A DNA stretch of 64,000 bases. It comes from Gammaproteobacteria bacterium (GTDB taxonomy: Bacteria > Pseudomonadota > Gammaproteobacteria > Pseudomonadales > IMCC2047). The notes under the pieces were generated by a model, which was not told the origin of the DNA, did not search any database, and saw only the letters and a program-made list of their open reading frames with translations. Of this stretch, positions 1-64,000 are shown one piece after another. Both the position numbers and the translations under genes were made by a program. Each line of letters starts with the position of its first letter. The first letter of the stretch is position 1. The DNA is taken from NCBI GenBank assembly GCA_021773395.1, contig JAJFKB010000007.1, forward strand, positions 1-64,000, read 5' to 3'.

Positions 1-70
1 CAGGCACACCACTTTCAGCTTGCTTCAGAATTGCCATAATTTGGCTATCACTGTATCTGGATCTTTTCAT
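1..70 (-). CDS. IS3-family transposase OrfA, 5' end only (runs off window)
   Basis: The complementary strand from 70 reads ATG and then a 23-residue start, MKRSRYSDSQIMAILKQAES and three more residues. This is the typical N-terminus of the HTH-containing OrfA of IS3-family insertion sequences, which binds the element ends before OrfB catalyses transposition. A Shine-Dalgarno-like AGGAG lies about 7 bases upstream of the ATG. The gene continues past the left edge, so neither its integrity nor the second reading frame can be judged. Identification rests on a short but characteristic N-terminus. Confidence 0.75.
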   Translation of the reverse strand, partial: MKRSRYSDSQIMAILKQAESGVP

Positions 71-271
71 GCAGAATCTCCTGCGTAAATGTTACGAGAA
101 TATTCTACTTTTGACCTCCGTTATTTTTCGGGGGGATTACCAATCTAATACACCCTTAACCTTTACTTTTTATAGATACCTTATCTATTATAGGGACTTC
201 GAATTTTTGTGTATATTTTACGCTTTTTGTTACAAATCGTAATCATGCCACTAAATATGCGTAGCTAATCA
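71..271. other. IS3 left flank and AT-rich upstream region
   Basis: This is the leader of the transposase gene followed by AT-rich sequence. A run at 130-142, which reads TGGTAATCCCCCC on the minus strand, is a plausible outer end of the insertion sequence; the other end lies outside the window, so this is a guess. No receiver-domain coding sequence precedes the ATG at 272: the frame meets a stop codon two codons upstream. Confidence 0.35.
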
Positions 272-1309
272 ATGCTGAAAGAAGGTTCAAAACAAACCGC
301 AAAGAACACCTCCAAAATCAAAGATATTATGGGAGAGTGCGATGCGATTAAAACTATTTGCCGCCAGATCCGGCAGATTGCCCCGACTAACTGCACGGTT
401 TTGGTCGTTGGAGAAACGGGAACAGGCAAAAGTCTGTTTGCGCAGCGCATATTCGAGCTTAGCAACATAACAAACAAACCGCTTATCTATATCAACTGCG
501 CCACCCCACCTGAAACCAAAGTGGAAGCTGAAATTCTGGGCTATAACAAGAAAACACTGACCGGACACAGCGAACCAAATCTTGAACACCTTTCCGATGT
601 CAACGGCGCGACATTACTTATAGATGAAATCAGCGAACTATCACCTGAAGCCCAGGCTAACCTGTTAGAAGTCCTTGAGCTCGTCGAAAAAATAAATTCC
701 TCAGACACCTTGCCAGCCATAGACATTCGGTTAATCGTAACCACTCAGGATGACCTGCGCGAACTGGTGCAGAACAGAAAGTTTAATAAACGGCTATTCT
801 ATCACCTTAATGTTTTTACCATTGATATCCCGCCGTTACGAGACCGAGGCAGCGACAAATTAAAGATCGCCGAGGTACTACTTGATCAGGCCTGTAAAAA
901 ATATAAAAAGCAGGTGAATGGATTTGCGCCTGAAGCTATTAAACAGATAAGTAACTATCGCTGGCCGGGGAATTACCGCGAGTTGAGCAATGTTATAGAA
1001 CGAGCAGTACTACTCTCGGATGATTCTATAATCTCAGCAGAGCAAATGAATCTGGAAAAGGACATTAATTCTCCGGCTGAACACTCCCAGGATCGCGTCC
1101 AGCACAGCAACGGTCTTGCCGAACCAATATCACCCGAGAACAACCAGAATTTATCCATGGAAGACTATTTCAAACACTTTGTTCTCGAACATCAGGATCA
1201 AATGACAGAGACAGAACTGGCCCAGAAACTGGGCATTAGCCGCAAATGTCTTTGGGAAAGGAGACAACGGCTGGGCATTCCAAAACGAAAAACGGCCGCT
1301 CGCGGCTAA
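272..1309 (+). CDS. CbrB-like sigma-54 activator lacking receiver domain and GAFTGA motif
   Basis: This is a 345-residue AAA+ enhancer-binding protein. Residues about 20-250 form the AAA+ core, with Walker A GETGTGKS, Walker B LLIDEIS and the WPGNYREL segment. The C-terminus is a Fis-type HTH ending in CLWERRQRLGIPKRK, which closely resembles CbrB, the regulator encoded just upstream of pcnB in Pseudomonas. The family normally has an N-terminal phosphoacceptor receiver domain; here it is absent. The GAFTGA loop that contacts sigma-54 is replaced by KTLTGH, so classical sigma-54 activation is doubtful. No good ribosome binding site precedes the ATG. It may be a decaying remnant or a repurposed DNA-binding regulator. 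Confidence 0.8.
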   Translation: MLKEGSKQTAKNTSKIKDIMGECDAIKTICRQIRQIAPTNCTVLVVGETGTGKSLFAQRIFELSNITNKPLIYINCATPPETKVEAEILGYNKKTLTGHSEPNLEHLSDVNGATLLIDEISELSPEAQANLLEVLELVEKINSSDTLPAIDIRLIVTTQDDLRELVQNRKFNKRLFYHLNVFTIDIPPLRDRGSDKLKIAEVLLDQACKKYKKQVNGFAPEAIKQISNYRWPGNYRELSNVIERAVLLSDDSIISAEQMNLEKDINSPAEHSQDRVQHSNGLAEPISPENNQNLSMEDYFKHFVLEHQDQMTETELAQKLGISRKCLWERRQRLGIPKRKTAARG

Positions 1310-1959
1310 GCTTATTTGTTACCAATTCGCACACTACGCCTGCCATACCTGCATTTTGTTACTTTTATTTACACTAACTGTAACCACAGGAACCAAAGCT
1401 TAAGCTCTTGTTTATAAACATATTTTAAGCACTTTATTGTTGCATTCAGGGCCGCCAATGATTATTATGTCGCCAGCTTGTTGCCGCAACAACAAAAACA
1501 TAACCCGCGACAAAAACAGAATAAGGTGGGAGGAAAACTGGCGAACGCCCTTGGCCACAACAATACAAAAACAACCAAAGGGTCGGCAAGCAAATTTATG
1601 AATACGCGGTTTTTTTATGTGGCCCGCAGGATATCCAAGTAAGATTGCTATGGGGAAACCCATAATAATAAAAAGCAACAAAAGCGAGGATATTTGATAT
1701 TGCCACACCCGTGTTCATAGTTTCCAAATACGGCTGAATCCCACATTCAAGGGGTTCAGCTGACGCCTTCACCTCATGCTAGCTATTCATTTACGCATTA
1801 CCTATATACAATGTCCCCTTTTGCTGCTCATCGCAGTGGGCACCCGCCCCTTAATTAGAGATAATCAAAAGACCAATGTCTGCACCTAACAAGCGCATAT
1901 TTTGATTCAATTTTCCAAAGAGACGTCTACAGCGAGCCAATGGACATAGCCAGCATCAC
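1310..1959. other. Intergenic region, no gene seen
   Basis: These 650 bases lie between the CbrB-like gene and pcnB. I see no convincing coding sequence. A minus-strand frame at 1412-1708 has a hydrophobic start but no ribosome binding site and no recognisable domain. A small hairpin with a GAAA loop lies at 1650-1663. The pcnB promoter should be here but I cannot place it. Confidence 0.5.
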
Positions 1960-3261
1960 ATGACACCCAACTATATAACCTCCCGTGAACACCAGATCTC
2001 CACGAGTGATATCAGCTCAAATGCGATCAATGTTATCCGAACTCTGACTAACAAGGGGTTTCTAGCCTTTTTGGTCGGTGGCGGTATACGCGATTTATTA
2101 TTAGACGAACACCCCAAAGATTTCGACATCTCTACCAATGCGCGCCCGGAAGAAGTGGTCAGGCTTTTTAAACGAGCCCGCGTTATTGGTCGCCGCTTCA
2201 AAATTGCTCACGTGTATTTTGGTAAGGAAATCATCGAAGTTACCACCTTTAGAGGAAGCCACCCGGACGAGCTGGACAACCATCCGCACGCAATGAAAAG
2301 CACTGCAGGCCAACTGCTGCGCGATAATATTTACGGGTCGCTGGAGGAGGATGCCATTCGGCGAGATTTCACCATAAACTCACTCTATTATGACCTTAAT
2401 AATAATCAGCTGATTGACTATACGGGTGCTTTCGACGACCTGAAGACGCAAACATTAAAGGTTATCGGTGATCCAGAAGAACGTTATCGCGAAGATCCAG
2501 TGCGTATGCTCAGAGCAATACGTTTTTCAGCCAAACTGGGATTCACTATCGATCCAGATTCCGCTAAGCCTATTGCCGAATTGGCTTCACTATTACGCAA
2601 TATTCCTCCCGCCCGGTTATTTGATGAATGCCTTAAGCTTTTCCTGTCCGGGACGGGCGAGAAGACCTATCAGCTGGCAAATCAGCACCATCTCTTTATC
2701 CACCTATTCCCGGAAACCAGCCACTGTCTGAAAGCACATCATAACCAGGCTCTTATAGAGCTGGCGCTTACGAACACAGACAAGCGAATTGCTGCAGGCA
2801 AAGGTATCACACCCGCTTTTCTCTTTGCTGTCATGCTGTGGCCTCCCATGCAACAACACCTGGAAGAATACGTTAACAAAGGTTTGCGGACATCCGAGGC
2901 ATTGCATAAGGCCAAACACCAGGCACTCACAAATCAAATAAAGCACACCTCGATTCCGCGTCGTTTTAGTTTACCCATGCGCGATATCTGGGATCTTCAA
3001 TACCGACTGGATAGGCGAGGCGGAAATCGCGCATTTAAACTACTTTCGCACCCTCGCTTTCGTGCGGCCTACGATTTCTTACTACTTCGGGAACAAAGCC
3101 AGGATACCTCTACCAAAAACCTATCGCCAGGGCTGGGCCAATGGTGGACTGAATTTCAGGATGCCGATACGCCAACACGTAGTCAGATGGTTAGCGCGTT
3201 AGGCAAAGGAGGTCGCCAACATACACGCAGGAAAGCCAGCGTGCGTAAGAAGCGGGACTAA
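1960..3261 (+). CDS. pcnB: Poly(A) polymerase I
   Basis: PcnB adds 3' poly(A) tails to RNAs and so marks them for decay by PNPase and the degradosome. The nucleotidyltransferase head has the GGGIRD motif near residue 40 and the catalytic DFD pair at 54-56. The RNA-binding fold follows (RRDFTINSLYYD, RMLRAIRFSAKLGF). The C-terminus is strongly basic (GKGGRQHTRRKASVRKKRD), as usual for bacterial PAPs. At 433 residues it is slightly short at the N-terminus compared with Pseudomonas PcnB. The ATG at 1960 has no clear Shine-Dalgarno, but the frame closes upstream at 1903. folK follows 8 bases downstream, so the two are co-transcribed. Confidence 0.95.
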   Translation: MTPNYITSREHQISTSDISSNAINVIRTLTNKGFLAFLVGGGIRDLLLDEHPKDFDISTNARPEEVVRLFKRARVIGRRFKIAHVYFGKEIIEVTTFRGSHPDELDNHPHAMKSTAGQLLRDNIYGSLEEDAIRRDFTINSLYYDLNNNQLIDYTGAFDDLKTQTLKVIGDPEERYREDPVRMLRAIRFSAKLGFTIDPDSAKPIAELASLLRNIPPARLFDECLKLFLSGTGEKTYQLANQHHLFIHLFPETSHCLKAHHNQALIELALTNTDKRIAAGKGITPAFLFAVMLWPPMQQHLEEYVNKGLRTSEALHKAKHQALTNQIKHTSIPRRFSLPMRDIWDLQYRLDRRGGNRAFKLLSHPRFRAAYDFLLLREQSQDTSTKNLSPGLGQWWTEFQDADTPTRSQMVSALGKGGRQHTRRKASVRKKRD

Positions 3262-3269
3262 AGTCCAAG

Positions 3270-3788
3270 ATGCCTACCCGTTATCATTCAGTTTATATAG
3301 GACTGGGCAGCAATCTCGAAAACCCTTGGGAGCAATTGCACCAGGCGGTTTCTGCAATCAAACAGGTACCGGATACTAAATTTCAAGCGCTCTCAAATAT
3401 TTACAAGAGCTGTCCCTTGGGCCCTCAAGAGCAACCAGAATTTTTAAATGCGGTGGCGCTGATATCAACCGCATTGCCACCAGAAAAGCTACTGGATCAG
3501 CTGCAAAGAATAGAGAAGCAGCAACATAGAGTCAGGAGCATTCACTGGGGACCACGGACCATCGATCTGGACATCTTGCTCTATGCCGATCTGATTATTA
3601 AAAGTAAGCGCCTGACTGTCCCTCACCCAGAGATTGCCCAACGCGATTTCGTGCTCATACCCCTTGCAGATATTTGTCCTCATCTGGTTTTCCCTGGTGG
3701 CGTCAGGTTAGCCGATCTCATAAGAGCTAAACCCCAGACAAACATCCAGCTTTACAAATCAGCTTCCGTATTTTTCGAGAATCAATGA
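3270..3788 (+). CDS. folK: 2-amino-4-hydroxy-6-hydroxymethyldihydropteridine pyrophosphokinase
   Basis: HPPK transfers pyrophosphate from ATP to 6-hydroxymethyl-dihydropterin, the step before dihydropteroate synthase (FolP, encoded at 44.7 kb in this window). The 172-residue protein begins with the family's YIGLGSNL segment and carries the signature WGPRTIDLDILLY with its metal- and substrate-binding aspartates, followed by VPHPEIAQRDFVLIPL. It sits 8 bases after pcnB, the usual arrangement in gammaproteobacteria. Confidence 0.96.
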   Translation: MPTRYHSVYIGLGSNLENPWEQLHQAVSAIKQVPDTKFQALSNIYKSCPLGPQEQPEFLNAVALISTALPPEKLLDQLQRIEKQQHRVRSIHWGPRTIDLDILLYADLIIKSKRLTVPHPEIAQRDFVLIPLADICPHLVFPGGVRLADLIRAKPQTNIQLYKSASVFFENQ

Positions 3789-3974
3789 GCTTCGCCACCG
3801 CTCTGACAGTTGCTGCTAAACGTGCTTCTTGTAGTTAATCCAACGAATCATTACAATGAGCCCCTTACTATCCCGCCCAGAGCTGAGCGCCCATTATAGT
3901 GAAGTCCATTTCCCAGCAATATTTTTCGCGCCTTAGGTAGACAATCGTGATACCGGCGAGGAGTTGAGTTATTC

Positions 3975-4772
3975 ATGAGCAAAGTATCGTTATCCACTTT
4001 AACCAAACTTAAAGCCAATGGCGAAAAATTTGCCGTATTAACAGCTTATGATGCTACATTTGCACAACTGATTAGTCAGGCTGGAATAGAAGTATTACTG
4101 GTGGGTGACTCACTGGGAATGGTCGTGCAGGGGCGCGCAAGCACCGTCCCGGTCACCATGTCAGATATGGTTTATCACGTTCAATCGGTAAGCCTGGGCA
4201 ACCAGGGTTCAATGGTGATGGCCGACCTTCCCTACATGTCTTACGCAACCACCGAAACTGCCTTATCAAACTCCGCGAAACTGATGCAAGCGGGGGCTAA
4301 TATGGTAAAGCTTGAAGGTGGGGAATGGCTAACAGACACTCTGTATCGATTAAGCGAACGCGGAATACCTGTGTGCGCACATATAGGGCTGACTCCTCAA
4401 TCGGTTGATAAAATTGGCGGTTACCATGTACAGGGGCGCCAGCAGGAAGATGCCGCGAAACTGGTGAAAGATGCACTGGCCTTGCAGCAGGCTGGAGCTG
4501 ACATCCTGCTAATGGAGTGCATTCCAAGCACACTCGCAGCAGAGATTTCAAAGCAACTTACGATTCCAACTATCGGAATTGGGGCGGGGCCAGATACTGA
4601 CGCGCAGGTGCTTGTGTTGCATGATATGCTGGGTATCGCTACTGATTACGCACCGAAGTTTGTAAAAAACTTTTTGGCAGAAACCAATTCCGTGCAAGAA
4701 GCTATTAAGAATTATTCAGAAGCGGTTAAAGCCGGGACTTTCCCTGGGCCGGAGCACTGCTACCAAAATTAA
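3975..4772 (+). CDS. panB: 3-methyl-2-oxobutanoate hydroxymethyltransferase
   Basis: PanB makes ketopantoate from 2-oxoisovalerate and 5,10-methylene-tetrahydrofolate, the first committed step of pantothenate and CoA synthesis. The 265-residue TIM barrel shows LTAYDATFAQL near the start, the metal-binding VGDSLGMVVQG loop, and KLEGG and IGIGAGPDTDAQVLV further on. Length is normal for the family. A GGAG-like site lies about 10 bases before the ATG. panC follows after 31 bases, so the pair forms a pantothenate operon. panD, often next in Pseudomonas, is not here. Confidence 0.96.
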   Translation: MSKVSLSTLTKLKANGEKFAVLTAYDATFAQLISQAGIEVLLVGDSLGMVVQGRASTVPVTMSDMVYHVQSVSLGNQGSMVMADLPYMSYATTETALSNSAKLMQAGANMVKLEGGEWLTDTLYRLSERGIPVCAHIGLTPQSVDKIGGYHVQGRQQEDAAKLVKDALALQQAGADILLMECIPSTLAAEISKQLTIPTIGIGAGPDTDAQVLVLHDMLGIATDYAPKFVKNFLAETNSVQEAIKNYSEAVKAGTFPGPEHCYQN

Positions 4773-4803
4773 ACTTTCTCAATAAAAGAAAAGCTATTTA
4801 ATA

Positions 4804-5646
4804 ATGCAAACCTTTACCCGAATCAATGAAATTCGTGAGGTGCTCACTAGCGAAAAACGTCAGGGGCGTACCATCGGCTTTGTCCCTACTCTTGGCAACC
4901 TGCACGAAGGCCATATGGCGCTTATTAGAGCTGCCAGAGCACAAGCCGATATAGTGGTCGCCAGTGTTTTTATCAATCCGATGCAGTTTGCTGCCAATGA
5001 GGATCTTGACGCCTACCCCAGAACCCTGGGAGCAGACCAGGAGAAATTAATTAAGGAGGGCACAGACTTTCTGTTCGCCCCTACTGCCAGAGAAATGTAT
5101 CCGGAGGGTGTAAACACACAGATTATTATCCCCGTATTATCCAATATCCTCTGTGGCGCCAGCCGACCCGGTCACTTTACGGGGGTCGCCACCATCTGCA
5201 CCAAGCTTTTTAATATCGTTCAGCCAGATGTTGCCATGTTTGGTGAGAAGGATTTTCAACAGTTAACCATCATTCGCCACATGGTTAATGACCTTTATAT
5301 CCCTGTAAAAATCGTAGGCATTCAGACTGGCCGGGCGAAAGACGGACTTGCCTTAAGCTCACGCAACACCTATCTTTCGGCAAATGAAAGAAAATCGGCA
5401 CCGGTATTGTATCAATGCTTATTGGAAACCAAGCAAGCCTTAGAGCAGGGGGCACGCGATTACTACCAGCTCGAGCTACAAGCCAATTCCACTCTGAAAC
5501 AAGCAGGCTTTAAGCCAGACTATTATCACGTAATGAATCGAAACACGCTCGAGACACCTACTTCCGCGGACAAACAGCTTATTGTTCTTGCTGCCGCCCA
5601 GTTAGGAAAATCAAGGCTGATCGATAATTTACAGATCGATCTGTAA
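4804..5646 (+). CDS. panC: Pantoate--beta-alanine ligase (pantothenate synthetase)
   Basis: PanC joins pantoate and beta-alanine through a pantoyl-adenylate intermediate. At 280 residues it is a standard-length member of the cytidylyltransferase superfamily. Visible motifs are GFVPTLGNLHEGHMAL, with the adenylate-binding HxGH-type histidines, then VFINPMQF, FGEKDFQQL and ALSSRNTYLS (KMSK-type loop). The usual MGALHEGH is TLGNLHEGH here, a conservative variation. It is the second gene of the panBC unit. Confidence 0.96.
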   Translation: MQTFTRINEIREVLTSEKRQGRTIGFVPTLGNLHEGHMALIRAARAQADIVVASVFINPMQFAANEDLDAYPRTLGADQEKLIKEGTDFLFAPTAREMYPEGVNTQIIIPVLSNILCGASRPGHFTGVATICTKLFNIVQPDVAMFGEKDFQQLTIIRHMVNDLYIPVKIVGIQTGRAKDGLALSSRNTYLSANERKSAPVLYQCLLETKQALEQGARDYYQLELQANSTLKQAGFKPDYYHVMNRNTLETPTSADKQLIVLAAAQLGKSRLIDNLQIDL

Positions 5647-5672
5647 GTAAATTCATAAAGAACTTAACCTTG

Positions 5673-6254
5673 ATGCCACACAAGCAACGCTGCCCTTGGT
5701 TGGATCTTTCAAAAGCAGACTATGTGGATTATCACGACCGGGAATGGGGTGTACCTGTTTACGACGATCAAAAAATGTTTGAATTTCTTACTCTTGAGTC
5801 CGCGCAGGCCGGGTTAAGCTGGTATACGGTGCTGAAAAAGCGAGAGAATTACCGCAGCGCCTTTAATCAATTCAATGCTCTAAAGATGGCAGAATATGGT
5901 GACAGGGATGTTGACCGTCTTATGCAGAACTCAGGAATTATCCGTAACAGACTCAAAATTAGTGCTGCAATTAACAACGCCCGATGCTTTCTCGAGATCC
6001 AGAGCAGAGAGGGTAGCTTCGCCAACTTTCTATGGCAATTCGTCGACGGTCAACCTATCGTAGGCGAAAGATATTCGTTAGAGGATTTCCCAGCTACGAC
6101 TAATGAGTCGCAAAAGATGAGTATGGAGTTAAAACGTTTGGGGTTTAAATTTGTCGGGCCGACCATCTGTTATGCCCATATGCAGGCTTCCGGGATGGTA
6201 AATGATCATTTGATGGATTGTTTTCGACGCAACGAAATACTGGCCGACAACTGA
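5673..6254 (+). CDS. tag: DNA-3-methyladenine glycosylase I
   Basis: Tag excises 3-methyladenine from alkylated DNA (base excision repair). Residues expected to bind the structural zinc are all visible: Cys in RCPWL and His in YHDREWG at the N-terminus, and His and Cys in CYAHMQASGMVNDHLMDCF at the C-terminus. The LESAQAGLSW segment holds the conserved glutamate of the base pocket. I chose the ATG at 5673 over an in-frame TTG one codon earlier, giving 193 residues. It follows panC by 26 bases on the same strand and may be read with it. Confidence 0.94.
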   Translation: MPHKQRCPWLDLSKADYVDYHDREWGVPVYDDQKMFEFLTLESAQAGLSWYTVLKKRENYRSAFNQFNALKMAEYGDRDVDRLMQNSGIIRNRLKISAAINNARCFLEIQSREGSFANFLWQFVDGQPIVGERYSLEDFPATTNESQKMSMELKRLGFKFVGPTICYAHMQASGMVNDHLMDCFRRNEILADN

Positions 6255-6329
6255 GGGCGCCTGAGTCAGCGCAATTTAATGGTGCGCAGCGGCTACCAAA
6301 CACTAAAAACTTTGATTTTTCTTGAGGTC

Positions 6330-6357
6330 AGAGCAGGCCGAATGATCGACCCGCTCT
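6330..6357 (-). terminator. Hairpin after pnp
   Basis: An 8-bp stem (AGAGCAGG at 6330-6337 with CCCGCTCT at 6350-6357, one G-T pair) lies just beyond the pnp stop codon in the direction of pnp transcription. Only a weak T-rich stretch follows, so it may be an intrinsic terminator or a 3'-stabilising structure. tag converges on pnp from the other side. Confidence 0.45.
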
Positions 6358-6367
6358 TCACATACAG

Positions 6368-8491
6368 CTATTCCGAAACTTCCTGCTCTTCGCCAGAGCC
6401 ATCCGCTTCTTCTTCCAGTTCCTTCATGCTGAGCTTGATTCGGCCACGGCCGTCTACGTCCAACACCTTCACTTTAACCTGCTGTCCTTCCTGCAAGTAG
6501 TCGGTTACCTTTTCGACCCTTTCTTTGGCTATCTGCGAAATGTGCAGCAAGCCATCGGTACCCGGTAAAACTGTAATAAACGCTCCAAAATCAACAATGC
6601 GGGCAACTTTACCCTCATACACCATGCCTACTTCAACTTCAGCGGTAATCTCTTCAATACGCGCCTGAGCCGCATTTGCCGCATCCTTATCGTCCGCGTA
6701 AATCCTTACCGAGCCATCATCTTCAATATCTACCTGAGCACCGGTTTCTTCACAGATAGAGCGAATAGTCGCCCCACCCTTACCAATAATATCGCGGATT
6801 TTATCCTGGGGAACTTTCAGATTAAGCATAGTCGGCGCGTTATCTGACAAGGTTTCGCGAGACTGTGAAATCACTTTCGCCATTTCACCTAAAATATGTA
6901 TCCGTGCCTCATGCGCCTGCTCCAGCGCCACTTCCATAATTTCTTCTGTGATACCCTGAATTTTGATATCCATCTGCAGGGCAGTTATTCCGTTGCCGGT
7001 TCCGGCAACTTTGAAATCCATATCGCCCAGATGATCCTCATCACCCAAAATATCCGTCAAAACCACGTGACGATCACCTTCCTTAACCAAACCCATCGCA
7101 ATGCCTGCAACTGGTGATTTTAGTGGCACACCTGCTTCCATTAGCGCTAAACTACTGCCACAAACGCTGGCCATTGAGCTAGAACCGTTTGATTCAGTAA
7201 TTTCAGAAACCACACGGATGGTATAGGGAAACTCTTCCACGTCTGGCAACACTGCCTCGAGACCACGACGCGCCAAGCGACCATGCCCGATCTCTCGACG
7301 CTTAGGACCACTCATAAAGCCAGTTTCACCCACGCAGAAAGGAGGGAAGTTGTAGTGCAACATGAAGTTGTCGTGCGCCGTACCTTGCAGTGATTCTATC
7401 AACTGCGCATCACGCATCGTACCCAATGTTGCAACAACCATTGCCTGCGTTTCACCACGGGTGAAAAGTGCGGAACCGTGAGTCCTGGGCAATACGCCGA
7501 TTTCCACCTGAATCGGGCGCACTGTTCGAGTGTCACGACCATCGATGCGCGGTTGTCCGCTGAGCACACGCTCGCGCACCAGGTTTTTCTCCACAGCACC
7601 AAAAGCACCGGAAACCTCTTTGGCACACAGACCCGACTCTTCATTGGCAAATTGCTCAGTCACCTGACTACGAATTTCATCAATACGGCCGTAACGTTCC
7701 ATCTTGTCACTAATTTGATAAGCTTCACTGATTGCCGCACCATAGCCGGATTGAATACTCTCTTTCAGGTCAGTATTTTCCGCAACTGGCTTCCAGTCCC
7801 AAGCAGGATTGCCTGCTTCTTGCGCTAGCTCGTTGATGGTACCAATCACTACCTGCATTTCCTGATGCGCATAAAGTACCGCACCCAGCATCAAATCTTC
7901 ATTTAATTCCTGCGCCTCTGACTCGACCATCAACACCGCATCTTTAGTGCCGGCGACAACCATGTTCAATTGCGAGATATCCAGATCGGTTTGACTCGGA
8001 TTCAGGATATACCCTGAATCGTCACTGTACCCAACTCGCGCAGCGCCGATAGGCCCACTAAATGGAATACCAGAAATCGCTAAAGCTGCTGAAGCACCAA
8101 TCAATGCAGCGATATCAGGATCCTGATTTTTGTCAGATGACATAACGGTACAGACAACCTGCACCTCATTCATAAATCCTTTTGGAAATAGTGGACGAAT
8201 CGGTCGATCGATCAGACGAGAAGTCAGCGTTTCCTTCTCAGTGGGACGCCCTTCGCGTTTGAAAAAGCCACCAGGTATTTTCCCGGCCGCGTAGGTTTTT
8301 TCTTGATAGTTCACCGTCAACGGGAAAAAACTGGCCCCTTCATTAGCGTCCTTTCGCCCAACAACAGTCGCTAACACAGCGGTATCACCCACTGTTACTA
8401 GTACTGCCGCTGTAGCCTGACGGGCTATCCGGCCCGTTTCGAGAGTGACGGTGTGACCGCCGTACTGAAATGTTTTCTTTACCGGGTTCAC
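6368..8491 (-). CDS. pnp: Polyribonucleotide nucleotidyltransferase (PNPase)
   Basis: PNPase is a phosphorolytic 3'-5' exoribonuclease and degradosome partner. The 707-residue protein has two RNase PH domains (about 1-230 and 310-540), the second with the [20 protein letters not shown] segment and the catalytic [15 protein letters not shown] aspartates. A KH domain ([20 protein letters not shown]) and a C-terminal S1 domain ([21 protein letters not shown]) follow. The start is a GTG at 8491 with a GAGGT ribosome site 5 bases upstream. It is the last gene of the rimP-pnp cluster; pnp is classically autoregulated through its leader hairpin. Confidence 0.97.
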
Positions 8492-8521
8492 GGTATTACC
8501 TCAATCTTTGATCGAAAGCAC

Positions 8522-8546
8522 CGACAGCAGTCTTCTACTGCCGCCG
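8522..8546 (-). promoter_or_regulatory. rpsO-pnp intercistronic hairpin
   Basis: A 10-bp stem (8522-8531 with 8537-8546, two G-T pairs) and a 5-base loop lie between rpsO and pnp on the transcribed strand. In E. coli this interval carries the RNase III-cleaved hairpin through which PNPase represses its own synthesis. Position and shape match, but the function is inferred. Confidence 0.55.
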
Positions 8547-8562
8547 GCGTTCTCTTAGTTTA

Positions 8563-8832
8563 TTAACGACGCAAGCCAAGTCGGCCAATTAATTGCGTAT
8601 ATCGATCTACATCTTTGCGTTTCAGGTAGTCCAGTAACTTGCGTCGCTGGTTCACCATGCGAATCAACCCTCTACGAGAATGGTGATCTTTTTTGTGATC
8701 CTTAAAGTGTGACTGCAAACTTTCTATATTCGCCGTCAGCAGTGCTACCTGTACTTCTGGAGAGCCTGTGTCCCCCTTTGCCAACTGGTAATCTTTAACT
8801 ACTGCTTCTTTCTGTTGTGCTGATAAAGCCAT
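8563..8832 (-). CDS. rpsO: 30S ribosomal protein S15
   Basis: S15 is a primary 16S rRNA-binding protein of the small-subunit platform. At 89 residues it has the full family length, with the conserved [43 protein letters not shown] and IGRLGLRR segments. It lies between truB and pnp, as in most gammaproteobacteria. Confidence 0.98.
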
Positions 8833-8932
8833 TTTTATTACTCCTATTAATATGCATATTTACATTCACTATCACCCCCGTGCATATTTACAGAGGCATA
8901 GCATTAAAATCAGGATATGAAACTATCAGTTC

Positions 8933-9889
8933 TCACCCCGTTGTAACCAGACGTCGCGGCGCTACACGCCCATCATCCAGTATTTCACCGACTCCAAGAA
9001 AACGATCTGCTTCGTCGGCTTCTTTGTTAAGCAATACCACCGTCCCCCGCACCTTGGTATTAGGTACAAAAACAGGTTGCCCCTGCTTAACGTAATATGT
9101 CATTAACTCAGATAAAGCAATTTCAGGTAGATTATCGACTGTCGCTGCGGTCGGCAACAATAGCGTATCTAGCTGCTGATTACGTTCAGATATAGATTCA
9201 GCTGCCGAAACAATCTGCTCTAACCCTTCCATCCGATGCATGGTCGATTGCCCCAATCCGCCAACAGCGGTCCGCCTTAACGCAATCACATGAGCACCAC
9301 ATCCCAGCACTTCACCAATATCTTCTACCAAAGTCCGCACATAGGTACCCTTGCTGCAATGAACCTCCAGGTCCATTTCATCCGGGCGCAACTCCAGCAA
9401 GCGCAAACTAAAAATCTTAACCTGCCGCGGCTTTCGCTCAACCTCCAGGCCTTGTCTTGCCAGTTTGTAGAGCGGCTGCCCCTTGTGCTTAAGCGCAGAA
9501 TACATCGAAGGGATCTGCTCAATTTCTCCTCGAAAACCATCCAGCACTCGCTCCAGCTGATCTGCAGAGAATTTTTGAACCGGCCTCGTTTCCAGCACAT
9601 CACTATCCGAATCCCCGCTTGCCGTGCGCTGTCCAAGCTTAGCGGTGGTTCGATAGATTTTATCCGCATCAAGCATAAACTGTGAAAACTTTGTTGCTTC
9701 ACCAAAACATATAGGCAACATGCCAGTTGCCAAAGGGTCCAGACTACCCGTATGACCCGCTTTAGCTGCACTAAAAATCCGCTTTACTCGTTGCAAGGCA
9801 TCATTTGAGGTAATACCTGCTGGTTTATCCAGCAAAAACACCCCATTTACAGCCCGACCACGATCACGCCTTCGATAATTTCTAGCCAA
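8933..9889 (-). CDS. truB: tRNA pseudouridine(55) synthase
   Basis: TruB isomerises U55 in the T-loop of most tRNAs. The 318-residue protein opens with GVFLLDKPAGITSNDALQ and carries the catalytic aspartate in GHTGSLDPLATGMLP, then SKGTYVRTLVEDIG. The C-terminal PUA-like domain (residues about 250-318) is present. Its ATG immediately follows the rbfA stop codon, so the genes are translationally linked. Confidence 0.97.
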   Translation of the reverse strand: MARNYRRRDRGRAVNGVFLLDKPAGITSNDALQRVKRIFSAAKAGHTGSLDPLATGMLPICFGEATKFSQFMLDADKIYRTTAKLGQRTASGDSDSDVLETRPVQKFSADQLERVLDGFRGEIEQIPSMYSALKHKGQPLYKLARQGLEVERKPRQVKIFSLRLLELRPDEMDLEVHCSKGTYVRTLVEDIGEVLGCGAHVIALRRTAVGGLGQSTMHRMEGLEQIVSAAESISERNQQLDTLLLPTAATVDNLPEIALSELMTYYVKQGQPVFVPNTKVRGTVVLLNKEADEADRFLGVGEILDDGRVAPRRLVTTG

Positions 9890-10279
9890 CTACTCTTCCT
9901 CAACCGCATTGTCCGGACGTTTCCGATCCTTACTTACTGCTTGATCTATCAAGGCAGAAAGCCGCTGCCCACGAGCAACACTTTCATCGTAATGAAACCT
10001 TAAATGGGGTACTGCACGTAACTGCACCCGTTTTGCCAATCGCGTGCGCAAAAAGCCTGCAGCCCCAGACAGTATCTTTAGCGTTAACTCAACCTCAGCA
10101 CTGTCGGCTTGCTCTAGCACCGTTACATAGACCTCAGCATAAGACATATCCCGACTTAGCTCCACAGCACTCACAGTAACCATCCCCAGCCGCGGATCTT
10201 TCATCTCCAGCTGGATCAAGGTTGCAAGTTCTCGCTGAATCTGATCAGCTACTCTTTGTGTGCGGCTATATTCGGACAT
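9890..10279 (-). CDS. rbfA: 30S ribosome-binding factor A
   Basis: RbfA assists late 16S maturation and cold adaptation by binding the 30S subunit near helix 1. The 129-residue protein shows the family N-terminus RVADQIQRELATLIQLEMKDPRLG and the KH-like core through VPHLRFHYDESVARG. It lies between infB and truB, adjoining truB without a gap. Confidence 0.96.
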   Translation of the reverse strand: MSEYSRTQRVADQIQRELATLIQLEMKDPRLGMVTVSAVELSRDMSYAEVYVTVLEQADSAEVELTLKILSGAAGFLRTRLAKRVQLRAVPHLRFHYDESVARGQRLSALIDQAVSKDRKRPDNAVEEE

Positions 10280-10307
10280 TTCTACCTTTGCCTTTGAAGC
10301 CAGCTAT

Positions 10308-12893
10308 TTAAAGCGTTCGTTCCACAACAATCAGATCAAAGACCTCTATCTTATCGCCTACCCTTACGTCCGTGTAGTTTTTAACACCGATACCACATTC
10401 CATGCCATTACGCACTTCATTAGTATCATCCTTAAAGCGCCGCAGCGACTCCAACTCACCCTCATAGATAACCACATCATCTCGTAATACCCGTATCGGC
10501 TTATTGCGAAAGATCGTACCTTCAATCACCATCGAACCTGCAATTGAACCAAATTTAGGTGACGTAAATATGTCACGTACTTCAGCCACACCAACGATAG
10601 TTTCTTTGTACTCCGGCGAAAGCATACCCGAAAGAGCGTTCTTAACATCATCAACAATGTCATAGATAACACTGTAGTAGCGTAAATCAATACCATTTTC
10701 TTCGATTACTTTTCTCGCTGATGCATCCGCACGAACATTAAATCCGATTACCACGGCGCCAGTCGAAACTGCCAGGTTTGCATCTGTTTCCGAAATTCCA
10801 CCAACACCACTGGAAACAATAGCCACCTTAACTTCTTCATTACCAATGTTTTCCAGCGCAGTACTCAGTGCCTCCAGGCTTCCTCGCACATCGGTTTTCA
10901 GTACGATATTCAGCACCTGCACCTGCCCTTCACCCATATTGGCAAACAGATTCTCCAGATGCACTGCCTGCTGTTTAGCTTGCGTTGCCTCTTTATGCTG
11001 TTGTCTGCGATATTCAGCAATCTCACGGGCCTGTTTCTCGTTCTTAAGTACGAAAAAATCATCCCCGGCATTCGGTGTACCCGTCAACCCCAGCACTTCG
11101 ACAGGAATAGAAGGCCCGGCACTTTTTACCGGTTTGCCGTTCTCATCCATCAATGCCCTGGCTCGACCATACACCTGGCCTGCAAGAATGATAGCACCCT
11201 GCCTAAGGGTTCCATTTTGTACAAGCAGTGTAGCGATGCCACCACGTCCTTTATCCAGACGCGCCTCAACAACAACTCCTTTTGCAGGCGCTTCCGGCAC
11301 AGCCTTCAGCTCCAGGATCTCAGCCTGTAACAACACCGCCTCCAGCAGCTGATCAACACCTTCACCGGTATGCGCAGAAACAGGCATAAATTGAACGTCG
11401 CCACCCCACTCTTCAGGTATCACATCTTTTGCGGCAAGCTCGTTCTTGACTCGATCAACATCTGCCTCTTCTTTATCAATTTTATTGATCGCCACAACCA
11501 CAGGTACTCCAGCAGAACGCGCGTGCTGGATTGCTTCCTCCGTTTGCGGCATCACGCCATCATCTGCCGCTACCACCAGAATTACAATATCCGTCGCCTG
11601 AGCACCACGTGCGCGCATTGCCGTAAAAGCTGCGTGCCCTGGCGTATCAAGAAAACACACCATGCCCTTATCAGTTTCCACATGATAGGCTCCGATGTGC
11701 TGTGTAATACCACCGGATTCACGCGCGGTTACTTTCGTTTCACGAATATAATCCAACAATGACGTCTTGCCATGATCAACATGTCCCATCACCGTTACTA
11801 CGGGTGCACGTGCCACCTCTTTTCCTTCGTAGCTGATTTCACTCAAAATTCCCTGCTCAAAATTCTTAGGCTCCTCCAGCTTATACTGACGGCCCATCTC
11901 CTCTGCCACCAATACTGCAGTTTCCTGGTCGATGGCCTGATTAATAGTCGCCATCACATCCATTTTCATCAAACATTTAATGACATCGGTCGCTTTCACC
12001 GACATACGCTGTGCTAATTCAGATACTAAAATAGTCTCCGGAATAGATACCTCCTTAAGAACCGGCGCAGCAGGTTTTGAGAAACTATGCTGCTGCAGGA
12101 ACTTGGTTGGTTTCGCCAGTTTTGGTTGGACATAAGATCTCTTAGGGCCGGGACGCTCTATATCTTCCTCATCAGCCTCTTCTATCCATTTCTTCTTAGG
12201 CGCTTTAGATTTGGCTACCTTTTTCGACTTCTTGTCAGGCGCTTTAAGCGCTTCGATTTCCTCGCGTTCCAAGCGTCGTCGTTCGTGCTCTGACAGTTCC
12301 TTGATTTCAACAGTTTCATCTTCTTCAGAATCTGTTTCCACCTCATCTTGAATAGGCTGTTGCACCTCAGGCTCCGACTCCACCTCATCAGCCTGTGCTT
12401 CCCGAGCTTCCTCTAATGGCTGCTCAATCTGTTGCTCTTCAGCTACAGTTGCCTCGCCCTTCTCTTTTGCCAGCTGCTCCGTCTCTTCCGCCTCTCGCTT
12501 CGCCGCCTCCTGAGCAGCAATGATCGCCTCCTCTTCCTGACGGGATACTTCCACCTCTAACATCTCAGCACTTTTTTTAGCTTCCAGCGCACTGCGTTTT
12601 ACATAGGTACGTTTCTTGCGCACCTCGACATTGACAGTTTTCGCGTTACGTCCCTGACCTGCGGAGGATTTAAGTTGTGTTGTAACCTTGCGCTTGAGCG
12701 TAATCTTTTTCGGCGTATCCGTATTTTCCCCATGACTGCGCTTTAAAAAAGCTAACAACGTCTGCTTTTCATCATCGGAAACCAATTCTTTCGCCGTGCT
12801 ATGCTCAAGGCCAGCTTCTTTCATTTGCATAAGCAAACGATCAACGGGAGCGCCTACTATTTCGGCTAGCTTTGCTACCGTTACTTCTGCCAT
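10308..12893 (-). CDS. infB: Translation initiation factor IF-2
   Basis: IF-2 is the GTPase that places fMet-tRNA on the 30S subunit and promotes subunit joining. The 861-residue protein has the N-terminal IF2_N module ([17 protein letters not shown]), a long charged Glu/Ala/Lys linker (about 60-270), a second IF2_N motif ([20 protein letters not shown]), then the G domain with [20 protein letters not shown] and NKIDK. Domains II to IV follow, with FGSIAGSMV and [12 protein letters not shown]. It sits between nusA and rbfA. Confidence 0.98.
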
Positions 12894-12943
12894 TCTCAGC
12901 TCTCCTGTACCTTTAATGCTTGTACCATAATAAAAAGGCTTAT

Positions 12944-14464
12944 CTAGTTTTCTTCATTTTGATCGGCAAACCAAGGCTCTCTCGCCTTCATGATCAGCTC
13001 ACCAGCACGCGTTTGGTCAATACCTTCGATATCCAGCAGCTCATCAACTGACTGCTCTGCCAGATCTTCCATCGTAACGATTCCCTTGCTCGCCAGAATA
13101 TAGGCAAGGTGTTTGTCCATGCCTTCCATTTCTAATAAATCCTGAGCCGGCTCTTTACCCTCTAACTCTTCTTCAGAAGCAATGGCTTGGGTCAACAATA
13201 CGTCTTTGGCTCTGGCTCTCAACTCATTAACAACTTCTTCCTCAAAGCCGTCAATTGCCATCATTTCCTCAATCGGGACATAGGCAATTTCTTCGAGTGA
13301 AGTAAAACCCTCTTCGACCAGCACCGCGGCAAAATCTTCATCCACATCAAGGCGTTCCATAAAACGCTCAATAATAGACCCCATCTCCTGCTCTTGCTTG
13401 GCTCCAGCATCCTCTTCGGTCATGACGTTTATTGTCCACCCGGTTAACTCACTGGCCAACCGAACATTTTGACCACTGCGTCCAATCGCTACCGCCAGAT
13501 TGTCCTCAGCCACCGCCACATCCATTGAATGCGCCTCTTCGTCCATGATAATGGATTCGATTTCTGCGGGCGCCAGTGCATTAATCACCAATTGCGCGGG
13601 ATTATCATCCCACAACACTATATCAATTCGCTCACCTGCCAGCTCATTGGAAACCGCTTGAACTCGGGATCCTCGCATACCTACACAGGCACCTACCGGA
13701 TCAATACGCCCATCGTTGGTTTTGACTGCTATTTTAGCCCTGACACCAGCATCACGTGCCGCAGACCTAATCTCCACAACCTGCTCGGAAACTTCCGGCA
13801 CCTCGATTTTGAATAGTTCTAGCAGCAACTCCGGAGCGGTTCGACTTACAATCAACTGTGGTCCACGCACCTCAGGATCTACCGTCAACAAAAGCGCGCG
13901 AATCCGATCATTCATACGAAAAATTTCTTTGGGTATCATCTGCTCGCGTGGCAACTGTGCTTCTGCGTTATTCCCCAGATCAACAATAATCTGATCGCGC
14001 CCAACTTTCTTTACTGTACCGTTAATCACCTGGCCAACTTGATCCCGGTATGCATCAACCACCTTGGCTCGCTCTGCATCCCGAACCTTTTGTACTATAA
14101 CCTGCTTGGCCGTTTGTGCGGCGATACGCCCGAATTCGATATTTTCTATCTCTTCTTCCCAGACGCCGCCGACCTGCATTGAAGAATCTTTCTCATGGGC
14201 CTGCTCGAGCGTCAAGTGCATCGAAGACATATACTCCAGCTCGTCATCCGGCTGACCCTCATCCCAGACCGTCCAACGTCTGAAGCTTCGATAATCGCCA
14301 GTTTCCCGATCAATCGCTACGCGTATATCAACCTGCTCTTCTTCACCATAACGCTTGCGTGTTGCAGTCGCCAAAGCCAGCTCAATAGCTTCAAAGATAA
14401 TCGACTCAGGTACACCCTTTTCGTTTGAAACGGCTTCTACTACTAATAGAACCTCTTTACTCAT
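12944..14464 (-). CDS. nusA: Transcription termination/antitermination protein NusA
   Basis: NusA binds RNA polymerase and nascent RNA, modulating pausing, termination and rRNA antitermination. The 506-residue protein has the N-terminal polymerase-binding domain, an S1 domain (about 135-200, [19 protein letters not shown]), two KH domains ([18 protein letters not shown] and [19 protein letters not shown]) and two C-terminal acidic helix-hairpin-helix repeats, typical of gammaproteobacterial NusA. It follows rimP and precedes infB. Confidence 0.97.
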
Positions 14465-14500
14465 CTCAATCTGCCTCTTAAGAAACCCAGCTAAAATCCA

Positions 14501-14956
14501 TCATCTAAACTGGGGTACTATATTTGCTTTCTCGATACTCTCTATGGGTAAGACATACTCATGCTCATCTACCCGAAGCATTAACTCATTATCCTCTACA
14601 CCGCTGATAATACCCTTAAAATTTCTTCTGCCTTCAAATGGCTGCCTCAATCTCACCTTTGCTCGCTCACCCACATACGCCAGATACTGATCACTTTTAA
14701 ACAATGGCCGATTCATACCAGGCGATGACACCTCAAGTACATAATTCCCTGCAACCGGTTCTTCTACATCAAACAGCCCACTCAACTGTCGACTCACCTC
14801 TTCGCAATTCAGCAGCGTCACACCATTTTCATGGTCGATATAGATTCGTACAATTTTCCTGTCATTTTGAGACAGCTGCTCAATACCCCACAGCCGCAGG
14901 TCCAATGCCTCAACTACCGGCTCGACCAATGCCGCCAATTTTGCATCTATACGCAC
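14501..14956 (-). CDS. rimP: Ribosome maturation factor RimP
   Basis: RimP is needed for early 30S assembly. The 151-residue protein shows the family pattern: ALDLRLWGIEQL, IVRIYIDHENGVTLLNCEEVSRQLSGLFD and YVLEVSSPGMNRPLF, then an SH3-like C-terminal domain (RVDEHEYVLPIESIEKANIVP). It is the first gene of the nusA operon. In related genomes tRNA-fMet and tRNA-Leu lie directly upstream; here 16 kb of signalling genes separate them. Confidence 0.96.
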   Translation of the reverse strand: MRIDAKLAALVEPVVEALDLRLWGIEQLSQNDRKIVRIYIDHENGVTLLNCEEVSRQLSGLFDVEEPVAGNYVLEVSSPGMNRPLFKSDQYLAYVGERAKVRLRQPFEGRRNFKGIISGVEDNELMLRVDEHEYVLPIESIEKANIVPQFR

Positions 14957-15398
14957 GACTTACTCACCTCAATATTCGCCAGATGAAGCAAAAAAAAATG
15001 GGCGCAACCGCCCAGTTTATTCGCTCTCAGCAGCCCTATTCCGTGTCTGCTGAGAAACAAAAAGCCCCTAAAAAGGGGCTTCTTACAAAACTTAATGGCT
15101 ATCCCGCAGACGGCCAATTTTAATTAATAAGCACAGCGCGGGATTGTAAACGCTTTCCCTAACAAATTCAATGAAGTTTTAGCTTAGCTTCAGGCCCACC
15201 CCTTCCGGGCTCGCAGAGCCCAATCCTTGTTTATTTTCTTTCTATTTCAACAGCCCAGCCTATACTTAACATTACAAAGTTGCTTCTGTGACAAAATTAT
15301 CGCCCGGATATTGAATATACAACAGATTAAACTGCGACCCAAATGTGTGGTGAGGTATAGGGGATAAGCAGAGAGATGATTTGCGGGGTGCTCATCAA
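14957..15398. other. Divergent intergenic region between rimP and the histidine kinase gene
   Basis: About 440 bases separate two divergent genes, so promoters for both must lie here. Visible structure includes a terminator-like hairpin near 15062-15081 and a small GGGCTC/GAGCCC hairpin at 15208-15222. No coding sequence is convincing. The region marks one edge of the insertion that separates rimP from its usual tRNA neighbours. Confidence 0.5.
15062..15081 (-). terminator. Terminator-like hairpin in the rimP leader
   Basis: AAGCCCC and GGGGCTT form a 7-bp stem around a 6-base A-rich loop. On the minus strand the stem is followed by TTTTT, the form of an intrinsic terminator. No minus-strand gene lies just upstream, so it may attenuate the rimP-nusA transcript or be a leftover terminator of the tRNA unit that used to precede rimP. 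Confidence 0.5.
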
Positions 15399-18077
15399 AT
15401 GAAGTTCGCTAGACTATGCAAACGCTGCCTACCAATTGCCGCAGTTCTAATTATTGGTTTTTCTCTCTCGTTACTCGCACAAAAAAATATTGCCTCGAAA
15501 GTCCACCAGCAGCAAATGTCTGCCTTAAAAACGCTTACATCAACCTTTACAGCCAAACTTCAGGGCGAAAAAGACCGCCACATTGCGATATTGAATACAC
15601 TGGAAACCGTTTTAAAAAACTCTCCTGTTGCGAGTCACTCGCAATTACTCGACAAGCTGTCCGCACAGGTTATTCAGGATATTCCCGCGATAGAACAGAT
15701 TTTAATCATTCAAACCCATGATACTGGAAACAACGATAAAGTCACTATTAACGCCGCAGGTCTTGCCAACCAACCTTATACTGTCCTATATCGGCACCCA
15801 AGCACCTTATCCAGGCATACATCGGCCGACTCAAAAAGAGTTTACGACTATCGCCCCCTGACAACTGAGTCAGATGAACAAAACATAGCCTATATTGTGC
15901 TGAACATTAACGTGGACTCAGCGTTTTCCAGCGTCCTGAGTGGCATCGCTCCACAATGGCTGGATATTTTTGTTTATGAGAGTACCGCCTCAGGTAAACA
16001 GGTTCCTTTTTACTCCTTCACGTCAGTGCAAAAAGATAACCCCAAGACAAAGATACCTGAAGATCCCCGGAACCTGGACAACCCCTATTTTATGTTCCAG
16101 GAAAACGCTTTGAAAACCGATCGCAGCTTGCTGTCCATTTTATACGCGCCAATAAACAACAGCTTTTTTGAGCTTTCAAGAATAGCCGACTGGGGTACGC
16201 TTCTCGCTGGCACGCTTTTCACGCTGATCGCCGGATTTTACCTGCACACGCTGCTTAAAAGGCATCAGGTAATTAACAGACTGGTGGAAACGCGTACCCA
16301 GGAACTGTCAGAAACCGCCAGCACTCTTAGTAAAGAGTCCCTGCAACGCAACGAACTTTTAAAACAGCTAAGTGCCTCCGAAGCCCGATTAATAGGACTC
16401 ATCAACTCCATCGATGGCATGTTCTGGGAAAAGGATATCATCCATAACAGGTTTACCTATGTCAGCGAACAGGTTGTTGATGTTTTTGGATTCTCTGTGG
16501 AAGATGTGCTGAATAATCCGAATCTTCTACTGTCCCTATTGCAACCCGAGTCTCGCGAGCAATTCGAAGAGGCTATGCGGCGGGCTGAAGAGAACCAGGG
16601 GCCCAAGCAAATTGAGTTGCAATCGCGAAACAAGGACAACAATCCCATTTGGGTGCGCTTAATCTATACGCTAGCATTTGAAAACGGGCAGCCTGCAAAG
16701 CTTCGCGGGGTCACCATGGACGTTACCAAGTACAAAAAAATGGGCGCGGAAAGGGCCAAACTACATGATGATCTGGTGCGCTCACAGGAAGAACTGACTT
16801 CGCTGGTCAACTCCATTGACGGTGTACTCTGGGAATTCGATAAATCGGCAAACAGATATACCTATGTCAGCGCCCAGGTTGCACATATACTGGGGTGTAA
16901 CAAGCAGGATCTGCTACAAAACCCTAGCTATATTCAGGATCGAATCATTACTGAAGACAAAGAACGTGTCCACCAGGAGGTTTTGCAGATCCTGAATAAA
17001 GGAGCAAAGAGCCGACCGGTTGAGTTTCGTATGATTAATGATCAGGGTAAAGCGATTGATATTCGCAACCTGTATACCCCGATTATTGAAAACGGAACCG
17101 TATCAAAGTTTCGCGGAGTGATGCTTGATGTGACTAAAGAAAAGAAGATGCAGGAAGAGCACGACTTTCTCTCCATTCAATTAAAGCAGGCACAGAAACT
17201 GGAGGCTATCGGACAATTGGCTGCTGGTGTAGCACATGAAATTAATACACCAACTCAATTTGTCGGTGATAATATACACTATCTTCAGGAAGCGTTTTCC
17301 GAGCTGAAAGAGCTTTGCCAGCTTTATGCGCAACTGATCGATGCGCTAGAAAAAGGTGCCGATACCCAAACTGATCTGGCAAAAATTAAAGCCTATGAGC
17401 AGGATATAGATCTGGCATTTCTATTTGATGATATCCCAGCATCCATAGAGCAATCACTGGATGGCACCAACCGGATCAGGGATATAGTAAAGGCCATGAA
17501 GGAGTTTTCGCATCCAGGCTCGGCTAGCAAAGAAAAAATCGATCTAAACTATGCCATAAAAAGTACCATTACGGTCGCCCGTAATGAATGGAAATACATC
17601 GCAAAAATGGAAACCGATTTTGATGACAGCCTCCCCATGGTCTCCGTGCTTCCGGGTGAATTTAATCAGGTGATATTGAATATCCTGGTAAATGCCGCAC
17701 ACGCCATAGCCGAGCAGTCGGCATCCAGCGAGCAACACCTGGGTACAATCAGAATCGCCACGGCTCGAGAAGGTGATATGGCACATATTAGCATCAGCGA
17801 TTCGGGCAATGGCATTCCCGAGAAAATGCGGGATCGGATTTTCGACCCCTTCTTTACCACAAAAGAGGTCGGGAAAGGAACAGGGCAAGGCTTGGCCATT
17901 GCCTTTTCAGTGATCGTTGAGAAACATCAGGGACAGATAAATTTTGTAAGCGAACATGGCAAAGGCACCACATTTCACATTAAAATCCCCATCGAAAATG
18001 CCGACAATACAGATCTTGAAGAAACTGAGACTGAACCCTCGGCAATGAGCGACCAGCAAGCATCGCTTAGCAGTTAA
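15399..18077 (+). CDS. Membrane sensor histidine kinase with two PAS domains
   Basis: The predicted protein has 892 residues. An N-terminal membrane segment (about residues 10-30) and a second one (WGTLLAGTLFTLIAGFYLH, about 267-285) enclose a periplasmic sensor region. Then come a coiled coil, two consecutive PAS domains with similar starts (LINSIDGMFWE and LVNSIDGVLWE), a dimerisation helix with the phospho-histidine (GVAHEINTPTQFVGDN) and an HATPase domain (ILNILVNAAHAI, DSGNGIP, GKGTGQGLAI). I chose ATG 15399, preceded by GGGGTG, over an in-frame TTG at 15381. Two response regulators follow closely, so it probably phosphorylates them. The ligand is unknown. Confidence 0.88.
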   Translation: MKFARLCKRCLPIAAVLIIGFSLSLLAQKNIASKVHQQQMSALKTLTSTFTAKLQGEKDRHIAILNTLETVLKNSPVASHSQLLDKLSAQVIQDIPAIEQILIIQTHDTGNNDKVTINAAGLANQPYTVLYRHPSTLSRHTSADSKRVYDYRPLTTESDEQNIAYIVLNINVDSAFSSVLSGIAPQWLDIFVYESTASGKQVPFYSFTSVQKDNPKTKIPEDPRNLDNPYFMFQENALKTDRSLLSILYAPINNSFFELSRIADWGTLLAGTLFTLIAGFYLHTLLKRHQVINRLVETRTQELSETASTLSKESLQRNELLKQLSASEARLIGLINSIDGMFWEKDIIHNRFTYVSEQVVDVFGFSVEDVLNNPNLLLSLLQPESREQFEEAMRRAEENQGPKQIELQSRNKDNNPIWVRLIYTLAFENGQPAKLRGVTMDVTKYKKMGAERAKLHDDLVRSQEELTSLVNSIDGVLWEFDKSANRYTYVSAQVAHILGCNKQDLLQNPSYIQDRIITEDKERVHQEVLQILNKGAKSRPVEFRMINDQGKAIDIRNLYTPIIENGTVSKFRGVMLDVTKEKKMQEEHDFLSIQLKQAQKLEAIGQLAAGVAHEINTPTQFVGDNIHYLQEAFSELKELCQLYAQLIDALEKGADTQTDLAKIKAYEQDIDLAFLFDDIPASIEQSLDGTNRIRDIVKAMKEFSHPGSASKEKIDLNYAIKSTITVARNEWKYIAKMETDFDDSLPMVSVLPGEFNQVILNILVNAAHAIAEQSASSEQHLGTIRIATAREGDMAHISISDSGNGIPEKMRDRIFDPFFTTKEVGKGTGQGLAIAFSVIVEKHQGQINFVSEHGKGTTFHIKIPIENADNTDLEETETEPSAMSDQQASLSS

Positions 18078-18105
18078 TTAATGAGTTTATTTTTGAGCGT
18101 TACCT

Positions 18106-19302
18106 ATGAACCGTATTTTATTTGTGGATGATGAATCCAGTATTTTAAGTGGATTAAGAAGAATGCTTAGGCCCTATAGAAAGGAATGGGATATGGCATT
18201 TGCTGAAAGTGGCGCAGAAGCCCTGCAACTAATTAGTGAAAACCCCTTTGACGTTGTCGTAAGCGACATGAAAATGCCAGGCATGGACGGCGTTGAACTT
18301 TTGACCAAAGTGAAAGCACTTAATCCGGATTCGATTCGAATCGCCCTATCCGGACACGCCGAGATGGAAATGCTGTTGGAAAGCGTGCAGGTTACCCACC
18401 AGTTTCTGGCGAAACCTTCCGACGCAGAACATATCAGGAATGTTATATCTCAGGCCTTAGCATTAAGAGATATGCTCAACGATGACAAGTTGCGAGCCTG
18501 TATTTCCAATATCGAAATGTTACCCAGCCTGCCGGATCTCTATACCCGCGTGACCGCCATTGCTGCGTCTCCGGAAGGTACGCTGAGAGATATCGGTCAG
18601 GTGGTCGCAGAAGATATCAGCATGAGCGCCAAAATATTGCAGATGGTAAACTCAGCTTTTTTTGGTCTCGCCCGGGAAATTTCTTCTCCTGAAGAAGCCA
18701 CCACCATATTGGGGCTTGATGTAGTTCGCAGTTTGATCCTGTCTGTTAAGATTTTTAGCAGCTGTGAACAGGCTTCGAAAATACTGGATCTCAAAAAACT
18801 CAACGACCATTGCCACCAGGTGGGCATGCTGGCAAAAGCCATTGCTACACAGGAAGGTATGAGCAAAAAGGCCTGTGACTTCTCTCTCATGGCCGGCATG
18901 ATGCACGATATTGGCAAACTGATCCTCACTACCGCTTACCCGGAACAATCGGCAAAGATCTATCAAAATGAGGCCCACACGCCGGAATGGCAGAGTGAGA
19001 CTAATATTTTTGGTATTTCTCATGCACAAATAGGTGCCTACCTGCTAGGTGTTTGGAACCTCCCTAACCCGGTAGTTGAAGCCGTCGCTTACCACCATAT
19101 GCCTGAGAAAGCGGTTGACCACCGGTTTTCGCCTCTGTCGGCGACTCATATCGCTAACCTGCTAGTAATCGAGCATAGAGATAAACTGCAGGGCATACAA
19201 AATAATACCCTGAACGTTAGCTATATCAGCCGCTTCGCCGATGAGAATAAACTGAATCAATGGCGCGCGCTGGCCAGTAAAATCCTTGAGGAAGCAGAGT
19301 AA
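18106..19302 (+). CDS. Response regulator with HDOD output domain
   Basis: The 398-residue protein starts with a receiver domain (LFVDDESS; phosphoacceptor Asp in VVVSDMKMPGMDG). Residues about 135-340 form an HDOD domain (LPSLPDLYTRV, EDISMSAKILQMVNSAFFGL, ATTILGLDVVRSLIL). HDOD domains usually lack the HD metal site, but MMHDIGKLIL here retains an HD pair. Receiver-HDOD proteins are common near chemosensory and c-di-GMP circuits. It sits 28 bases after the kinase gene and 6 before the next regulator gene, so they form one operon. The output mechanism is unknown. Confidence 0.85.
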   Translation: MNRILFVDDESSILSGLRRMLRPYRKEWDMAFAESGAEALQLISENPFDVVVSDMKMPGMDGVELLTKVKALNPDSIRIALSGHAEMEMLLESVQVTHQFLAKPSDAEHIRNVISQALALRDMLNDDKLRACISNIEMLPSLPDLYTRVTAIAASPEGTLRDIGQVVAEDISMSAKILQMVNSAFFGLAREISSPEEATTILGLDVVRSLILSVKIFSSCEQASKILDLKKLNDHCHQVGMLAKAIATQEGMSKKACDFSLMAGMMHDIGKLILTTAYPEQSAKIYQNEAHTPEWQSETNIFGISHAQIGAYLLGVWNLPNPVVEAVAYHHMPEKAVDHRFSPLSATHIANLLVIEHRDKLQGIQNNTLNVSYISRFADENKLNQWRALASKILEEAE

Positions 19303-19308
19303 ATCGAT

Positions 19309-20460
19309 ATGGCTGAAAAAATACTATTAGTAGATGACGAAAGTAATGTCCTTGACGCCTATCGGCGCAATTTACGCAAACAATTTACAATCACCACTGC
19401 TGGAGGTGGAGCCGAAGGCCTCGAAGCAATAAAAAATGAAGGACCATTTGCGGTAATTGTGTCCGATATGCGCATGCCGGAAATGGATGGCGTAGAATTC
19501 CTGTCGCGTGCAAAAAAACTTGCACCCGATAGCGTGCGTATAATGTTGACCGGCAACGCAGACCAACAAACTGCCATCGACGCCGTAAACAAGGGCGATG
19601 TGTTTAAATTCTTAAACAAACCCTGCACGCCCGAGGATATGGCAAAGGCGCTAAACACCTCGATCAAGCAATACCAGCTAACCCAGGCGGAAAAAGAGTT
19701 ACTTGAAAACACCCTAAAAGGGAGCATAGAAACACTGGCTGAAGTCCTTTCCTTAACCAGCCCTCACGCCTTCGGTCGGACAACAAGGCTAAAACGGAAC
19801 ATGACTGAGGTCGCTTTAAAGATGGGGCTTCCTAACCAGTGGGAACTGGAGTCTGCAGCCTTACTCAGCCTGATGGGCTGCGTGACGCTGCCTGATGAAC
19901 TCACGAAAAAGGTTACTTCGTTGACTCATTTGAGTGACGAGGAGTCCAGCCTGTTTGAGCGTCACCCGATACTGGGTGCGCAGTTGATCGAAAAAATTCC
20001 GCGAATGAAAACCGTTGCCAATAGTATTAAATATCAGCACAAATATTTTGACGGTTCAGGTTTTCCGGAGGACGATTTAAAAGGCGAGCTCATCCCCACG
20101 GGAGCAAGAATACTGAGAGTACTATTGGATTTTGACTTACTGGAGTCTGCAGGCTTGCATCCTGCCGTAGCCATTGAAAAGCTGGAACGACGTGCTGAAA
20201 AATATGATCCCAACGTTATTGCAGCTTTAAAGAGCTGCTATACGGACGCTTCTGATTCTGAAGAAATTGAGGTAACCGTGCATCAGGCCGACGACTCCAT
20301 GATTCTTGCACAGGATGTGGTCACCAGCACCGGAGCACTTCTAATGTGCAAAGGGCAAAAGGTGTCACCGTCTGTAAAAGCACGTCTCATCAACTTTTGG
20401 CAAAATCGCACCATTGGGCCAAAGGTTAAGGTTTTGGTAGAAAAGGATAAAACGGCTTAG
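19309..20460 (+). CDS. Response regulator with degenerate HD-GYP domain
   Basis: The 383-residue protein has an intact receiver domain (LLVDDESN; Asp in VIVSDMRMPEMDG; NKPC lysine), then an HD-GYP-like fold. True HD-GYP c-di-GMP phosphodiesterases have HDIGK, HHE and DGSGYP; here the HD pair is replaced (ALLSLMGCVTLP), HHE reads QHK, and GYP reads GFP. The active site is therefore probably dead, and the domain may act as a binding or docking module. It is the last gene of the three-gene plus-strand operon and converges with the chemotaxis operon. Confidence 0.85.
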   Translation: MAEKILLVDDESNVLDAYRRNLRKQFTITTAGGGAEGLEAIKNEGPFAVIVSDMRMPEMDGVEFLSRAKKLAPDSVRIMLTGNADQQTAIDAVNKGDVFKFLNKPCTPEDMAKALNTSIKQYQLTQAEKELLENTLKGSIETLAEVLSLTSPHAFGRTTRLKRNMTEVALKMGLPNQWELESAALLSLMGCVTLPDELTKKVTSLTHLSDEESSLFERHPILGAQLIEKIPRMKTVANSIKYQHKYFDGSGFPEDDLKGELIPTGARILRVLLDFDLLESAGLHPAVAIEKLERRAEKYDPNVIAALKSCYTDASDSEEIEVTVHQADDSMILAQDVVTSTGALLMCKGQKVSPSVKARLINFWQNRTIGPKVKVLVEKDKTA

Positions 20461-20476
20461 TGCGGGGTAGGTTGAG

Positions 20477-20510
20477 CTCCCATGCTGCCTTAAAGAGTCC
20501 ATCATGGGAG
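20477..20510. terminator. Hairpin between convergent operons
   Basis: CTCCCATG (20477-20484) pairs perfectly with CATGGGAG (20503-20510) across an 18-base loop. It lies in the 80-base gap where the plus-strand regulator operon meets the end of the chemotaxis operon. No strong T-tract follows, so a bidirectional terminator is likely but not certain. Confidence 0.45.
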
Positions 20511-20540
20511 TGCTTCAATCAAAAGTGAAGGCGATGGCGG

Positions 20541-21014
20541 TTAACGGGAAATCATCGATAAATTTCCTGCACCGTAATTATTAATGTGCATTTTTAAGTC
20601 TACTCTGCCAGGGGCAGTCGCCAATAACTCTCTAATATCCTCAGTTATTGTTTCTTTTGTGTAAAGTTGGTCATAGCGCAAATGCGGCGTTGATTCCCGT
20701 ATAAACAAGCGACTAATAATATTCATCACCTCGCCCAGATTATCCAAAATCGCCGGGCTTGCTTCTTTGCAAAGAATCACATCCTCGGCGCCGCCCTTTG
20801 GCAACATGGTCAGGGACGAACCTGCGAAAGCGGCAAATTCAATATCACAAACACATACGGCAGCCAACTGATCATCAGCATCAATGTATGAACCAATAAT
20901 GTTGCCCTCTTCTACGCCTGTTACAGGAGCACCTTCTTCGACCGTCAAACCGTCGAACAACATGCCCATCATACTGCGCACCTCCCCTTCATCGGGTATA
21001 TGAAACTCAGCCAT
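20541..21014 (-). CDS. CheX/CheC-like chemotaxis phosphatase
   Basis: This 157-residue protein ends the chemotaxis operon. It contains DNLGEVMN, matching the DxxxExxN motif by which CheC/CheX/FliY phosphatases act on CheY-P. Only one motif copy is obvious, as in CheX. It follows a cheY gene, its expected substrate. Similarity outside the motif is weak, so the family call is probable and activity inferred. Confidence 0.6.
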   Translation of the reverse strand: MAEFHIPDEGEVRSMMGMLFDGLTVEEGAPVTGVEEGNIIGSYIDADDQLAAVCVCDIEFAAFAGSSLTMLPKGGAEDVILCKEASPAILDNLGEVMNIISRLFIRESTPHLRYDQLYTKETITEDIRELLATAPGRVDLKMHINNYGAGNLSMISR

Positions 21015-21072
21015 AATATTCCTCAGTCATTTAAATTTTATTAATTTATGGTCCGCCGAAAGTCTAGGGTCC

Positions 21073-21432
21073 CTAGATATATTTCCCAAGCGCCTCTTCA
21101 AACGAAGACTCGGTAAAGGGCTTGGAGATAAGAAACTCTGCACCAGCGGCCATAGCCTGACTTTTCATTTCAGCTGATGCCTCTGTCGTAATAAACCCAA
21201 AATTTGGTTTGATATCCTCTTCAGTGAGCGCCTCCAGGAACTGCATACCCGTCATATTCGGCATATTCCAGTCACTGAGCACCAGGTCAGGCTCTTCCTC
21301 CCTAACCGCTTCCAGCCCCTCCACCCCATCACTTGCTTCCACAATATCGCTTACATCCATGCCAATCATTCTAAGCATCCTTTTCACCATCATACGCATG
21401 GCAGCGCTATCATCTACAACCAGTATTTTCAT
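21073..21432 (-). CDS. cheY: CheY-type response regulator (second copy)
   Basis: This single receiver domain of 119 residues has the acidic pair D7/D8, phosphoacceptor D54 (LVLSDWNMPNMTG), the conserved threonine in FITTEAS and the lysine in ISKPF. The DWNMP form is typical of true CheY proteins that carry kinase output to a motor or act as phosphate sink. It lies between cheB and the cheX-like gene. A second cheY (30853-31215) heads the same operon. Confidence 0.9.
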   Translation of the reverse strand: MKILVVDDSAAMRMMVKRMLRMIGMDVSDIVEASDGVEGLEAVREEEPDLVLSDWNMPNMTGMQFLEALTEEDIKPNFGFITTEASAEMKSQAMAAGAEFLISKPFTESSFEEALGKYI

Positions 21433-21525
21433 AACTTCCCCTAATTACTCCACATATTAAAAATTTAAATCACCAACAAATAACTAAATCCATTGCCTCA
21501 CCCTATTCCTTTAACTAAACATTCT

Positions 21526-22647
21526 TCAACCCAGTTCCATTAGCCTCGCATATATCTGGTTTAATGGCTCAACCATGATGGCTGCGCCAATCGCTACTGC
21601 TGACCCGGGCATACCCCACACAACACTACTTTCTTCATCCTGTGCAATGGTACTCGCCCCGGCATCTTTCATCTCCTTAAGTCCAATCGCTCCATCTTTT
21701 CCCATACCGGTCAGCAGTACTCCGACGGCTTTTGATCCGACAATTTCTGCCACAGTTCTGAATAACACATCTACCGAGGGCCGGTGTCTGTTGACGGGTG
21801 GCCCGTCATCCAATTTACACCGATAACCATTACCATCCCGCTCTATGAGCAAATGTTTATCACCTGGCGCCACATAAACATGGCCCGGCAATATCGGTTG
21901 GCCATGCTGCGCCTCACACACCTCCATTGCAGTAATTTTATTTGCCCTTACCGCAAACTGTCCACTAAAAGCCTCAGGGATATGCTGCGCGATAACAATA
22001 GCTGGCGTAGTGCTTGGAAGATGCTTCAACACGTCCGTGATCGCCACCGTCCCTCCAGTCGAAGCACCGATAGCAATAATCGGCTGCAACCCCTTACTTT
22101 GAACGCCACTTTGACTACCTAATTGCTGTTTATAGGAAAGATCCACGCGCGCATTTGACGCATTTTGAATCGACCGGCTTTTGTGAGCCAGCTGAATGCT
22201 CTGCACCTTACTGCGGGCACTGGCCGCATTCACAATTTTTTCAATAATTTCTTCCACATACGCCAAGTCATGCATTCGGTCCAGCTTTGGTTTTGCAATA
22301 ACATCAATCGCACCCATCTCCATCGCTTCCAGGGCGACGCTAGCGCGATCCTCCACCAAAGATGAAACCATCACCACAGGCGTAGGCTTCAGGCGCATAA
22401 TCTTATCCAGGAATGTCAACCCATCCATTTTTGGCATGACCACATCCAGGGTCACGACATCAGGATCAAGCCGTTTGATCAACTGTCTGGCTTCATAGGG
22501 ATCCGAAGCAGTACCAACCACCTCCAACTTATCGCTGCTGTTAAATATCTCGGATAGCAGCCGTTGCATCAGCCGGTCGTCATCCACGATCAACACACGC
22601 GCAGCGTTCACAATCTTTTCCCCAGTAAAGGCATCACTCTTTTTCAT
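21526..22647 (-). CDS. cheB: Protein-glutamate methylesterase/glutaminase CheB
   Basis: CheB removes methyl groups from receptor glutamates when phosphorylated by CheA, providing adaptation. The 373-residue protein has an N-terminal receiver (Asp68 in VVTLDVVMPKMDG), a linker and a C-terminal methylesterase domain whose triad is visible: Ser in GASTGG, His in AQHIPEAFS and Asp in GMGKDGA. It follows cheD with a 9-base gap. Confidence 0.95.
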   Translation of the reverse strand: MKKSDAFTGEKIVNAARVLIVDDDRLMQRLLSEIFNSSDKLEVVGTASDPYEARQLIKRLDPDVVTLDVVMPKMDGLTFLDKIMRLKPTPVVMVSSLVEDRASVALEAMEMGAIDVIAKPKLDRMHDLAYVEEIIEKIVNAASARSKVQSIQLAHKSRSIQNASNARVDLSYKQQLGSQSGVQSKGLQPIIAIGASTGGTVAITDVLKHLPSTTPAIVIAQHIPEAFSGQFAVRANKITAMEVCEAQHGQPILPGHVYVAPGDKHLLIERDGNGYRCKLDDGPPVNRHRPSVDVLFRTVAEIVGSKAVGVLLTGMGKDGAIGLKEMKDAGASTIAQDEESSVVWGMPGSAVAIGAAIMVEPLNQIYARLMELG

Positions 22648-22656
22648 TCCTTCCTA

Positions 22657-23307
22657 TTAAAAAAGTTCGATCGCACCTGCTACTGGCTTTTCTTCAATTT
22701 CATGCAGGTAGTTCAATTCGCGCTCGACAATGGTGTTGTTACGCAATGATTTCAGCTTCTTCATTCTGACTTTCCCTGTTTTTGGAAAGAAATTTATTTT
22801 ACGAGGAAAAATATCGCCCGTATTTTCAGCAACGACCGCATACCCTTCTCTTGCTAAAAACTCCGCAACAAATTTAATATTTTTAGCACCGACATTAGAC
22901 ATGTTAGAAACGATTTGACCACCGCCGAATACTTTTATTTTCAAATGCTTACGCCTACCGCCCTTATTCAAAATATCATTGATTAATTTTTCCATCGCAA
23001 AATTGCCATAGCGTGTAGCACCACTGAGCGCGGCAGTCCCCCAGCGCCCCTTATCATCACCAGCTTCAGGCAACATAAAATGATTCATCCCGCCGACACA
23101 GAAAACCGGGTCATAGACACAAACGGAAATACAGGATCCTAAAACGGTGGTAATCATTTCATTATGGGCTGTTACATAGTACTCGCCCGGCAAAATCTTC
23201 GCTGCCACAATATTATTATTGGTAGCATCACGATAGCGCCTGATATGCTTGAATTCATCATAGCATCGCGGCAAATTCTCTTCGTTGTGTCGAATCATCT
23301 TAGGCAT
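22657..23307 (-). CDS. cheD: Chemoreceptor glutamine deamidase CheD
   Basis: CheD deamidates receptor glutamines, creating methylation sites, and in some bacteria partners CheC. The 216-residue protein shows the catalytic Cys in TTVLGSCISVCVYDP and the His in GGMNHFMLP, then GAKNIKFVAEFL. It overlaps the end of cheR by 8 bases, indicating translational coupling. Confidence 0.93.
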   Translation of the reverse strand: MPKMIRHNEENLPRCYDEFKHIRRYRDATNNNIVAAKILPGEYYVTAHNEMITTVLGSCISVCVYDPVFCVGGMNHFMLPEAGDDKGRWGTAALSGATRYGNFAMEKLINDILNKGGRRKHLKIKVFGGGQIVSNMSNVGAKNIKFVAEFLAREGYAVVAENTGDIFPRKINFFPKTGKVRMKKLKSLRNNTIVERELNYLHEIEEKPVAGAIELF

Positions 23308-24160
23308 AACTTACCCGCTGTGCACCATTAACTCGTTGGTAGACCGTATGCCCTATCAAATCATACTGGCTTGTGACTCGGTATAGACTTTCCGAGTGTC
23401 CTAGAAACAGGTGACTCCCTTCCATCTGCAATTCGCAAAATCTTCCTATCAATCGCTTTTGAGTTTGATCATCAAAGTAAATCATTACATTGCGACAAAA
23501 AATAATGTCGAAGTGATTTTTCAAAGGCCAGGGGCTCATCAGGTTGAGCCGTTTAAAATGGATCATTTCCTGGAGCTTCGGGCTAACTTTCACATTGGAA
23601 GAGTTATCTCCACGCCCCTTATAAAACCAACCTTTCACCCTGTGACCAGGCAACCCTTCAACACGGTCGACTGAGTATACGCCCTGTTTCGCTCGCGCCA
23701 GAATATTAGTATCAATATCTGTTGCCAGAATTTTAATATCCCACAGGCCAATTTGAGGAATGGCCTTTTGCAAACTGATCGCTATAGAATAAGGCTCCTC
23801 TCCGGTGGAACAGCCTGCCGACCATATGCGCAGCTTTTTGTGTGCCCCCTTGCTCTCAATCAATCTCGGCAACAACTGATTTTCCAGGTATTCGAAATGG
23901 TGCGGCTCGCGAAAGAAAGAGGTTAGGTTGGTCGTGATGGCATTAACAAAGTGGGTTAATTCTTGCGTTTGCCCTTCACTAATCAGCTCACAATACTCAC
24001 CAAAATTTCTCAATCCCAACTCTCTTAACCTTGGGCTGAATCGACGCCGAACTAACTCTTTCTTCGATTCGGATAAGCTGATACCCGTATGATCATATAC
24101 CAGGCTCCTCAATTGATTGAAATGCCGCTCAGGTAGATCAACCTTAGAATCGGCCATCAT
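23300..24160 (-). CDS. cheR: Chemotaxis protein methyltransferase CheR
   Basis: CheR methylates receptor glutamates using S-adenosylmethionine. The 286-residue protein has the all-alpha N-terminal domain (RRFSPRLRELGLRNFGEYC), the SAM-binding segment WSAGCSTGEEPYSIA, DIDTNILARAKQG, and the FCRNVMIYFD motif. It lies between the CheZ-like gene (2-base gap) and cheD. The receptor encoded in this operon ends in a CheR/CheB-tethering type pentapeptide. Confidence 0.95.
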   Translation of the reverse strand: MMADSKVDLPERHFNQLRSLVYDHTGISLSESKKELVRRRFSPRLRELGLRNFGEYCELISEGQTQELTHFVNAITTNLTSFFREPHHFEYLENQLLPRLIESKGAHKKLRIWSAGCSTGEEPYSIAISLQKAIPQIGLWDIKILATDIDTNILARAKQGVYSVDRVEGLPGHRVKGWFYKGRGDNSSNVKVSPKLQEMIHFKRLNLMSPWPLKNHFDIIFCRNVMIYFDDQTQKRLIGRFCELQMEGSHLFLGHSESLYRVTSQYDLIGHTVYQRVNGAQRVSYA

Positions 24161-24162
24161 CG

Positions 24163-24672
24163 CTAGAATAATTCAGTTTTTGACTGCACAGGGACACCCT
24201 TATACAGCCTTTTTTTATCTTTATTATTTGGTTGGGTCCGCCCCTGCATCAGGTTTTCTAACTCCTCTAACTGCTGCACCGAATACAGCGAAGCATGATC
24301 TTTTATAATACTGTCACTGTAAAGCAGCTCTGCAGTGTCACCCGCAACGTACTGCGCCAAACCATTTAAGCCGTCTGTAACAGCCATTAGCCGCTGACAC
24401 ATCCGGTCATAAAACTGAAAAGCAATCACTGCCTGAGCATATATCTGCTCTCGACTGTCCGCGGCCTGATTTTCATCATCACCAATAGATGCGTCACCCT
24501 GTAAATCGGCCAACTCAGCAAATAGTCCTGCTAATTCGTTATAGGGTGTTTCCGTATCCTTTAAGGACACCTGTACCTGCGCAGCCAAAAGGCGTAAAGC
24601 CTCAGCAAGCTCCTCTGACTGCAATGGCAGATCAGGCAGTTTTTTAGCTTTTACAGGTTCATTGGGGCTCAT
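24163..24672 (-). CDS. Conserved chemotaxis-operon protein, possibly CheZ-like
   Basis: This 169-residue, mostly helical protein is not one I can name with certainty. The segment AVIAFQFYDRMCQRLMAVTD contains DxxxQ in a helical context (D-R-M-C-Q), the arrangement CheZ uses to dephosphorylate CheY-P. The C-terminus is basic and ends KTELF, which could be a CheY-binding tail as in CheZ, although CheZ itself is longer. It sits between a STAS-domain gene and cheR. A CheY-P phosphatase role is a reasonable inference, unproven. Confidence 0.5.
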   Translation of the reverse strand: MSPNEPVKAKKLPDLPLQSEELAEALRLLAAQVQVSLKDTETPYNELAGLFAELADLQGDASIGDDENQAADSREQIYAQAVIAFQFYDRMCQRLMAVTDGLNGLAQYVAGDTAELLYSDSIIKDHASLYSVQQLEELENLMQGRTQPNNKDKKRLYKGVPVQSKTELF

Positions 24673-24709
24673 TATTAATCACTTACTCAACAATTTCTCT
24701 ATGATCCAA

Positions 24710-25078
24710 TTAGTTCACTTCGGCCATTTTTTCATTAGCAGTACCAAGGTTCAAAGTACCCGACAAATCGAGCATTGCCGCTGCGTCCACGATAGCGCTG
24801 GATACCGCCGTCCAGGTAAATCCTATATTTTTAGATTTTGCAAAACTCGACAACGAGCATAACAGCTGAAGTGACGCCGTATCCGCTGAATTGACAGCGG
24901 CTCCATCGACTCTGATCTCGCTGACATCTTTGCTTAACAGCTTTTGTAAAAGCTCCTTTTTAAGCTGCGACACCGACGCGATACTCAGAGGCGATTCCAG
25001 CTGTAACAGCGCCCGCTTATCTTTGACTCTGATATGGCTTTTATGCCCGGATTTAGCTCTATTAACAGCGTCCGACAT
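24710..25078 (-). CDS. STAS-domain protein (anti-sigma-antagonist type)
   Basis: A 122-residue single STAS domain. The core runs ALLQLESPLSIASVSQLKKEL, then EIRVDGAAVNSADTASLQLL, which holds the position of the regulatory Ser/Thr, then the last helix and strand to LNLG. In partner-switch systems such proteins are phosphorylated by a kinase. Small STAS proteins also occur in chemosensory operons between the receptor and adaptation genes, where their role is unclear. It lies downstream of the mcp gene. Confidence 0.8.
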   Translation of the reverse strand: MSDAVNRAKSGHKSHIRVKDKRALLQLESPLSIASVSQLKKELLQKLLSKDVSEIRVDGAAVNSADTASLQLLCSLSSFAKSKNIGFTWTAVSSAIVDAAAMLDLSGTLNLGTANEKMAEVN

Positions 25079-25166
25079 ACCCAGATCTACTCCTGTTTCA
25101 GTATCCTAATTATCTAATGCCGAATTGTCAGCACTGCCCCGGCGCTAACAAACCCGATAGCCGCCA

Positions 25167-27926
25167 CTAAAACTCTTCCCAGTCATCATCATTGCCAACA
25201 ATATCTGGTGCGTTGACAGTTTTCTGAACTGCCGCTGGGTTGGGACTGGTTTTGGCTGCGCCCGGATCAGCCCAGGGACGATTACCAGCACGTCGTTCCT
25301 CTTCAACCGAGACACTTCTTTCCATCTCAAAGGTTTCCAGGAAATTCTGGTCCATCGTAAAAAACCCCACTCGGCGATCCAGTTCCGTTGCCTGCTCACC
25401 CATGGTCTCGCTGGCAGCCGCTATCTCTTCAACTAATGCAGCGTTTTGCTGAGTCATCTCATCCAGTTGTGTAACGGCTTTATTAACCTCCTCAACGCCT
25501 GCAGACTGCTCGACACTTGCAGCCGTGATTTCTGAAACAATATCCGAAACCTTTTTCACAGATTCGACAATTTCATCCAAGGTTTCACCAGACTTATTAA
25601 CCAAACGGGAACCTTCGCCGATCTTATGTACACTATCCTCGATAAGCTCTTTGATCTCTTTCGCTGCAGTGGCGCTGCGCCCCGCAAGATTCCTGACTTC
25701 ACCTGCAACTACAGCAAACCCTCTTCCCTGCTCTCCCGCCCTCGCGGCTTCTACAGAGGCGTTCAGAGCCAGCAGGTTGGTCTGAAAAGCAATTTCATCG
25801 ATTACTCCAATAATGTCAGCAATTTTCTTGCTCGCATTATTGATTTCTCCCATCGCCGTGATCGCACTACTCAGTACATGACCGCCAGTTTCAGCAATTT
25901 CACTCGCACTACTTGAAAGCTCGTTAGCCTGCCTCGCATTCTCAGTATTCTGTATAATAGTACTGGTCATCTGCTCCATGCTGGAAGCTGTCTGTTGCAA
26001 TCCGGCAGCCTGCTCTTCGGTTCGCTGACTCAAATTCGAGTTTCCTTGCGAAATCTCATCGGATGCGCTTTTTACAGTAGCAGCACTTTGCTTAATATTA
26101 CCCACAACATCACGCAATCTAACCACAACCTCATTGGTGTGCTGCTTTAACAAATCAAACTGCCCACTATATTCCGAAGTAATTTCCTTGGTTAAGTCCC
26201 CAGAAGCGGTCGCTGCCAGTACTTCGCCTACATCATCAACCACGCCTTCGATAATCTCTAACATCCTGTTTACACCCTGACTCAAGCGTAAATAGAACCC
26301 TTTTTTACCTTCCAGATGAATACGTTCGCTAATATCACCGGACAGAGATTTTTCGACAATGCTCTGTACTTCATCTTCAATTTGAAGTTCCTGGGTTAGA
26401 TCCATCCACTCCACAACTGACCCAAGTCTGTTGCCTTCTTCATCGCTAACCGGGTTCATCGTCACTTTAAATGTACGTGCCCCCAACTCGACAGTTTCTG
26501 TGTGAGAGGCTGATAATTCATCAATAAGCTTTTTCTTGCGTTCCGGATCACTGTGAATTTCGCTAATATGAGTACCAAGCAACGCTGAAGCACTAAAGCC
26601 GGGAATATCCAGTTTGATATCAGCTTCCGCGTTTTCGAATAGTTTCTGAGCCGCCTCATTAACATAAACCACTTCATGCTCAGTATTTGAGATCATCACC
26701 GAAGCATCAACATTATCCAGCCCTTGACGAATACGCGTATTTTCTTCGAACAGATCACTTTCTTCCTGCTGACGCCGCAAAGTCGCCTGCATGACTTTCA
26801 GCGCACTCAGAAGCTGTCCCATTTCATCATTGGACTGCACATTAATCTCAGAATTATAGTCACCCTCTTCTATACTGCCGAAAATTCGAATCGCCTTGTC
26901 TAGTGGATTAGTAATAGCCTTGATGATAAAAAAGGCTGAGGCCAGCGCCATCAGCAGGCAGACAAGTACTATCCCCAAATTCCCATACAGCGCATTTGAA
27001 AACCCGCTAATACGCTCTTCCAATAAAGAAACAGCAAGGGGAGGTGTCTTCTTAGCCAGCACCTGCCAGGCACCAAGCAATTCAGCGCTACGGTTATACA
27101 CATCTGAAGGCGTCGTTGGTCCCCTGTTTTCTCCCAGCACGTCTGATCGAACCATGGCAACGAAAGCATCACCCGCCGATATAAAAGTGCTCACATCAGA
27201 ACCCAGGTGCTTTTTAATCTCAGCATTGTAGGAGCCGGCCACATCATAAACACGCTTGGTTTCGGTCAACTTACCTTCTATCCGATCCAGTAGAATTTTA
27301 TAATCCAGCCTTTGACTCTCTTGCAGCTGTCGATAAGTGGTGACACTCACGAGCTGGGCCCGCAGATTTTCTATATCATCGATAACTGATGGCAGTTTGT
27401 GCACGATAGCATCCATCAGGTAATAGCTATCCAGATCTGGATCCATCAGCATTTTTGAGCTGTCACCAATTTTTGCAATCAAATCTCGGATGATAAAGAT
27501 CACATCCTGGTGCCCATAAAAACTTTCCTCAGGACCCTGATCAACATGGCTGCTTTTTATCGCATTCCATTCAGTTTTAATCTCATTCCATAACTTGGTG
27601 GTACCAAGAATTTCTCCATGTTTTTTATCGATGGCGTCGACCGCCGCGATATCCTGCTTTATCTCATTTTCTTTTGCGGGAATGTTATTCCAGAACATCT
27701 GATCGCTATTTGAACCTGCCGCCAGTGTGTTGTGTTCAGCGACATTTGCCATCATGATTTGCAAAGGCACTATATACTCAGTCCCTGAAATTTCCTTCTC
27801 GGCAAAATTGATACCTTCCTGTTTTGCACCGAGAAACAATGTCCCAAGCACCGCTATCGGGATCGAGATGAGCCCTAATATAAGCAGAAACTTATAGGTT
27901 AATTTCAGGTTTTGTAAGAACTTCAT
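25167..27926 (-). CDS. Methyl-accepting chemotaxis protein with PAS domain
   Basis: The 919-residue receptor has one membrane helix near the N-terminus, a long helical periplasmic domain, a second helix ([19 protein letters not shown]), a HAMP domain, a PAS domain ([23 protein letters not shown]), a further HAMP-like segment and a signalling tip ([39 protein letters not shown]). It ends in DWEEF, close to the NWETF pentapeptide that recruits CheR and CheB, both encoded here. I chose ATG 27926, preceded by AGGGGA, rather than a start nine codons earlier. Confidence 0.9.
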
Positions 27927-27999
27927 TTCTTTTCCCCTATTTCTCTTGCACAACTCTTAAGCATTAATCCAAATATTGCGTTAAATACACCCGAATTTT

Positions 28000-28518
28000 T
28001 TACTGGATAAGTTGATCCGAAACCAGGCCCAGCACGCCCTCATTAACCAGGCCATCTACCTCAAGTAGAATCAGCATCTTGTCCTGCACAGTAACCAGAC
28101 CCTTGATGTAATCTGTACTTATAGTACCCCCGAAATTCGGGGCGGGCTTCAGCTCGTGGTGATCCACGTTGTAAACCTCGGATACAGCATCTACAACCAG
28201 CCCCACCGCTCGCTCTTTGTCGTGTTCAACCACTTTGACAACGACAATCACCGTCGCCGGCCCGTAAGACACATCACTCAAAGCAAACCTTTTCCTTAGA
28301 TCAATAATGGGCATCACCGCACCACGCAGATTAATCACACCCAGCACAAAATCAGGAGTATTAGGTATTGGTGTCACTCGGGTCCAGCCCTGGATACCCT
28401 GAACTTTGAGAATCTCAACGCCGTATTCCTCTCCATTTAGAAGGAACGTCAGATACTGTTCACAATCCGCACTTAGATTGATTTCTGCGTCTAAATTTTC
28501 TCTTTGGGCTACCGTCAT
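28000..28518 (-). CDS. cheW: Chemotaxis coupling protein CheW
   Basis: CheW links receptors to the CheA kinase. The 172-residue protein shows the family segments EEYGVEILKVQGIQ, TPDFVLGVINLRGAVMPIIDLRKRF and VGLVVDAVSEV. It begins 29 bases after the end of cheA. ATG 28518 is preferred over the GTG one codon upstream because GGAG lies 8 bases before it. Confidence 0.95.
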   Translation of the reverse strand: MTVAQRENLDAEINLSADCEQYLTFLLNGEEYGVEILKVQGIQGWTRVTPIPNTPDFVLGVINLRGAVMPIIDLRKRFALSDVSYGPATVIVVVKVVEHDKERAVGLVVDAVSEVYNVDHHELKPAPNFGGTISTDYIKGLVTVQDKMLILLEVDGLVNEGVLGLVSDQLIQ

Positions 28519-28546
28519 CACTTACTCCGATATCTCGCTTTTTAAT

Positions 28547-30778
28547 CTAGGATGCAATTGTCGCCATCCGATCAATTGCTTCATTTTTAAAATACAGGCG
28601 CATCAGGCTTGGAATATCAAGTATTAGAGCCACCGCACCATCACCTAAAATTGTTGAACCCGACAGGCCATTTACGTTTTTGTAATTCGTCTCAAGTGCT
28701 TTAATAACCACCTGCTGCTGATCGCAAAGATCATCCACAACCAGGCCATAGCGTTTTCGGTCAGCCTCTACGACCACCAAGAGCTTGTTCGCCAGCCTGT
28801 TTGATTCTGACACCTCCTCTTTCTCTTCATCTTTCTCTTCATCTTTCTCTTCCTGGTTATCAACTTCAACGTACTGTTGCCAGGTTTGTTTTAAATCCAG
28901 TACTGGAATAAACTCTTCACGTAATCGATACACTGTTGAGTCATTGGCGATAAAACTCAAACGTTCAGGGTTAATGAGTACCGACTCAACGATTGATAAC
29001 AAAGGAATAACGTAGGTATCGTCCCCTACTTTGACTAACTGCCCATCCAATATTGCCAACGTTAGCGGCAGGCGAATGGTAAAAATACTACCAACACCCG
29101 GGTTAGAATGAACGTCGACGCACCCGCCCAAATCTTGAATATTCCGCCGGACCACGTCCATTCCGACACCTCTTCCAGAAACATCGCTCACCTGTTCCGC
29201 AGTTGAAAACCCTGCCTGGAAAATCAGGTTATCAATGGCATCATTGCTGAGCTGCTCGTCTTCGCCCACAATCCCGCGTTCAATTGCTTTTTCCAATATG
29301 CGCTCACGATTCAGACCAGCCCCATCATCTTCAACCTGGATGACAATATTTCCGGCCTCATGTGACGCGCTCAGATGCAGCACCCCTGTATCCGGCTTAC
29401 CCGCTGCTCTGCGCTTTTCAACGGTCTCAATGCCATGATCAAGTGAATTTCTAACCAGATGAACCAAAGGATCACCTATCTTTTCCAATACCGTTTTATC
29501 CAGCTCAGTCTGTTCACCGCTGATCTTTAGTTCGATTTTTTTGTTCATTTTTAAGCCCAGATCACGAACCAGGCGAGGAAAACGACTGAAGGTTACTTTA
29601 ATGGGTAGCATGCGTATTTGCATCGCGCTTTCCTGAAGCTCTCGCGCATTACGCTCCAACTGCTCCAAACCATCTCGCAGTTCACCCAGAATACTATCGC
29701 CACAGTCTTTGCTGTATCTCACCAGCATCGATTGGGTAATAACCAGCTCACCCACAAGGTTTAGCAGGCTATCAATCTTCTCAATATCAACCCGGATGGA
29801 ACTCGATTCCTTATTACCACCCGTTTTTTTGCTTGAATCCACATCCGGTTTAACCGGCTGCTTAGGGACAGCTACCTTTGCAACTTTAGGCACCTCACTG
29901 TCAGGAGCGAGCTCGGCTACAGGTTTTTCTGACTGTTTTGGTTGGAGGTCACCCGAGTTACCGATCGGCACCACTTTCGGTTCTGCCAGCTCAACATTTT
30001 CCAGTTGGGCACCCACTACTTTATTAATAATGAGCTCACACTCATCAACTACCCACTCAAAAATCTCTCTTATATTGCTCTCAGGCTCCTGCGTAATCAG
30101 ACGCAGCGTCCAACCAATATAACAACAGTCGGGATCCAGCTCTTCAAAAACGGGTATCTTTGATGTATCGGCGGTTACCTTCAGCTCACCAAGCCCAGCC
30201 AGTGCGCGAAAAATTCTGCTCGGTTCGTTGCCGTTTTGCAGCATGCCCGGGTGTGGTTGAAACTGAATTTCCCATTCCGAATCGGCCTGCCCATTCTCTG
30301 TCGGCGTGTCGCTATCCAATTGTTTTGTTGGCAGGGCGGGTTCTTCGCTAGTTTCTGCGCCCTCTGCAACTGCGGCTTCATTGTCTGATGACAGTAGTAT
30401 TTCAATGCGTTCTTTCAGCGCATTGATTCTCGGCTCATCGTAGGGAGAACTGTCTCTGATTGAATCCATCATCGCTCTCAGGCAGTCAACGGTCTCAAGT
30501 AGCAATTGAACAGCTTCCTGCGTTACGGAGCGTTTGCCTTCCCTCATCTGGTCAAGGATTGTTTCAACACCATGAGTAAAATCAGATACTTCCATGAAAC
30601 CAAAGGTACCTCCGCCACCCTTGATCGAGTGTGCGGCGCGAAAAATATCATTCACAACTTCCAGGTCTGCCTCTCCTAAATTGAGATTCAGCAAGCCTGC
30701 CTCCATTATGTCCAGACCTTCTCCGCTTTCTTCCAGGAAGATCTGTTTGATTTCCTCCATACCTTCGTCGTCAAACAT
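28547..30778 (-). CDS. cheA: Chemotaxis histidine kinase CheA
   Basis: CheA autophosphorylates and passes phosphate to CheY and CheB. Domains of the 743-residue protein: Hpt with the phospho-histidine His50 (FRAAHSIKGGGGTFGF), a P2-like domain (about 165-265), a Pro/Lys-rich linker, dimerisation helices (KIDSLLNLVGELVITQSML), HATPase (LVHLVRNSLDHGIE, DDGAGLN, GRGVGMDVV) and the CheW-like C-terminal domain. An acidic EEKD repeat from a tandem duplication interrupts the CheW-like domain near residue 645. Confidence 0.96.
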   Translation of the reverse strand: MFDDEGMEEIKQIFLEESGEGLDIMEAGLLNLNLGEADLEVVNDIFRAAHSIKGGGGTFGFMEVSDFTHGVETILDQMREGKRSVTQEAVQLLLETVDCLRAMMDSIRDSSPYDEPRINALKERIEILLSSDNEAAVAEGAETSEEPALPTKQLDSDTPTENGQADSEWEIQFQPHPGMLQNGNEPSRIFRALAGLGELKVTADTSKIPVFEELDPDCCYIGWTLRLITQEPESNIREIFEWVVDECELIINKVVGAQLENVELAEPKVVPIGNSGDLQPKQSEKPVAELAPDSEVPKVAKVAVPKQPVKPDVDSSKKTGGNKESSSIRVDIEKIDSLLNLVGELVITQSMLVRYSKDCGDSILGELRDGLEQLERNARELQESAMQIRMLPIKVTFSRFPRLVRDLGLKMNKKIELKISGEQTELDKTVLEKIGDPLVHLVRNSLDHGIETVEKRRAAGKPDTGVLHLSASHEAGNIVIQVEDDGAGLNRERILEKAIERGIVGEDEQLSNDAIDNLIFQAGFSTAEQVSDVSGRGVGMDVVRRNIQDLGGCVDVHSNPGVGSIFTIRLPLTLAILDGQLVKVGDDTYVIPLLSIVESVLINPERLSFIANDSTVYRLREEFIPVLDLKQTWQQYVEVDNQEEKDEEKDEEKEEVSESNRLANKLLVVVEADRKRYGLVVDDLCDQQQVVIKALETNYKNVNGLSGSTILGDGAVALILDIPSLMRLYFKNEAIDRMATIAS

Positions 30779-30852
30779 GCTACTCTTCTTCTCTCGTAAA
30801 TGGCTGAAACTTCCTTTCGCGTTTTACATACAACTCCTTCTGTATAGCTGGT

Positions 30853-31215
30853 TTAACCCAATACTCTAGAAACTATGTTTAATAGTTGATCTGGGTCAAA
30901 GGGTTTAACGATCCAACCAGTCGCACCGGCGGCTTTTCCCTTCGCTTTTTTCTCATCTCCCGATTCAGTAGTGAGCACCAAAACCGGGGTAAACTTGTAA
31001 TCCTCCAAACGCCTTAGCTCGGAAACGAGTGAAAGCCCGTCCATCTCTGGCATATTGACGTCAGTAATCACCAAATCAAACAACTGTTTTTTCGCGGCTT
31101 CTAAACCAGCGACTCCATTATCTGCTTCAACTGTTTTATAACCTGCCCTGTTTAAAGCAAACGAAAGCATGGATCTCATTGAAGGCGAGTCATCTACTGT
31201 AAGAATGGTCTGCAT
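30853..31215 (-). CDS. cheY: CheY-type response regulator (first gene of the operon)
   Basis: A single 120-residue receiver domain with acidic pair D8/D9, phosphoacceptor D52 (LVITDVNMPEMDG), TTESG threonine and the KPF lysine. The ALNRAGYKTVEADNG pattern is characteristic of the CheY that precedes cheA in this cluster type. It opens the 11-gene minus-strand chemotaxis operon. The promoter should lie in the 260 bases upstream, but I cannot identify it. Confidence 0.92.
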   Translation of the reverse strand: MQTILTVDDSPSMRSMLSFALNRAGYKTVEADNGVAGLEAAKKQLFDLVITDVNMPEMDGLSLVSELRRLEDYKFTPVLVLTTESGDEKKAKGKAAGATGWIVKPFDPDQLLNIVSRVLG

Positions 31216-31474
31216 TATTATGTCTCTGATTTATTACACACATTTAAGCCCCTGGGGACTTATCTATTCCGGTATTAATAAAGATTAGTACGGGATTATC
31301 GGAAATCAACTTTCTACCAGGCATATTCCCTTAAAAACGCGATTTATTGCAGTATCGTAGTAACGACCAACAATAAACTGCAGATTAATCCGTCAAACTA
31401 AGAACACAGGCGCAATCATCGAGAAAAGAAATAGCTAGGGTTATTAATACCCGAGTAACAAAGCAGACACATTT

Positions 31475-31640
31475 GGGAACCTCTGAATATCTCCTTGATC
31501 CCTCTGGCGTACAGAGCGTTTGTAGATCAAGACGGCTTTGCGCAGTAATGTCCAGACCTTGCAAACAAAGCCAACGCAGAGCTACGAATGCTCTGTAAGC
31601 CCCGGAGGGCGAGGCATTAAGGAGATATTCAGAGGTTCCC
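31475..31640. repeat. 166-bp near-palindromic element with 22-bp perfect inverted ends (MITE-like)
   Basis: The sequence at 31475-31496 is the exact reverse complement of 31619-31640 (ends GGGAACCTCTGAATA). Further in, about 20 bases on each side around CAGAGC/GCTCTG also pair, so the whole element could fold into one long hairpin. It has no coding capacity. No clear target-site duplication is visible. The same 14-base end (GGAACCTCTGAATA) recurs alone at 62675-62688, so this belongs to a dispersed family. It lies between the chemotaxis operon and the tRNA-fMet terminator. Confidence 0.75.
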
Positions 31641-31665
31641 TGGCAAAAAGCGGCTAAAAAAGTGC

Positions 31666-31705
31666 AATAAAAAAGGCCTACGCCGAAACGTAAGCCTTTT
31701 TTATT
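31666..31705 (-). terminator. Intrinsic terminator of tRNA-fMet
   Basis: A 14-bp stem, including one G-T pair, is built from AAAAAAGGCTTACG and CGTAGGCCTTTTTT on the minus strand. It starts 3 bases after the tRNA-fMet CCA end and finishes in a T-run. This is a textbook terminator and closes the tRNA transcript. Confidence 0.85.
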
Positions 31706-31707
31706 GT

Positions 31708-31784
<77 letters not shown>

Positions 31785-31946
31785 ACAATTACTTAGAAAC
31801 TGTCCAATCAGGCTCTGGTAAACCCTGTTTCTATCTATAGAGACAAACCAAATATATGGCTTGCCCGAAAAGGAGAGCGAATTATAGGGAGCTTGTACCA
31901 GTCGGTCAAGTGGAAGCTCTACTGATTTCTAATATTATCGAAAGAT

Positions 31947-31964
31947 TTGGTGCCGAAGGCGGGA
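31947..31964. repeat. Island attachment site, distal copy
   Basis: TTGGTGCCGAAGGCGGGA here is identical to the 3' end of the tRNA-Leu gene at 41924-41941, in the same orientation. Such a direct repeat of a tRNA 3' end is the product of tyrosine-recombinase integration and marks the island's far boundary. Confidence 0.9.
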
Positions 31965-32026
31965 TTTTAATTATCTGCCTATCTTACTATGCCCTAACGA
32001 AATTTCTCCGATTCAATTTTTAAGAC

Positions 32027-32047
32027 ATACCGGCAAATGTACCGACA
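32027..32047. repeat. Candidate integrase arm site, left
   Basis: This 21-bp sequence begins ATACCGGC and matches 17 of 21 positions of 41794-41814 at the other end of the island, in the same orientation, with two TACCG cores spaced equally. Paired sites near each att repeat are expected for integrase arm-binding; the role is inferred. Confidence 0.5.
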
Positions 32048-32153
32048 AAGCTCAAAGTGCTTTCTGGGAATTGAACCGGGGCGGGATTGGCAGGTTGAAA
32101 ATTCACATTTCGACTTTTTTCACTGTCTGGAATCGGCCATTAGCGGACGTTAA

Positions 32154-32189
32154 CTATTTCTGATCTTATTCAAATAGGGTCAGAAATAG
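32154..32189 (-). terminator. Hairpin at end of the TIR operon
   Basis: CTATTTCTGA (32154-32163) pairs perfectly with TCAGAAATAG (32180-32189). It overlaps the last codons and stop of the UDG-like gene, the final gene of the operon. Only a weak T-tract follows, so terminator activity is likely rather than certain. Confidence 0.5.
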
Positions 32190-32826
32190 CTGTATCAACG
32201 TCGTAAAGCGACTGAATCTGATCTAGAAAGATGTTCTGACCACCGTAACTCGGATGACGAACCTTAAATACCTTACAGCGATCCTCGAATTTTTTTGCTG
32301 CATTTTCTGCGTCATTTCCTATCGCAATTAACCTTTTTGGTCTGAGAAAACCAATGAGATTATCTAGCAACTCTTCTCCTGCTTTCCGCTCTCTGGAATT
32401 ATGAGCACGGTTGCTAAACGGAGAACCAGATTCAAACGGATGAAGAGGAAATACATTCCATAGAAAGACGGGAGAAGAAACTTGAGAAAGAATACTCCAG
32501 ATCACTGCTGCTGTTCGTTCTGGAACAGCATCTCCTTTTGTAAGTCGGTCAAAATCAAGCTGCCATCTACCAACATGGTGACAAAAATGAACATCATCTG
32601 TTAATGCTAATCCAGTTCGTCTGCCACCTCTATACCCCAAATCTCGACCTATCCAAATTGCATCGACTTCCACTTGGCTCGCGGCCTCTAGCATTTTCTT
32701 TAAGATCGCTCGTCGTTTCTTAGGGGCATCAAAATAATCATATATTTCACAACGCTCAGAATATGGATTAAATGCATTATCGAACTTTAGATTAGCCAGC
32801 TCTTTTACAAAGCCTTCAGCTTTCAT
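32170..32826 (-). CDS. Uracil-DNA-glycosylase-fold protein
   Basis: This 218-residue protein has the order of motifs of the UDG superfamily: a substrate loop WIGRDLGYRGGRRTG (about 58-72; the usual GExPG is altered), NVFPLHPF (about 124-131), a strand RLIAIGNDAE (about 165-174) and the C-terminal VRHPSYGG with His191. UDG-fold enzymes remove uracil or other altered bases; the specificity of this subgroup is unknown. It overlaps the MazG-like gene by 11 bases and is the last gene of the TIR operon, suggesting a role on modified or damaged bases in defence. Confidence 0.7.
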   Translation of the reverse strand: MKAEGFVKELANLKFDNAFNPYSERCEIYDYFDAPKKRRAILKKMLEAASQVEVDAIWIGRDLGYRGGRRTGLALTDDVHFCHHVGRWQLDFDRLTKGDAVPERTAAVIWSILSQVSSPVFLWNVFPLHPFESGSPFSNRAHNSRERKAGEELLDNLIGFLRPKRLIAIGNDAENAAKKFEDRCKVFKVRHPSYGGQNIFLDQIQSLYDVDTAISDPI

Positions 32827-33940
32827 TACTCTCTCCTATCGGTCGGTATTCGAGCGTTCTAAGGTCTCGATTTCCAACTACTATTCCGCCATTGTTTTTT
32901 TTCAATTCTCTAAATACTGCATAACCCTGGAGAATAGCATTTTCCCATAGCTTTAGAGGGCATCTTTCCACCTCATAGCCTTGAACAAATTTTTGAATTG
33001 TCTTTAGAACATCGAAGGATACGCCATCATGTCCCTCAAAATTATCCAGCCCTTGCGCATAGGAAAATAGCCATGCGGTTAAGCCTTCTTCAACAACTAT
33101 TGCACGCCCACCATCCTGATCTCTATCTGTCGTAGGATCACTTTTTCTTTTTTGCTTGATAAGTGCTCTTAAAGTGGGTGACCAGTGAAGAACTGCGGCG
33201 TGAGCCATATGAAAAACATCATGAAAACGATAACCATCAGGTTTGCTTATATTGTCAGTTAAAGGATCGCCGATAAAGACACCATTCCACTTAAGATAGC
33301 TCAATCCACTTTTTCTCTGAGTAATGTGAATTTCAAAATGTCTTGGTAGCTGTTCATCTTTTGGAAATGCTGCGTCAAAATCTTCAAGTTTTCTTAGATC
33401 AGGCTCAGAAAATCTACCAAGTGTCTTAATTAAATTATCTTCAACTACTTTGCGAAATTCTAGGCCAGTTAATCGAAGAGCAAAACCGTATAAGCAGGCG
33501 ACATTTAGTACCTCATTCTTTAGCAGACCTTCATTTTCTTTCGCCTTAAGCAGCTCAGTAACGGCACAGCCGAGATCAATTAAGGCGGCATCAAGCTCTT
33601 TTGAAACAGTTGATTTGGATTCCAAAGCGTTTGAAGTTTTTTTATCGCCTAGTTTATCATCAGCTAAGTCTCGAAAAATATCCTCTATATTGATATCTAA
33701 CCGACGGCACAAAGCCGACAAATACCAGAAAGCATCACCAAATTCTTCTTCGACGGCGATTCTATGGCCAGCATATGCCTTTTTTTCCCGATAGAACTTT
33801 TTCGAGGTAGCCATAATGCTGCCGACTTCCCCGTATAGCCCCATAAGGATCGGCGTGATTTCATCCTTCGAAAATCTATCAGTCTTTTCTATGGACAATT
33901 CGTACTGTCTAAGAAAAGAGATTCTGTTATCTTCGTCCAT
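32816..33940 (-). CDS. MazG-like nucleotide pyrophosphohydrolase fused to an unknown C-terminal domain
   Basis: Residues about 1-110 of this 374-residue protein resemble the all-alpha MazG NTP pyrophosphohydrolase fold: MGLYGEVGSI with Glu38, then EEEFGDAFWYLSAL with the ExxD metal pair (Glu66/Asp69). The first ExxE pair reads ExxS, so one metal ligand is missing. Residues about 190-374 form a second domain with RFHDVFHMAHAAVL and other His/Asp clusters that I cannot assign. MazG enzymes hydrolyse canonical or non-canonical NTPs to NMPs. It lies 61 bases after the TIR-SLOG gene. Confidence 0.65.
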   Translation of the reverse strand: MDEDNRISFLRQYELSIEKTDRFSKDEITPILMGLYGEVGSIMATSKKFYREKKAYAGHRIAVEEEFGDAFWYLSALCRRLDINIEDIFRDLADDKLGDKKTSNALESKSTVSKELDAALIDLGCAVTELLKAKENEGLLKNEVLNVACLYGFALRLTGLEFRKVVEDNLIKTLGRFSEPDLRKLEDFDAAFPKDEQLPRHFEIHITQRKSGLSYLKWNGVFIGDPLTDNISKPDGYRFHDVFHMAHAAVLHWSPTLRALIKQKRKSDPTTDRDQDGGRAIVVEEGLTAWLFSYAQGLDNFEGHDGVSFDVLKTIQKFVQGYEVERCPLKLWENAILQGYAVFRELKKNNGGIVVGNRDLRTLEYRPIGESNES

Positions 33941-34001
33941 TTTTCTGCCTTTCTATCTGTCTCTTTAAGCCCTCACAAGGCATGAGGCTCTGAAACATGA
34001 T

Positions 34002-36023
34002 TCACGCTTTGCTGCCACTCAACTTATTTAACCCTTTAAGAATTAAATAAAGACATTCATCAATGAATGGGGAGTGCATTATTCTTATGTATTCGTCCTC
34101 AGATAATCCACAGAGGGCCGCAATGTCAGATACACTTTGCTTCTGCAGAAAATCAATCACTGCGCTGTAATCACATTCCTTCCCATGACTCTTTGCGATG
34201 GCTTGCAGCTCAGCATATCCAGAATTGTGAGAAATCTGCCAATCCTCAGTTAACACTTCTGGAACAGCTTTCTTCAGCAAAACATTACTGACACTTCCGA
34301 CTACGCCGCCAAATGCCCCTAGTAGAAATGTCGGCTTTTGGGAGCTTAAAGCCAAAACGATCTCTTCCAATACCCCCGGCATTTTTCCTTTGTAACCGGA
34401 AAGCTTTCCACCAGCACAAATTCTTGCCGTCGAAGGTTCTATGGACTTTTCCCGCATCTCTGTCAAACATCTCGACCAAACATATGAATTGTCCGGTGTG
34501 GTCGGTGGCAAAAAGACATCTCGCGCAAGCCCGGTCGAAACATCGCTAGCTATTTCGTGTTCCTCTGTTTTCATTACTTCGTTGTATTTAGCCCTCCACG
34601 CAACAATTTCGGGCTCTGATACATAGAGCGGCCATGCCAGATGATTTTCAACCTTGGGCAAGTCTCCTCCGATACGGTTTTTCAAAATGGAAGCTTCATC
34701 AAGAATAAACTCAGTAAATCCATCTGGGCGCAAATCACCGCCATAGATCAGGGTGGCCGAACGTGCCAATAAATGTCTGGCAATGTCCTGAGCCAATCGA
34801 ATTAAATGGTCGGGATGGACGTGATTACTTGAAAAGCCGTCTCCCTGAACATCAGAAACGGAAATACCAATTCGCTGCTGAAGCAAGTCATCATGTTCAG
34901 CCAAGTTCCACAGGGGCGTAAACGCTTCTATACCAAGATGATTGTGCCAGTCGGCCTCATTCGAATATATTGGTGGTTCGGGATAGCATATCTTTTTCTG
35001 TTCACTACTTTTTGCCTTTAATGCCTGCCTGATTTCCGGCGGTCGGGCCGACAATTCACAATCATTTTCGATCCATCCAATATCTTTATAAAATTTAAGG
35101 CAATGAATAGAATGGGTGAAACGAATAGTTTCAAGTATGGCGGCTGATAAAATGCGCAATATGTCCCGTTGACTTAGAGGGGTTTCCGACGAAACATGCA
35201 CACACGGAACGTTTGATGCTGCTGGGAAGATACGATCTTCGTAGTCATTGAGGCTGTTTACTATGACAATGGGTCGATTATACTGCTTTGCGCATAAAAT
35301 TTCTCGCTGGCACCAATATCGAGATGAATATGCATCACTTTCAATTGCGACAAGAGTTGACTTCTTAACACTTTTCTCGATTTCCTGATCAAACTGAAAG
35401 CCGGGGGATATTTCTGTAGAATCAAAAAAGCGATTGAGATTTGAATTGTCTAGAAACTTTTTGATTTCCTCAGAATGTAACCTTCCCGTATCACCAGCCT
35501 TTGCATGGCTTAAGAAAATAGTGATGGAGGACATCTTACCCGAATCGCTAGGATCAATTGATAAACATCCATAGCGATAGATTTCGTGTGCGAGCGAAAC
35601 AATTGCGTAAAAATCTGCGTTATCAGTCGGCCAATCATATACACGAATGCAATTTGCTCCTGCCAGAGAACCTTTATGTGCCAGCCCATTTTTGTCGATA
35701 GCAATAGGTACAATGGTAGTGGAAGGCGACGCAGGAAGCTCTTCCACGTATTTCCGCCAGTTCTCTCTGCCATTTGTATTTACGCTTGTGAATACAAAAA
35801 TTACATTCTTCTTCGCCAATGCATTGGGACTGTCATGAGGAATTTCATTGGCATTCAGAGAGCTGTAGAAAAATAGCGGTATATTCAGCCCTCTGGAAAA
35901 TGGCTTGTCTTTGTCTCTTGCAAAGCTCTTTCTTACGACGTCAATAATTGGATTAACCGCTTCGGAATCTGCAAAATTCCAGACAAAGTTAACAGCAAGT
36001 GGCGGTGCGTATTGAGTTTTCAT
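34002..36023 (-). CDS. TIR-SLOG protein: TIR-like domain, canonical TIR domain, C-terminal SLOG domain
   Basis: The protein has 673 residues. Residues about 10-150 form a TIR-like domain (NFVWNF, VIFVFTS, TIVPIAID, AHEIYRYG) with no clear catalytic Glu. Residues about 165-300 are a canonical TIR (ITIFLSHAKAGD, RFFDSTEISPGFQF, SRYWCQREILCAKQ) with the catalytic glutamate at 241. Residues about 385-600 are Rossmannoid, SLOG-type (GISVSD, ATLIYGGDLRPDGFTEF, AGGKLSGYKGKMPG, FLLGAFGG). SLOG domains bind nucleotide-derived ligands; in Thoeris ThsA a SLOG domain senses the TIR-made signal. I infer an NADase effector switched by such a signal. Its ATG overlaps the stop of the preceding TIR gene. Confidence 0.75.
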   Translation of the reverse strand: MKTQYAPPLAVNFVWNFADSEAVNPIIDVVRKSFARDKDKPFSRGLNIPLFFYSSLNANEIPHDSPNALAKKNVIFVFTSVNTNGRENWRKYVEELPASPSTTIVPIAIDKNGLAHKGSLAGANCIRVYDWPTDNADFYAIVSLAHEIYRYGCLSIDPSDSGKMSSITIFLSHAKAGDTGRLHSEEIKKFLDNSNLNRFFDSTEISPGFQFDQEIEKSVKKSTLVAIESDAYSSRYWCQREILCAKQYNRPIVIVNSLNDYEDRIFPAASNVPCVHVSSETPLSQRDILRILSAAILETIRFTHSIHCLKFYKDIGWIENDCELSARPPEIRQALKAKSSEQKKICYPEPPIYSNEADWHNHLGIEAFTPLWNLAEHDDLLQQRIGISVSDVQGDGFSSNHVHPDHLIRLAQDIARHLLARSATLIYGGDLRPDGFTEFILDEASILKNRIGGDLPKVENHLAWPLYVSEPEIVAWRAKYNEVMKTEEHEIASDVSTGLARDVFLPPTTPDNSYVWSRCLTEMREKSIEPSTARICAGGKLSGYKGKMPGVLEEIVLALSSQKPTFLLGAFGGVVGSVSNVLLKKAVPEVLTEDWQISHNSGYAELQAIAKSHGKECDYSAVIDFLQKQSVSDIAALCGLSEDEYIRIMHSPFIDECLYLILKGLNKLSGSKA

Positions 36024-36568
36024 CAGTGCGTAACTTCACAAATTTTGCATTTCGCGTTGTTTTTCATCATGGGCAATGAATTGTCAATCAGCTTTGCACG
36101 CGTAGTACGCGCCTGATAGGCTTCTTCAATCCAATCCCACAATTGCTGCTTTGTCGAAGGATAAGACCAATATCTCGCATAGCAATTCTCATGGCCTTTT
36201 GTCCAGTTTGCACTAAATCGTTCCGGCAACCATGCCGAATTGTTTCGGCTTGGTAGCACGATTGCCATCAAACCATTTGGCAATAGGCTTCCCTGTTGTA
36301 ACGAGCTTTTAATTTCCCAATCAACGTATCTTCTGCTATGGGTGCACGACCCAAGAAGAACAATAGTTACAGTGCTATCTCCAAGATATTTTTCTCGGAT
36401 ACGTTGCATTACGTAATCTGTGTTGGTGCTATCAAAAAATTCATCGTTGTCATTCGCACCAAGAACTTTAGGAATGAATACGTCACGAAAAGTATCAATG
36501 AATGTATCCACCTCATCTCTATCAGCCTTGAAGTGTGATATAAAAACTTTCCTTTTTTCAAAGCTCAT
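36023..36568 (-). CDS. ThsB-like TIR-domain protein (second)
   Basis: This 181-residue protein resembles the ThsB/MTH538 TIR-like group: KVFISHFKADRDEVDTF at the start, NDEFFDSTNTDYVMQRIREKY, TVTIVLLGSCTHSRRYVDWEIKSSL with the expected catalytic Glu85, then a short C-terminal extension ending in Cys-rich KCKICEVTH. ThsB proteins sense phage and make cyclic-ADP-ribose-type signals from NAD. Its stop codon overlaps the start of the TIR-SLOG gene (ATGA), so the two are co-translated. Confidence 0.75.
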   Translation of the reverse strand: MSFEKRKVFISHFKADRDEVDTFIDTFRDVFIPKVLGANDNDEFFDSTNTDYVMQRIREKYLGDSTVTIVLLGSCTHSRRYVDWEIKSSLQQGSLLPNGLMAIVLPSRNNSAWLPERFSANWTKGHENCYARYWSYPSTKQQLWDWIEEAYQARTTRAKLIDNSLPMMKNNAKCKICEVTH

Positions 36569-36579
36569 TGAACGCCCCT

Positions 36580-37245
36580 TTATGATATTTTATTTGTGAC
36601 TTGATCCACTCGCTGATGAGACTCCATAAACTGACATGGGTCAGAAATAATACAGTTTAACTCGCTTTTGTAGCTTCTATATGTAGATTCAATTAATTCC
36701 TTTCCAGCATTGGAAGTGGCTAGATCGATCTTCTTATAGCCTGGTCCAGAAAAGTAGTTAACAGAATCCAAATCAACCGTAACTGCTTGGTCACCAAAAT
36801 AGAAAAAAAAATTCGAAACCAATACCTGGTCTGATTCTCCAGTATCTCTGTCTAAATTAAAAAGATTTGCACTACCATCCGAATTACTATGATGTGAATC
36901 TTCCTGAATCCAATTTCCGTCCCCATTCTTGTGGTATATGTTGTCACCCAGCATCATCACGTTACTTCCGTTGCGACACGGCTTTTTCAATGAAAAACGA
37001 GCGTCTTCCCAATAATCTTGAAAGGTAAGTTTTTCCGTTACTTTCATTAGTAGAATGCATTTTCTGTGAGCAGAACCGAGGTTTTTTCCACCCACACCAA
37101 GAATCCAATCACCAATCATTGCGGATTTCCTGATTCCAGGCTTGCACGTGGCCAGAGTACAAATACCGTGAAATGGATTTGGAGCAAAGCCATAATCCCT
37201 GGCAATCACATATATGAATAAGTGAGAATTTGGCCTTATTAGCAT
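36580..37245 (-). CDS. Nmad2-type putative nucleotide-modification protein
   Basis: The 221-residue protein begins with LFIYVIARDYGFAPNPFHGICTLATCKPGIR, then IGDWILGVGGK and KCILLMKVTEKLTFQDYW, then a loop with NVMMLGDNIYH and NFFFYFG. This pattern matches my knowledge of Nmad2 (nucleotide modification associated domain 2), a family found beside DNA-modification and conflict genes; its reaction is not established. It overlaps the first TIR gene by 7 bases and precedes the second by 11, so it is embedded in the TIR operon. Confidence 0.65.
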   Translation of the reverse strand: MLIRPNSHLFIYVIARDYGFAPNPFHGICTLATCKPGIRKSAMIGDWILGVGGKNLGSAHRKCILLMKVTEKLTFQDYWEDARFSLKKPCRNGSNVMMLGDNIYHKNGDGNWIQEDSHHSNSDGSANLFNLDRDTGESDQVLVSNFFFYFGDQAVTVDLDSVNYFSGPGYKKIDLATSNAGKELIESTYRSYKSELNCIISDPCQFMESHQRVDQVTNKIS

Positions 37246-37727
37246 GTAATGTTGCGTCCTTCTACCTTTGGTGATGGGGTTCCGTCCGGATTCTGGAACT
37301 GACTTTTTCCTTCAAGTGCATCAATTACAGAATCTGATCTCCAACCAATAATTGACGTTGCATGCTTCTTTAAGCTGTCCGGTATTTCGACTTGATCTTT
37401 TAGACCGTTCTCATAGACCCCAATTATCGGTTTACCAAGCCGATGGGCGGTTTCAATCTCCCAGTTTACCCAATCCCTCTGATGAGTCTCCTTGCCAATC
37501 ACGACGATAACCTGACTGGCCCAACGCATTTTCATCCGTAGGAGACGTTTAATTGTATTGTCACTCACTTGTTTATTGTCTATACGGCTTTGGTTTTCAG
37601 GCTTGACGCGGATAGAGCTGTTTCTCAATTGATAACCCTTACCAGAAAGCATATTGGTTAGACCATCAACACTCGCATCATCCTTATGGTGATGACTTAC
37701 AAAAACATTTTTAATTTTATCCGTCAT
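37239..37727 (-). CDS. ThsB-like TIR-domain protein (first, operon leader)
   Basis: The 162-residue protein starts MTDKIKNVFVSHHHKDDASV and continues to QVIVVIGKETHQRDWVNWEIETAHRLGKPIIGVY, the TIR-like ThsB/MTH538 pattern with the catalytic Glu at 90. I chose the ATG at 37727 because a strong GGAGGT lies 6 bases upstream; an in-frame start ten codons earlier has none. It is the first gene of the operon. Two ThsB-like proteins in one operon recalls Thoeris loci with several ThsB sensors, which recognise different phages. Confidence 0.75.
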   Translation of the reverse strand: MTDKIKNVFVSHHHKDDASVDGLTNMLSGKGYQLRNSSIRVKPENQSRIDNKQVSDNTIKRLLRMKMRWASQVIVVIGKETHQRDWVNWEIETAHRLGKPIIGVYENGLKDQVEIPDSLKKHATSIIGWRSDSVIDALEGKSQFQNPDGTPSPKVEGRNITC

Positions 37728-37774
37728 GCGGTTACCTCCAGCTTTCTGCGTCAACAACGTGTTTCGTGTGAGTA

Positions 37775-37803
37775 AGTATCATCATTGTTAGTTAATCACA
37801 CAA
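37775..37803 (-). promoter_or_regulatory. Candidate promoter of the TIR operon
   Basis: On the minus strand TTGTGT (37798-37803) and GATACT (37775-37780) are 17 bases apart, about 50 bases upstream of the first TIR start. The match to the sigma-70 consensus is partial, three to four of six at each box, so this is only a candidate. Confidence 0.25.
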
Positions 37804-38209
37804 TGTCCGCTTTGGGTCGAAAACGGCCCTTGTAGCCAAAAAAGCAACGCTTCATCTTTTTATAAAGGTACTGGAAAGGGAGGGGGTTCGTGGAACAATC
37901 ACCAGGTTACCTCCCTATACACCTCGATAATTAACGGCCTATAGTACAAGATCATTTATGCATTGAGCAACGTCATATGAGTTAGCGGCGTTATGCAATA
38001 TTTGAATTTTCGAGATGTTGAAAAAAGCTGTCCACAAGTCCACAACAATTACCTCATTGCGAAGCGAGCCCCATTGCTCGCGCAGCCCGAACGGTTATGT
38101 TTAAGTCACGTGGTTGCGGGCCCTGTGGTCAGGTTTTCGCATGACCCTGATCGCTTTTGCCGCATTAAATCCGTTCGATTTCGGTAAAATTTGCGAAATT
38201 CCCGATCTA

Positions 38210-38252
38210 CGCCATCGTCACTGCCGAGCGCAGCGGGGTAGTGACGATGGCG
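38210..38252. repeat. 13-bp perfect stem-loop
   Basis: CGCCATCGTCACT (38210-38222) pairs exactly with AGTGACGATGGCG (38240-38252) around a 17-base GC-rich loop whose first bases can extend the stem by about three pairs. No T-run follows on either strand, so a simple terminator is unlikely. Confidence 0.7.
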
Positions 38253-38413
38253 CCCGTGCCAGAAACCACGACAGGCGCCGCTCGAATTTCCTAGTTACGG
38301 GTAAGTTTTCTGTTCTTATACTGGCACTATCTATCGAATCTATCCGCACGCCACAGCGGAAATGTGGCAAGGGGCTCCCGCCCTTGCTCCGGCGAAACGG
38401 GAACAGCGTCACA

Positions 38414-38451
38414 GGGCATCATTGACGCATCAGCCGCAAGGCTGATTGCCC
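38414..38451. repeat. Two-tier hairpin with GCAA tetraloop
   Basis: ATCAGCC and GGCTGAT form a 7-bp stem capped by GCAA (38429-38446). GGGCA (38414-38418) and TGCCC (38447-38451) add an outer stem. The GNRA loop and nested stems favour a folded RNA. Confidence 0.6.
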
Positions 38452-38582
38452 ATCTTTCTCATCACCGTTTTAACGGTTTCTTTAACTTAGCGGGCCGATG
38501 GTTCCGCATTATTTAACAGGAGGTGATTGTCTCACCATAATAGTGGACTCTTTAATGAGTCAAATTGGTTTGCATCCTACCG

Positions 38583-38820
38583 GCTCCAGCAGGAGCACGA
38601 GGATGTCGCCTGAAATCAGGCATATTCAGATTGCAACGGGAGTCGTGTCCCGAGGCCATTCCGCGAAAGCGGGTCAGTAGGCTACGAGCCTGCGGTTGGT
38701 CATAAACACTCACCAGAAAGGAACCACACGAGAAGATCTGAAACACCAATTGAAACCACTGTGTAATCGTATCCACAGCGACAGTTACAACAGTCAAGCC
38801 AACCGGCTGTCGCTTCTGTA
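38583..38820. ncRNA. Candidate structured RNA segment upstream of alpA
   Basis: Within about 240 bases there are at least five short perfect stems: GCTCC-AGCA-GGAGC (38583-38596), CCTGA-AA-TCAGG (38609-38620), CCGC-GAAA-GCGG (38661-38672), AGGCT-ACG-AGCCT (38679-38691) and AGCGACAG with CTGTCGCT (38777-38814). Strand and ends are unknown; the alpA direction is a guess. Open frames on both strands through this part have no plausible ribosome sites. The call rests on stem density alone. Confidence 0.3.
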
Positions 38821-39112
38821 TCCGTTTATTGATCCCGTAGGGAACGGACAATAAAAGGATAGGTTTACTTTTGTATATTTTGTTGGGTAGCAAAAGTCAT
38901 TCGAAACCGCTTCGGTCTGTGTAGGCTTTTGCCGTTGTTTTCTCCTTGTTATTGCTTAGCATAGGGACGCTTGCAGCCTATTGAAAAGCTATTGCGTTAG
39001 CTCCGGCGGTGTTAAAAAACGGACTCAAAATGCTCATTTATTACACTGCCTACCCGGAGCGGCGCTCATCACGCTTTTCAACAGACTGCTTAACAAAAAC
39101 AAGGAGACGTAT

Positions 39113-39295
39113 ATGAGTTTTAGAATCTTAAGGTTAAAAGAGGTCCAGCAGATGACGGGATTATCCCGCTCAACTATTTATGCCGAAATCGCCAAGGGCA
39201 AATTTCCCAAGCAGGTGAAACTCACCGGTGCTCGCTCTGTCGGTTGGCATGAAAGTGTCATTGTGCAGTGGGTTGAATCCCGGCAGCATGAATAA
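39113..39295 (+). CDS. AlpA-family regulator
   Basis: A 60-residue winged-helix/MerR-like DNA-binding protein with LRLKEVQQMTGLSRSTIYAEIAKGKFPKQVKL and GWHESVIVQWVESR, the standard AlpA pattern. AlpA proteins of P4-like islands activate excision or integrase expression. I chose ATG 39113 because AAGGAG lies 6 bases upstream; longer in-frame starts lack a site. It is the only plus-strand gene of the island. Confidence 0.9.
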   Translation: MSFRILRLKEVQQMTGLSRSTIYAEIAKGKFPKQVKLTGARSVGWHESVIVQWVESRQHE

Positions 39296-39304
39296 CGCCT
39301 GCCG

Positions 39305-39616
39305 CTATTCGTTTTCTGCATCGAGTTCCTCTTCCTTAAGCAGCTCGCTGCCCCGGCGCACGGTCAGTACTTTGATCATTTGCACGCGCTCATCGATACC
39401 GTATATCACCCGGTAAGCGCCATGCATCACTTCCCTGACCCGATCTATATTTAGCTCGGGAACCTTGCGGCCACTGCGTGGATGTTGGGGTAACCTGCCG
39501 ACCGTTTCAAACAGCGCCTCGATCCAATCTTCCGCCGCAGCCGGTTTATCTAGAGCTATGTACGTCGCAATTTCCCTCACCCGCTCCAAAGCAAGTGGCG
39601 ACCATTCCAATTTCAC
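39305..39616 (-). CDS. ParE/RelE-family toxin
   Basis: A 103-residue toxin of the RelE/ParE superfamily: LEWSPLALERVREIATYIALDKP at the start, PRSGRKVPEL, and REVMHGAYRVIYGIDERVQMIKVLTVRRG. ParE members poison gyrase and RelE members cleave mRNA; which applies here cannot be told. The start is a GTG overlapping the antitoxin stop codon (GTGA), the usual coupling. It probably stabilises the island. Confidence 0.9.
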   Translation of the reverse strand: MKLEWSPLALERVREIATYIALDKPAAAEDWIEALFETVGRLPQHPRSGRKVPELNIDRVREVMHGAYRVIYGIDERVQMIKVLTVRRGSELLKEEELDAENE

Positions 39617-39894
39617 TTACGCAAATCCTTTAATAGCATCTCTTTTGCCTGATCGTGGGGGATTCCCTCTCCGGCTTCAAGCTGGGCTTCTGCTCGGTAT
39701 ATATCTTCAAGCAGATCCAGGCGTTCCTGCATATCCTGATACTCGTGAACACCAACCAACACTGCAACGCCACGGCCGCGCTGTGTTAGCACCATAGGAC
39801 GGCCGGTATCATTAATTTGCTTAATAAAGGAGGCAATCCCCGCTCGGAAGTCTGACAATGGCCGAATATCTTCATTGACTCGTAATCTCGGCAT
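39613..39894 (-). CDS. Phd/YefM-family antitoxin
   Basis: This 93-residue antitoxin begins MPRLRVNEDIRPLSDFRAGI and continues RPMVLTQRGRGVAVLVGVHEY, the Phd/YefM DNA-binding fold, with a C-terminal acidic toxin-binding tail. ATG 39894 is preceded by GGAG; a longer frame to 40020 would run through the operator, so I rejected it. A perfect 24-bp palindrome 15 bases upstream is the likely autoregulatory operator. Confidence 0.9.
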   Translation of the reverse strand: MPRLRVNEDIRPLSDFRAGIASFIKQINDTGRPMVLTQRGRGVAVLVGVHEYQDMQERLDLLEDIYRAEAQLEAGEGIPHDQAKEMLLKDLRK

Positions 39895-39909
39895 ACATAT
39901 CTCCAAGGC

Positions 39910-39933
39910 ACAATTAAAAGTACTTTTAATTGT
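39910..39933. promoter_or_regulatory. 24-bp perfect palindrome, likely antitoxin operator
   Basis: The sequence is symmetric about its centre, with half-site ACAATTAAAAGT. It lies just upstream of the antitoxin ribosome site. Phd/YefM antitoxins bind palindromes overlapping their own promoter, so autorepression is the expected role. Confidence 0.75.
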
Positions 39934-40103
39934 ACGCTTGGTGTCTATATATCGCAAGAATCGCTGAAACCTATCACGGGATGTGATGCCAATTTTTAAC
40001 TTGTTCACTCTTATCTCCATCCAATAGAGCCAAAGGATATTATCCCAGCGATACCTCTGGATTGTCCCTGGCAGGTTTATGGCTATCTCAAACTCCTTGT
40101 TGG

Positions 40104-40478
40104 TTAACCACCCAAGAACATTGCTGGCCGAATGCCAAAGCGTTCCGCCAGTTTCTCGATTGAGTGACGTTGCAGAATACGTTTACCATTAAGCACTTCT
40201 GAGACCATCGTCTTATCACCGATTTCCGGCAGGTCAGAATCGGTTAAACCATATTGCCGCATCAGGGTGCGCAATAACGCAATCTCTGTCGGAATGGCAT
40301 TAGCTTCTTCGACAAAAGCCGTTAGTTCTTCATCCTGAGCTTCATAGGCTTCAACAAGCGTTGCTAAGGCATCCAGCTCATCACCTTCCGGCGTATCCAG
40401 TTTTGCATCCATCAGTTCCAGGATACGGGCTAAAGCGGCTTCATAATCCTTTTCAGTTTTAATGGCTTTGATTTCCAT
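40104..40478 (-). CDS. HigA-like antitoxin without adjacent toxin
   Basis: The 124-residue protein has the helical acidic N-terminal part common to COG5499 antitoxins (TPEGDELDALATLVEAYE) and a C-terminal HTH (KTMVSEVLNGKRILQRHSIEKLAERFGI). In HigBA loci a toxin of about 100 residues precedes it; here the integrase gene ends 16 bases upstream and no toxin frame is present. It may be an orphan antitoxin or a regulator of integrase. Confidence 0.8.
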   Translation of the reverse strand: MEIKAIKTEKDYEAALARILELMDAKLDTPEGDELDALATLVEAYEAQDEELTAFVEEANAIPTEIALLRTLMRQYGLTDSDLPEIGDKTMVSEVLNGKRILQRHSIEKLAERFGIRPAMFLGG

Positions 40479-40494
40479 ATTGTTACCCTAAAAT

Positions 40495-41763
40495 TCAGTT
40501 TTCTATTTCTCGGCGTTCCGATTCCTCTTCACCGTTCCCCATATTTGAAAACAACGGCACGACCTTATTGGTCACCCGCATCTCATCCAGATAATCGGCC
40601 CACCATTGCATCATTTTCCGGCGCTCCTCCAAATAGTGAGCATGGTGCGTATAAGCAGCCCTGACCGTATTGCGCTCTGCGTGGGCCAACTGACGCTCGA
40701 TAGCATCGGGATTAAAGCCAGTCTCGTTTAGTATGGAGGCAGCGGTCGCCCTAAAACCGTGGGGAACCGCTTTGCTTTTGTCGGCATGTTCACCATCATA
40801 ACCAAGCTTGAAGATAGCCCGGCGCATGGTGTTATCGGACATCGGTTTGGTGCGAGCACGTTCGGAGGGAAACACCAGCTCATATCTGCCGGTCATTCCT
40901 TTCAATAGTTCCAGCAGCTCTAAAGCCTGCCGGGAAAGGGGCACCAGGTGTTCGCTTTTCATCTTCATGCGTGCTGCCGGTATGCGCCATACTTTGTTGT
41001 CATAATCGAACTCTGTCCAATGGGCTCCGCGCAGCTCTCCGGAACGAACAAAGGTTAACAGCAATAGTTTGATAGCACGCTGGGTTAGCAGTCGGCCACG
41101 GTCGCTATAGGTTTCCAGCTCTCGCAGAAACCGGGGCATCTCTTCTCTGGGCAGGGAAGCACGATGTTGGACTTTTCGTTGTTTGACAATTCCATCCAGG
41201 TCACCGGCGGGATTGGTGATTGCCATACCTCTTTGTACGGCGAAGCGGTAGGTTGCATTGATCGCTTGTTTGACCCGGTTAGCGACATCCAGCGCACCAC
41301 GCGCTTCAATCTTGCGAATTGTTGCAATGACCTGCATCGGGGTGATTTCATTAATGGGTAGATGACCAATTTCCGCAAACGCGTTATCTTCAAGGCGCTT
41401 TAGCACTCTGGTGGCATGATCTTTGCTCCAGGTTTCCCGGCAGTGTTCCCACCATTGGCGCGCGGCAGCCTCGAAGTTATTGGTTAACCTGGATAGCCTT
41501 TCTTCTTGACGAACCGTGCTGGGATCTTGATCGTTACTCAATAGGATTTTAGCGAGGCGTAACTTTTCGCGGGCATCTTTCAGGCTGACTAGGGGATATA
41601 CACCGAGGGCGAGGGTTTTGCGTTTACCAAGATAGCGGTAATCCATGCGCCAATATTTGCCGCCGTTGGTCTTGACCAACAAATACATGCCGCCGCCATC
41701 GGATAATTTGTAGTCTATATTGCGGGGTTTTGCTTCCCTAACGCGTGTGTCCACCAAAGCCAT
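40495..41763 (-). CDS. int: P4-type tyrosine-recombinase integrase
   Basis: The 422-residue integrase has the N-terminal arm-binding domain of P4-like enzymes (REAKPRNIDYKLSDGGGMYLLV, RYLGKRKTLALGVYPLVSL), a core-binding domain and the catalytic domain. Catalytic residues are visible: Arg in VRSGELRGAHW, His-x-x-Arg in PHGFRATAAS, His in QLAHAE and the Tyr nucleophile in AAYTHHAHYLEER. The gene lies 160 bases from tRNA-Leu, pointing away from it, as normal for tRNA-targeting islands. It catalyses recombination between the 18-bp repeats. Confidence 0.95.
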   Translation of the reverse strand: MALVDTRVREAKPRNIDYKLSDGGGMYLLVKTNGGKYWRMDYRYLGKRKTLALGVYPLVSLKDAREKLRLAKILLSNDQDPSTVRQEERLSRLTNNFEAAARQWWEHCRETWSKDHATRVLKRLEDNAFAEIGHLPINEITPMQVIATIRKIEARGALDVANRVKQAINATYRFAVQRGMAITNPAGDLDGIVKQRKVQHRASLPREEMPRFLRELETYSDRGRLLTQRAIKLLLLTFVRSGELRGAHWTEFDYDNKVWRIPAARMKMKSEHLVPLSRQALELLELLKGMTGRYELVFPSERARTKPMSDNTMRRAIFKLGYDGEHADKSKAVPHGFRATAASILNETGFNPDAIERQLAHAERNTVRAAYTHHAHYLEERRKMMQWWADYLDEMRVTNKVVPLFSNMGNGEEESERREIEN

Positions 41764-41793
41764 GTGACGGTATCTTCCCTAATTGAACCGTAG

Positions 41794-41814
41794 ATACCGG
41801 CTAAAATACCGTCA
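41794..41814. repeat. Candidate integrase arm site, right
   Basis: This 21-bp sequence beginning ATACCGGC is a near copy (17 of 21) of 32027-32047 at the other island end. A nearby inverted CGGTATC lies at 41768-41774, overlapping the int leader, so binding here could also control int. Confidence 0.5.
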
Positions 41815-41894
41815 TTTCTTTAGGCTGTCAACACATCTTGCTGGAAGGAAACAAATGAAAATTTCGATAACTTATTGTTTTTGCTTTATTTTTA

Positions 41895-41921
41895 AACTTT
41901 CTCGGAAGTTATCGGAAAGTT
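41895..41921 (-). terminator. Possible terminator after tRNA-Leu
   Basis: AACTTTC (41895-41901) pairs with GAAAGTT (41915-41921) and on the minus strand is followed by a T-containing A/T run. It lies inside the island immediately after the tRNA CCA end, so the island may have supplied a new tRNA terminator. Confidence 0.4.
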
Positions 41922-41923
41922 AA

Positions 41924-41941
41924 TTGGTGCCGAAGGCGGGA
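41924..41941. repeat. Island attachment site in tRNA-Leu
   Basis: TTGGTGCCGAAGGCGGGA covers the last 17 bases of the tRNA-Leu gene including CCA, plus one flanking base. It is identical to 31947-31964, and the tRNA gene remains intact after integration. Confidence 0.9.
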
Positions 41942-42010
41942 CTTGAACCCGCACGACCATAGGCCACTACCCCCTCAAGATAGCGTGTCTACCAATTCCA
42001 CCACTCCGGC
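41925..42010 (-). tRNA. tRNA-Leu (GAG)
   Basis: An 86-nt type II tRNA with a long variable arm and encoded CCA. The anticodon loop TTGAGGG gives GAG. D-loop GTGGAATTGGTAGACAC and T-loop GGTTCAAGTCC are canonical. It follows secG by 9 bases, exactly as leuU follows secG in E. coli, and is the integration target of the island. Confidence 0.96.
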
Positions 42011-42019
42011 ATAATTTTG

Positions 42020-42403
42020 CTAATCAACTACAGGCAGATCTGTGCCCCCAGAATCGATTGCGGGCAGGTCCTGTTCCAATTCTTCCACTGGCAATTCAGG
42101 TTCCGCGGCATTTTGCTGTTGTTGCTCAATGAGCGCTGAGTCAGGAATGCCTATGTTGGATTCCTCCCCTGCCTTTTGTTTTGCATACACAGCTAACGCG
42201 AAACTGGTAATAAAAAACAGCGTCGCCAATACTGCAGTGGTGCGCGTTAGAAAATTACCCGAGCCTTGACTGCCGAATACGGTTTGAGAAGCTCCCGCTC
42301 CAAAAGAAGCACCAGCGTCCGCGCCCTTACCCTGCTGCAATAGCACCAGACCGACAACGGCAAGAGCTAACAGCACATGTACAATTAATATAATATTTTC
42401 CAT
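42020..42403 (-). CDS. secG: Protein-export membrane protein SecG
   Basis: SecG is an auxiliary subunit of the SecYEG translocon. The 127-residue protein has two membrane helices (IILIVHVLLALAVVGLVLLQ and AVLATLFFITSFALAVYA) separated by the conserved cytoplasmic loop QGKGADAGASFGAGASQTVFGSQGSGNFL. An acidic Gln/Glu-rich C-terminal tail extends it slightly. It starts 3 bases after tpiA. Confidence 0.95.
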   Translation of the reverse strand: MENIILIVHVLLALAVVGLVLLQQGKGADAGASFGAGASQTVFGSQGSGNFLTRTTAVLATLFFITSFALAVYAKQKAGEESNIGIPDSALIEQQQQNAAEPELPVEELEQDLPAIDSGGTDLPVVD

Positions 42404-42406
42404 TTT

Positions 42407-43156
42407 CTAACCTGCTGCGTTACATATCGCAGTGAATGCCTGTTCATCGAGCGAGGCTCCACCAATCAGACCGCCGTCAATATCCGGCATTGCAAATAAT
42501 TCAGCGGCATTGTCTGCATTGACACTGCCGCCATAAAGCAACGTTAAATCCGCTGCTATCTTCTCACTCAGCGACGCAATTTGCTGTCTTATATGATAAT
42601 GGACCGCCTGCGCCTGCTCTGGTGTTGCTGTATTACCCGTACCTATTGCCCAAACCGGCTCATAGGCCACCACAATATCGGAAAATGCCTCTACCCCAAC
42701 AGCTTCAATCGCCGCGCTAAGCTGGCGACTTACCACCTGCTCAGTTTTACCCGACGCCCGTTCTGCGTCGCTTTCTCCCACGCAAAGTACCGGAGTTAGC
42801 CGTTCCTTAAGAGCGGCAAGCGTTTTCTGTGCAACGACTGCATCTGATTCACCATAGAGACTGCGCCGCTCGGAATGTCCCAAAAGAACATAGTCACATC
42901 CGAATTCACGCAGCATCTGCGCCGATATTTCGCCCGTATAGGCACCTGTCACATGCTCACTTGCATTTTGCGCCCCCAGACTAATTGGGGAACCCTTTAG
43001 CAACGCCTGCGCCTGATCTAAATATACAGCCGGCGGACAAATAACCACCTGCACGCTTAACTCGCTCAAACGGGTTTGCAAACCGGCGAGCAATTGATCA
43101 ACCATGCTTCGATGGCCATTCATCTTCCAATTTGCTATTACCAGTTTACGCCGCAT
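42407..43156 (-). CDS. tpiA: Triose-phosphate isomerase
   Basis: TpiA interconverts dihydroxyacetone phosphate and glyceraldehyde 3-phosphate. The barrel shows the catalytic Lys in IANWKMNG, the electrophilic His in LLGHSERR, the Glu in VAYEPVWAIGTG and the phosphate loop LLYGGSVN. I chose ATG 43156 (249 residues) over a GTG four codons earlier because homologues begin at this point. Confidence 0.96.
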   Translation of the reverse strand: MRRKLVIANWKMNGHRSMVDQLLAGLQTRLSELSVQVVICPPAVYLDQAQALLKGSPISLGAQNASEHVTGAYTGEISAQMLREFGCDYVLLGHSERRSLYGESDAVVAQKTLAALKERLTPVLCVGESDAERASGKTEQVVSRQLSAAIEAVGVEAFSDIVVAYEPVWAIGTGNTATPEQAQAVHYHIRQQIASLSEKIAADLTLLYGGSVNADNAAELFAMPDIDGGLIGGASLDEQAFTAICNAAG

Positions 43157-43280
43157 ACGCAATGCCACCCTTTCGCGAAGGGCGCCAATACTATCTAAGT
43201 TGAAGCTAAGTTACAAGCCAGATAGGGCCTGTGTTTACACAACTATTTTATATTCGCTTTTACGCCGCTTTGAATCGAGC

Positions 43281-44618
43281 TTAGCCCATTGCCTGTTCGA
43301 CCGATCCAGCCAGCTCATTTGCTAATTGGTTGACCAGCGATTCATCGATACCCTCAACCATGACCCTCACCAGAGGCTCGGTACCTGATAGCCTCAACAA
43401 TACCCGCCCCTGGTCTCCGAGTTTCTGTTCCGTTTCCGCAACCGCCTGCTGCACAGCCTTATCCTGAGTTGGATCACAGCGTTCCGCCATGCGCACATTC
43501 ACCATGGTTTGCGGCATGACCGCCATACCCTGTTTTAACTCATGCAACGATTTCCCACTTCGCGTAACGGCACCCAATACCTGCAGCGCCGCGACAATAC
43601 CATCTCCGGTGGTTGCCTTATCGAGACAAATAATATGGCCTGACGATTCGCCACCTAATAGCCAGCCATATTTAACTAACTGCTCCAGCACATAACGGTC
43701 GCCCACTTGCGCCCTCTCAAAGGGAATCCCCAAACCCTTGAGCGCCAGTTCCAGCCCCAGATTACTCATCAGCGTGCCAACCACTCCACCCCACATGGCA
43801 TTATCTCTATGCAGCTGGCGGGCAATAATATAAACCAGTTGATCGCCATCTAGAATTTCACCCTGGTGATCAACCATCAATAGCCGATCGCCATCACCGT
43901 CCAGGGCAATACCTAAATCACAGCCATTCTCAACCACTGTTTTTTGCAGTAACTCCGGCTTGGTTGAGCCACAATTCTCATTAATATTCAGGCCATCCGG
44001 CTTTACACCAATCGCCGTCACTTTGGCACCCAACTCCTCAAACACAGCTGGCGCTACCTGATAGGTCGCGCCATTGGCACAATCCACCGCAATATGCAGC
44101 CCATCAAGATCAATCCCGGTGGGAGCAGTGCTCTTACAGAATTCTATATAACGTCCGCCAGCATCGATCACCCGGTTCGCCTTACCCAACGAACTCGACT
44201 CTACCGTATGCAGAGGTTTTTCCAACTCCGCTTCAATGGCATATTCCAACATATCAGGCAATTTCTTGCCTTCACCTGAAAAGAACTTAATGCCGTTGTC
44301 ATGGTAGGGATTGTGCGAAGCACTGATTACAATTCCGGCTTGCGCGTGAAAGGTTCTTGTTAAATAGGCGATGGCCGGCGTGGGCATAGGCCCCAGCATG
44401 CTGACATTAACACCAGCGGATATAATGCCCGCCTCCAATGCCGACTCGAACATATAACCTGATATTCGGGTGTCCTTACCGATAAGAATGTGACTGTAGC
44501 CCTGGTCAGCAAACACTCGTCCCGCAGCCCACCCTAATCTCAGCATAAATTCAGCCGTAATAGGTGCCTCGCCTACTCGCCCACGAATACCGTCTGTACC
44601 AAAATATTTCTTCCCCAT
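43281..44618 (-). CDS. glmM: Phosphoglucosamine mutase
   Basis: GlmM converts glucosamine-6-phosphate to glucosamine-1-phosphate for UDP-GlcNAc, peptidoglycan and LPS. It starts [11 protein letters not shown], has the phosphoserine loop [15 protein letters not shown], metal loop [21 protein letters not shown] and the phosphate-binding [18 protein letters not shown] 44618 gives 445 residues, the length of the E. coli enzyme; an upstream GTG adds four. Its neighbours folP and tpiA lie on either side in the same direction. Confidence 0.96.
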
Positions 44619-44656
44619 AATTAATAACACCTGCTAAACATTAGATCTCAACCGTA

Positions 44657-45538
44657 TTATATTTTAGTTTCACGCGCCACAGCAGCCGCAACTCGAAGTA
44701 CATCCCAAGTCGCAGCAACATCATGACAACGGACAATATGAGCACCTTTAGCAACGGCAAGTACTGCCAGAGCAAGACTACCATAGAGTCGCTCACCGGC
44801 TTGATTGTCGAGCAATTGACCAATCATCGATTTTCTCGACATACCCACCAGAACGGGAAATCGCAGACGATTAAACTCATCCAGATTGTTAAGTAACTGT
44901 AGATTATGTTGCAGCGTTTTACCAAATCCAAAGCCTGGATCGATAATAATTTTCTCTTGGGACAAACCTGCTGCCTGACAGCAGTCAATGCGCGCTTGCA
45001 GGTAAGCGAGAACTTCCGCAACGACATTGTCGTATTCGGGTTTACGCTGCATGGAGTCTGGTTCACCCTTCATATGCATCAAACAAACAGGCAAACCGGT
45101 TCCTATTGCAGCCTGCATAGCTCCAGAACGCGTTAGCGCTCTCACATCATTAATTAAGCCCGCACCAGCAGATTTCGCCTCAAGCATCACTTGGGCAGTA
45201 CTGGTATCGACGGAAATAATGGTCGGTAACCGAGCGGCAACAGCCTCAATTACGGTGACAACGCGATCCAACTCCTGCTGTATCGAAACCGGTGCGGCTC
45301 CGGGCCTGGTCGACTCCCCACCAATATCAATAATTGAGGCGCCTTCAGCAGCCATCTCCTCAGCCCTATTTAGCAATTTGGTTAGGTCTGGCTTATTCCC
45401 GCTGAAATAGCGTCCGCCATCGGAAAATGAGTCGGGCGTGACATTTAACACACCCATAACGTGAGGCCGACTAAGATCGAGCTCGCGATCGCCGCATTTA
45501 AGCAACCGCGGGCAGCTGGTTTCTATCAGTTCCGCCAT
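44657..45538 (-). CDS. folP: Dihydropteroate synthase
   Basis: FolP condenses p-aminobenzoate with the HPPK product (FolK, 3.3 kb) and is the sulfonamide target. The 293-residue barrel shows HVMGVLNVTPDSFSDGG, IDIGGESTRPGA, IIDPGFGFGKTLQHNL, LVGMSRKSMIG and HIVRCHDVAATWDVLR. It lies between ftsH and glmM, the usual arrangement. Confidence 0.96.
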   Translation of the reverse strand: MAELIETSCPRLLKCGDRELDLSRPHVMGVLNVTPDSFSDGGRYFSGNKPDLTKLLNRAEEMAAEGASIIDIGGESTRPGAAPVSIQQELDRVVTVIEAVAARLPTIISVDTSTAQVMLEAKSAGAGLINDVRALTRSGAMQAAIGTGLPVCLMHMKGEPDSMQRKPEYDNVVAEVLAYLQARIDCCQAAGLSQEKIIIDPGFGFGKTLQHNLQLLNNLDEFNRLRFPVLVGMSRKSMIGQLLDNQAGERLYGSLALAVLAVAKGAHIVRCHDVAATWDVLRVAAAVARETKI

Positions 45539-45570
45539 GGTAATGATGGCTTATGCTTCAAACTTGGTTA

Positions 45571-47508
45571 TTAATGCTCGCCGGCCGGGCGGCCGGGTGG
45601 ATCTTCAGGTTTCTTGGCGCTGGAATCACTGTGCACATCGGTTACATCGGTATCTGAAGAATCTGAAGAACCCGGGGCACCGCCATCCCAGTCAGCGGGT
45701 GGTCTCGGCGCTTTACCGTCCATGATGTCATCTAACTGATCAGCGTCGAGTGTTTCATAGAGCATTAGCGCATCAGACATGGCATGCAGCTTATCGAGAT
45801 TATTCTGTAGAATCTCCCGTGCGTCGTCGTAGCAACTATCAATAATAGTGCGCACCTCTTCATCAATCAGGCGCCGAGTCTCAGAAGAGACATGGCTTTG
45901 GTGGCCAGCTGCAGATCGACCCAGAAAAACCTCTCCATCATCCTCTTCATACATCAAAGGACCCATTTTTTCCGACAATCCCCACTTGGTAACCATGTTA
46001 CGCACCATGGAAGTTGCACGCTGGATATCATTGGCGGCCCCGGTAGTTACACCATCACTACCGAGAATCATCTCTTCAGCAATGCGTCCACCAAACAGAC
46101 TGCACACCTGGCTGATCAGTGACCGTTTACTATGGCTGTAGCGATCTTCTTCAGGCAAGAACATGGTCACGCCCAGCGCTCGCCCTCGGGGAATAATACT
46201 TACCTTATAGACAGGGTCGTGTTCTGGCACCAATCGCCCAACAATCGCGTGGCCAGCCTCATGGTAGGCTGTATTGCGTTTTTCTTCCTCTGACATCACC
46301 ATTGATCGCCGCTCAGCGCCCATCATGATTTTATCTTTGGCCAATTCAAATTCCTGCATACTGACCGTGCGCCTGCTGGAACGGGCTGCAAACAGTGCGG
46401 CTTCATTTACCAGGTTTGCCAGATCCGCCCCGGAAAAACCAGGTGTACCCCGGGCAATCACTCCAGCCTTCACATCTTCATCCAGAGGAACTTTGCGCAT
46501 ATGCACTTTAATAATCTGTTCACGACCGCGAATATCAGGCAAACCAACGACCACCTGACGATCAAATCGACCGGGGCGCAGTAGCGCAGGATCCAACACA
46601 TCAGGTCTGTTGGTCGCTGCGATTACGATCACACCTTCCTTACCTTCAAAACCATCCATCTCCACCAACAACTGATTTAGTGTCTGCTCTCGCTCATCAT
46701 GACCGCCACCCAGACCAGCCCCGCGGTGACGCCCTACAGCATCAATTTCGTCGATAAATATAATACAGGGCGCATGTTTTTTGGCTTGTTCAAACATGTC
46801 TCTGACTCTTGAGGCACCCACACCAACAAACATCTCAACAAAGTCAGAGCCCGATATGGTAAAAAATGGTACCTTTGCCTCTCCGGCGATCGCTTTGGCC
46901 AGCAGCGTTTTACCGGTTCCGGGTGGACCCACCAAGAGCACACCTCGCGGAATATGTCCGCCTAACCGCTGGAACCTGCCGGGTTCGCGCAGAAATTCGA
47001 CCAACTCCTGCACATCCTCCTTCGCCTCCTCAACTCCCGCTACATCAGCGAAAGTCGTGTTGACCTGATCTTCACCCAGCAATCGTGCTTTACTCTTACC
47101 AAAGGCCATCGGACCTTTGCCGCCACCTCCGCCACCTTGCATTTGCCGCATAAAAAACATAAAAACCGCAAGGATCACTAATATCGGGAACGCCGCCACT
47201 AACAACTGCGCCCAAATGCTCTGCTGCTCAGGCTGCTTGCCTACCACCGTCACCTGGTGCTCCAGCAAATCATCAATTAGCTTGGGGTCCTGTAGTGCCG
47301 GGCGGATAGTTTCAAAGCGAGTGCCGTCAGTACGTAACCCGGAAATCACATAACCGTCAATCGTAACCTGAGTTACCTGCTCAGCCTGCACCTGACGCAC
47401 AAACTCTGAGTAGTTCAGAGGCTGGTTACTGGGAGCCACATTGAAATTGTTAAATACCACTAACAGTACTGCGGCAATAACCAGCCATAATATTAAATTT
47501 TTTGCCAT
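45571..47508 (-). CDS. ftsH: ATP-dependent zinc metalloprotease FtsH
   Basis: FtsH is the essential membrane AAA+ protease for misfolded membrane proteins and short-lived regulators. The protein has an N-terminal membrane helix ([15 protein letters not shown]), a periplasmic domain, a second helix ([14 protein letters not shown]), the AAA module ([27 protein letters not shown] segment [14 protein letters not shown]) and the zinc site HEAGHAIVG. Homologues begin MAKNLILWL, so I chose ATG 47508 (645 residues). A TTG three codons upstream has a better-spaced GAGG and may be the real start. It follows rlmE. Confidence 0.95.
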
Positions 47509-47578
47509 ATCATTCAAGGCAATATCCTCGTTATAAACGCGCTTTCAGCTCAATGCGGTCAGCTTTGTTAAATTTAAA

Positions 47579-48199
47579 TCAGGCCTTAAAGCCTCTTGCT
47601 ACTATATATTGTTCCCGGGAACGCGATCTGGAAGCATCCGGCTTACGGGGTTGCACCTTGTTAAACTTTGACCGCATTGACGCCAATAATTCATCAAATC
47701 CGGTGCCTTGAAATATTTTAGTTAAAAAACAACCACCTGGAACCAATACCTGGGTTGCCATATCCAAAGCCAACTCTACCAAATACATAGATCGTGGCTG
47801 ATCAACGGCACTTATACCACTCATATTGGGGGCCATATCCGAAATTACAAGGTCTACCCCTTGCCCACCAAGCGCAGCAACAATGTCAGCATAGGCCTTT
47901 TCTTCGGTAAAATCGCCCTGAATAAACTGCACATGCTCAATCTCATCCATCGGCAAAATATCCGATGCGACCACTCTACCTTTCTTACCCACCAGCTGGG
48001 CAGCCACTTGACTCCAACCACCTGGGGCAGCACCAAGATCCAGCACCGTCATACCCGTCTTTATCAGGCGATCCTTGTTCTGTATTTCCAGTAACTTATA
48101 ACTGGCTCGCGATCGATAGCCGTCCTGCTGCGCCTGTTTTACATAGGAATCTTTAAAATGGTCTTCAAGCCATTTGCCGCTGGATTTACTTCTTGCCAT
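47579..48199 (-). CDS. rlmE: 23S rRNA (uridine-2'-O)-methyltransferase RlmE
   Basis: RlmE (FtsJ/RrmJ) methylates U2552 in the ribosomal A-loop. The 206-residue protein has [10 protein letters not shown] with the first catalytic Lys, SAM-binding [22 protein letters not shown] and [11 protein letters not shown], then [13 protein letters not shown], giving the K-D-K-E tetrad. It lies upstream of ftsH, divergent from yhbY. Confidence 0.96.
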
Positions 48200-48283
48200 A
48201 TCTTCGCGAACCTCTATCCTGCGACCAAGTGATTGGTTATAATGCGCACCCGAAATTAAAGCAACGAGTGTAAATATTTCATC

Positions 48284-48592
48284 ATGGCGCTAAGCAATGA
48301 AAAAATCAAAAAATATCGCACCATCGGTCACAACTTAAAACCGGTTGTCATGATTTCTGAGCAGGGCTTGTCAGAGGGTGTGCGCCTGGAACTGGAACGT
48401 GCACTAAATGATCATGAGCTCATCAAAGTTAAGCTAAATTGCGGTGAACGCGATGCAAAGAAAGAGCTGACGCTCAAGCTCTGTGAAGACTGCCGCTGCG
48501 AACTGGTGCAAGCTATTGGCAACGTCATACTGATTTATCGCGCAACAGCAAAACCAAATCCGCGCTTATCCAATATTCTGCGCGTCAATTAA
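48284..48592 (+). CDS. yhbY: CRM-domain RNA-binding protein YhbY
   Basis: YhbY is a small CRS1-YhbY (CRM) domain protein that associates with pre-50S ribosomes. Of its 102 residues, [25 protein letters not shown] holds the GxxG-type loop equivalent, followed by [13 protein letters not shown] and [19 protein letters not shown]. It is transcribed divergently from rlmE across 84 bases. Confidence 0.93.
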
Positions 48593-48645
48593 AAGGGTTT
48601 ACCCTGACTTTAGCACGGTAAAGCGAAGCTCCACCCGACAAACCG

Positions 48646-49122
48646 CTATATATGCTGTACCTCAATAATTTCATACTCAACCAAACCATCGGGCACCTGG
48701 ACCTGTACCAAATCACCTTCCATTTTACCAATTAGCGCCCTCGCAATGGGTGAGGTAATTGATATTTTCAACTCCTTAAGATCGGCCTCATCTTCACCGA
48801 CGATACGATAGGTAGTTGCCTTACCGGTATTAACGTTTTCTATCTCGACAGTAACACCAAAAATGACCTTGCCGGTATTATCAATCTGCATAACATCAAT
48901 TACCTGCGCATTAGAGAGCTTGGATTCAATCTCCTTTATCCGTCCTTCCGCAAATCCCTGCTCTTCTCTAGCTGCATGATACTCTGCATTTTCCTTCAAA
49001 TCGCCATGTTCCCGAGCTTCCGCGATGGCAGCAATAATGCGTGGCCTGCTGACTGTTTTCAGCTTCTCCAGTTCAGCCCTTAACTTCTGAGAACCCTCTT
49101 TTGTCATTGGCACTTTGCTCAT
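48646..49122 (-). CDS. greA: Transcription elongation factor GreA
   Basis: GreA rescues backtracked RNA polymerase by stimulating transcript cleavage. At 158 residues it has the N-terminal coiled coil with acidic tip ([24 protein letters not shown]) and the C-terminal FKBP-like domain ([21 protein letters not shown]). Its start overlaps the carB stop codon (ATGA), so it is translated as the end of the carAB unit. Confidence 0.97.
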
Positions 49123-52100
49123 GCTCTACTCCCTTCCCCTGACTGTTCACCCAACCTAAGGTGCAAGTCCTGTAATCGGCGCACCTTCTTCTCACTACCA
49201 TAGGCCAGTGCCTGACAAAAGGCATTAGCCGCTGCCATTGTGGTGCTGTAATAAACCTTATGTTGCAGTGCGGATCGCCGAATACTGGCCGAATCAGCAA
49301 TCGCTTGTTTACCTTCCGTAGTGTTCAATATATAGCTGATTTCATCATTTTTTAGCATATCGACAATATGCGGGCGCCCTTCAACGACTTTATTTACGAT
49401 CGCCACTTCAATTCCAATATCCGCCAGCACTTTGGCCGTACCACGGGTAGCCACCAGCTCAAACTTCATGTCAATCAGTTGCCTCGCCACCTCGGCTAGT
49501 GCAGCCTTATCGGCATCTCGCACACTTAGGAAAGCCCGCCCTGATTTCGGTAAAGTTTCACCGGCTGCTGCCTGTGCTTTAGCAAAGGCCTCAGCAAAGC
49601 TGTCACCGACGCCCATAACCTCACCAGTCGACTTCATTTCCGGACCCAATATTGGGTCGACTCCCTGAAATTTATTAAAGGGAAATACCGCTTCTTTAAC
49701 ACTCACGTAGGGCGGAATAATTTCCTTGGTGAAACCCTGCTCCTGTAGCGAAACACCTACCATACATCGCGCTGCAACCTGTGCCAGCGACACGCCAACA
49801 CACTTGGATACGAACGGCACCGTTCTGGAGGCTCGGGGATTAACCTCTATCACATAAATGACATCATCCTGAATAGCCAGCTGCACATTCATCAGACCCA
49901 CTACACCAATTTCCAAGGCCATCATTTTCACCTGGTCACGAATGGCCTGCAGCGCCTTTTCATCAATATTGTAAGGCGGCAGGGAGCAAGCCGAATCACC
50001 GGAATGCACCCCGGCCTGTTCGATATGCTGCATTACGGCTCCAATGACTACTTCTGTGCCATCGCTAACCGCATCCACATCAACCTCAATAGCTGCGCTC
50101 AAAAAATGATCCAGCAGCACTGGGCTCTCATTTGAAACTGCCACCGCTTCTTTCATGTAGCGCTTAAGTTCTTCGTCCGAATAAACAATCTCCATGGCAC
50201 GGCCACCCAATACATAGGAGGGGCGAACGACCAGTGGATAGCCGATCTCATGCGCTTTGATCAGTCCTTCTTCCAGGCTGCGCACCGTGGCATTGGGTGG
50301 CTGGATCAGCTGTAGTTTTTCAATCATTTGCTGGAAGCGTTCCCTGTCTTCAGCGCGATCGATCGCATCCGGTGTAGTGCCTATAATGGGTGCACCGGCC
50401 GCTTCAAGCCCGCGCGCCAGCTTTAACGGGGTTTGGCCACCATATTGCACAATCACCCCTTTTGGCTGTTCTTTTTCAATAATTTCCAACACATCTTCCA
50501 GAGTAACCGGCTCGAAATATAAGCGATCAGAAGTATCGTAATCAGTTGAAACCGTTTCCGGATTACAGTTCACCATAATGGTTTCATAGCCGTCATCGCG
50601 CATAGCCAAGGCTGCATGCACACAGCAGTAATCAAATTCTATACCTTGCCCGATCCGGTTGGGACCACCACCCAACACCATGATTTTGTCGCGAGAGGAG
50701 GGATTGGACTCACACTCCTCCTCATAGGTCGAGTACATGTAAGCTGTTGAAGCTGCAAATTCCGCCGCACAGGTATCGACTCTTTTGTACACGGGCCTGA
50801 CACCGAGCCCCCATCGCCGCTCGCGCAGCTGATGCTCAGTCACATCGAGGAGTTGCGCTAGCCGCAAATCGGAGAATCCTTTGCGTTTCAATTGATACAG
50901 GCGATCACGATCTATCTCTGTTAAAGCAACACCACTCAAAGAATGCTCTTCAAAAACAATATCCTCGACCTGAACCAGGAACCAAGGGTCAATGCCACTT
51001 AATCCATAGATCGTTTCGGTATCAAATCCATTTCTATAAGCATCCGCAACAAAGCGTAAACGATCAGCACCCGGCGTTTGCAGTTCATGTGTAATAGTAG
51101 ATCTAGGTGAGTCATTATCTGCTTGAAGCACTGGCTCAAATCCACTGATGCCCGTTTCCATGCCACGCAATGCTTTCTGCACTGACTCCTGGAAAGTGCG
51201 CCCTATGGCCATCACCTCACCGACCGATTTCATCTGTGTCGTCAAGCGAGGATCAGCCTGCGCAAATTTCTCAAAGGTAAAGCGCGGTATCTTAGTGACT
51301 ACATAGTCAATACTCGGCTCAAACGAGGCAGGCGTAATTCCACCGGTAATTTCATTTTTCAATTCATCGAGGGTATAGCCAACCGCCAGTTTGGCCGCCA
51401 CTTTGGCAATCGGAAATCCTGTTGCCTTCGACGCCAGTGCAGATGAACGCGATACCCGCGGGTTCATTTCGATGATGACCAGACGCCCCGTCTCAGGATG
51501 CATACCGAACTGCACATTGGAACCACCTGTTTCAACGCCAATTTCGCGCAATACTGCTATCGAGGCATTTCGCAGTATCTGATATTCCTTATCAGTTAAC
51601 GTTTGTGCCGGCGCAACGGTAATCGAGTCACCAGTATGAACACCCATCGCGTCGACATTTTCAATCGCGCACACAATAATGCAGTTATCATTCTTGTCGC
51701 GCACCACCTCCATTTCATATTCTTTCCAACCAATTAACGACTCATCGATCAAAAGTTCGTTAGTCGGCGACAGCTCTAAACCGCGCTTACAAATCTCCGC
51801 AAATTCTTCCTTGTTATAGGCAATACCACCACCACTTCCACCCATTGTGAAGGACGGCCGAATAATACAGGGAAATCCAAGTCTGGCTTGAACCTGGATA
51901 GCCTCTTCAATACTATGTGCAATAGCAGATCTGGGTGTATCCAAACCAATGGATTTCATCGCCCGATCAAAACGCTCACGATCTTCAGCCTTATCAATCG
52001 CATCCTGGGTGGCTCCGATCATCTCTACCCCGTATTGGGCTAAGATCCCTTCACGATCCAGGTCAAGCGCACAGTTCAATGCCGTTTGACCACCCATGGT

Positions 52101-52364
52101 GGGTAGCAGCGCATCGGGACGCTCCTTTTCAATAATCTTGGCTACGGTCTGCCAGCGCACTGGTTCGATATAGGTCGCATCCGCCAACACCGGATCCGTC
52201 ATGATCGTCGCTGGGTTTGAGTTCACCAGCACAACCCGGTAACCTTCTTCGCGCAGCGCCTTGCACGCCTGAGCCCCCGAGTAATCAAACTCACACGCCT
52301 GGCCAATAACAATTGGCCCGGCGCCCAGAATCAATATCGATTGTATGTCTCTACGTTTTGGCAT
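49119..52364 (-). CDS. carB: Carbamoyl-phosphate synthase large subunit
   Basis: CarB makes carbamoyl phosphate from bicarbonate, ATP and CarA-derived ammonia for pyrimidine and arginine synthesis. The 1081-residue protein has the two homologous ATP-grasp halves ([21 protein letters not shown] and [18 protein letters not shown] start each; [13 protein letters not shown] and [13 protein letters not shown] are the ATP loops), an oligomerisation domain and a C-terminal MGS-like allosteric domain (from about 940). Ten bases separate it from carA. Confidence 0.98.
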
Positions 52365-52373
52365 TTATTTTTA

Positions 52374-53543
52374 CTACTCTGTTTGTGCTTCAGGTGCGTT
52401 AGCGCGCGCGACTCTCATCAACTCGATGAACTGATCAAATAATGGCGCTACATCGTGCGGCCCTGGGCTGGCTTCAGGATGCCCCTGAAATCCGAACGCT
52501 GGTTTATCCGAATGTTCGATACCCTGCACCGTGCCATCAAACAAGGACTTATGAGTCACTCGCAACATTTCAGGTAAGCCGGTCTCATCGACAGCAAAAC
52601 CGTGATTCTGGCTGGTTATCATTACCGCCCCATTCGATAAATCCTGCACCGGATGGTTGGCACCATGATGTCCGCACTTCATCTTCATGGTCAGTGCACC
52701 ACTGGCTAACGCCAACAACTGATGTCCCAGGCAAATACCAAAACAGGGCATATTTCTTTCTAAAATCTCTTTGATAGCAGCAATCGCATAGTCACAGGGC
52801 TCTGGATCACCTGGACCATTCGATAAAAATACGCCATCTGGTTTCATTGCCAGCACTTCGCTGGCGGGTGTTTTCGCCGGCACTACTGTCAGCTCGCAAC
52901 CACGCGTGGCCAACATTCTTAATATGTTGCGTTTGACCCCAAAATCGTAGGCGACAACCTTATAGGTTTGTTGCTCTGCGGGCTGATAGCCTTTAGACCA
53001 TTGCCATACCCCTTCGGTCCATGGATATGACTTTTCTGTTGTAACCACTTTTGCCAGATCCAGGCCCTTCAGACCGGTAAACTTTTGCGCAAGAGTAATG
53101 GCATGCTGTATTGCTGCGTCTTGATTCTCACCTTCAGCAAGCACTTTTATACAGCCATTTTGCGCGCCCTTATCCCGTAGAATTCGGGTTAATCGGCGCG
53201 TATCAATGTTGGCTATCCCAACAATGTTGCGCTCCTGAAGATAATCGGACAAGCTAGCTGATTTTCGCCAATTGCTGGCCAACAGCGGCAAATCCCGGAT
53301 AACCAGTCCTGCAGCCCAAATTCGATCCGACTCTTCATCCTCTGGATTAACTCCGGTATTACCAATATGCGGGTAAGTTAACGTCACTATTTGGCTGGCA
53401 TAGGAAGGGTCGGTGAGAATTTCCTGGTAGCCGGTCATCGCGGTATTAAACACGACCTCTCCGACAGCTTCGCCATCGGCTCCTATCGCGCCGCCTACAA
53501 AAACACTGCCATCGGCAAGTGCCAGAATCGCCTGCTTTGTCAA
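52374..53543 (-). CDS. carA: Carbamoyl-phosphate synthase small subunit
   Basis: CarA is the glutaminase subunit feeding ammonia to CarB. The N-terminal domain ([32 protein letters not shown]) precedes a class I glutamine amidotransferase domain with nucleophile Cys in [14 protein letters not shown] and the His/Glu of [12 protein letters not shown] chose TTG 53543 as start: GGGAG lies 6 bases upstream and the 389-residue product then aligns with E. coli CarA. The frame extends 16 codons further upstream without family similarity. Confidence 0.95.
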
Positions 53544-53763
53544 TTTATACTCCCAAACTACGCGTGTAAGGCTTGCAAAAAAGCGAGACAAGACATAGCC
53601 TCATCCCGCTTCAAATAGATGTGATTTACTGTATTCACTGAGATGGCAATTTTACGTGAAGATCAGCCCGGGTGTCTATTCCTGTTGGCGAATCAGTACA
53701 CTAAATTTGCTTCCGACCGTCCAATATTCATCAACGAAGAGGTGTAACCGCTAAAATTTGGGT

Positions 53764-54603
<840 letters not shown>

Positions 54604-54621
54604 CTACTAACCGATAACCCG

Positions 54622-55755
54622 TTAAAGCTTCATGTCATCAAAAAAACCCTTCACGCCCTCAAACCAACTCGACTTTTTTGGGGACTGTTTGTTACCGCCC
54701 TTTTCCAGGGTTTGCTGAAACTTACGCAGCAACTCTTTCTGCTCACCGGTCAGCTTCACCGGAGTTTCGACATAGACGCGACATAAAAGGTCGCCTACAG
54801 CGCCACCACGAACCGGCGCAACGCCTTTGCCACGCATCCTAAAAAGCTTGCTCGACTGAGTTTCTGGCGGCACCTTGAGCTTAACACGACCATCCAGCGT
54901 GGGCACTTCAAGCTCCCCACCTAAAGCGGCGTCCGCAAAACTGATAGGTACCTCACAATACAAATTGGCATCTTCACGAGTAAATATTTTATGGGGCCGC
55001 ACAGCAATCTGCACATAAAGATCTCCCGGTGGCCCGCCATGCATACCCGCTTCGCCTTCGCCGGTTAACCGTATACGATCACCATTATCCACACCGGCCG
55101 GCACTTTAACTGACAGATTTTTATATTCTTCCGTCCTGCCAGCGCCATGACAGATATGACAGGGGTCTTTGATCATCTTGCCCTGACCATGACAGCGAGG
55201 ACAGGTTTGCTGTACAGAGAAAAATCCCTGCTGCATTCTGACCTGCCCAACACCACCACAGGTTGTACAGTCGGTTGGTACCGTCCCTTTTTTTGCCCCC
55301 GAACCACCGCATTCTTTACAGCCAACCTGCGTCGGAATACGAATTTTTACCGAAGTGCCTTTTACAGCATCTTCCAACTCCAGATCCAGGTTGTAACGCA
55401 AATCAGCGCCGCGCTGCACATGACTTCGTCCACCACGACCGCTGCCACCAAAGATATCCCCAAAAACATCACCAAAGATGTCACTAAAATTACCAGAGCC
55501 ACTATGAAACCCTCCACCTCCGGCACTATTATCGACGCCGGCATGACCGAACTGATCATAAGCTGCCCTTTTTTCGCTATTCGAGAGCACCTCGTAGGCT
55601 TCGCTGACCTCCTTAAACTTGGCTTCAGCGCTGCTGTCATCGGGATTTCTATCCGGGTGATACTTCATAGCCAATCGGCGATAGGCTTTTTTTATATCTT
55701 TCTCGTCGACGTTACTTTCTACGCCTAGCACTTCATAGTAATCGCGTTTTGACAT
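54622..55755 (-). CDS. dnaJ: Chaperone protein DnaJ
   Basis: DnaJ delivers substrates to DnaK and stimulates its ATPase. The 377-residue type I J-protein has the J-domain with [11 protein letters not shown], a Gly/Phe-rich linker (about 75-110), four zinc-binding repeats ([32 protein letters not shown]) and the C-terminal substrate domains. It follows dnaK across a gap containing two hairpins. Confidence 0.97.
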
Positions 55756-55784
55756 CGGGTTATTTATTTACCTTGTTTCGTGCA

Positions 55785-55859
55785 AAAGCGCGGAACCCCG
55801 CTTGCCGGATTCCGCGCTTTAATGAGTATTACCTGAGCGCTTAGCGACAACCGCTCAGG
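55785..55859 (-). terminator. Two hairpins between dnaK and dnaJ
   Basis: CCTGAGCG/CGCTCAGG (55832-55839 with 55852-55859) and an 11-bp stem AAAGCGCGGAA/TTCCGCGCTTT (55785-55795 with 55810-55820) lie in the 119-base gap. On the transcribed strand the second ends in TTTTG, resembling a partial terminator. It would lower dnaJ relative to dnaK, or act as a processing site. Confidence 0.6.
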
Positions 55860-55874
55860 CTAAGGACTTAGCCT

Positions 55875-57794
55875 TTACTTGTCGTCTTTAACTTCCTCAA
55901 ACTCTGCATCAACCACATCATCTTCCGCAGCAGCTTCTTCACCTGGCGCGCCCGCTTCCTGAGCTTGCGCTTGCTCCTGTTCAGCATAAAGCTTTTGTGC
56001 AAGGTTGCCGGACGCCTCTGTTAACGCTTTGGTTTTCGCCTCGATATCGTCCTTGTTATCCGTTTTCAGCGCGGCCTCTACATCATTAATGGCTTTCTCT
56101 ATCGCCTCTTTCTCTTCCGCAGTCGCCTTATCTCCAGCCTCTTCCAGAGTCTTGCGCGTTGCGTGAACCAAACCATCGGCCTGATTGCGCACAGTCACCA
56201 GCTCTTCAAACTTGCGATCTTCCTCGGCATTCGCCTCGGCATCCTGCACCATTGCGTTAATCTCATCGTCAGACAGTCCACTGGACGCCTTGATCACGAT
56301 CGACTGTTCTTTACCGGTCGCCTTATCCTTAGCACTCACATTCAGAATACCGTTCGCATCCAGATCGAACGCAACCTCAATCTGTGGCAGGCCACGAGGT
56401 GCTGGCGGAATATCTGCAAGATCAAAGCGACCCAGCGATTTATTCTGCGGTGCTTGCTTGCGCTCACCCTGCAGCACATGGATGGTTACCGCTGACTGGT
56501 TATCATCGGCCGTAGAAAACACCTGAGTTTTCTTGGTAGGTATGGTTGTGTTTTTCTCGATCAGCGGTGTCATCACTCCACCCAGGGTTTCAATACCCAA
56601 AGATAAAGGTGTCACGTCGAGCAGTAGCACATCTTTCACATCACCCGATAATACCGCCGCCTGAATCGCCGCACCAACAGCAACCGCCTCATCAGGGTTT
56701 ACATCTTTACGCGCTTCTTTGCCAAAGAAATTCTTCACTTTCTCCTGAACCAGCGGCATACGAGTCTGCCCGCCCACCAGGATTACATCCGTAATTTCTG
56801 AAGCACTCAGACCCGCATCTTTTAACGCAGTCTGCAAAGGTGCTATCGTTCTTTCCACAAGACTTTCCACCAATGACTCAAACTTTGACCTGGTGATTTT
56901 GACATTCAAGTGCTTCGGACCACTCGCATCGGCGGTTACATAGGGCAAATTTACGTCGGTCTGCTGAGTGCTGGACAATTCAATCTTGGCCTTCTCCGCC
57001 GCATCTTTTAAACGCTGCAACGCTAAAGGATCATTATGTAGATCGATGCCACTTTCCTTCTTAAACTCGTCTGCCAGATAGTCTATCAGGCGTAAATCGA
57101 AATCTTCACCACCTAGAAAGGTATCACCATTAGTCGAAAGCACTTCAAACTGATGCTCGCCATCAACTTCTGCAATCTCGATAATGGAGATATCAAAGGT
57201 TCCACCGCCCAAGTCATACACAGCGATTGTCGAATCACCACGCTGCTTATCCATACCATAAGCCAACGCCGCTGCAGTGGGCTCGTTAATGATACGCTTA
57301 ACCTCCAGACCTGCGATGCGCCCAGCATCTTTGGTAGCCTGCCTTTGTGAATCATTAAAGTAAGCAGGAACCGTGATCACCGCCTCTGTGACAGACTCCC
57401 CAAGATAATCCTCGGCTGTTTTTTTCATCTTTTTCAAGACTTCTGCCGAAATCTGCGGAGGTGCTTTACTATCGCCTTTAATCTCAACCCAGGCATCCCC
57501 ATTTTCAGCGGCTACAATGCTGTACGGCACCATTTTGATATCCTTCTGCACCACATCGTCATCAAAACGACGACCAATCAGGCGCTTAATCGCGAATAAT
57601 GTATTACTCGGATTAGTTACGGCCTGTCGTTTCGCAGGCTGACCCACCAAAATTTCACCGTCTTCAGTAAAAGCTACGATGGAGGGGGTAGTTCGATCAC
57701 CCTCTGCATTTTCTATCACTTTGGGTTTGCCGCTTTCCATAACCGCCACACACGAGTTGGTGGTACCCAAGTCAATTCCGATAATCTTACCCAT
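55875..57794 (-). CDS. dnaK: Chaperone protein DnaK
   Basis: DnaK is the Hsp70 chaperone. The 639-residue protein starts [20 protein letters not shown] and contains [52 protein letters not shown] and the substrate-binding and lid domains, ending in the EEVKDDK-type tail. It lies between grpE and dnaJ and shares the heat-shock promoter upstream of grpE. Confidence 0.98.
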
Positions 57795-57913
57795 TATCTA
57801 TACTCCACATTCAATTCAAACCTCTAAGATTCGCGCTTGCTAAGCGTGGCATTTGCACGAACATTCTTAACAATCTCGATTATTCACTTAATATTGGCAC
57901 TAAATGATTGTTT

Positions 57914-58552
57914 TCAAGCCTGTTCATCTATTTTTGGCGTATCTTTTGGAACATTTTTGTCAGCAGCCTTGGAAACAATCACCATTGCCGGCCTCACAAT
58001 ACGCCCATGCAGGGTATAACCTTTCTGCATCACACTCACCACCGTATTAGGCTCCATCTGATCCTGCTCAACGATAGATACCGCTTGATGGAGCGCTGGA
58101 TCGAAAGGTTCACCCTCCGGGTCAACTATTTCTACACTGAATCTCGCCAGTGCCTTTACAAACATATCCAGTGTTAACTCGACCCCTTCACGTAACGCTT
58201 TTACAAAATCGTTATCTTCACCGGAAGCATCCAGCGCCCGCTCCAGGTTATCTACTACCGGCAGTAGTTCGAGCACTAATTTTTCCTGACCAAATTTATG
58301 CGCATGCTCTACATCACGCTCTGCACGCCGTCTCACATTCTGCAAATCGGCTTGCGACCTGAGCGCCAAATCCTTGTGTTGCGCTAACTGTTCAACAGCC
58401 TGCTCCAGCTTTGCCCGCAAATCCAGCTCACCAGTGACAGTTGTATCACCGCCGGACTCCTCCAGCATCTCTGGATTCTGCTCGCCATCCGCCGCTGCTG
58501 CTTCGGATTCCAAATTATTCTCTTGCCCAGGAATAGTTTCTTTATCTGCCAT
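57914..58552 (-). CDS. grpE: Nucleotide exchange factor GrpE
   Basis: GrpE releases ADP from DnaK. The 212-residue protein has an acidic disordered N-terminus, a long coiled coil ([20 protein letters not shown]) and the beta domain with [45 protein letters not shown] ribosome site lies 11 bases before the ATG. It is the first gene of grpE-dnaK-dnaJ and has a sigma-32-type promoter just upstream. Confidence 0.96.
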
Positions 58553-58605
58553 TGTTCATTGACCTCCAATATAACGCCTTTCGTTAACGTTAAGATGCGC
58601 ATTGC

Positions 58606-58635
58606 TATATGGGGGCCAGTCGCTGTTGATTCAAG
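58606..58635 (-). promoter_or_regulatory. Heat-shock (sigma-32) promoter of grpE-dnaK-dnaJ
   Basis: On the minus strand CTTGAA (58630-58635) and CCCCATATA (58606-58614) are 15 bases apart, an almost exact match to the RpoH consensus CTTGAA / CCCCATnT. It lies about 55 bases upstream of the grpE start, so heat-shock control of the whole chaperone operon is expected. Confidence 0.85.
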
Positions 58636-58796
58636 ATATAGTTCAAAATAAATAGCAGATTACGCAAAGATCATGTGCTCACAGAGCAGCCAGCGAAACT
58701 CCTACAACTTTAGTATTAGTACTAAGGGGCAGCCCTTAACCCATCAGAGCTATATCGAATCAGCCAATCGATGTATATAGTTAAAACTGCGTCATT

Positions 58797-58916
58797 ACAG
58801 AAAAGTAGAGGGTTGCGAGCGCTATTTTTATTCTCCCCAGAACAGATAGCCTTGGGATACAGACGAAACATTAACAGGGATGTTAATCACACGGAAGTTC
58901 CCCTCTATTTTTCTGT
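58797..58916. repeat. 120-bp segment with 16-bp inverted ends
   Basis: The ends pair over 16 bases (ACAGAAAAGTAGAGGG with CCCTCTATTTTTCTGT) with a single G-T. The interior contains a smaller ATTAAC/GTTAAT hairpin. It could be a small non-autonomous element or a long-range RNA structure. No second copy is seen in the window. Confidence 0.5.
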
Positions 58917-59119
58917 TTTTTTATAAAAAAACCGGCACTTGCAAGCTAACTCACCTGTCTCTTGATTGGCTACTCCCTCGATCTCATTCTCCACCCATTA
59001 CCATTTCTACTATTGCCAACTGTGGGGCATTTACCTTATAAAGTTAATTGGCTGATAGCAAAACACCAAAATCATATTAATCACTCAAACCATTTTTTTA
59101 TTATTAATAACGGAATCCA

Positions 59120-60805
59120 GTGCTTACACATCTGTCGATCCAGAATTTTGCGGTTGTTAAATCACTCCATGTTGAATTGCATGGTGGTTTGACCGCTATA
59201 ACCGGGGAGACCGGCGCAGGGAAGTCCATTATGGTCGACGCCTTATGCCTGATTTTGGGTGATCGCGCAGACAATGGCGTAATTCGTGATGGGGCCGATC
59301 GAGCCGAGATCTGCGCTGTGTTTGATATTAGCGAAAATCCCCTGGCACACCAATGGCTCGAATATCAGGATCTGGGCGAGGAGGAGTGTATTATTAGACG
59401 CTCACTCACCACTGACGGGCGATCAAGGGCTTTCATTAATGATCGACCGATGACGCTATCACAGGTACGGGAACTGGGTGAGACTTTGCTGGATATTCAC
59501 AGCCAACACGAACACCAGTCATTAATGAGTAAAAACGAACACCGCAGATTGCTCGATGAGTATGCCGGTGCGACAGATTTGATGCTACAGGTCCAGTCAA
59601 ATTATCAAAAATGGATATCGCTTAAGGAGCAGCTCACCCAGCTAACCCTCGGCACCCAACAACAAAAAGACCAGCAGGAGTTGATTCGTTACCAACTGGA
59701 AGAGCTCAACAACCTAAATCTGGTAGAAGGTGAAATCGAGCTGTTAGAGCAGGAGCAGACTCAGCTGGCTAACGCCGAGCAAATTTTAAGCGTAGGCCAG
59801 AATATCGTCACTATCTGTCGCAACCATGGAGCAGACGAATCAGGTGGTGACTGCCATTCGCAGCTCAGCAATGCAATTAGCCTAAGCCAGCAACTGAGAT
59901 TGCCAGAACATCATCAGCGCAACAGTATCGAACTATTACAAAATGCTCAGATACAGATCGAGGAAGCCTGTGACAATCTGCGGGATTACCTGGAAAGTGT
60001 GGAGGTTAACCCGGAACGTCTGTTACTCGTCGAACAAAGACTGAGCGATGCGCATCAGCTGGCCCGCAAGCATAGGATTCAGCCAGCAGAGCTTCCGGAA
60101 CTACGCTTAAAACTGGAGAGCAATCTTGAGGAGTTGGCCAATGTCGATGAGGCTCTGCTACAGCTCGAAACCGATATAGAGAGCGCCCTGCGAGCGTATA
60201 GCGATAAATCTCACCAGCTATCAAAGATTCGCAGTAAATCGGCACAGCAGCTCAACCAGGTTATCATTAGCCATCTTGAGGCTATGGGCATGAAAGGCTG
60301 CACCTTTATCACGCAACTTACACCGTTAGCGGAAGAAAAACCGAGCGCCTCAGGCGCCGAGACTGTCGAGTTTCTTGTCAGCGCCAATCCTGGGCAGGCG
60401 CCAAAGCCATTGCGGAAAGTCGCTTCAGGAGGGGAGTTGTCTCGAATCAGCCTGGCTATTCAGGTTGTACTGGCAAACAAAACGAACGCTGCAACACTCA
60501 TATTCGATGAGGTGGACGTGGGCATTGGGGGTGGAACTTCTGAGGTGGTCGGCCAATTACTTCGCCAATTGGGAGCAAAAGGTCAGGTTATCTGCGTCAC
60601 TCACCAGCCACAGGTAGCAGCTATGGCACACCACCACCTCGCAGTGACCAAGCAAACGGAAAGCGCTTTCACCGATTCTCGTGTCGTGACATTATCCGCC
60701 GAGGATAAAATTACTGAAGTAGCGCGCATGCTGGGGGGGCTGAAACTCACCAAACAAACTATCGCTCATGCCACCGAAATGATTAAAAACACAGTACCCG
60801 ATTGA
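59120..60805 (+). CDS. recN: DNA repair protein RecN
   Basis: RecN is an SMC-like ATPase for double-strand-break repair. The 561-residue protein has Walker A GETGAGKSIMVDAL, a central coiled coil (about 150-380), the ABC signature ASGGELSRISLAI and Walker B TLIFDEVDVGIGG, then CVTHQPQVAAMA. The start is a GTG at 59120. It is a plus-strand gene converging with fur. Confidence 0.96.
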   Translation: MLTHLSIQNFAVVKSLHVELHGGLTAITGETGAGKSIMVDALCLILGDRADNGVIRDGADRAEICAVFDISENPLAHQWLEYQDLGEEECIIRRSLTTDGRSRAFINDRPMTLSQVRELGETLLDIHSQHEHQSLMSKNEHRRLLDEYAGATDLMLQVQSNYQKWISLKEQLTQLTLGTQQQKDQQELIRYQLEELNNLNLVEGEIELLEQEQTQLANAEQILSVGQNIVTICRNHGADESGGDCHSQLSNAISLSQQLRLPEHHQRNSIELLQNAQIQIEEACDNLRDYLESVEVNPERLLLVEQRLSDAHQLARKHRIQPAELPELRLKLESNLEELANVDEALLQLETDIESALRAYSDKSHQLSKIRSKSAQQLNQVIISHLEAMGMKGCTFITQLTPLAEEKPSASGAETVEFLVSANPGQAPKPLRKVASGGELSRISLAIQVVLANKTNAATLIFDEVDVGIGGGTSEVVGQLLRQLGAKGQVICVTHQPQVAAMAHHHLAVTKQTESAFTDSRVVTLSAEDKITEVARMLGGLKLTKQTIAHATEMIKNTVPD

Positions 60806-60853
60806 TCTACAAGGCATTGCACCGAAGATGCTTAATATAAACGCACCCTCAAA

Positions 60854-61267
60854 TTACTGACATTTCGAGCATAGTCCATAAATATAGTGGCTATGATCTG
60901 TCACCTGAAACCCTGCATTATCAGCAATCACCTGCTGCCTTTCCTCAATAAGCGCATCATAAAACTCCTGCACCTTGCTACATTTCACGCAGACCATGTG
61001 ATCGTGATGATGACTGGAGCTTAGCTCAAATACGGATCGCCCACCTTCAAAATGGTGTCGTTTAACCAGCCCCGCGGTTTCGAACTGGGTCAAAACACGA
61101 TATACAGTCGCCAAGCCAACATCATCCCCCGCTTCAAGGAGCATTTTATAAACATCCTCAGCGGTCAGGTGATGGACTTTAGACTCCTCCAGAAGTTGTA
61201 GAATTTTAACCCGGGGAACCGTTACTTTCAGTCCTACATTGCGTAACTCTTGATTTTCTTCTGACAT
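60854..61267 (-). CDS. fur: Ferric uptake regulator Fur
   Basis: Fur represses iron-uptake genes when bound to Fe(II). The 137-residue protein has the winged helix ([37 protein letters not shown]) and the C-terminal metal/dimer domain with [11 protein letters not shown] and a final CSKCQ. It is divergent from bamE across 79 bases, the standard gammaproteobacterial pair. Confidence 0.97.
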
Positions 61268-61346
61268 ACTCTCAAACTATCTCCCTTCGCGCTTAGGTCG
61301 AAACCAGCATTATCCTATTAAGTTGCTATTAAATGGAACCATTATC

Positions 61347-61751
61347 GTGAGATTACCCGCTAAATTCGTTATTCTGATTTTAACCCTTACCATGGTTAGT
61401 ATCTCAGCTTGCTCCTATATCCCCAAATTGCCAAAACCTAAAATGCCGAGTTTGAGTATGCTTCGGCTGGACCGTTTCCCAGGTGTCTATAAAATAGACA
61501 TTCAGCAGGGCAACGTCATCACTCAGGATATGATTGACCAATTAAAACCCGGGATGACTAAGCGCCAAGTGCAGTTTGTAATGGGCTCGCCGCTGATTAA
61601 AGATAGTTTTCAACAGAATCGATGGGATTATGTTTACAGCTTTCAGCCCGGAGGCAAGGTGCGCCAGCAGGAAAGCGTTACGCTGTATTTTGAAAATGAC
61701 TTGTTGAGCCATTTCGAAGGCGACTTCATGCCCAGTGAAACCATACTATAA
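61347..61751 (+). CDS. bamE: Outer membrane assembly lipoprotein BamE
   Basis: BamE (SmpA/OmlA) is a lipoprotein of the BAM complex that inserts outer-membrane proteins. The product is 134 residues: a signal peptide ([21 protein letters not shown]) with lipidated Cys, then [38 protein letters not shown] and RWDYVYSF. I chose GTG 61347, with GGAA 8 bases upstream, over a TTG eight codons earlier because it starts the signal peptide cleanly. Confidence 0.93.
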
Positions 61752-61785
61752 TAAGTAGCCTGTTGGACAAGGCATGGGCCTGACG

Positions 61786-62106
61786 CTATTCGGCCTTAGC
61801 GTTCTTTACCTGCTTTGCCTTGTCTGCACGGGCTGCACGAGACGCTTTTGGGTCAATTAGCAGCGGCCGGTATATTTCAACTCGATCACCGGCCTTCAGC
61901 TGTTCCTTCTTGGGATCTTTAAGCATCTTTCCAAAAATGCCCATCTTATCTTCATTAAGGTTAATTTGACTGAAGTGCTCGGCAATGCCCGACAGTTCTG
62001 CGGCATCATAAGCGGTGCTGCCCTCATCGACTTTCACCGGGATAATCATCTGTTTATCAGGTAGTGCGTAAGCCAGCTCTACCAATATCTGCTTTGTCTT
62101 ATCCAT
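61786..62106 (-). CDS. rnfH: RnfH/RatB family protein
   Basis: A small beta-grasp (ubiquitin-like) protein of unknown exact role, regularly paired with ratA. It shows LVELAYALPDKQMIIPVKVDEGSTAYDAAELSGI and GDRVEIYRPLLIDPKASRAARA with a basic tail. The ATG at 62106 overlaps the ratA stop codon (ATGGATAA); an ATG three codons earlier is also possible but its GAGCG site is too close. Confidence 0.88.
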   Translation of the reverse strand: MDKTKQILVELAYALPDKQMIIPVKVDEGSTAYDAAELSGIAEHFSQINLNEDKMGIFGKMLKDPKKEQLKAGDRVEIYRPLLIDPKASRAARADKAKQVKNAKAE

Positions 62107-62530
62107 AAATTTCATTCGCTCTGCGACAAAATGCATCCACCATTGTATTGGCCGCCTCATTAAAAATGGCTCCCAGCGCCATGGTAGTCAGCCTGCCAGA
62201 AAACTCAAAATCCAAATCCAGCGTGATTTTGCAACCGTGATCATGCAAAGGTTTAAATTGCCAGATGCCTTTCAAATACTTGAAAGGCCCCTCAACCAGC
62301 TCCATTTCAATACGCTCATTTTCACATAGTAAATTTCTAGTGGTGAATTTGTGCCCTATTTTACCCTTTGCAATATCAAGCCGAGCCACCATCTCTGAAG
62401 AACTATGACTGATCAGTTTCGCACTCTTGCACCAGGGCAAAAACTTTGGATATGCATTCACATCATTGACTATGTTAAACATTGACTTAGCCGAATGCAT
62501 GACCAGTGCACTACGATGAATCTTTGCCAC
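62099..62530 (-). CDS. ratA: RatA family START-domain protein
   Basis: RatA is a START/polyketide-cyclase-fold protein; the E. coli homologue blocks 70S formation, while related proteins act with coenzyme Q. The 143-residue protein shows KIHRSALVMHSAKSMFNIVNDVNAYPKFLPWC and a C-terminal helix FNEAANTMVDAFCRRANEIYG. GTG 62530 with GGAGAGG just upstream fits the family start; a longer frame to 62602 is unsupported. smpB, usually the divergent neighbour, is missing. Confidence 0.9.
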   Translation of the reverse strand: MAKIHRSALVMHSAKSMFNIVNDVNAYPKFLPWCKSAKLISHSSSEMVARLDIAKGKIGHKFTTRNLLCENERIEMELVEGPFKYLKGIWQFKPLHDHGCKITLDLDFEFSGRLTTMALGAIFNEAANTMVDAFCRRANEIYG

Positions 62531-62674
62531 ACCCTCTCCAAAATTCACTATTGTAATAGTATATGAATTGTAGTGGCTTGGCTTTATCAAGCCAACCGCC
62601 AAAATACCAATTCACCCTTGTATTATTAAAAAAGACAGACTTCAGTAAAATTGATAATATCATCTTGTAACTAA

Positions 62675-62688
62675 GGAACCTCTGAATA
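62675..62688. repeat. Solo end of the 31.5-kb repeat family
   Basis: GGAACCTCTGAATA here is identical to the outer 14 bases of the 166-bp element at 31475. No partner end lies nearby. It sits exactly in the gap between ratA and the transporter gene. Confidence 0.55.
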
Positions 62689-62729
62689 CTGTCAGGCAAC
62701 AATAATAAAGAATTACATATGGGGGTATC

Positions 62730-64000
62730 ATGTCCGTCAATCGTGAACAGTTTGGCTCTAAACTAGGTTTTATTCTTGCAGCTGCAGGATCTGCTGTAGG
62801 TATCGGCAACCTGGTTGGATTTCCTGTCAATGCAACAAAAAACGGCGGCGCTGCATTTTTAATTCTGTACGCAATCTTTGTCGTATTAATTTGCCTACCA
62901 GTTATGCTGGCAGAACTTTCACTTGGCCGACACACAAAACGCAACCCGATTGGAGCGTACAAACGGCTGGCTCCAAACAGCCTGTTTTGGAATGCCGGAG
63001 GTTGGCTATCCGTTATCACCCCTTTTATGATTACCGTATTTTATATGGTGATCACTGTCTGGATATTAGGCTATTTTGTCGGCACTCTCATGGGTGATCT
63101 CGATCAGTTAGCGCAAGCAGATTATTTTGGCGCATTCATCACCAGCAACAAGGTTTACCTGTTCCTCGTGGCGCTAGCGGGTCTCATTGTGTTTATTCTT
63201 TACCGTGGCGTTGCTGAGGGTATTGAGCGCGGCGCAAAGCTCATGATGCCCACACTTTTCGTTATGTTAATCGGCCTCGTTATTTTTGTACTGACTCTGG
63301 ATAACGCATTTTCTGGAGTTAAATTCTACCTGGTTCCTGACATCAGCAAACTCACACCATCGGTCGTCAGTGGAGCGTTAAGCCAGGCTTTTTTCTCCTT
63401 GTCGTTAGGCATGGGGATTCTCATCACCTATGGCTCCTACATGAAACAAGGTGACAGTATTGCCTCATCCGGGAAAATGGTTGCCCTGGTAGATACAGGG
63501 GTCGCCTTCTGTGCCGGACTACTTATTATTCCAGCAATATTCTCATTCAACCCGGACACCAATACCGCCGAACTATCAGATTCATCTATCTCTCTTATAT
63601 TCAGCTTCCTGCCCAAGATATTTCTTGCGCTACAAGGCTCTATCGGCTATTTCGGCGCCAGCCTGGTCGCCGGCGTATTCTTCTTGCTGGTCTTTTTCGC
63701 TGCCCTGACTTCCCAGGTGTCCATTATGCAGGTACCACTGGCAACCCTGCAGGATGAGCTCGGTTACAACCGCAGCAAGAGCCTCTTAATACTCTGTGTC
63801 AGTGCCGGAATCCTGACTTTATTCTGCATTCTATCGTTCGGAAAAGTAGCGTTTTTGACCGATTTCATACACTACGCAGGAAAAAGCAAATCCTTCTTTG
63901 ACGTAACCATTGATGTTTTTTACGAAACCATATTACCGCTCAATGGCCTGATCATTTGTCTCTTTGTCACCTATAAATGGAAAAAAGCGAATTTTGATAA
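62730..64000 (+). CDS. Sodium:neurotransmitter symporter family transporter, 3' end off window
   Basis: About 423 residues of an inner-membrane NSS/SNF (LeuT-fold) carrier are visible with no stop before the edge. It starts MSVNREQFGSKLGFILAAAG, then VGIGNLVGFPVNATKNGGAAFL, the TM1-TM2 pattern of sodium-coupled amino-acid transporters. Around ten hydrophobic helices follow, including SQAFFSLSLGMGILITYGSYM (TM6 region). GGGGG lies 4 bases before the ATG. The substrate, probably an amino acid, cannot be told. It lies where smpB would be in relatives. Confidence 0.9.
   Translation, partial: MSVNREQFGSKLGFILAAAGSAVGIGNLVGFPVNATKNGGAAFLILYAIFVVLICLPVMLAELSLGRHTKRNPIGAYKRLAPNSLFWNAGGWLSVITPFMITVFYMVITVWILGYFVGTLMGDLDQLAQADYFGAFITSNKVYLFLVALAGLIVFILYRGVAEGIERGAKLMMPTLFVMLIGLVIFVLTLDNAFSGVKFYLVPDISKLTPSVVSGALSQAFFSLSLGMGILITYGSYMKQGDSIASSGKMVALVDTGVAFCAGLLIIPAIFSFNPDTNTAELSDSSISLIFSFLPKIFLALQGSIGYFGASLVAGVFFLLVFFAALTSQVSIMQVPLATLQDELGYNRSKSLLILCVSAGILTLFCILSFGKVAFLTDFIHYAGKSKSFFDVTIDVFYETILPLNGLIICLFVTYKWKKANFD

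Follow-up and report, generated by a model that had tools for sequence, protein, structure and literature searches.

A modular TIR-Nmad2 operon with nucleotide-enzyme genes, a probable anti-virus alarm, on a gammaproteobacterial tRNA-Leu island

Background

In a 64,000-nucleotide stretch of a Gammaproteobacteria bacterium genome (contig JAJFKB010000007.1; the window), we characterized a six-gene operon that is probably an anti-virus alarm and that represents one of the layouts in a widespread mix-and-match family, experimental testing of which is only recent. In it, TIR signalling enzymes are combined with proteins apparently suited to reading, removing or destroying uracil-type DNA letters of an unusual kind. 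The operon reads as three modules, namely TIR1-Nmad2, TIR2 with a TIR-SLOG effector, and MazG_C-UDG. With a probability of about 0.48, hence at slightly less than even odds, we interpret it as an anti-phage, probably abortive-infection, operon in which Thoeris-like logic is equipped with a nucleobase front end. If true, this would link TIR/NAD+ immunity to DNA base modification, say concretely what is sensed by some TIR systems and explain the presence of thymidylate-synthase-like, dUTPase-like and glycosylase genes beside TIR genes. Moreover, since the nucleotide and effector modules swap around a constant TIR1-Nmad2 pair, the question of the trigger becomes testable with few constructs.

Results

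All six genes lie on the minus strand with every open reading frame intact, in the order and with the overlaps or short gaps that an initial annotation had described (Table 1); from the coordinates, the successive junctions in gene order are a 7 bp overlap, an 11 bp gap, a 1 bp overlap, a 61 bp gap and an 11 bp overlap. The strong ribosome site placed at the first gene is a GGAGG located 7 nt 5' of the TIR1 ATG, and the proposed tRNA-integrated island was recovered as a 10-kb element at tRNA-Leu that carries the operon, attachment repeats and an integrase. The hairpin expected after the last gene is real, but it spans the gene end and the terminator scan gave no terminator-like site on its strand. 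The promoter scan stayed at shuffle level (13 found compared to 13.2 expected), and Rfam returned two tRNAs and nothing else for positions 31000-43000.

Table 1. Features of the operon and its island (positions in the window)
Feature	Position	Strand	Remarks
TIR1, ThsB-type TIR, putative signal synthase, Nmad2 partner	37239..37727	-	GGAGG SD upstream
Nmad2, predicted PUA/YTH/ASCH-like modified-base reader	36580..37245	-	
TIR2, second ThsB-type TIR, associated with TIR-SLOG effector	36023..36568	-	
TIR-SLOG effector	34002..36023	-	possible degenerate TIR 1-158, TIR ~160-320, SLOG cluster2 380-644
MazG_C protein, all-alpha dUTPase/MazG-like predicted nucleotide pyrophosphatase with MazG_C domain	32816..33940	-	
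UDG-superfamily glycosylase (predicted)	32170..32826	-	
Hairpin spanning end of UDG (last gene)	32130..32205	-	-20.3 kcal/mol, z -3.6
Distal island attachment repeat	31947..31970		24-nt direct repeat of tRNA-Leu 3' end, 92%
Proximal island attachment repeat	41924..41947		at tRNA-Leu 3' end
tRNA-Leu(GAG)	41925-42010		
Island tyrosine integrase	40495..41763	-	PF00589 4e-28, PF13356 4e-23

The domain families first assigned to the six proteins are supported by Pfam. TIR1 and TIR2 both match PF08937 (ThsB_TIR; 5e-22 and 2e-16) and the glutamate at the catalytic position is kept in 103/106 and 52/53 of their respective relatives; PADLOC ThsB models match the ThsB-type TIRs of the operon, TIR1 reaching 1.6e-65 with PDLC00418. 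The effector combines TIR_2 (PF13676, 9e-10) with an LD_cluster2 SLOG domain (PF18163, 3e-58), and the catalytic Glu of its TIR is found in 76/76 sequences, a number in which the window's copy is counted twice (as L002); by sequence it had no match in PDB at 0.1. From the 'TIR-like, TIR and SLOG' architecture proposed earlier, TIR and SLOG stand, and a second, N-terminal TIR is plausible but not proven: the first 158 residues align with the protein's own TIR domain at an HHalign probability of 60% (E 8.5e-5) and gave no alignment with the ThsB TIRs (probability 2-4%).

For the MazG_C protein, the MazG_C domain was recognized (3e-79), the MazG domain proper remaining below the Pfam cut-off (14.2 bits, cut-off 22). 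By profile the protein matches iMazG and DCTPP1, and its predicted model matches, and in this respect resembles, all-alpha dUTPases (Foldseek and VIA-align, the latter being a re-examination of Foldseek's own matches and no independent search). Within an alignment of 40 rows E38, E66 and D69 are invariant, whereas S occupies position 41 in the window's protein and E is found there in 3/40; we take the ExxE...ExxD motif to be the metal ligands of MazG and all-alpha NTP pyrophosphatases. Membership of the UDG superfamily follows from PF03167 (4e-6; 27.3 bits, cut-off 24.3) together with D62, N124 and H191, which are invariant across 24 sequences and are presumably the catalytic and recognition residues of this superfamily; the UDG profile matches the TM0511 UDG at 0.0018.

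Nmad2 (PF18753, 3e-62), whose invariant or almost invariant residues include F20, N23, C34, K35, D101, N102, W112 and H119, and thus conserved Cys, Lys and Asp, yielded a predicted model that matches YTH/ASCH domains in Foldseek and VIA-align with modest scores, suggesting a YTH/ASCH (PUA)-like fold as in modified-base readers. Its profile had no convincing sequence match among solved structures; two matches to a viral envelope chain at E ~0.035 were judged to be chance, and the model found nothing among viral structures at E <= 0.001. The Nmad2, MazG and UDG proteins had been proposed to make, destroy or recognize modified nucleotides; for Nmad2, recognition agrees with the reader-like prediction, which at its modest scores points to a reader more than to a modifying enzyme.

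Two further MAGs carry the complete six-gene order between unrelated flanks, with homology ending at the operon boundaries and dN/dS per gene amounting to 0.04-0.16; the six genes are one shared block under purifying selection. Among 72,556 plasmids, Nmad2 is matched in 16 records, 11 of which also match MazG_C, a domain matched in only 34 records, compared to a chance expectation of 0.0075 (16 x 34 / 72,556). This co-occurrence in plasmids and genomes, combined with the 5.6-kb block in unrelated flanks, rules out chance adjacency of the six genes and bears out the earlier view of a conserved multi-gene unit joining TIR signalling with nucleotide and base enzymes. Positives in the 398-genome samples were few, 4-7 per family, with the window's genome included where the family is present; G564 was left out of the inspection of SLOG cluster2 genomes in this sample. 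Carriage as phage cargo was set aside on phage-record searches, in which Nmad2 was absent from 50,697 records at E 1e-3 and the MazG region gave only short matches, covering 16-21% of the query, to 5 Roseobacter phages; IMG/VR contains 10 loci with Nmad2 relatives.

Loci were compared for the best 80 of 554 confirmed Nmad2 relatives (567 candidates), and because of this selection the counts describe a close subfamily. In 78 of these best 80, Nmad2 has a ThsB-type TIR gene as its immediate neighbour, which in one of them (L090) bears the TIR2 label; the exceptions are a locus with a short TIR1 ORF ending ~200 bp before Nmad2 (L041) and one at a contig end (L075). In distance matrices TIR1 co-varies with Nmad2 (r 0.83, n=93; 0/1000 permutations as high), TIR2 co-varies with the TIR effector (r 0.46, n=29), and co-variation of TIR1 with TIR2 is weak (r 0.22, n=34); the permutations leave shared ancestry in. 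Both proteins originally taken for ThsB-like sensors are indeed ThsB-type TIRs, but they do not look like equal sensors: TIR1 pairs with Nmad2 and TIR2 tracks the effector.

A nucleotide-enzyme gene is located within 7 kb in 76 of the best 80 loci, the sets HMUDK+TS (25), MazG_C+UDG (24), MazG_C+HMUDK (17) and partial ones (10) replacing one another around TIR1-Nmad2; the four loci without such a label comprise three contigs of 4-5 kb (L052, L057, L064) and one real miss (L084). The thymidylate-synthase-like (TS) homologues possess the catalytic Cys in 30/30 and the PYN-motif Asn in 29/30 cases. The HMUDK profile had a single PDB match, at E 0.21, which was judged to be chance. Effector-type labels within 7 kb were found in 71 of the same best 80: TIR/SLOG (43), TIR effector without SLOG (3), patatin (14), ThsA-type SIR2 (6), CapV-type (5) and a TM-helical protein (18), the latter being the sole effector-type label in 15 of its 18 loci. 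The local HMM labels 'patatin' and 'CapV' had drifted and were re-split by protein length, some members being checked with Pfam. In one locus (L025) a SIR2-STALD (ThsA-type) protein comes immediately after the TIR1-Nmad2 pair and no further TIR is labelled, and MazG_C-UDG also occurs in sets without TIR. A single indivisible system is ruled out, as the modules recombine.

Discussion

From these observations we infer for this copy an anti-phage role, together with its ligand, trigger, signal identity, chemistry and order of events. MazG_C (dUTPase-like) and UDG would have an unusual nucleotide of deoxyuridine type as their substrate, both free and within DNA, and Nmad2, as a YTH/ASCH-fold reader, would bind this nucleotide or its base, either within DNA or once released as product, and in its ligand-bound form switch on its partner TIR1. 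TIR1, with TIR2, would convert NAD+ to an ADPR-type signal, which the SLOG of the TIR-SLOG protein would bind, whereupon the TIR of this protein would destroy NAD+ and stop the infected cell. A broader and tentative proposal is that such loci may form an innate immune circuit of a new class, in which YTH-fold Nmad2 would read an unusual deoxyuridine base or nucleotide from interchangeable dU-chemistry modules and license a TIR-made, NAD+-derived messenger for swappable effectors, base-modification reading being the TIR trigger.

An unlikely explanation is that independent cassettes are placed in one operon for co-transfer, a direct base-excision and dNTP-sanitising defence (Brig1-like UDG with MazG_C) and a Thoeris-like TIR2 + TIR-SLOG pair, neither feeding the other. 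This would suit the occurrence of the modules apart, the weak TIR1-TIR2 co-variation and the report that Brig1, a UDG-superfamily glycosylase, blocks T4 on its own (PMC11078745), but TIR2/TIR-SLOG is flanked on either side by the other modules within a tightly packed array that is shared whole, and most of the best 80 loci have a nucleotide-enzyme gene near TIR1-Nmad2. It is also rather doubtful that the operon acts as a guard, with the nucleotide module holding a self-made deoxyuridine derivative or DNA mark at a set level and Nmad2-TIR1 firing when this self signal is altered, either because a phage takes over the dNTP pool or because the mark is lost, and not on a phage base. Alternative modules do include writers (TS-like, dNMP kinase, HMUDK), so that the odd nucleotide would be of host origin in operons of that kind, and Panoptes, described as detecting phage indirectly and as using decoy cyclic nucleotides (PMC12657218), provides a precedent; the window's module, however, is of eraser type only, in an operon without a writer and a genome (G000) with 0 matches to HMUDK_hel. 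It is quite improbable that Nmad2 and the nucleotide enzymes, rather than being sensors, serve as effectors or signal chemists that build or act on the TIR product (e.g. a base-ADPR conjugate), an idea that suits the tight TIR1-Nmad2 pairing and the conserved Cys, Lys and Asp of Nmad2 and conflicts with its reader-like predicted fold and with MazG_C-UDG sets without TIR.

Comparison with known systems

The preferred reading, Thoeris-like logic behind a nucleobase front end, invites comparison with Thoeris itself, of which type I consists of a ThsB TIR and the SIR2-SLOG protein ThsA and type II has a TM-macro-domain effector. In common with type I, the operon has ThsB-family TIRs (PF08937 in two genes) and, judged by domain content, a SLOG fused to a putative NAD-consuming domain; it differs in its effector, TIR-SLOG cluster2 and not SIR2-STALD, and adds Nmad2, MazG_C and UDG. 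Pfam matched neither SIR2 or STALD nor a macro domain in the six genes, which leaves the type I ThsA without counterpart within the operon and sets the operon apart from type II, and the type III equivalog (NCBIfam ThcB4) scored 20.6 bits compared to a cut-off of 220. Nmad2 may resemble the YTH/ASCH/EVE (PUA-like) modified-base readers in its fold, as predicted with modest scores, but its sequence has no convincing counterpart among solved structures. Brig1, whose own vicinity includes a ThsA-like gene according to PMC11078745, shares UDG superfamily and defence setting with the window's UDG, which is, unlike Brig1, paired with MazG_C and has in its family Asn at the presumed base-reading position, compared to Glu147 in Brig1.

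That no named system holds the complete set agrees with our literature searches, in which no paper describing the exact six genes was found, but the operon is not wholly new, as E. coli has relatives that combine TIR1-Nmad2 with a different nucleotide module, domains of which are reported as validated in defence. In the 2026 DefensePredictor study (PMC13092281), TS and a 5-hydroxymethyluracil kinase are among the newly validated E. coli MG1655 defence domains and MazG-C and NMAD are predicted ones, several such domains having been predicted in defence by Burroughs 2015, as cited there. A figure legend of that study lists dNMPk and NMAD with TS and 5hmdUk, covering a whole panel and no single named system, and its text mentions neither TIR nor SLOG; the four domains presumably form one system. 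We matched the L026 locus in 16 of 5426 E. coli genomes, over at least 80% of its length in 12. In both E. coli loci that were inspected, TS, a kinase-like gene, HMUDK, TIR1 and Nmad2 follow one another; TIR2 and TIR/SLOG genes are located nearby, the TIR/SLOG genes being split and on the opposite strand. The window shares the NMAD domain (PF18753) with the published set and the adjacent TIR1-Nmad2 pair, TIR2 and TIR/SLOG genes with the inspected loci, and it carries MazG_C/UDG where E. coli has TS/dNMP kinase/HMUDK, with TIR and SLOG fused and encoded on the same strand.

Results

Pfam assigns the six genes of the operon, in gene order, to ThsB_TIR (TIR1), Nmad2, ThsB_TIR (TIR2), TIR_2 with SLOG cluster2 (the TIR-SLOG effector), MazG_C and UDG. 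The gene set, order and domain families described in the initial annotation are confirmed. The same set recurs in unchanged order in two MAGs whose titles read uncultured Gammaproteobacteria (L019) and Micavibrio (L020). TIR1 matches the PADLOC ThsB model at 1.6e-65 over almost its full length, PADLOC matches are weak for MazG_C (0.0064) and UDG (0.037), no PADLOC model matches Nmad2, and none of the six proteins reaches the cut-off of any NCBIfam model. Both ThsB_TIR matches of the 3.8 Mb host genome, in which the window is contig C23, lie in the operon. The UDG family has two further matches elsewhere in that genome. The operon is situated in a 10.0-kb island, bounded by a 24-nt repeat and a tRNA-Leu 3' end, whose other genes include an integrase.

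Coordinates of features in the window and in compared loci
Feature	Sequence	Position	Strand	Remark
24-nt repeat	window	31947-31970		island boundary
Six-gene operon	window	37727-32170	minus	six intact genes
UDG	window	32170-32826	minus	
AlpA-type regulator, ParE/Phd toxin-antitoxin pair, weakly HTH-like gene	window	38981-40478		rest of island
tRNA-Leu 3' end	window	41924-41947		other island boundary
DUF1643 gene	L021	13877-14341		
~230-aa protein	L048	8703-9509		
~230-aa protein	L078	2188-2916		
~230-aa protein	L036	14350-14982		
Nmad2-Nmad3 pair	L117	7729-9242		TIR-less
Nmad2-Nmad3 pair	L118	6343-7778		TIR-less
MazG_C-UDG set	L111	6965-11970		plasmid

The six genes form a unit. BLASTN against the whole window yielded a single unbroken match for L019 (37822-32195, 89%) and for L020 (37720-32204, 87%), with no match of either in the operon flanks at E 1e-5, and each has neighbours of its own, with a Fic gene next to the L019 operon and a type I restriction subunit next to that of L020. 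Compared with these two loci, dN/dS is 0.04-0.16 across all six genes; dS ranges from 0.18 to 0.66 in five of them but is saturated in UDG (about 1.67), pointing to recombination or exchange at the operon 3' end. The order TIR1, Nmad2, TIR-SLOG, MazG_C is kept in four more loci, two of which (L022, L024) contain UDG without a TIR2 label; in the other two (L021, L023) TIR2 sits outside the array and no UDG is labelled. In L021, a DUF1643 gene follows MazG_C, at the place of UDG in the window.

An Nmad2 profile search of one-per-species genomes gave 567 candidate stretches and 554 confirmed relatives, of which the best 80 were kept and annotated with HMMs made from the window proteins and from neighbours. 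A ThsB-type TIR adjoins Nmad2 in 78 of these best 80 (carrying the TIR2 label in one, L090). Within 7 kb, the nucleotide module consists of HMUDK (5-hydroxymethyluracil-type kinase) with a thymidylate-synthase-like (TS) gene in 25 loci, MazG_C with UDG in 24 and MazG_C with HMUDK in 17, being partial in 10 and absent from 4. Effector-type labels over the same distance are TIR/SLOG (43), patatin (14), ThsA-type SIR2 (6), CapV-type (5) and TIR without SLOG label (3), as well as an unnamed TM-helical protein (18), the sole such label in 15 loci; nine loci have none. MazG_C, UDG and TIR/SLOG are all present in 12/80, seven with TIR2. A ~230-aa protein, possibly another effector class, recurs near TIR1-Nmad2 (17 members, 150-290 aa long, often beginning with a hydrophobic stretch; examples in the table and in L086, L091 and L093); all four members tested lack a Pfam match, and its helical part is also present in the N-terminus of the large patatin proteins.

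Co-variation was calculated as the correlation of pairwise identities across loci and compared with 1000 shuffles; shared ancestry remains in these values, so that their ranking weighs more than r itself. The highest correlations were HMUDK-TS (0.95, n=27), MazG_C-UDG (0.84, n=33) and TIR1-Nmad2 (0.83, n=93), followed by Nmad2 with UDG (0.72, n=35), HMUDK (0.66, n=51) and MazG_C (0.58, n=57), and by the effector with TIR2 (0.46, n=29), Nmad2 (0.41, n=56) and TIR1 (0.38, n=56). No shuffle was as high for any of these pairs; one was for TIR1-TIR2 (0.22, n=34). By this ranking the operon groups as TIR1-Nmad2, TIR2-TIR-SLOG and MazG_C-UDG. The initial interpretation, in which two ThsB-like sensors signal to the TIR-SLOG effector beside nucleotide and base enzymes, is supported in part and sharpened.

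Among 398 genomes evenly sampled from the phylum, 6 have Nmad2, 4 MazG_C, 7 SLOG cluster2 and 4 HMUDK. UDG or HMUDK adjoins MazG_C in 4/4, and TIR1 adjoins Nmad2 in only 2/6, the window and genome G456. The four remaining Nmad2 genes score 107-135 bits, whereas G456 reaches 260 and the E. coli loci 296. Two of the four adjoin Nmad3; pairs of this kind, with a divergent Nmad2 and no TIR (L117, L118), suggest other base-modification-associated systems. Gene context was read for six of the seven SLOG cluster2 genomes (all but G564): Nmad2 lies beside this gene in the window and G456, the TIR/SLOG genes of three (G285, G246, G222) come without a TIR2 or Nmad2 label, and G039 has a patatin-SLOG gene with TIR2-type genes beside it.

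The genes co-occur on plasmids too: MazG_C, present in just 34 of 72,556 plasmid records, is found in 11 of the 16 with an Nmad2 match, and Nmad2 in 5 of the 11 with a TIR-SLOG match. Mesorhizobium NZ_AP023248 carries TIR1-Nmad2-MazG_C-UDG, then TIR2 and a split TIR/SLOG. A second recurrent plasmid set with MazG_C-UDG (L111-L114) includes an unknown gene in convergent orientation, a peptidase of the papain-like C1 family and an HTH/XRE regulator, as well as an ImmA/IrrE protease in 3/4 and an adjoining dCTP deaminase in L114; it is a candidate second defence system with the same nucleotide module.

Discussion

Beyond gene composition, conservation, modularity and predicted folds, which the analysis shows, we propose that the substrate of UDG and MazG_C would be an unusual base or nucleotide of the deoxyuridine type, a mark of infection, which Nmad2 would read and thereby gate TIR1; the SLOG domain would then sense the TIR product and the effector TIR would consume NAD+. 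In the main rival reading, the system would stand guard over a nucleotide that the cell makes itself; this fits writer-type modules better than the eraser-type module of the window. For the proposed infection-sensing pathway, a TIR signal of the ADPR type is supported by ThsB-family membership and by locus L025, where a SIR2-STALD (ThsA-type) protein directly follows TIR1-Nmad2 and no second TIR is labelled; PMC11204291 gives 2'cADPR and 3'cADPR as activators of ThsA (SIR2-SLOG). The remaining SIR2 loci mostly have a further TIR gene next to SIR2, so that L025 is a single case.

In PMC13092281, 94 E. coli units were tested in MG1655 and 42 validated, the newly validated defence domains including 5-hydroxymethyluracil kinase and thymidylate synthase. 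The Fig. 3C legend, for a panel of several systems, also names dNMPk and NMAD. The systems which that paper predicts, untested, include aGPT-Pplase, MazG, MazG-C, dUTPase and a nucleotide-modification-associated domain, to which the Fig. 6F legend adds UDG; it credits Burroughs 2015 with predicting several of the domains in defence. Neither TIR nor SLOG occurs as a word in the main text of PMC13092281. By megablast, locus L026 matches 16 of 5426 E. coli genomes, and in 12 of them the match spans at least 80% of the locus. The two such loci inspected (L109, L110) have consecutive genes for TS, a kinase-like protein, HMUDK, TIR1 and Nmad2, and we infer that this set is the validated system of the paper. 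MobC-type mobilisation genes lie near the set in both, and a tRNA-Asn in L110. Literature searches, which left most subscription journals outside, found neither the six-gene set nor the pairing of TIR1 with Nmad2 described. The TIR/Thoeris-like signalling of the operon is of an already known kind, and there is a real chance that its nucleobase-reading front end is new.
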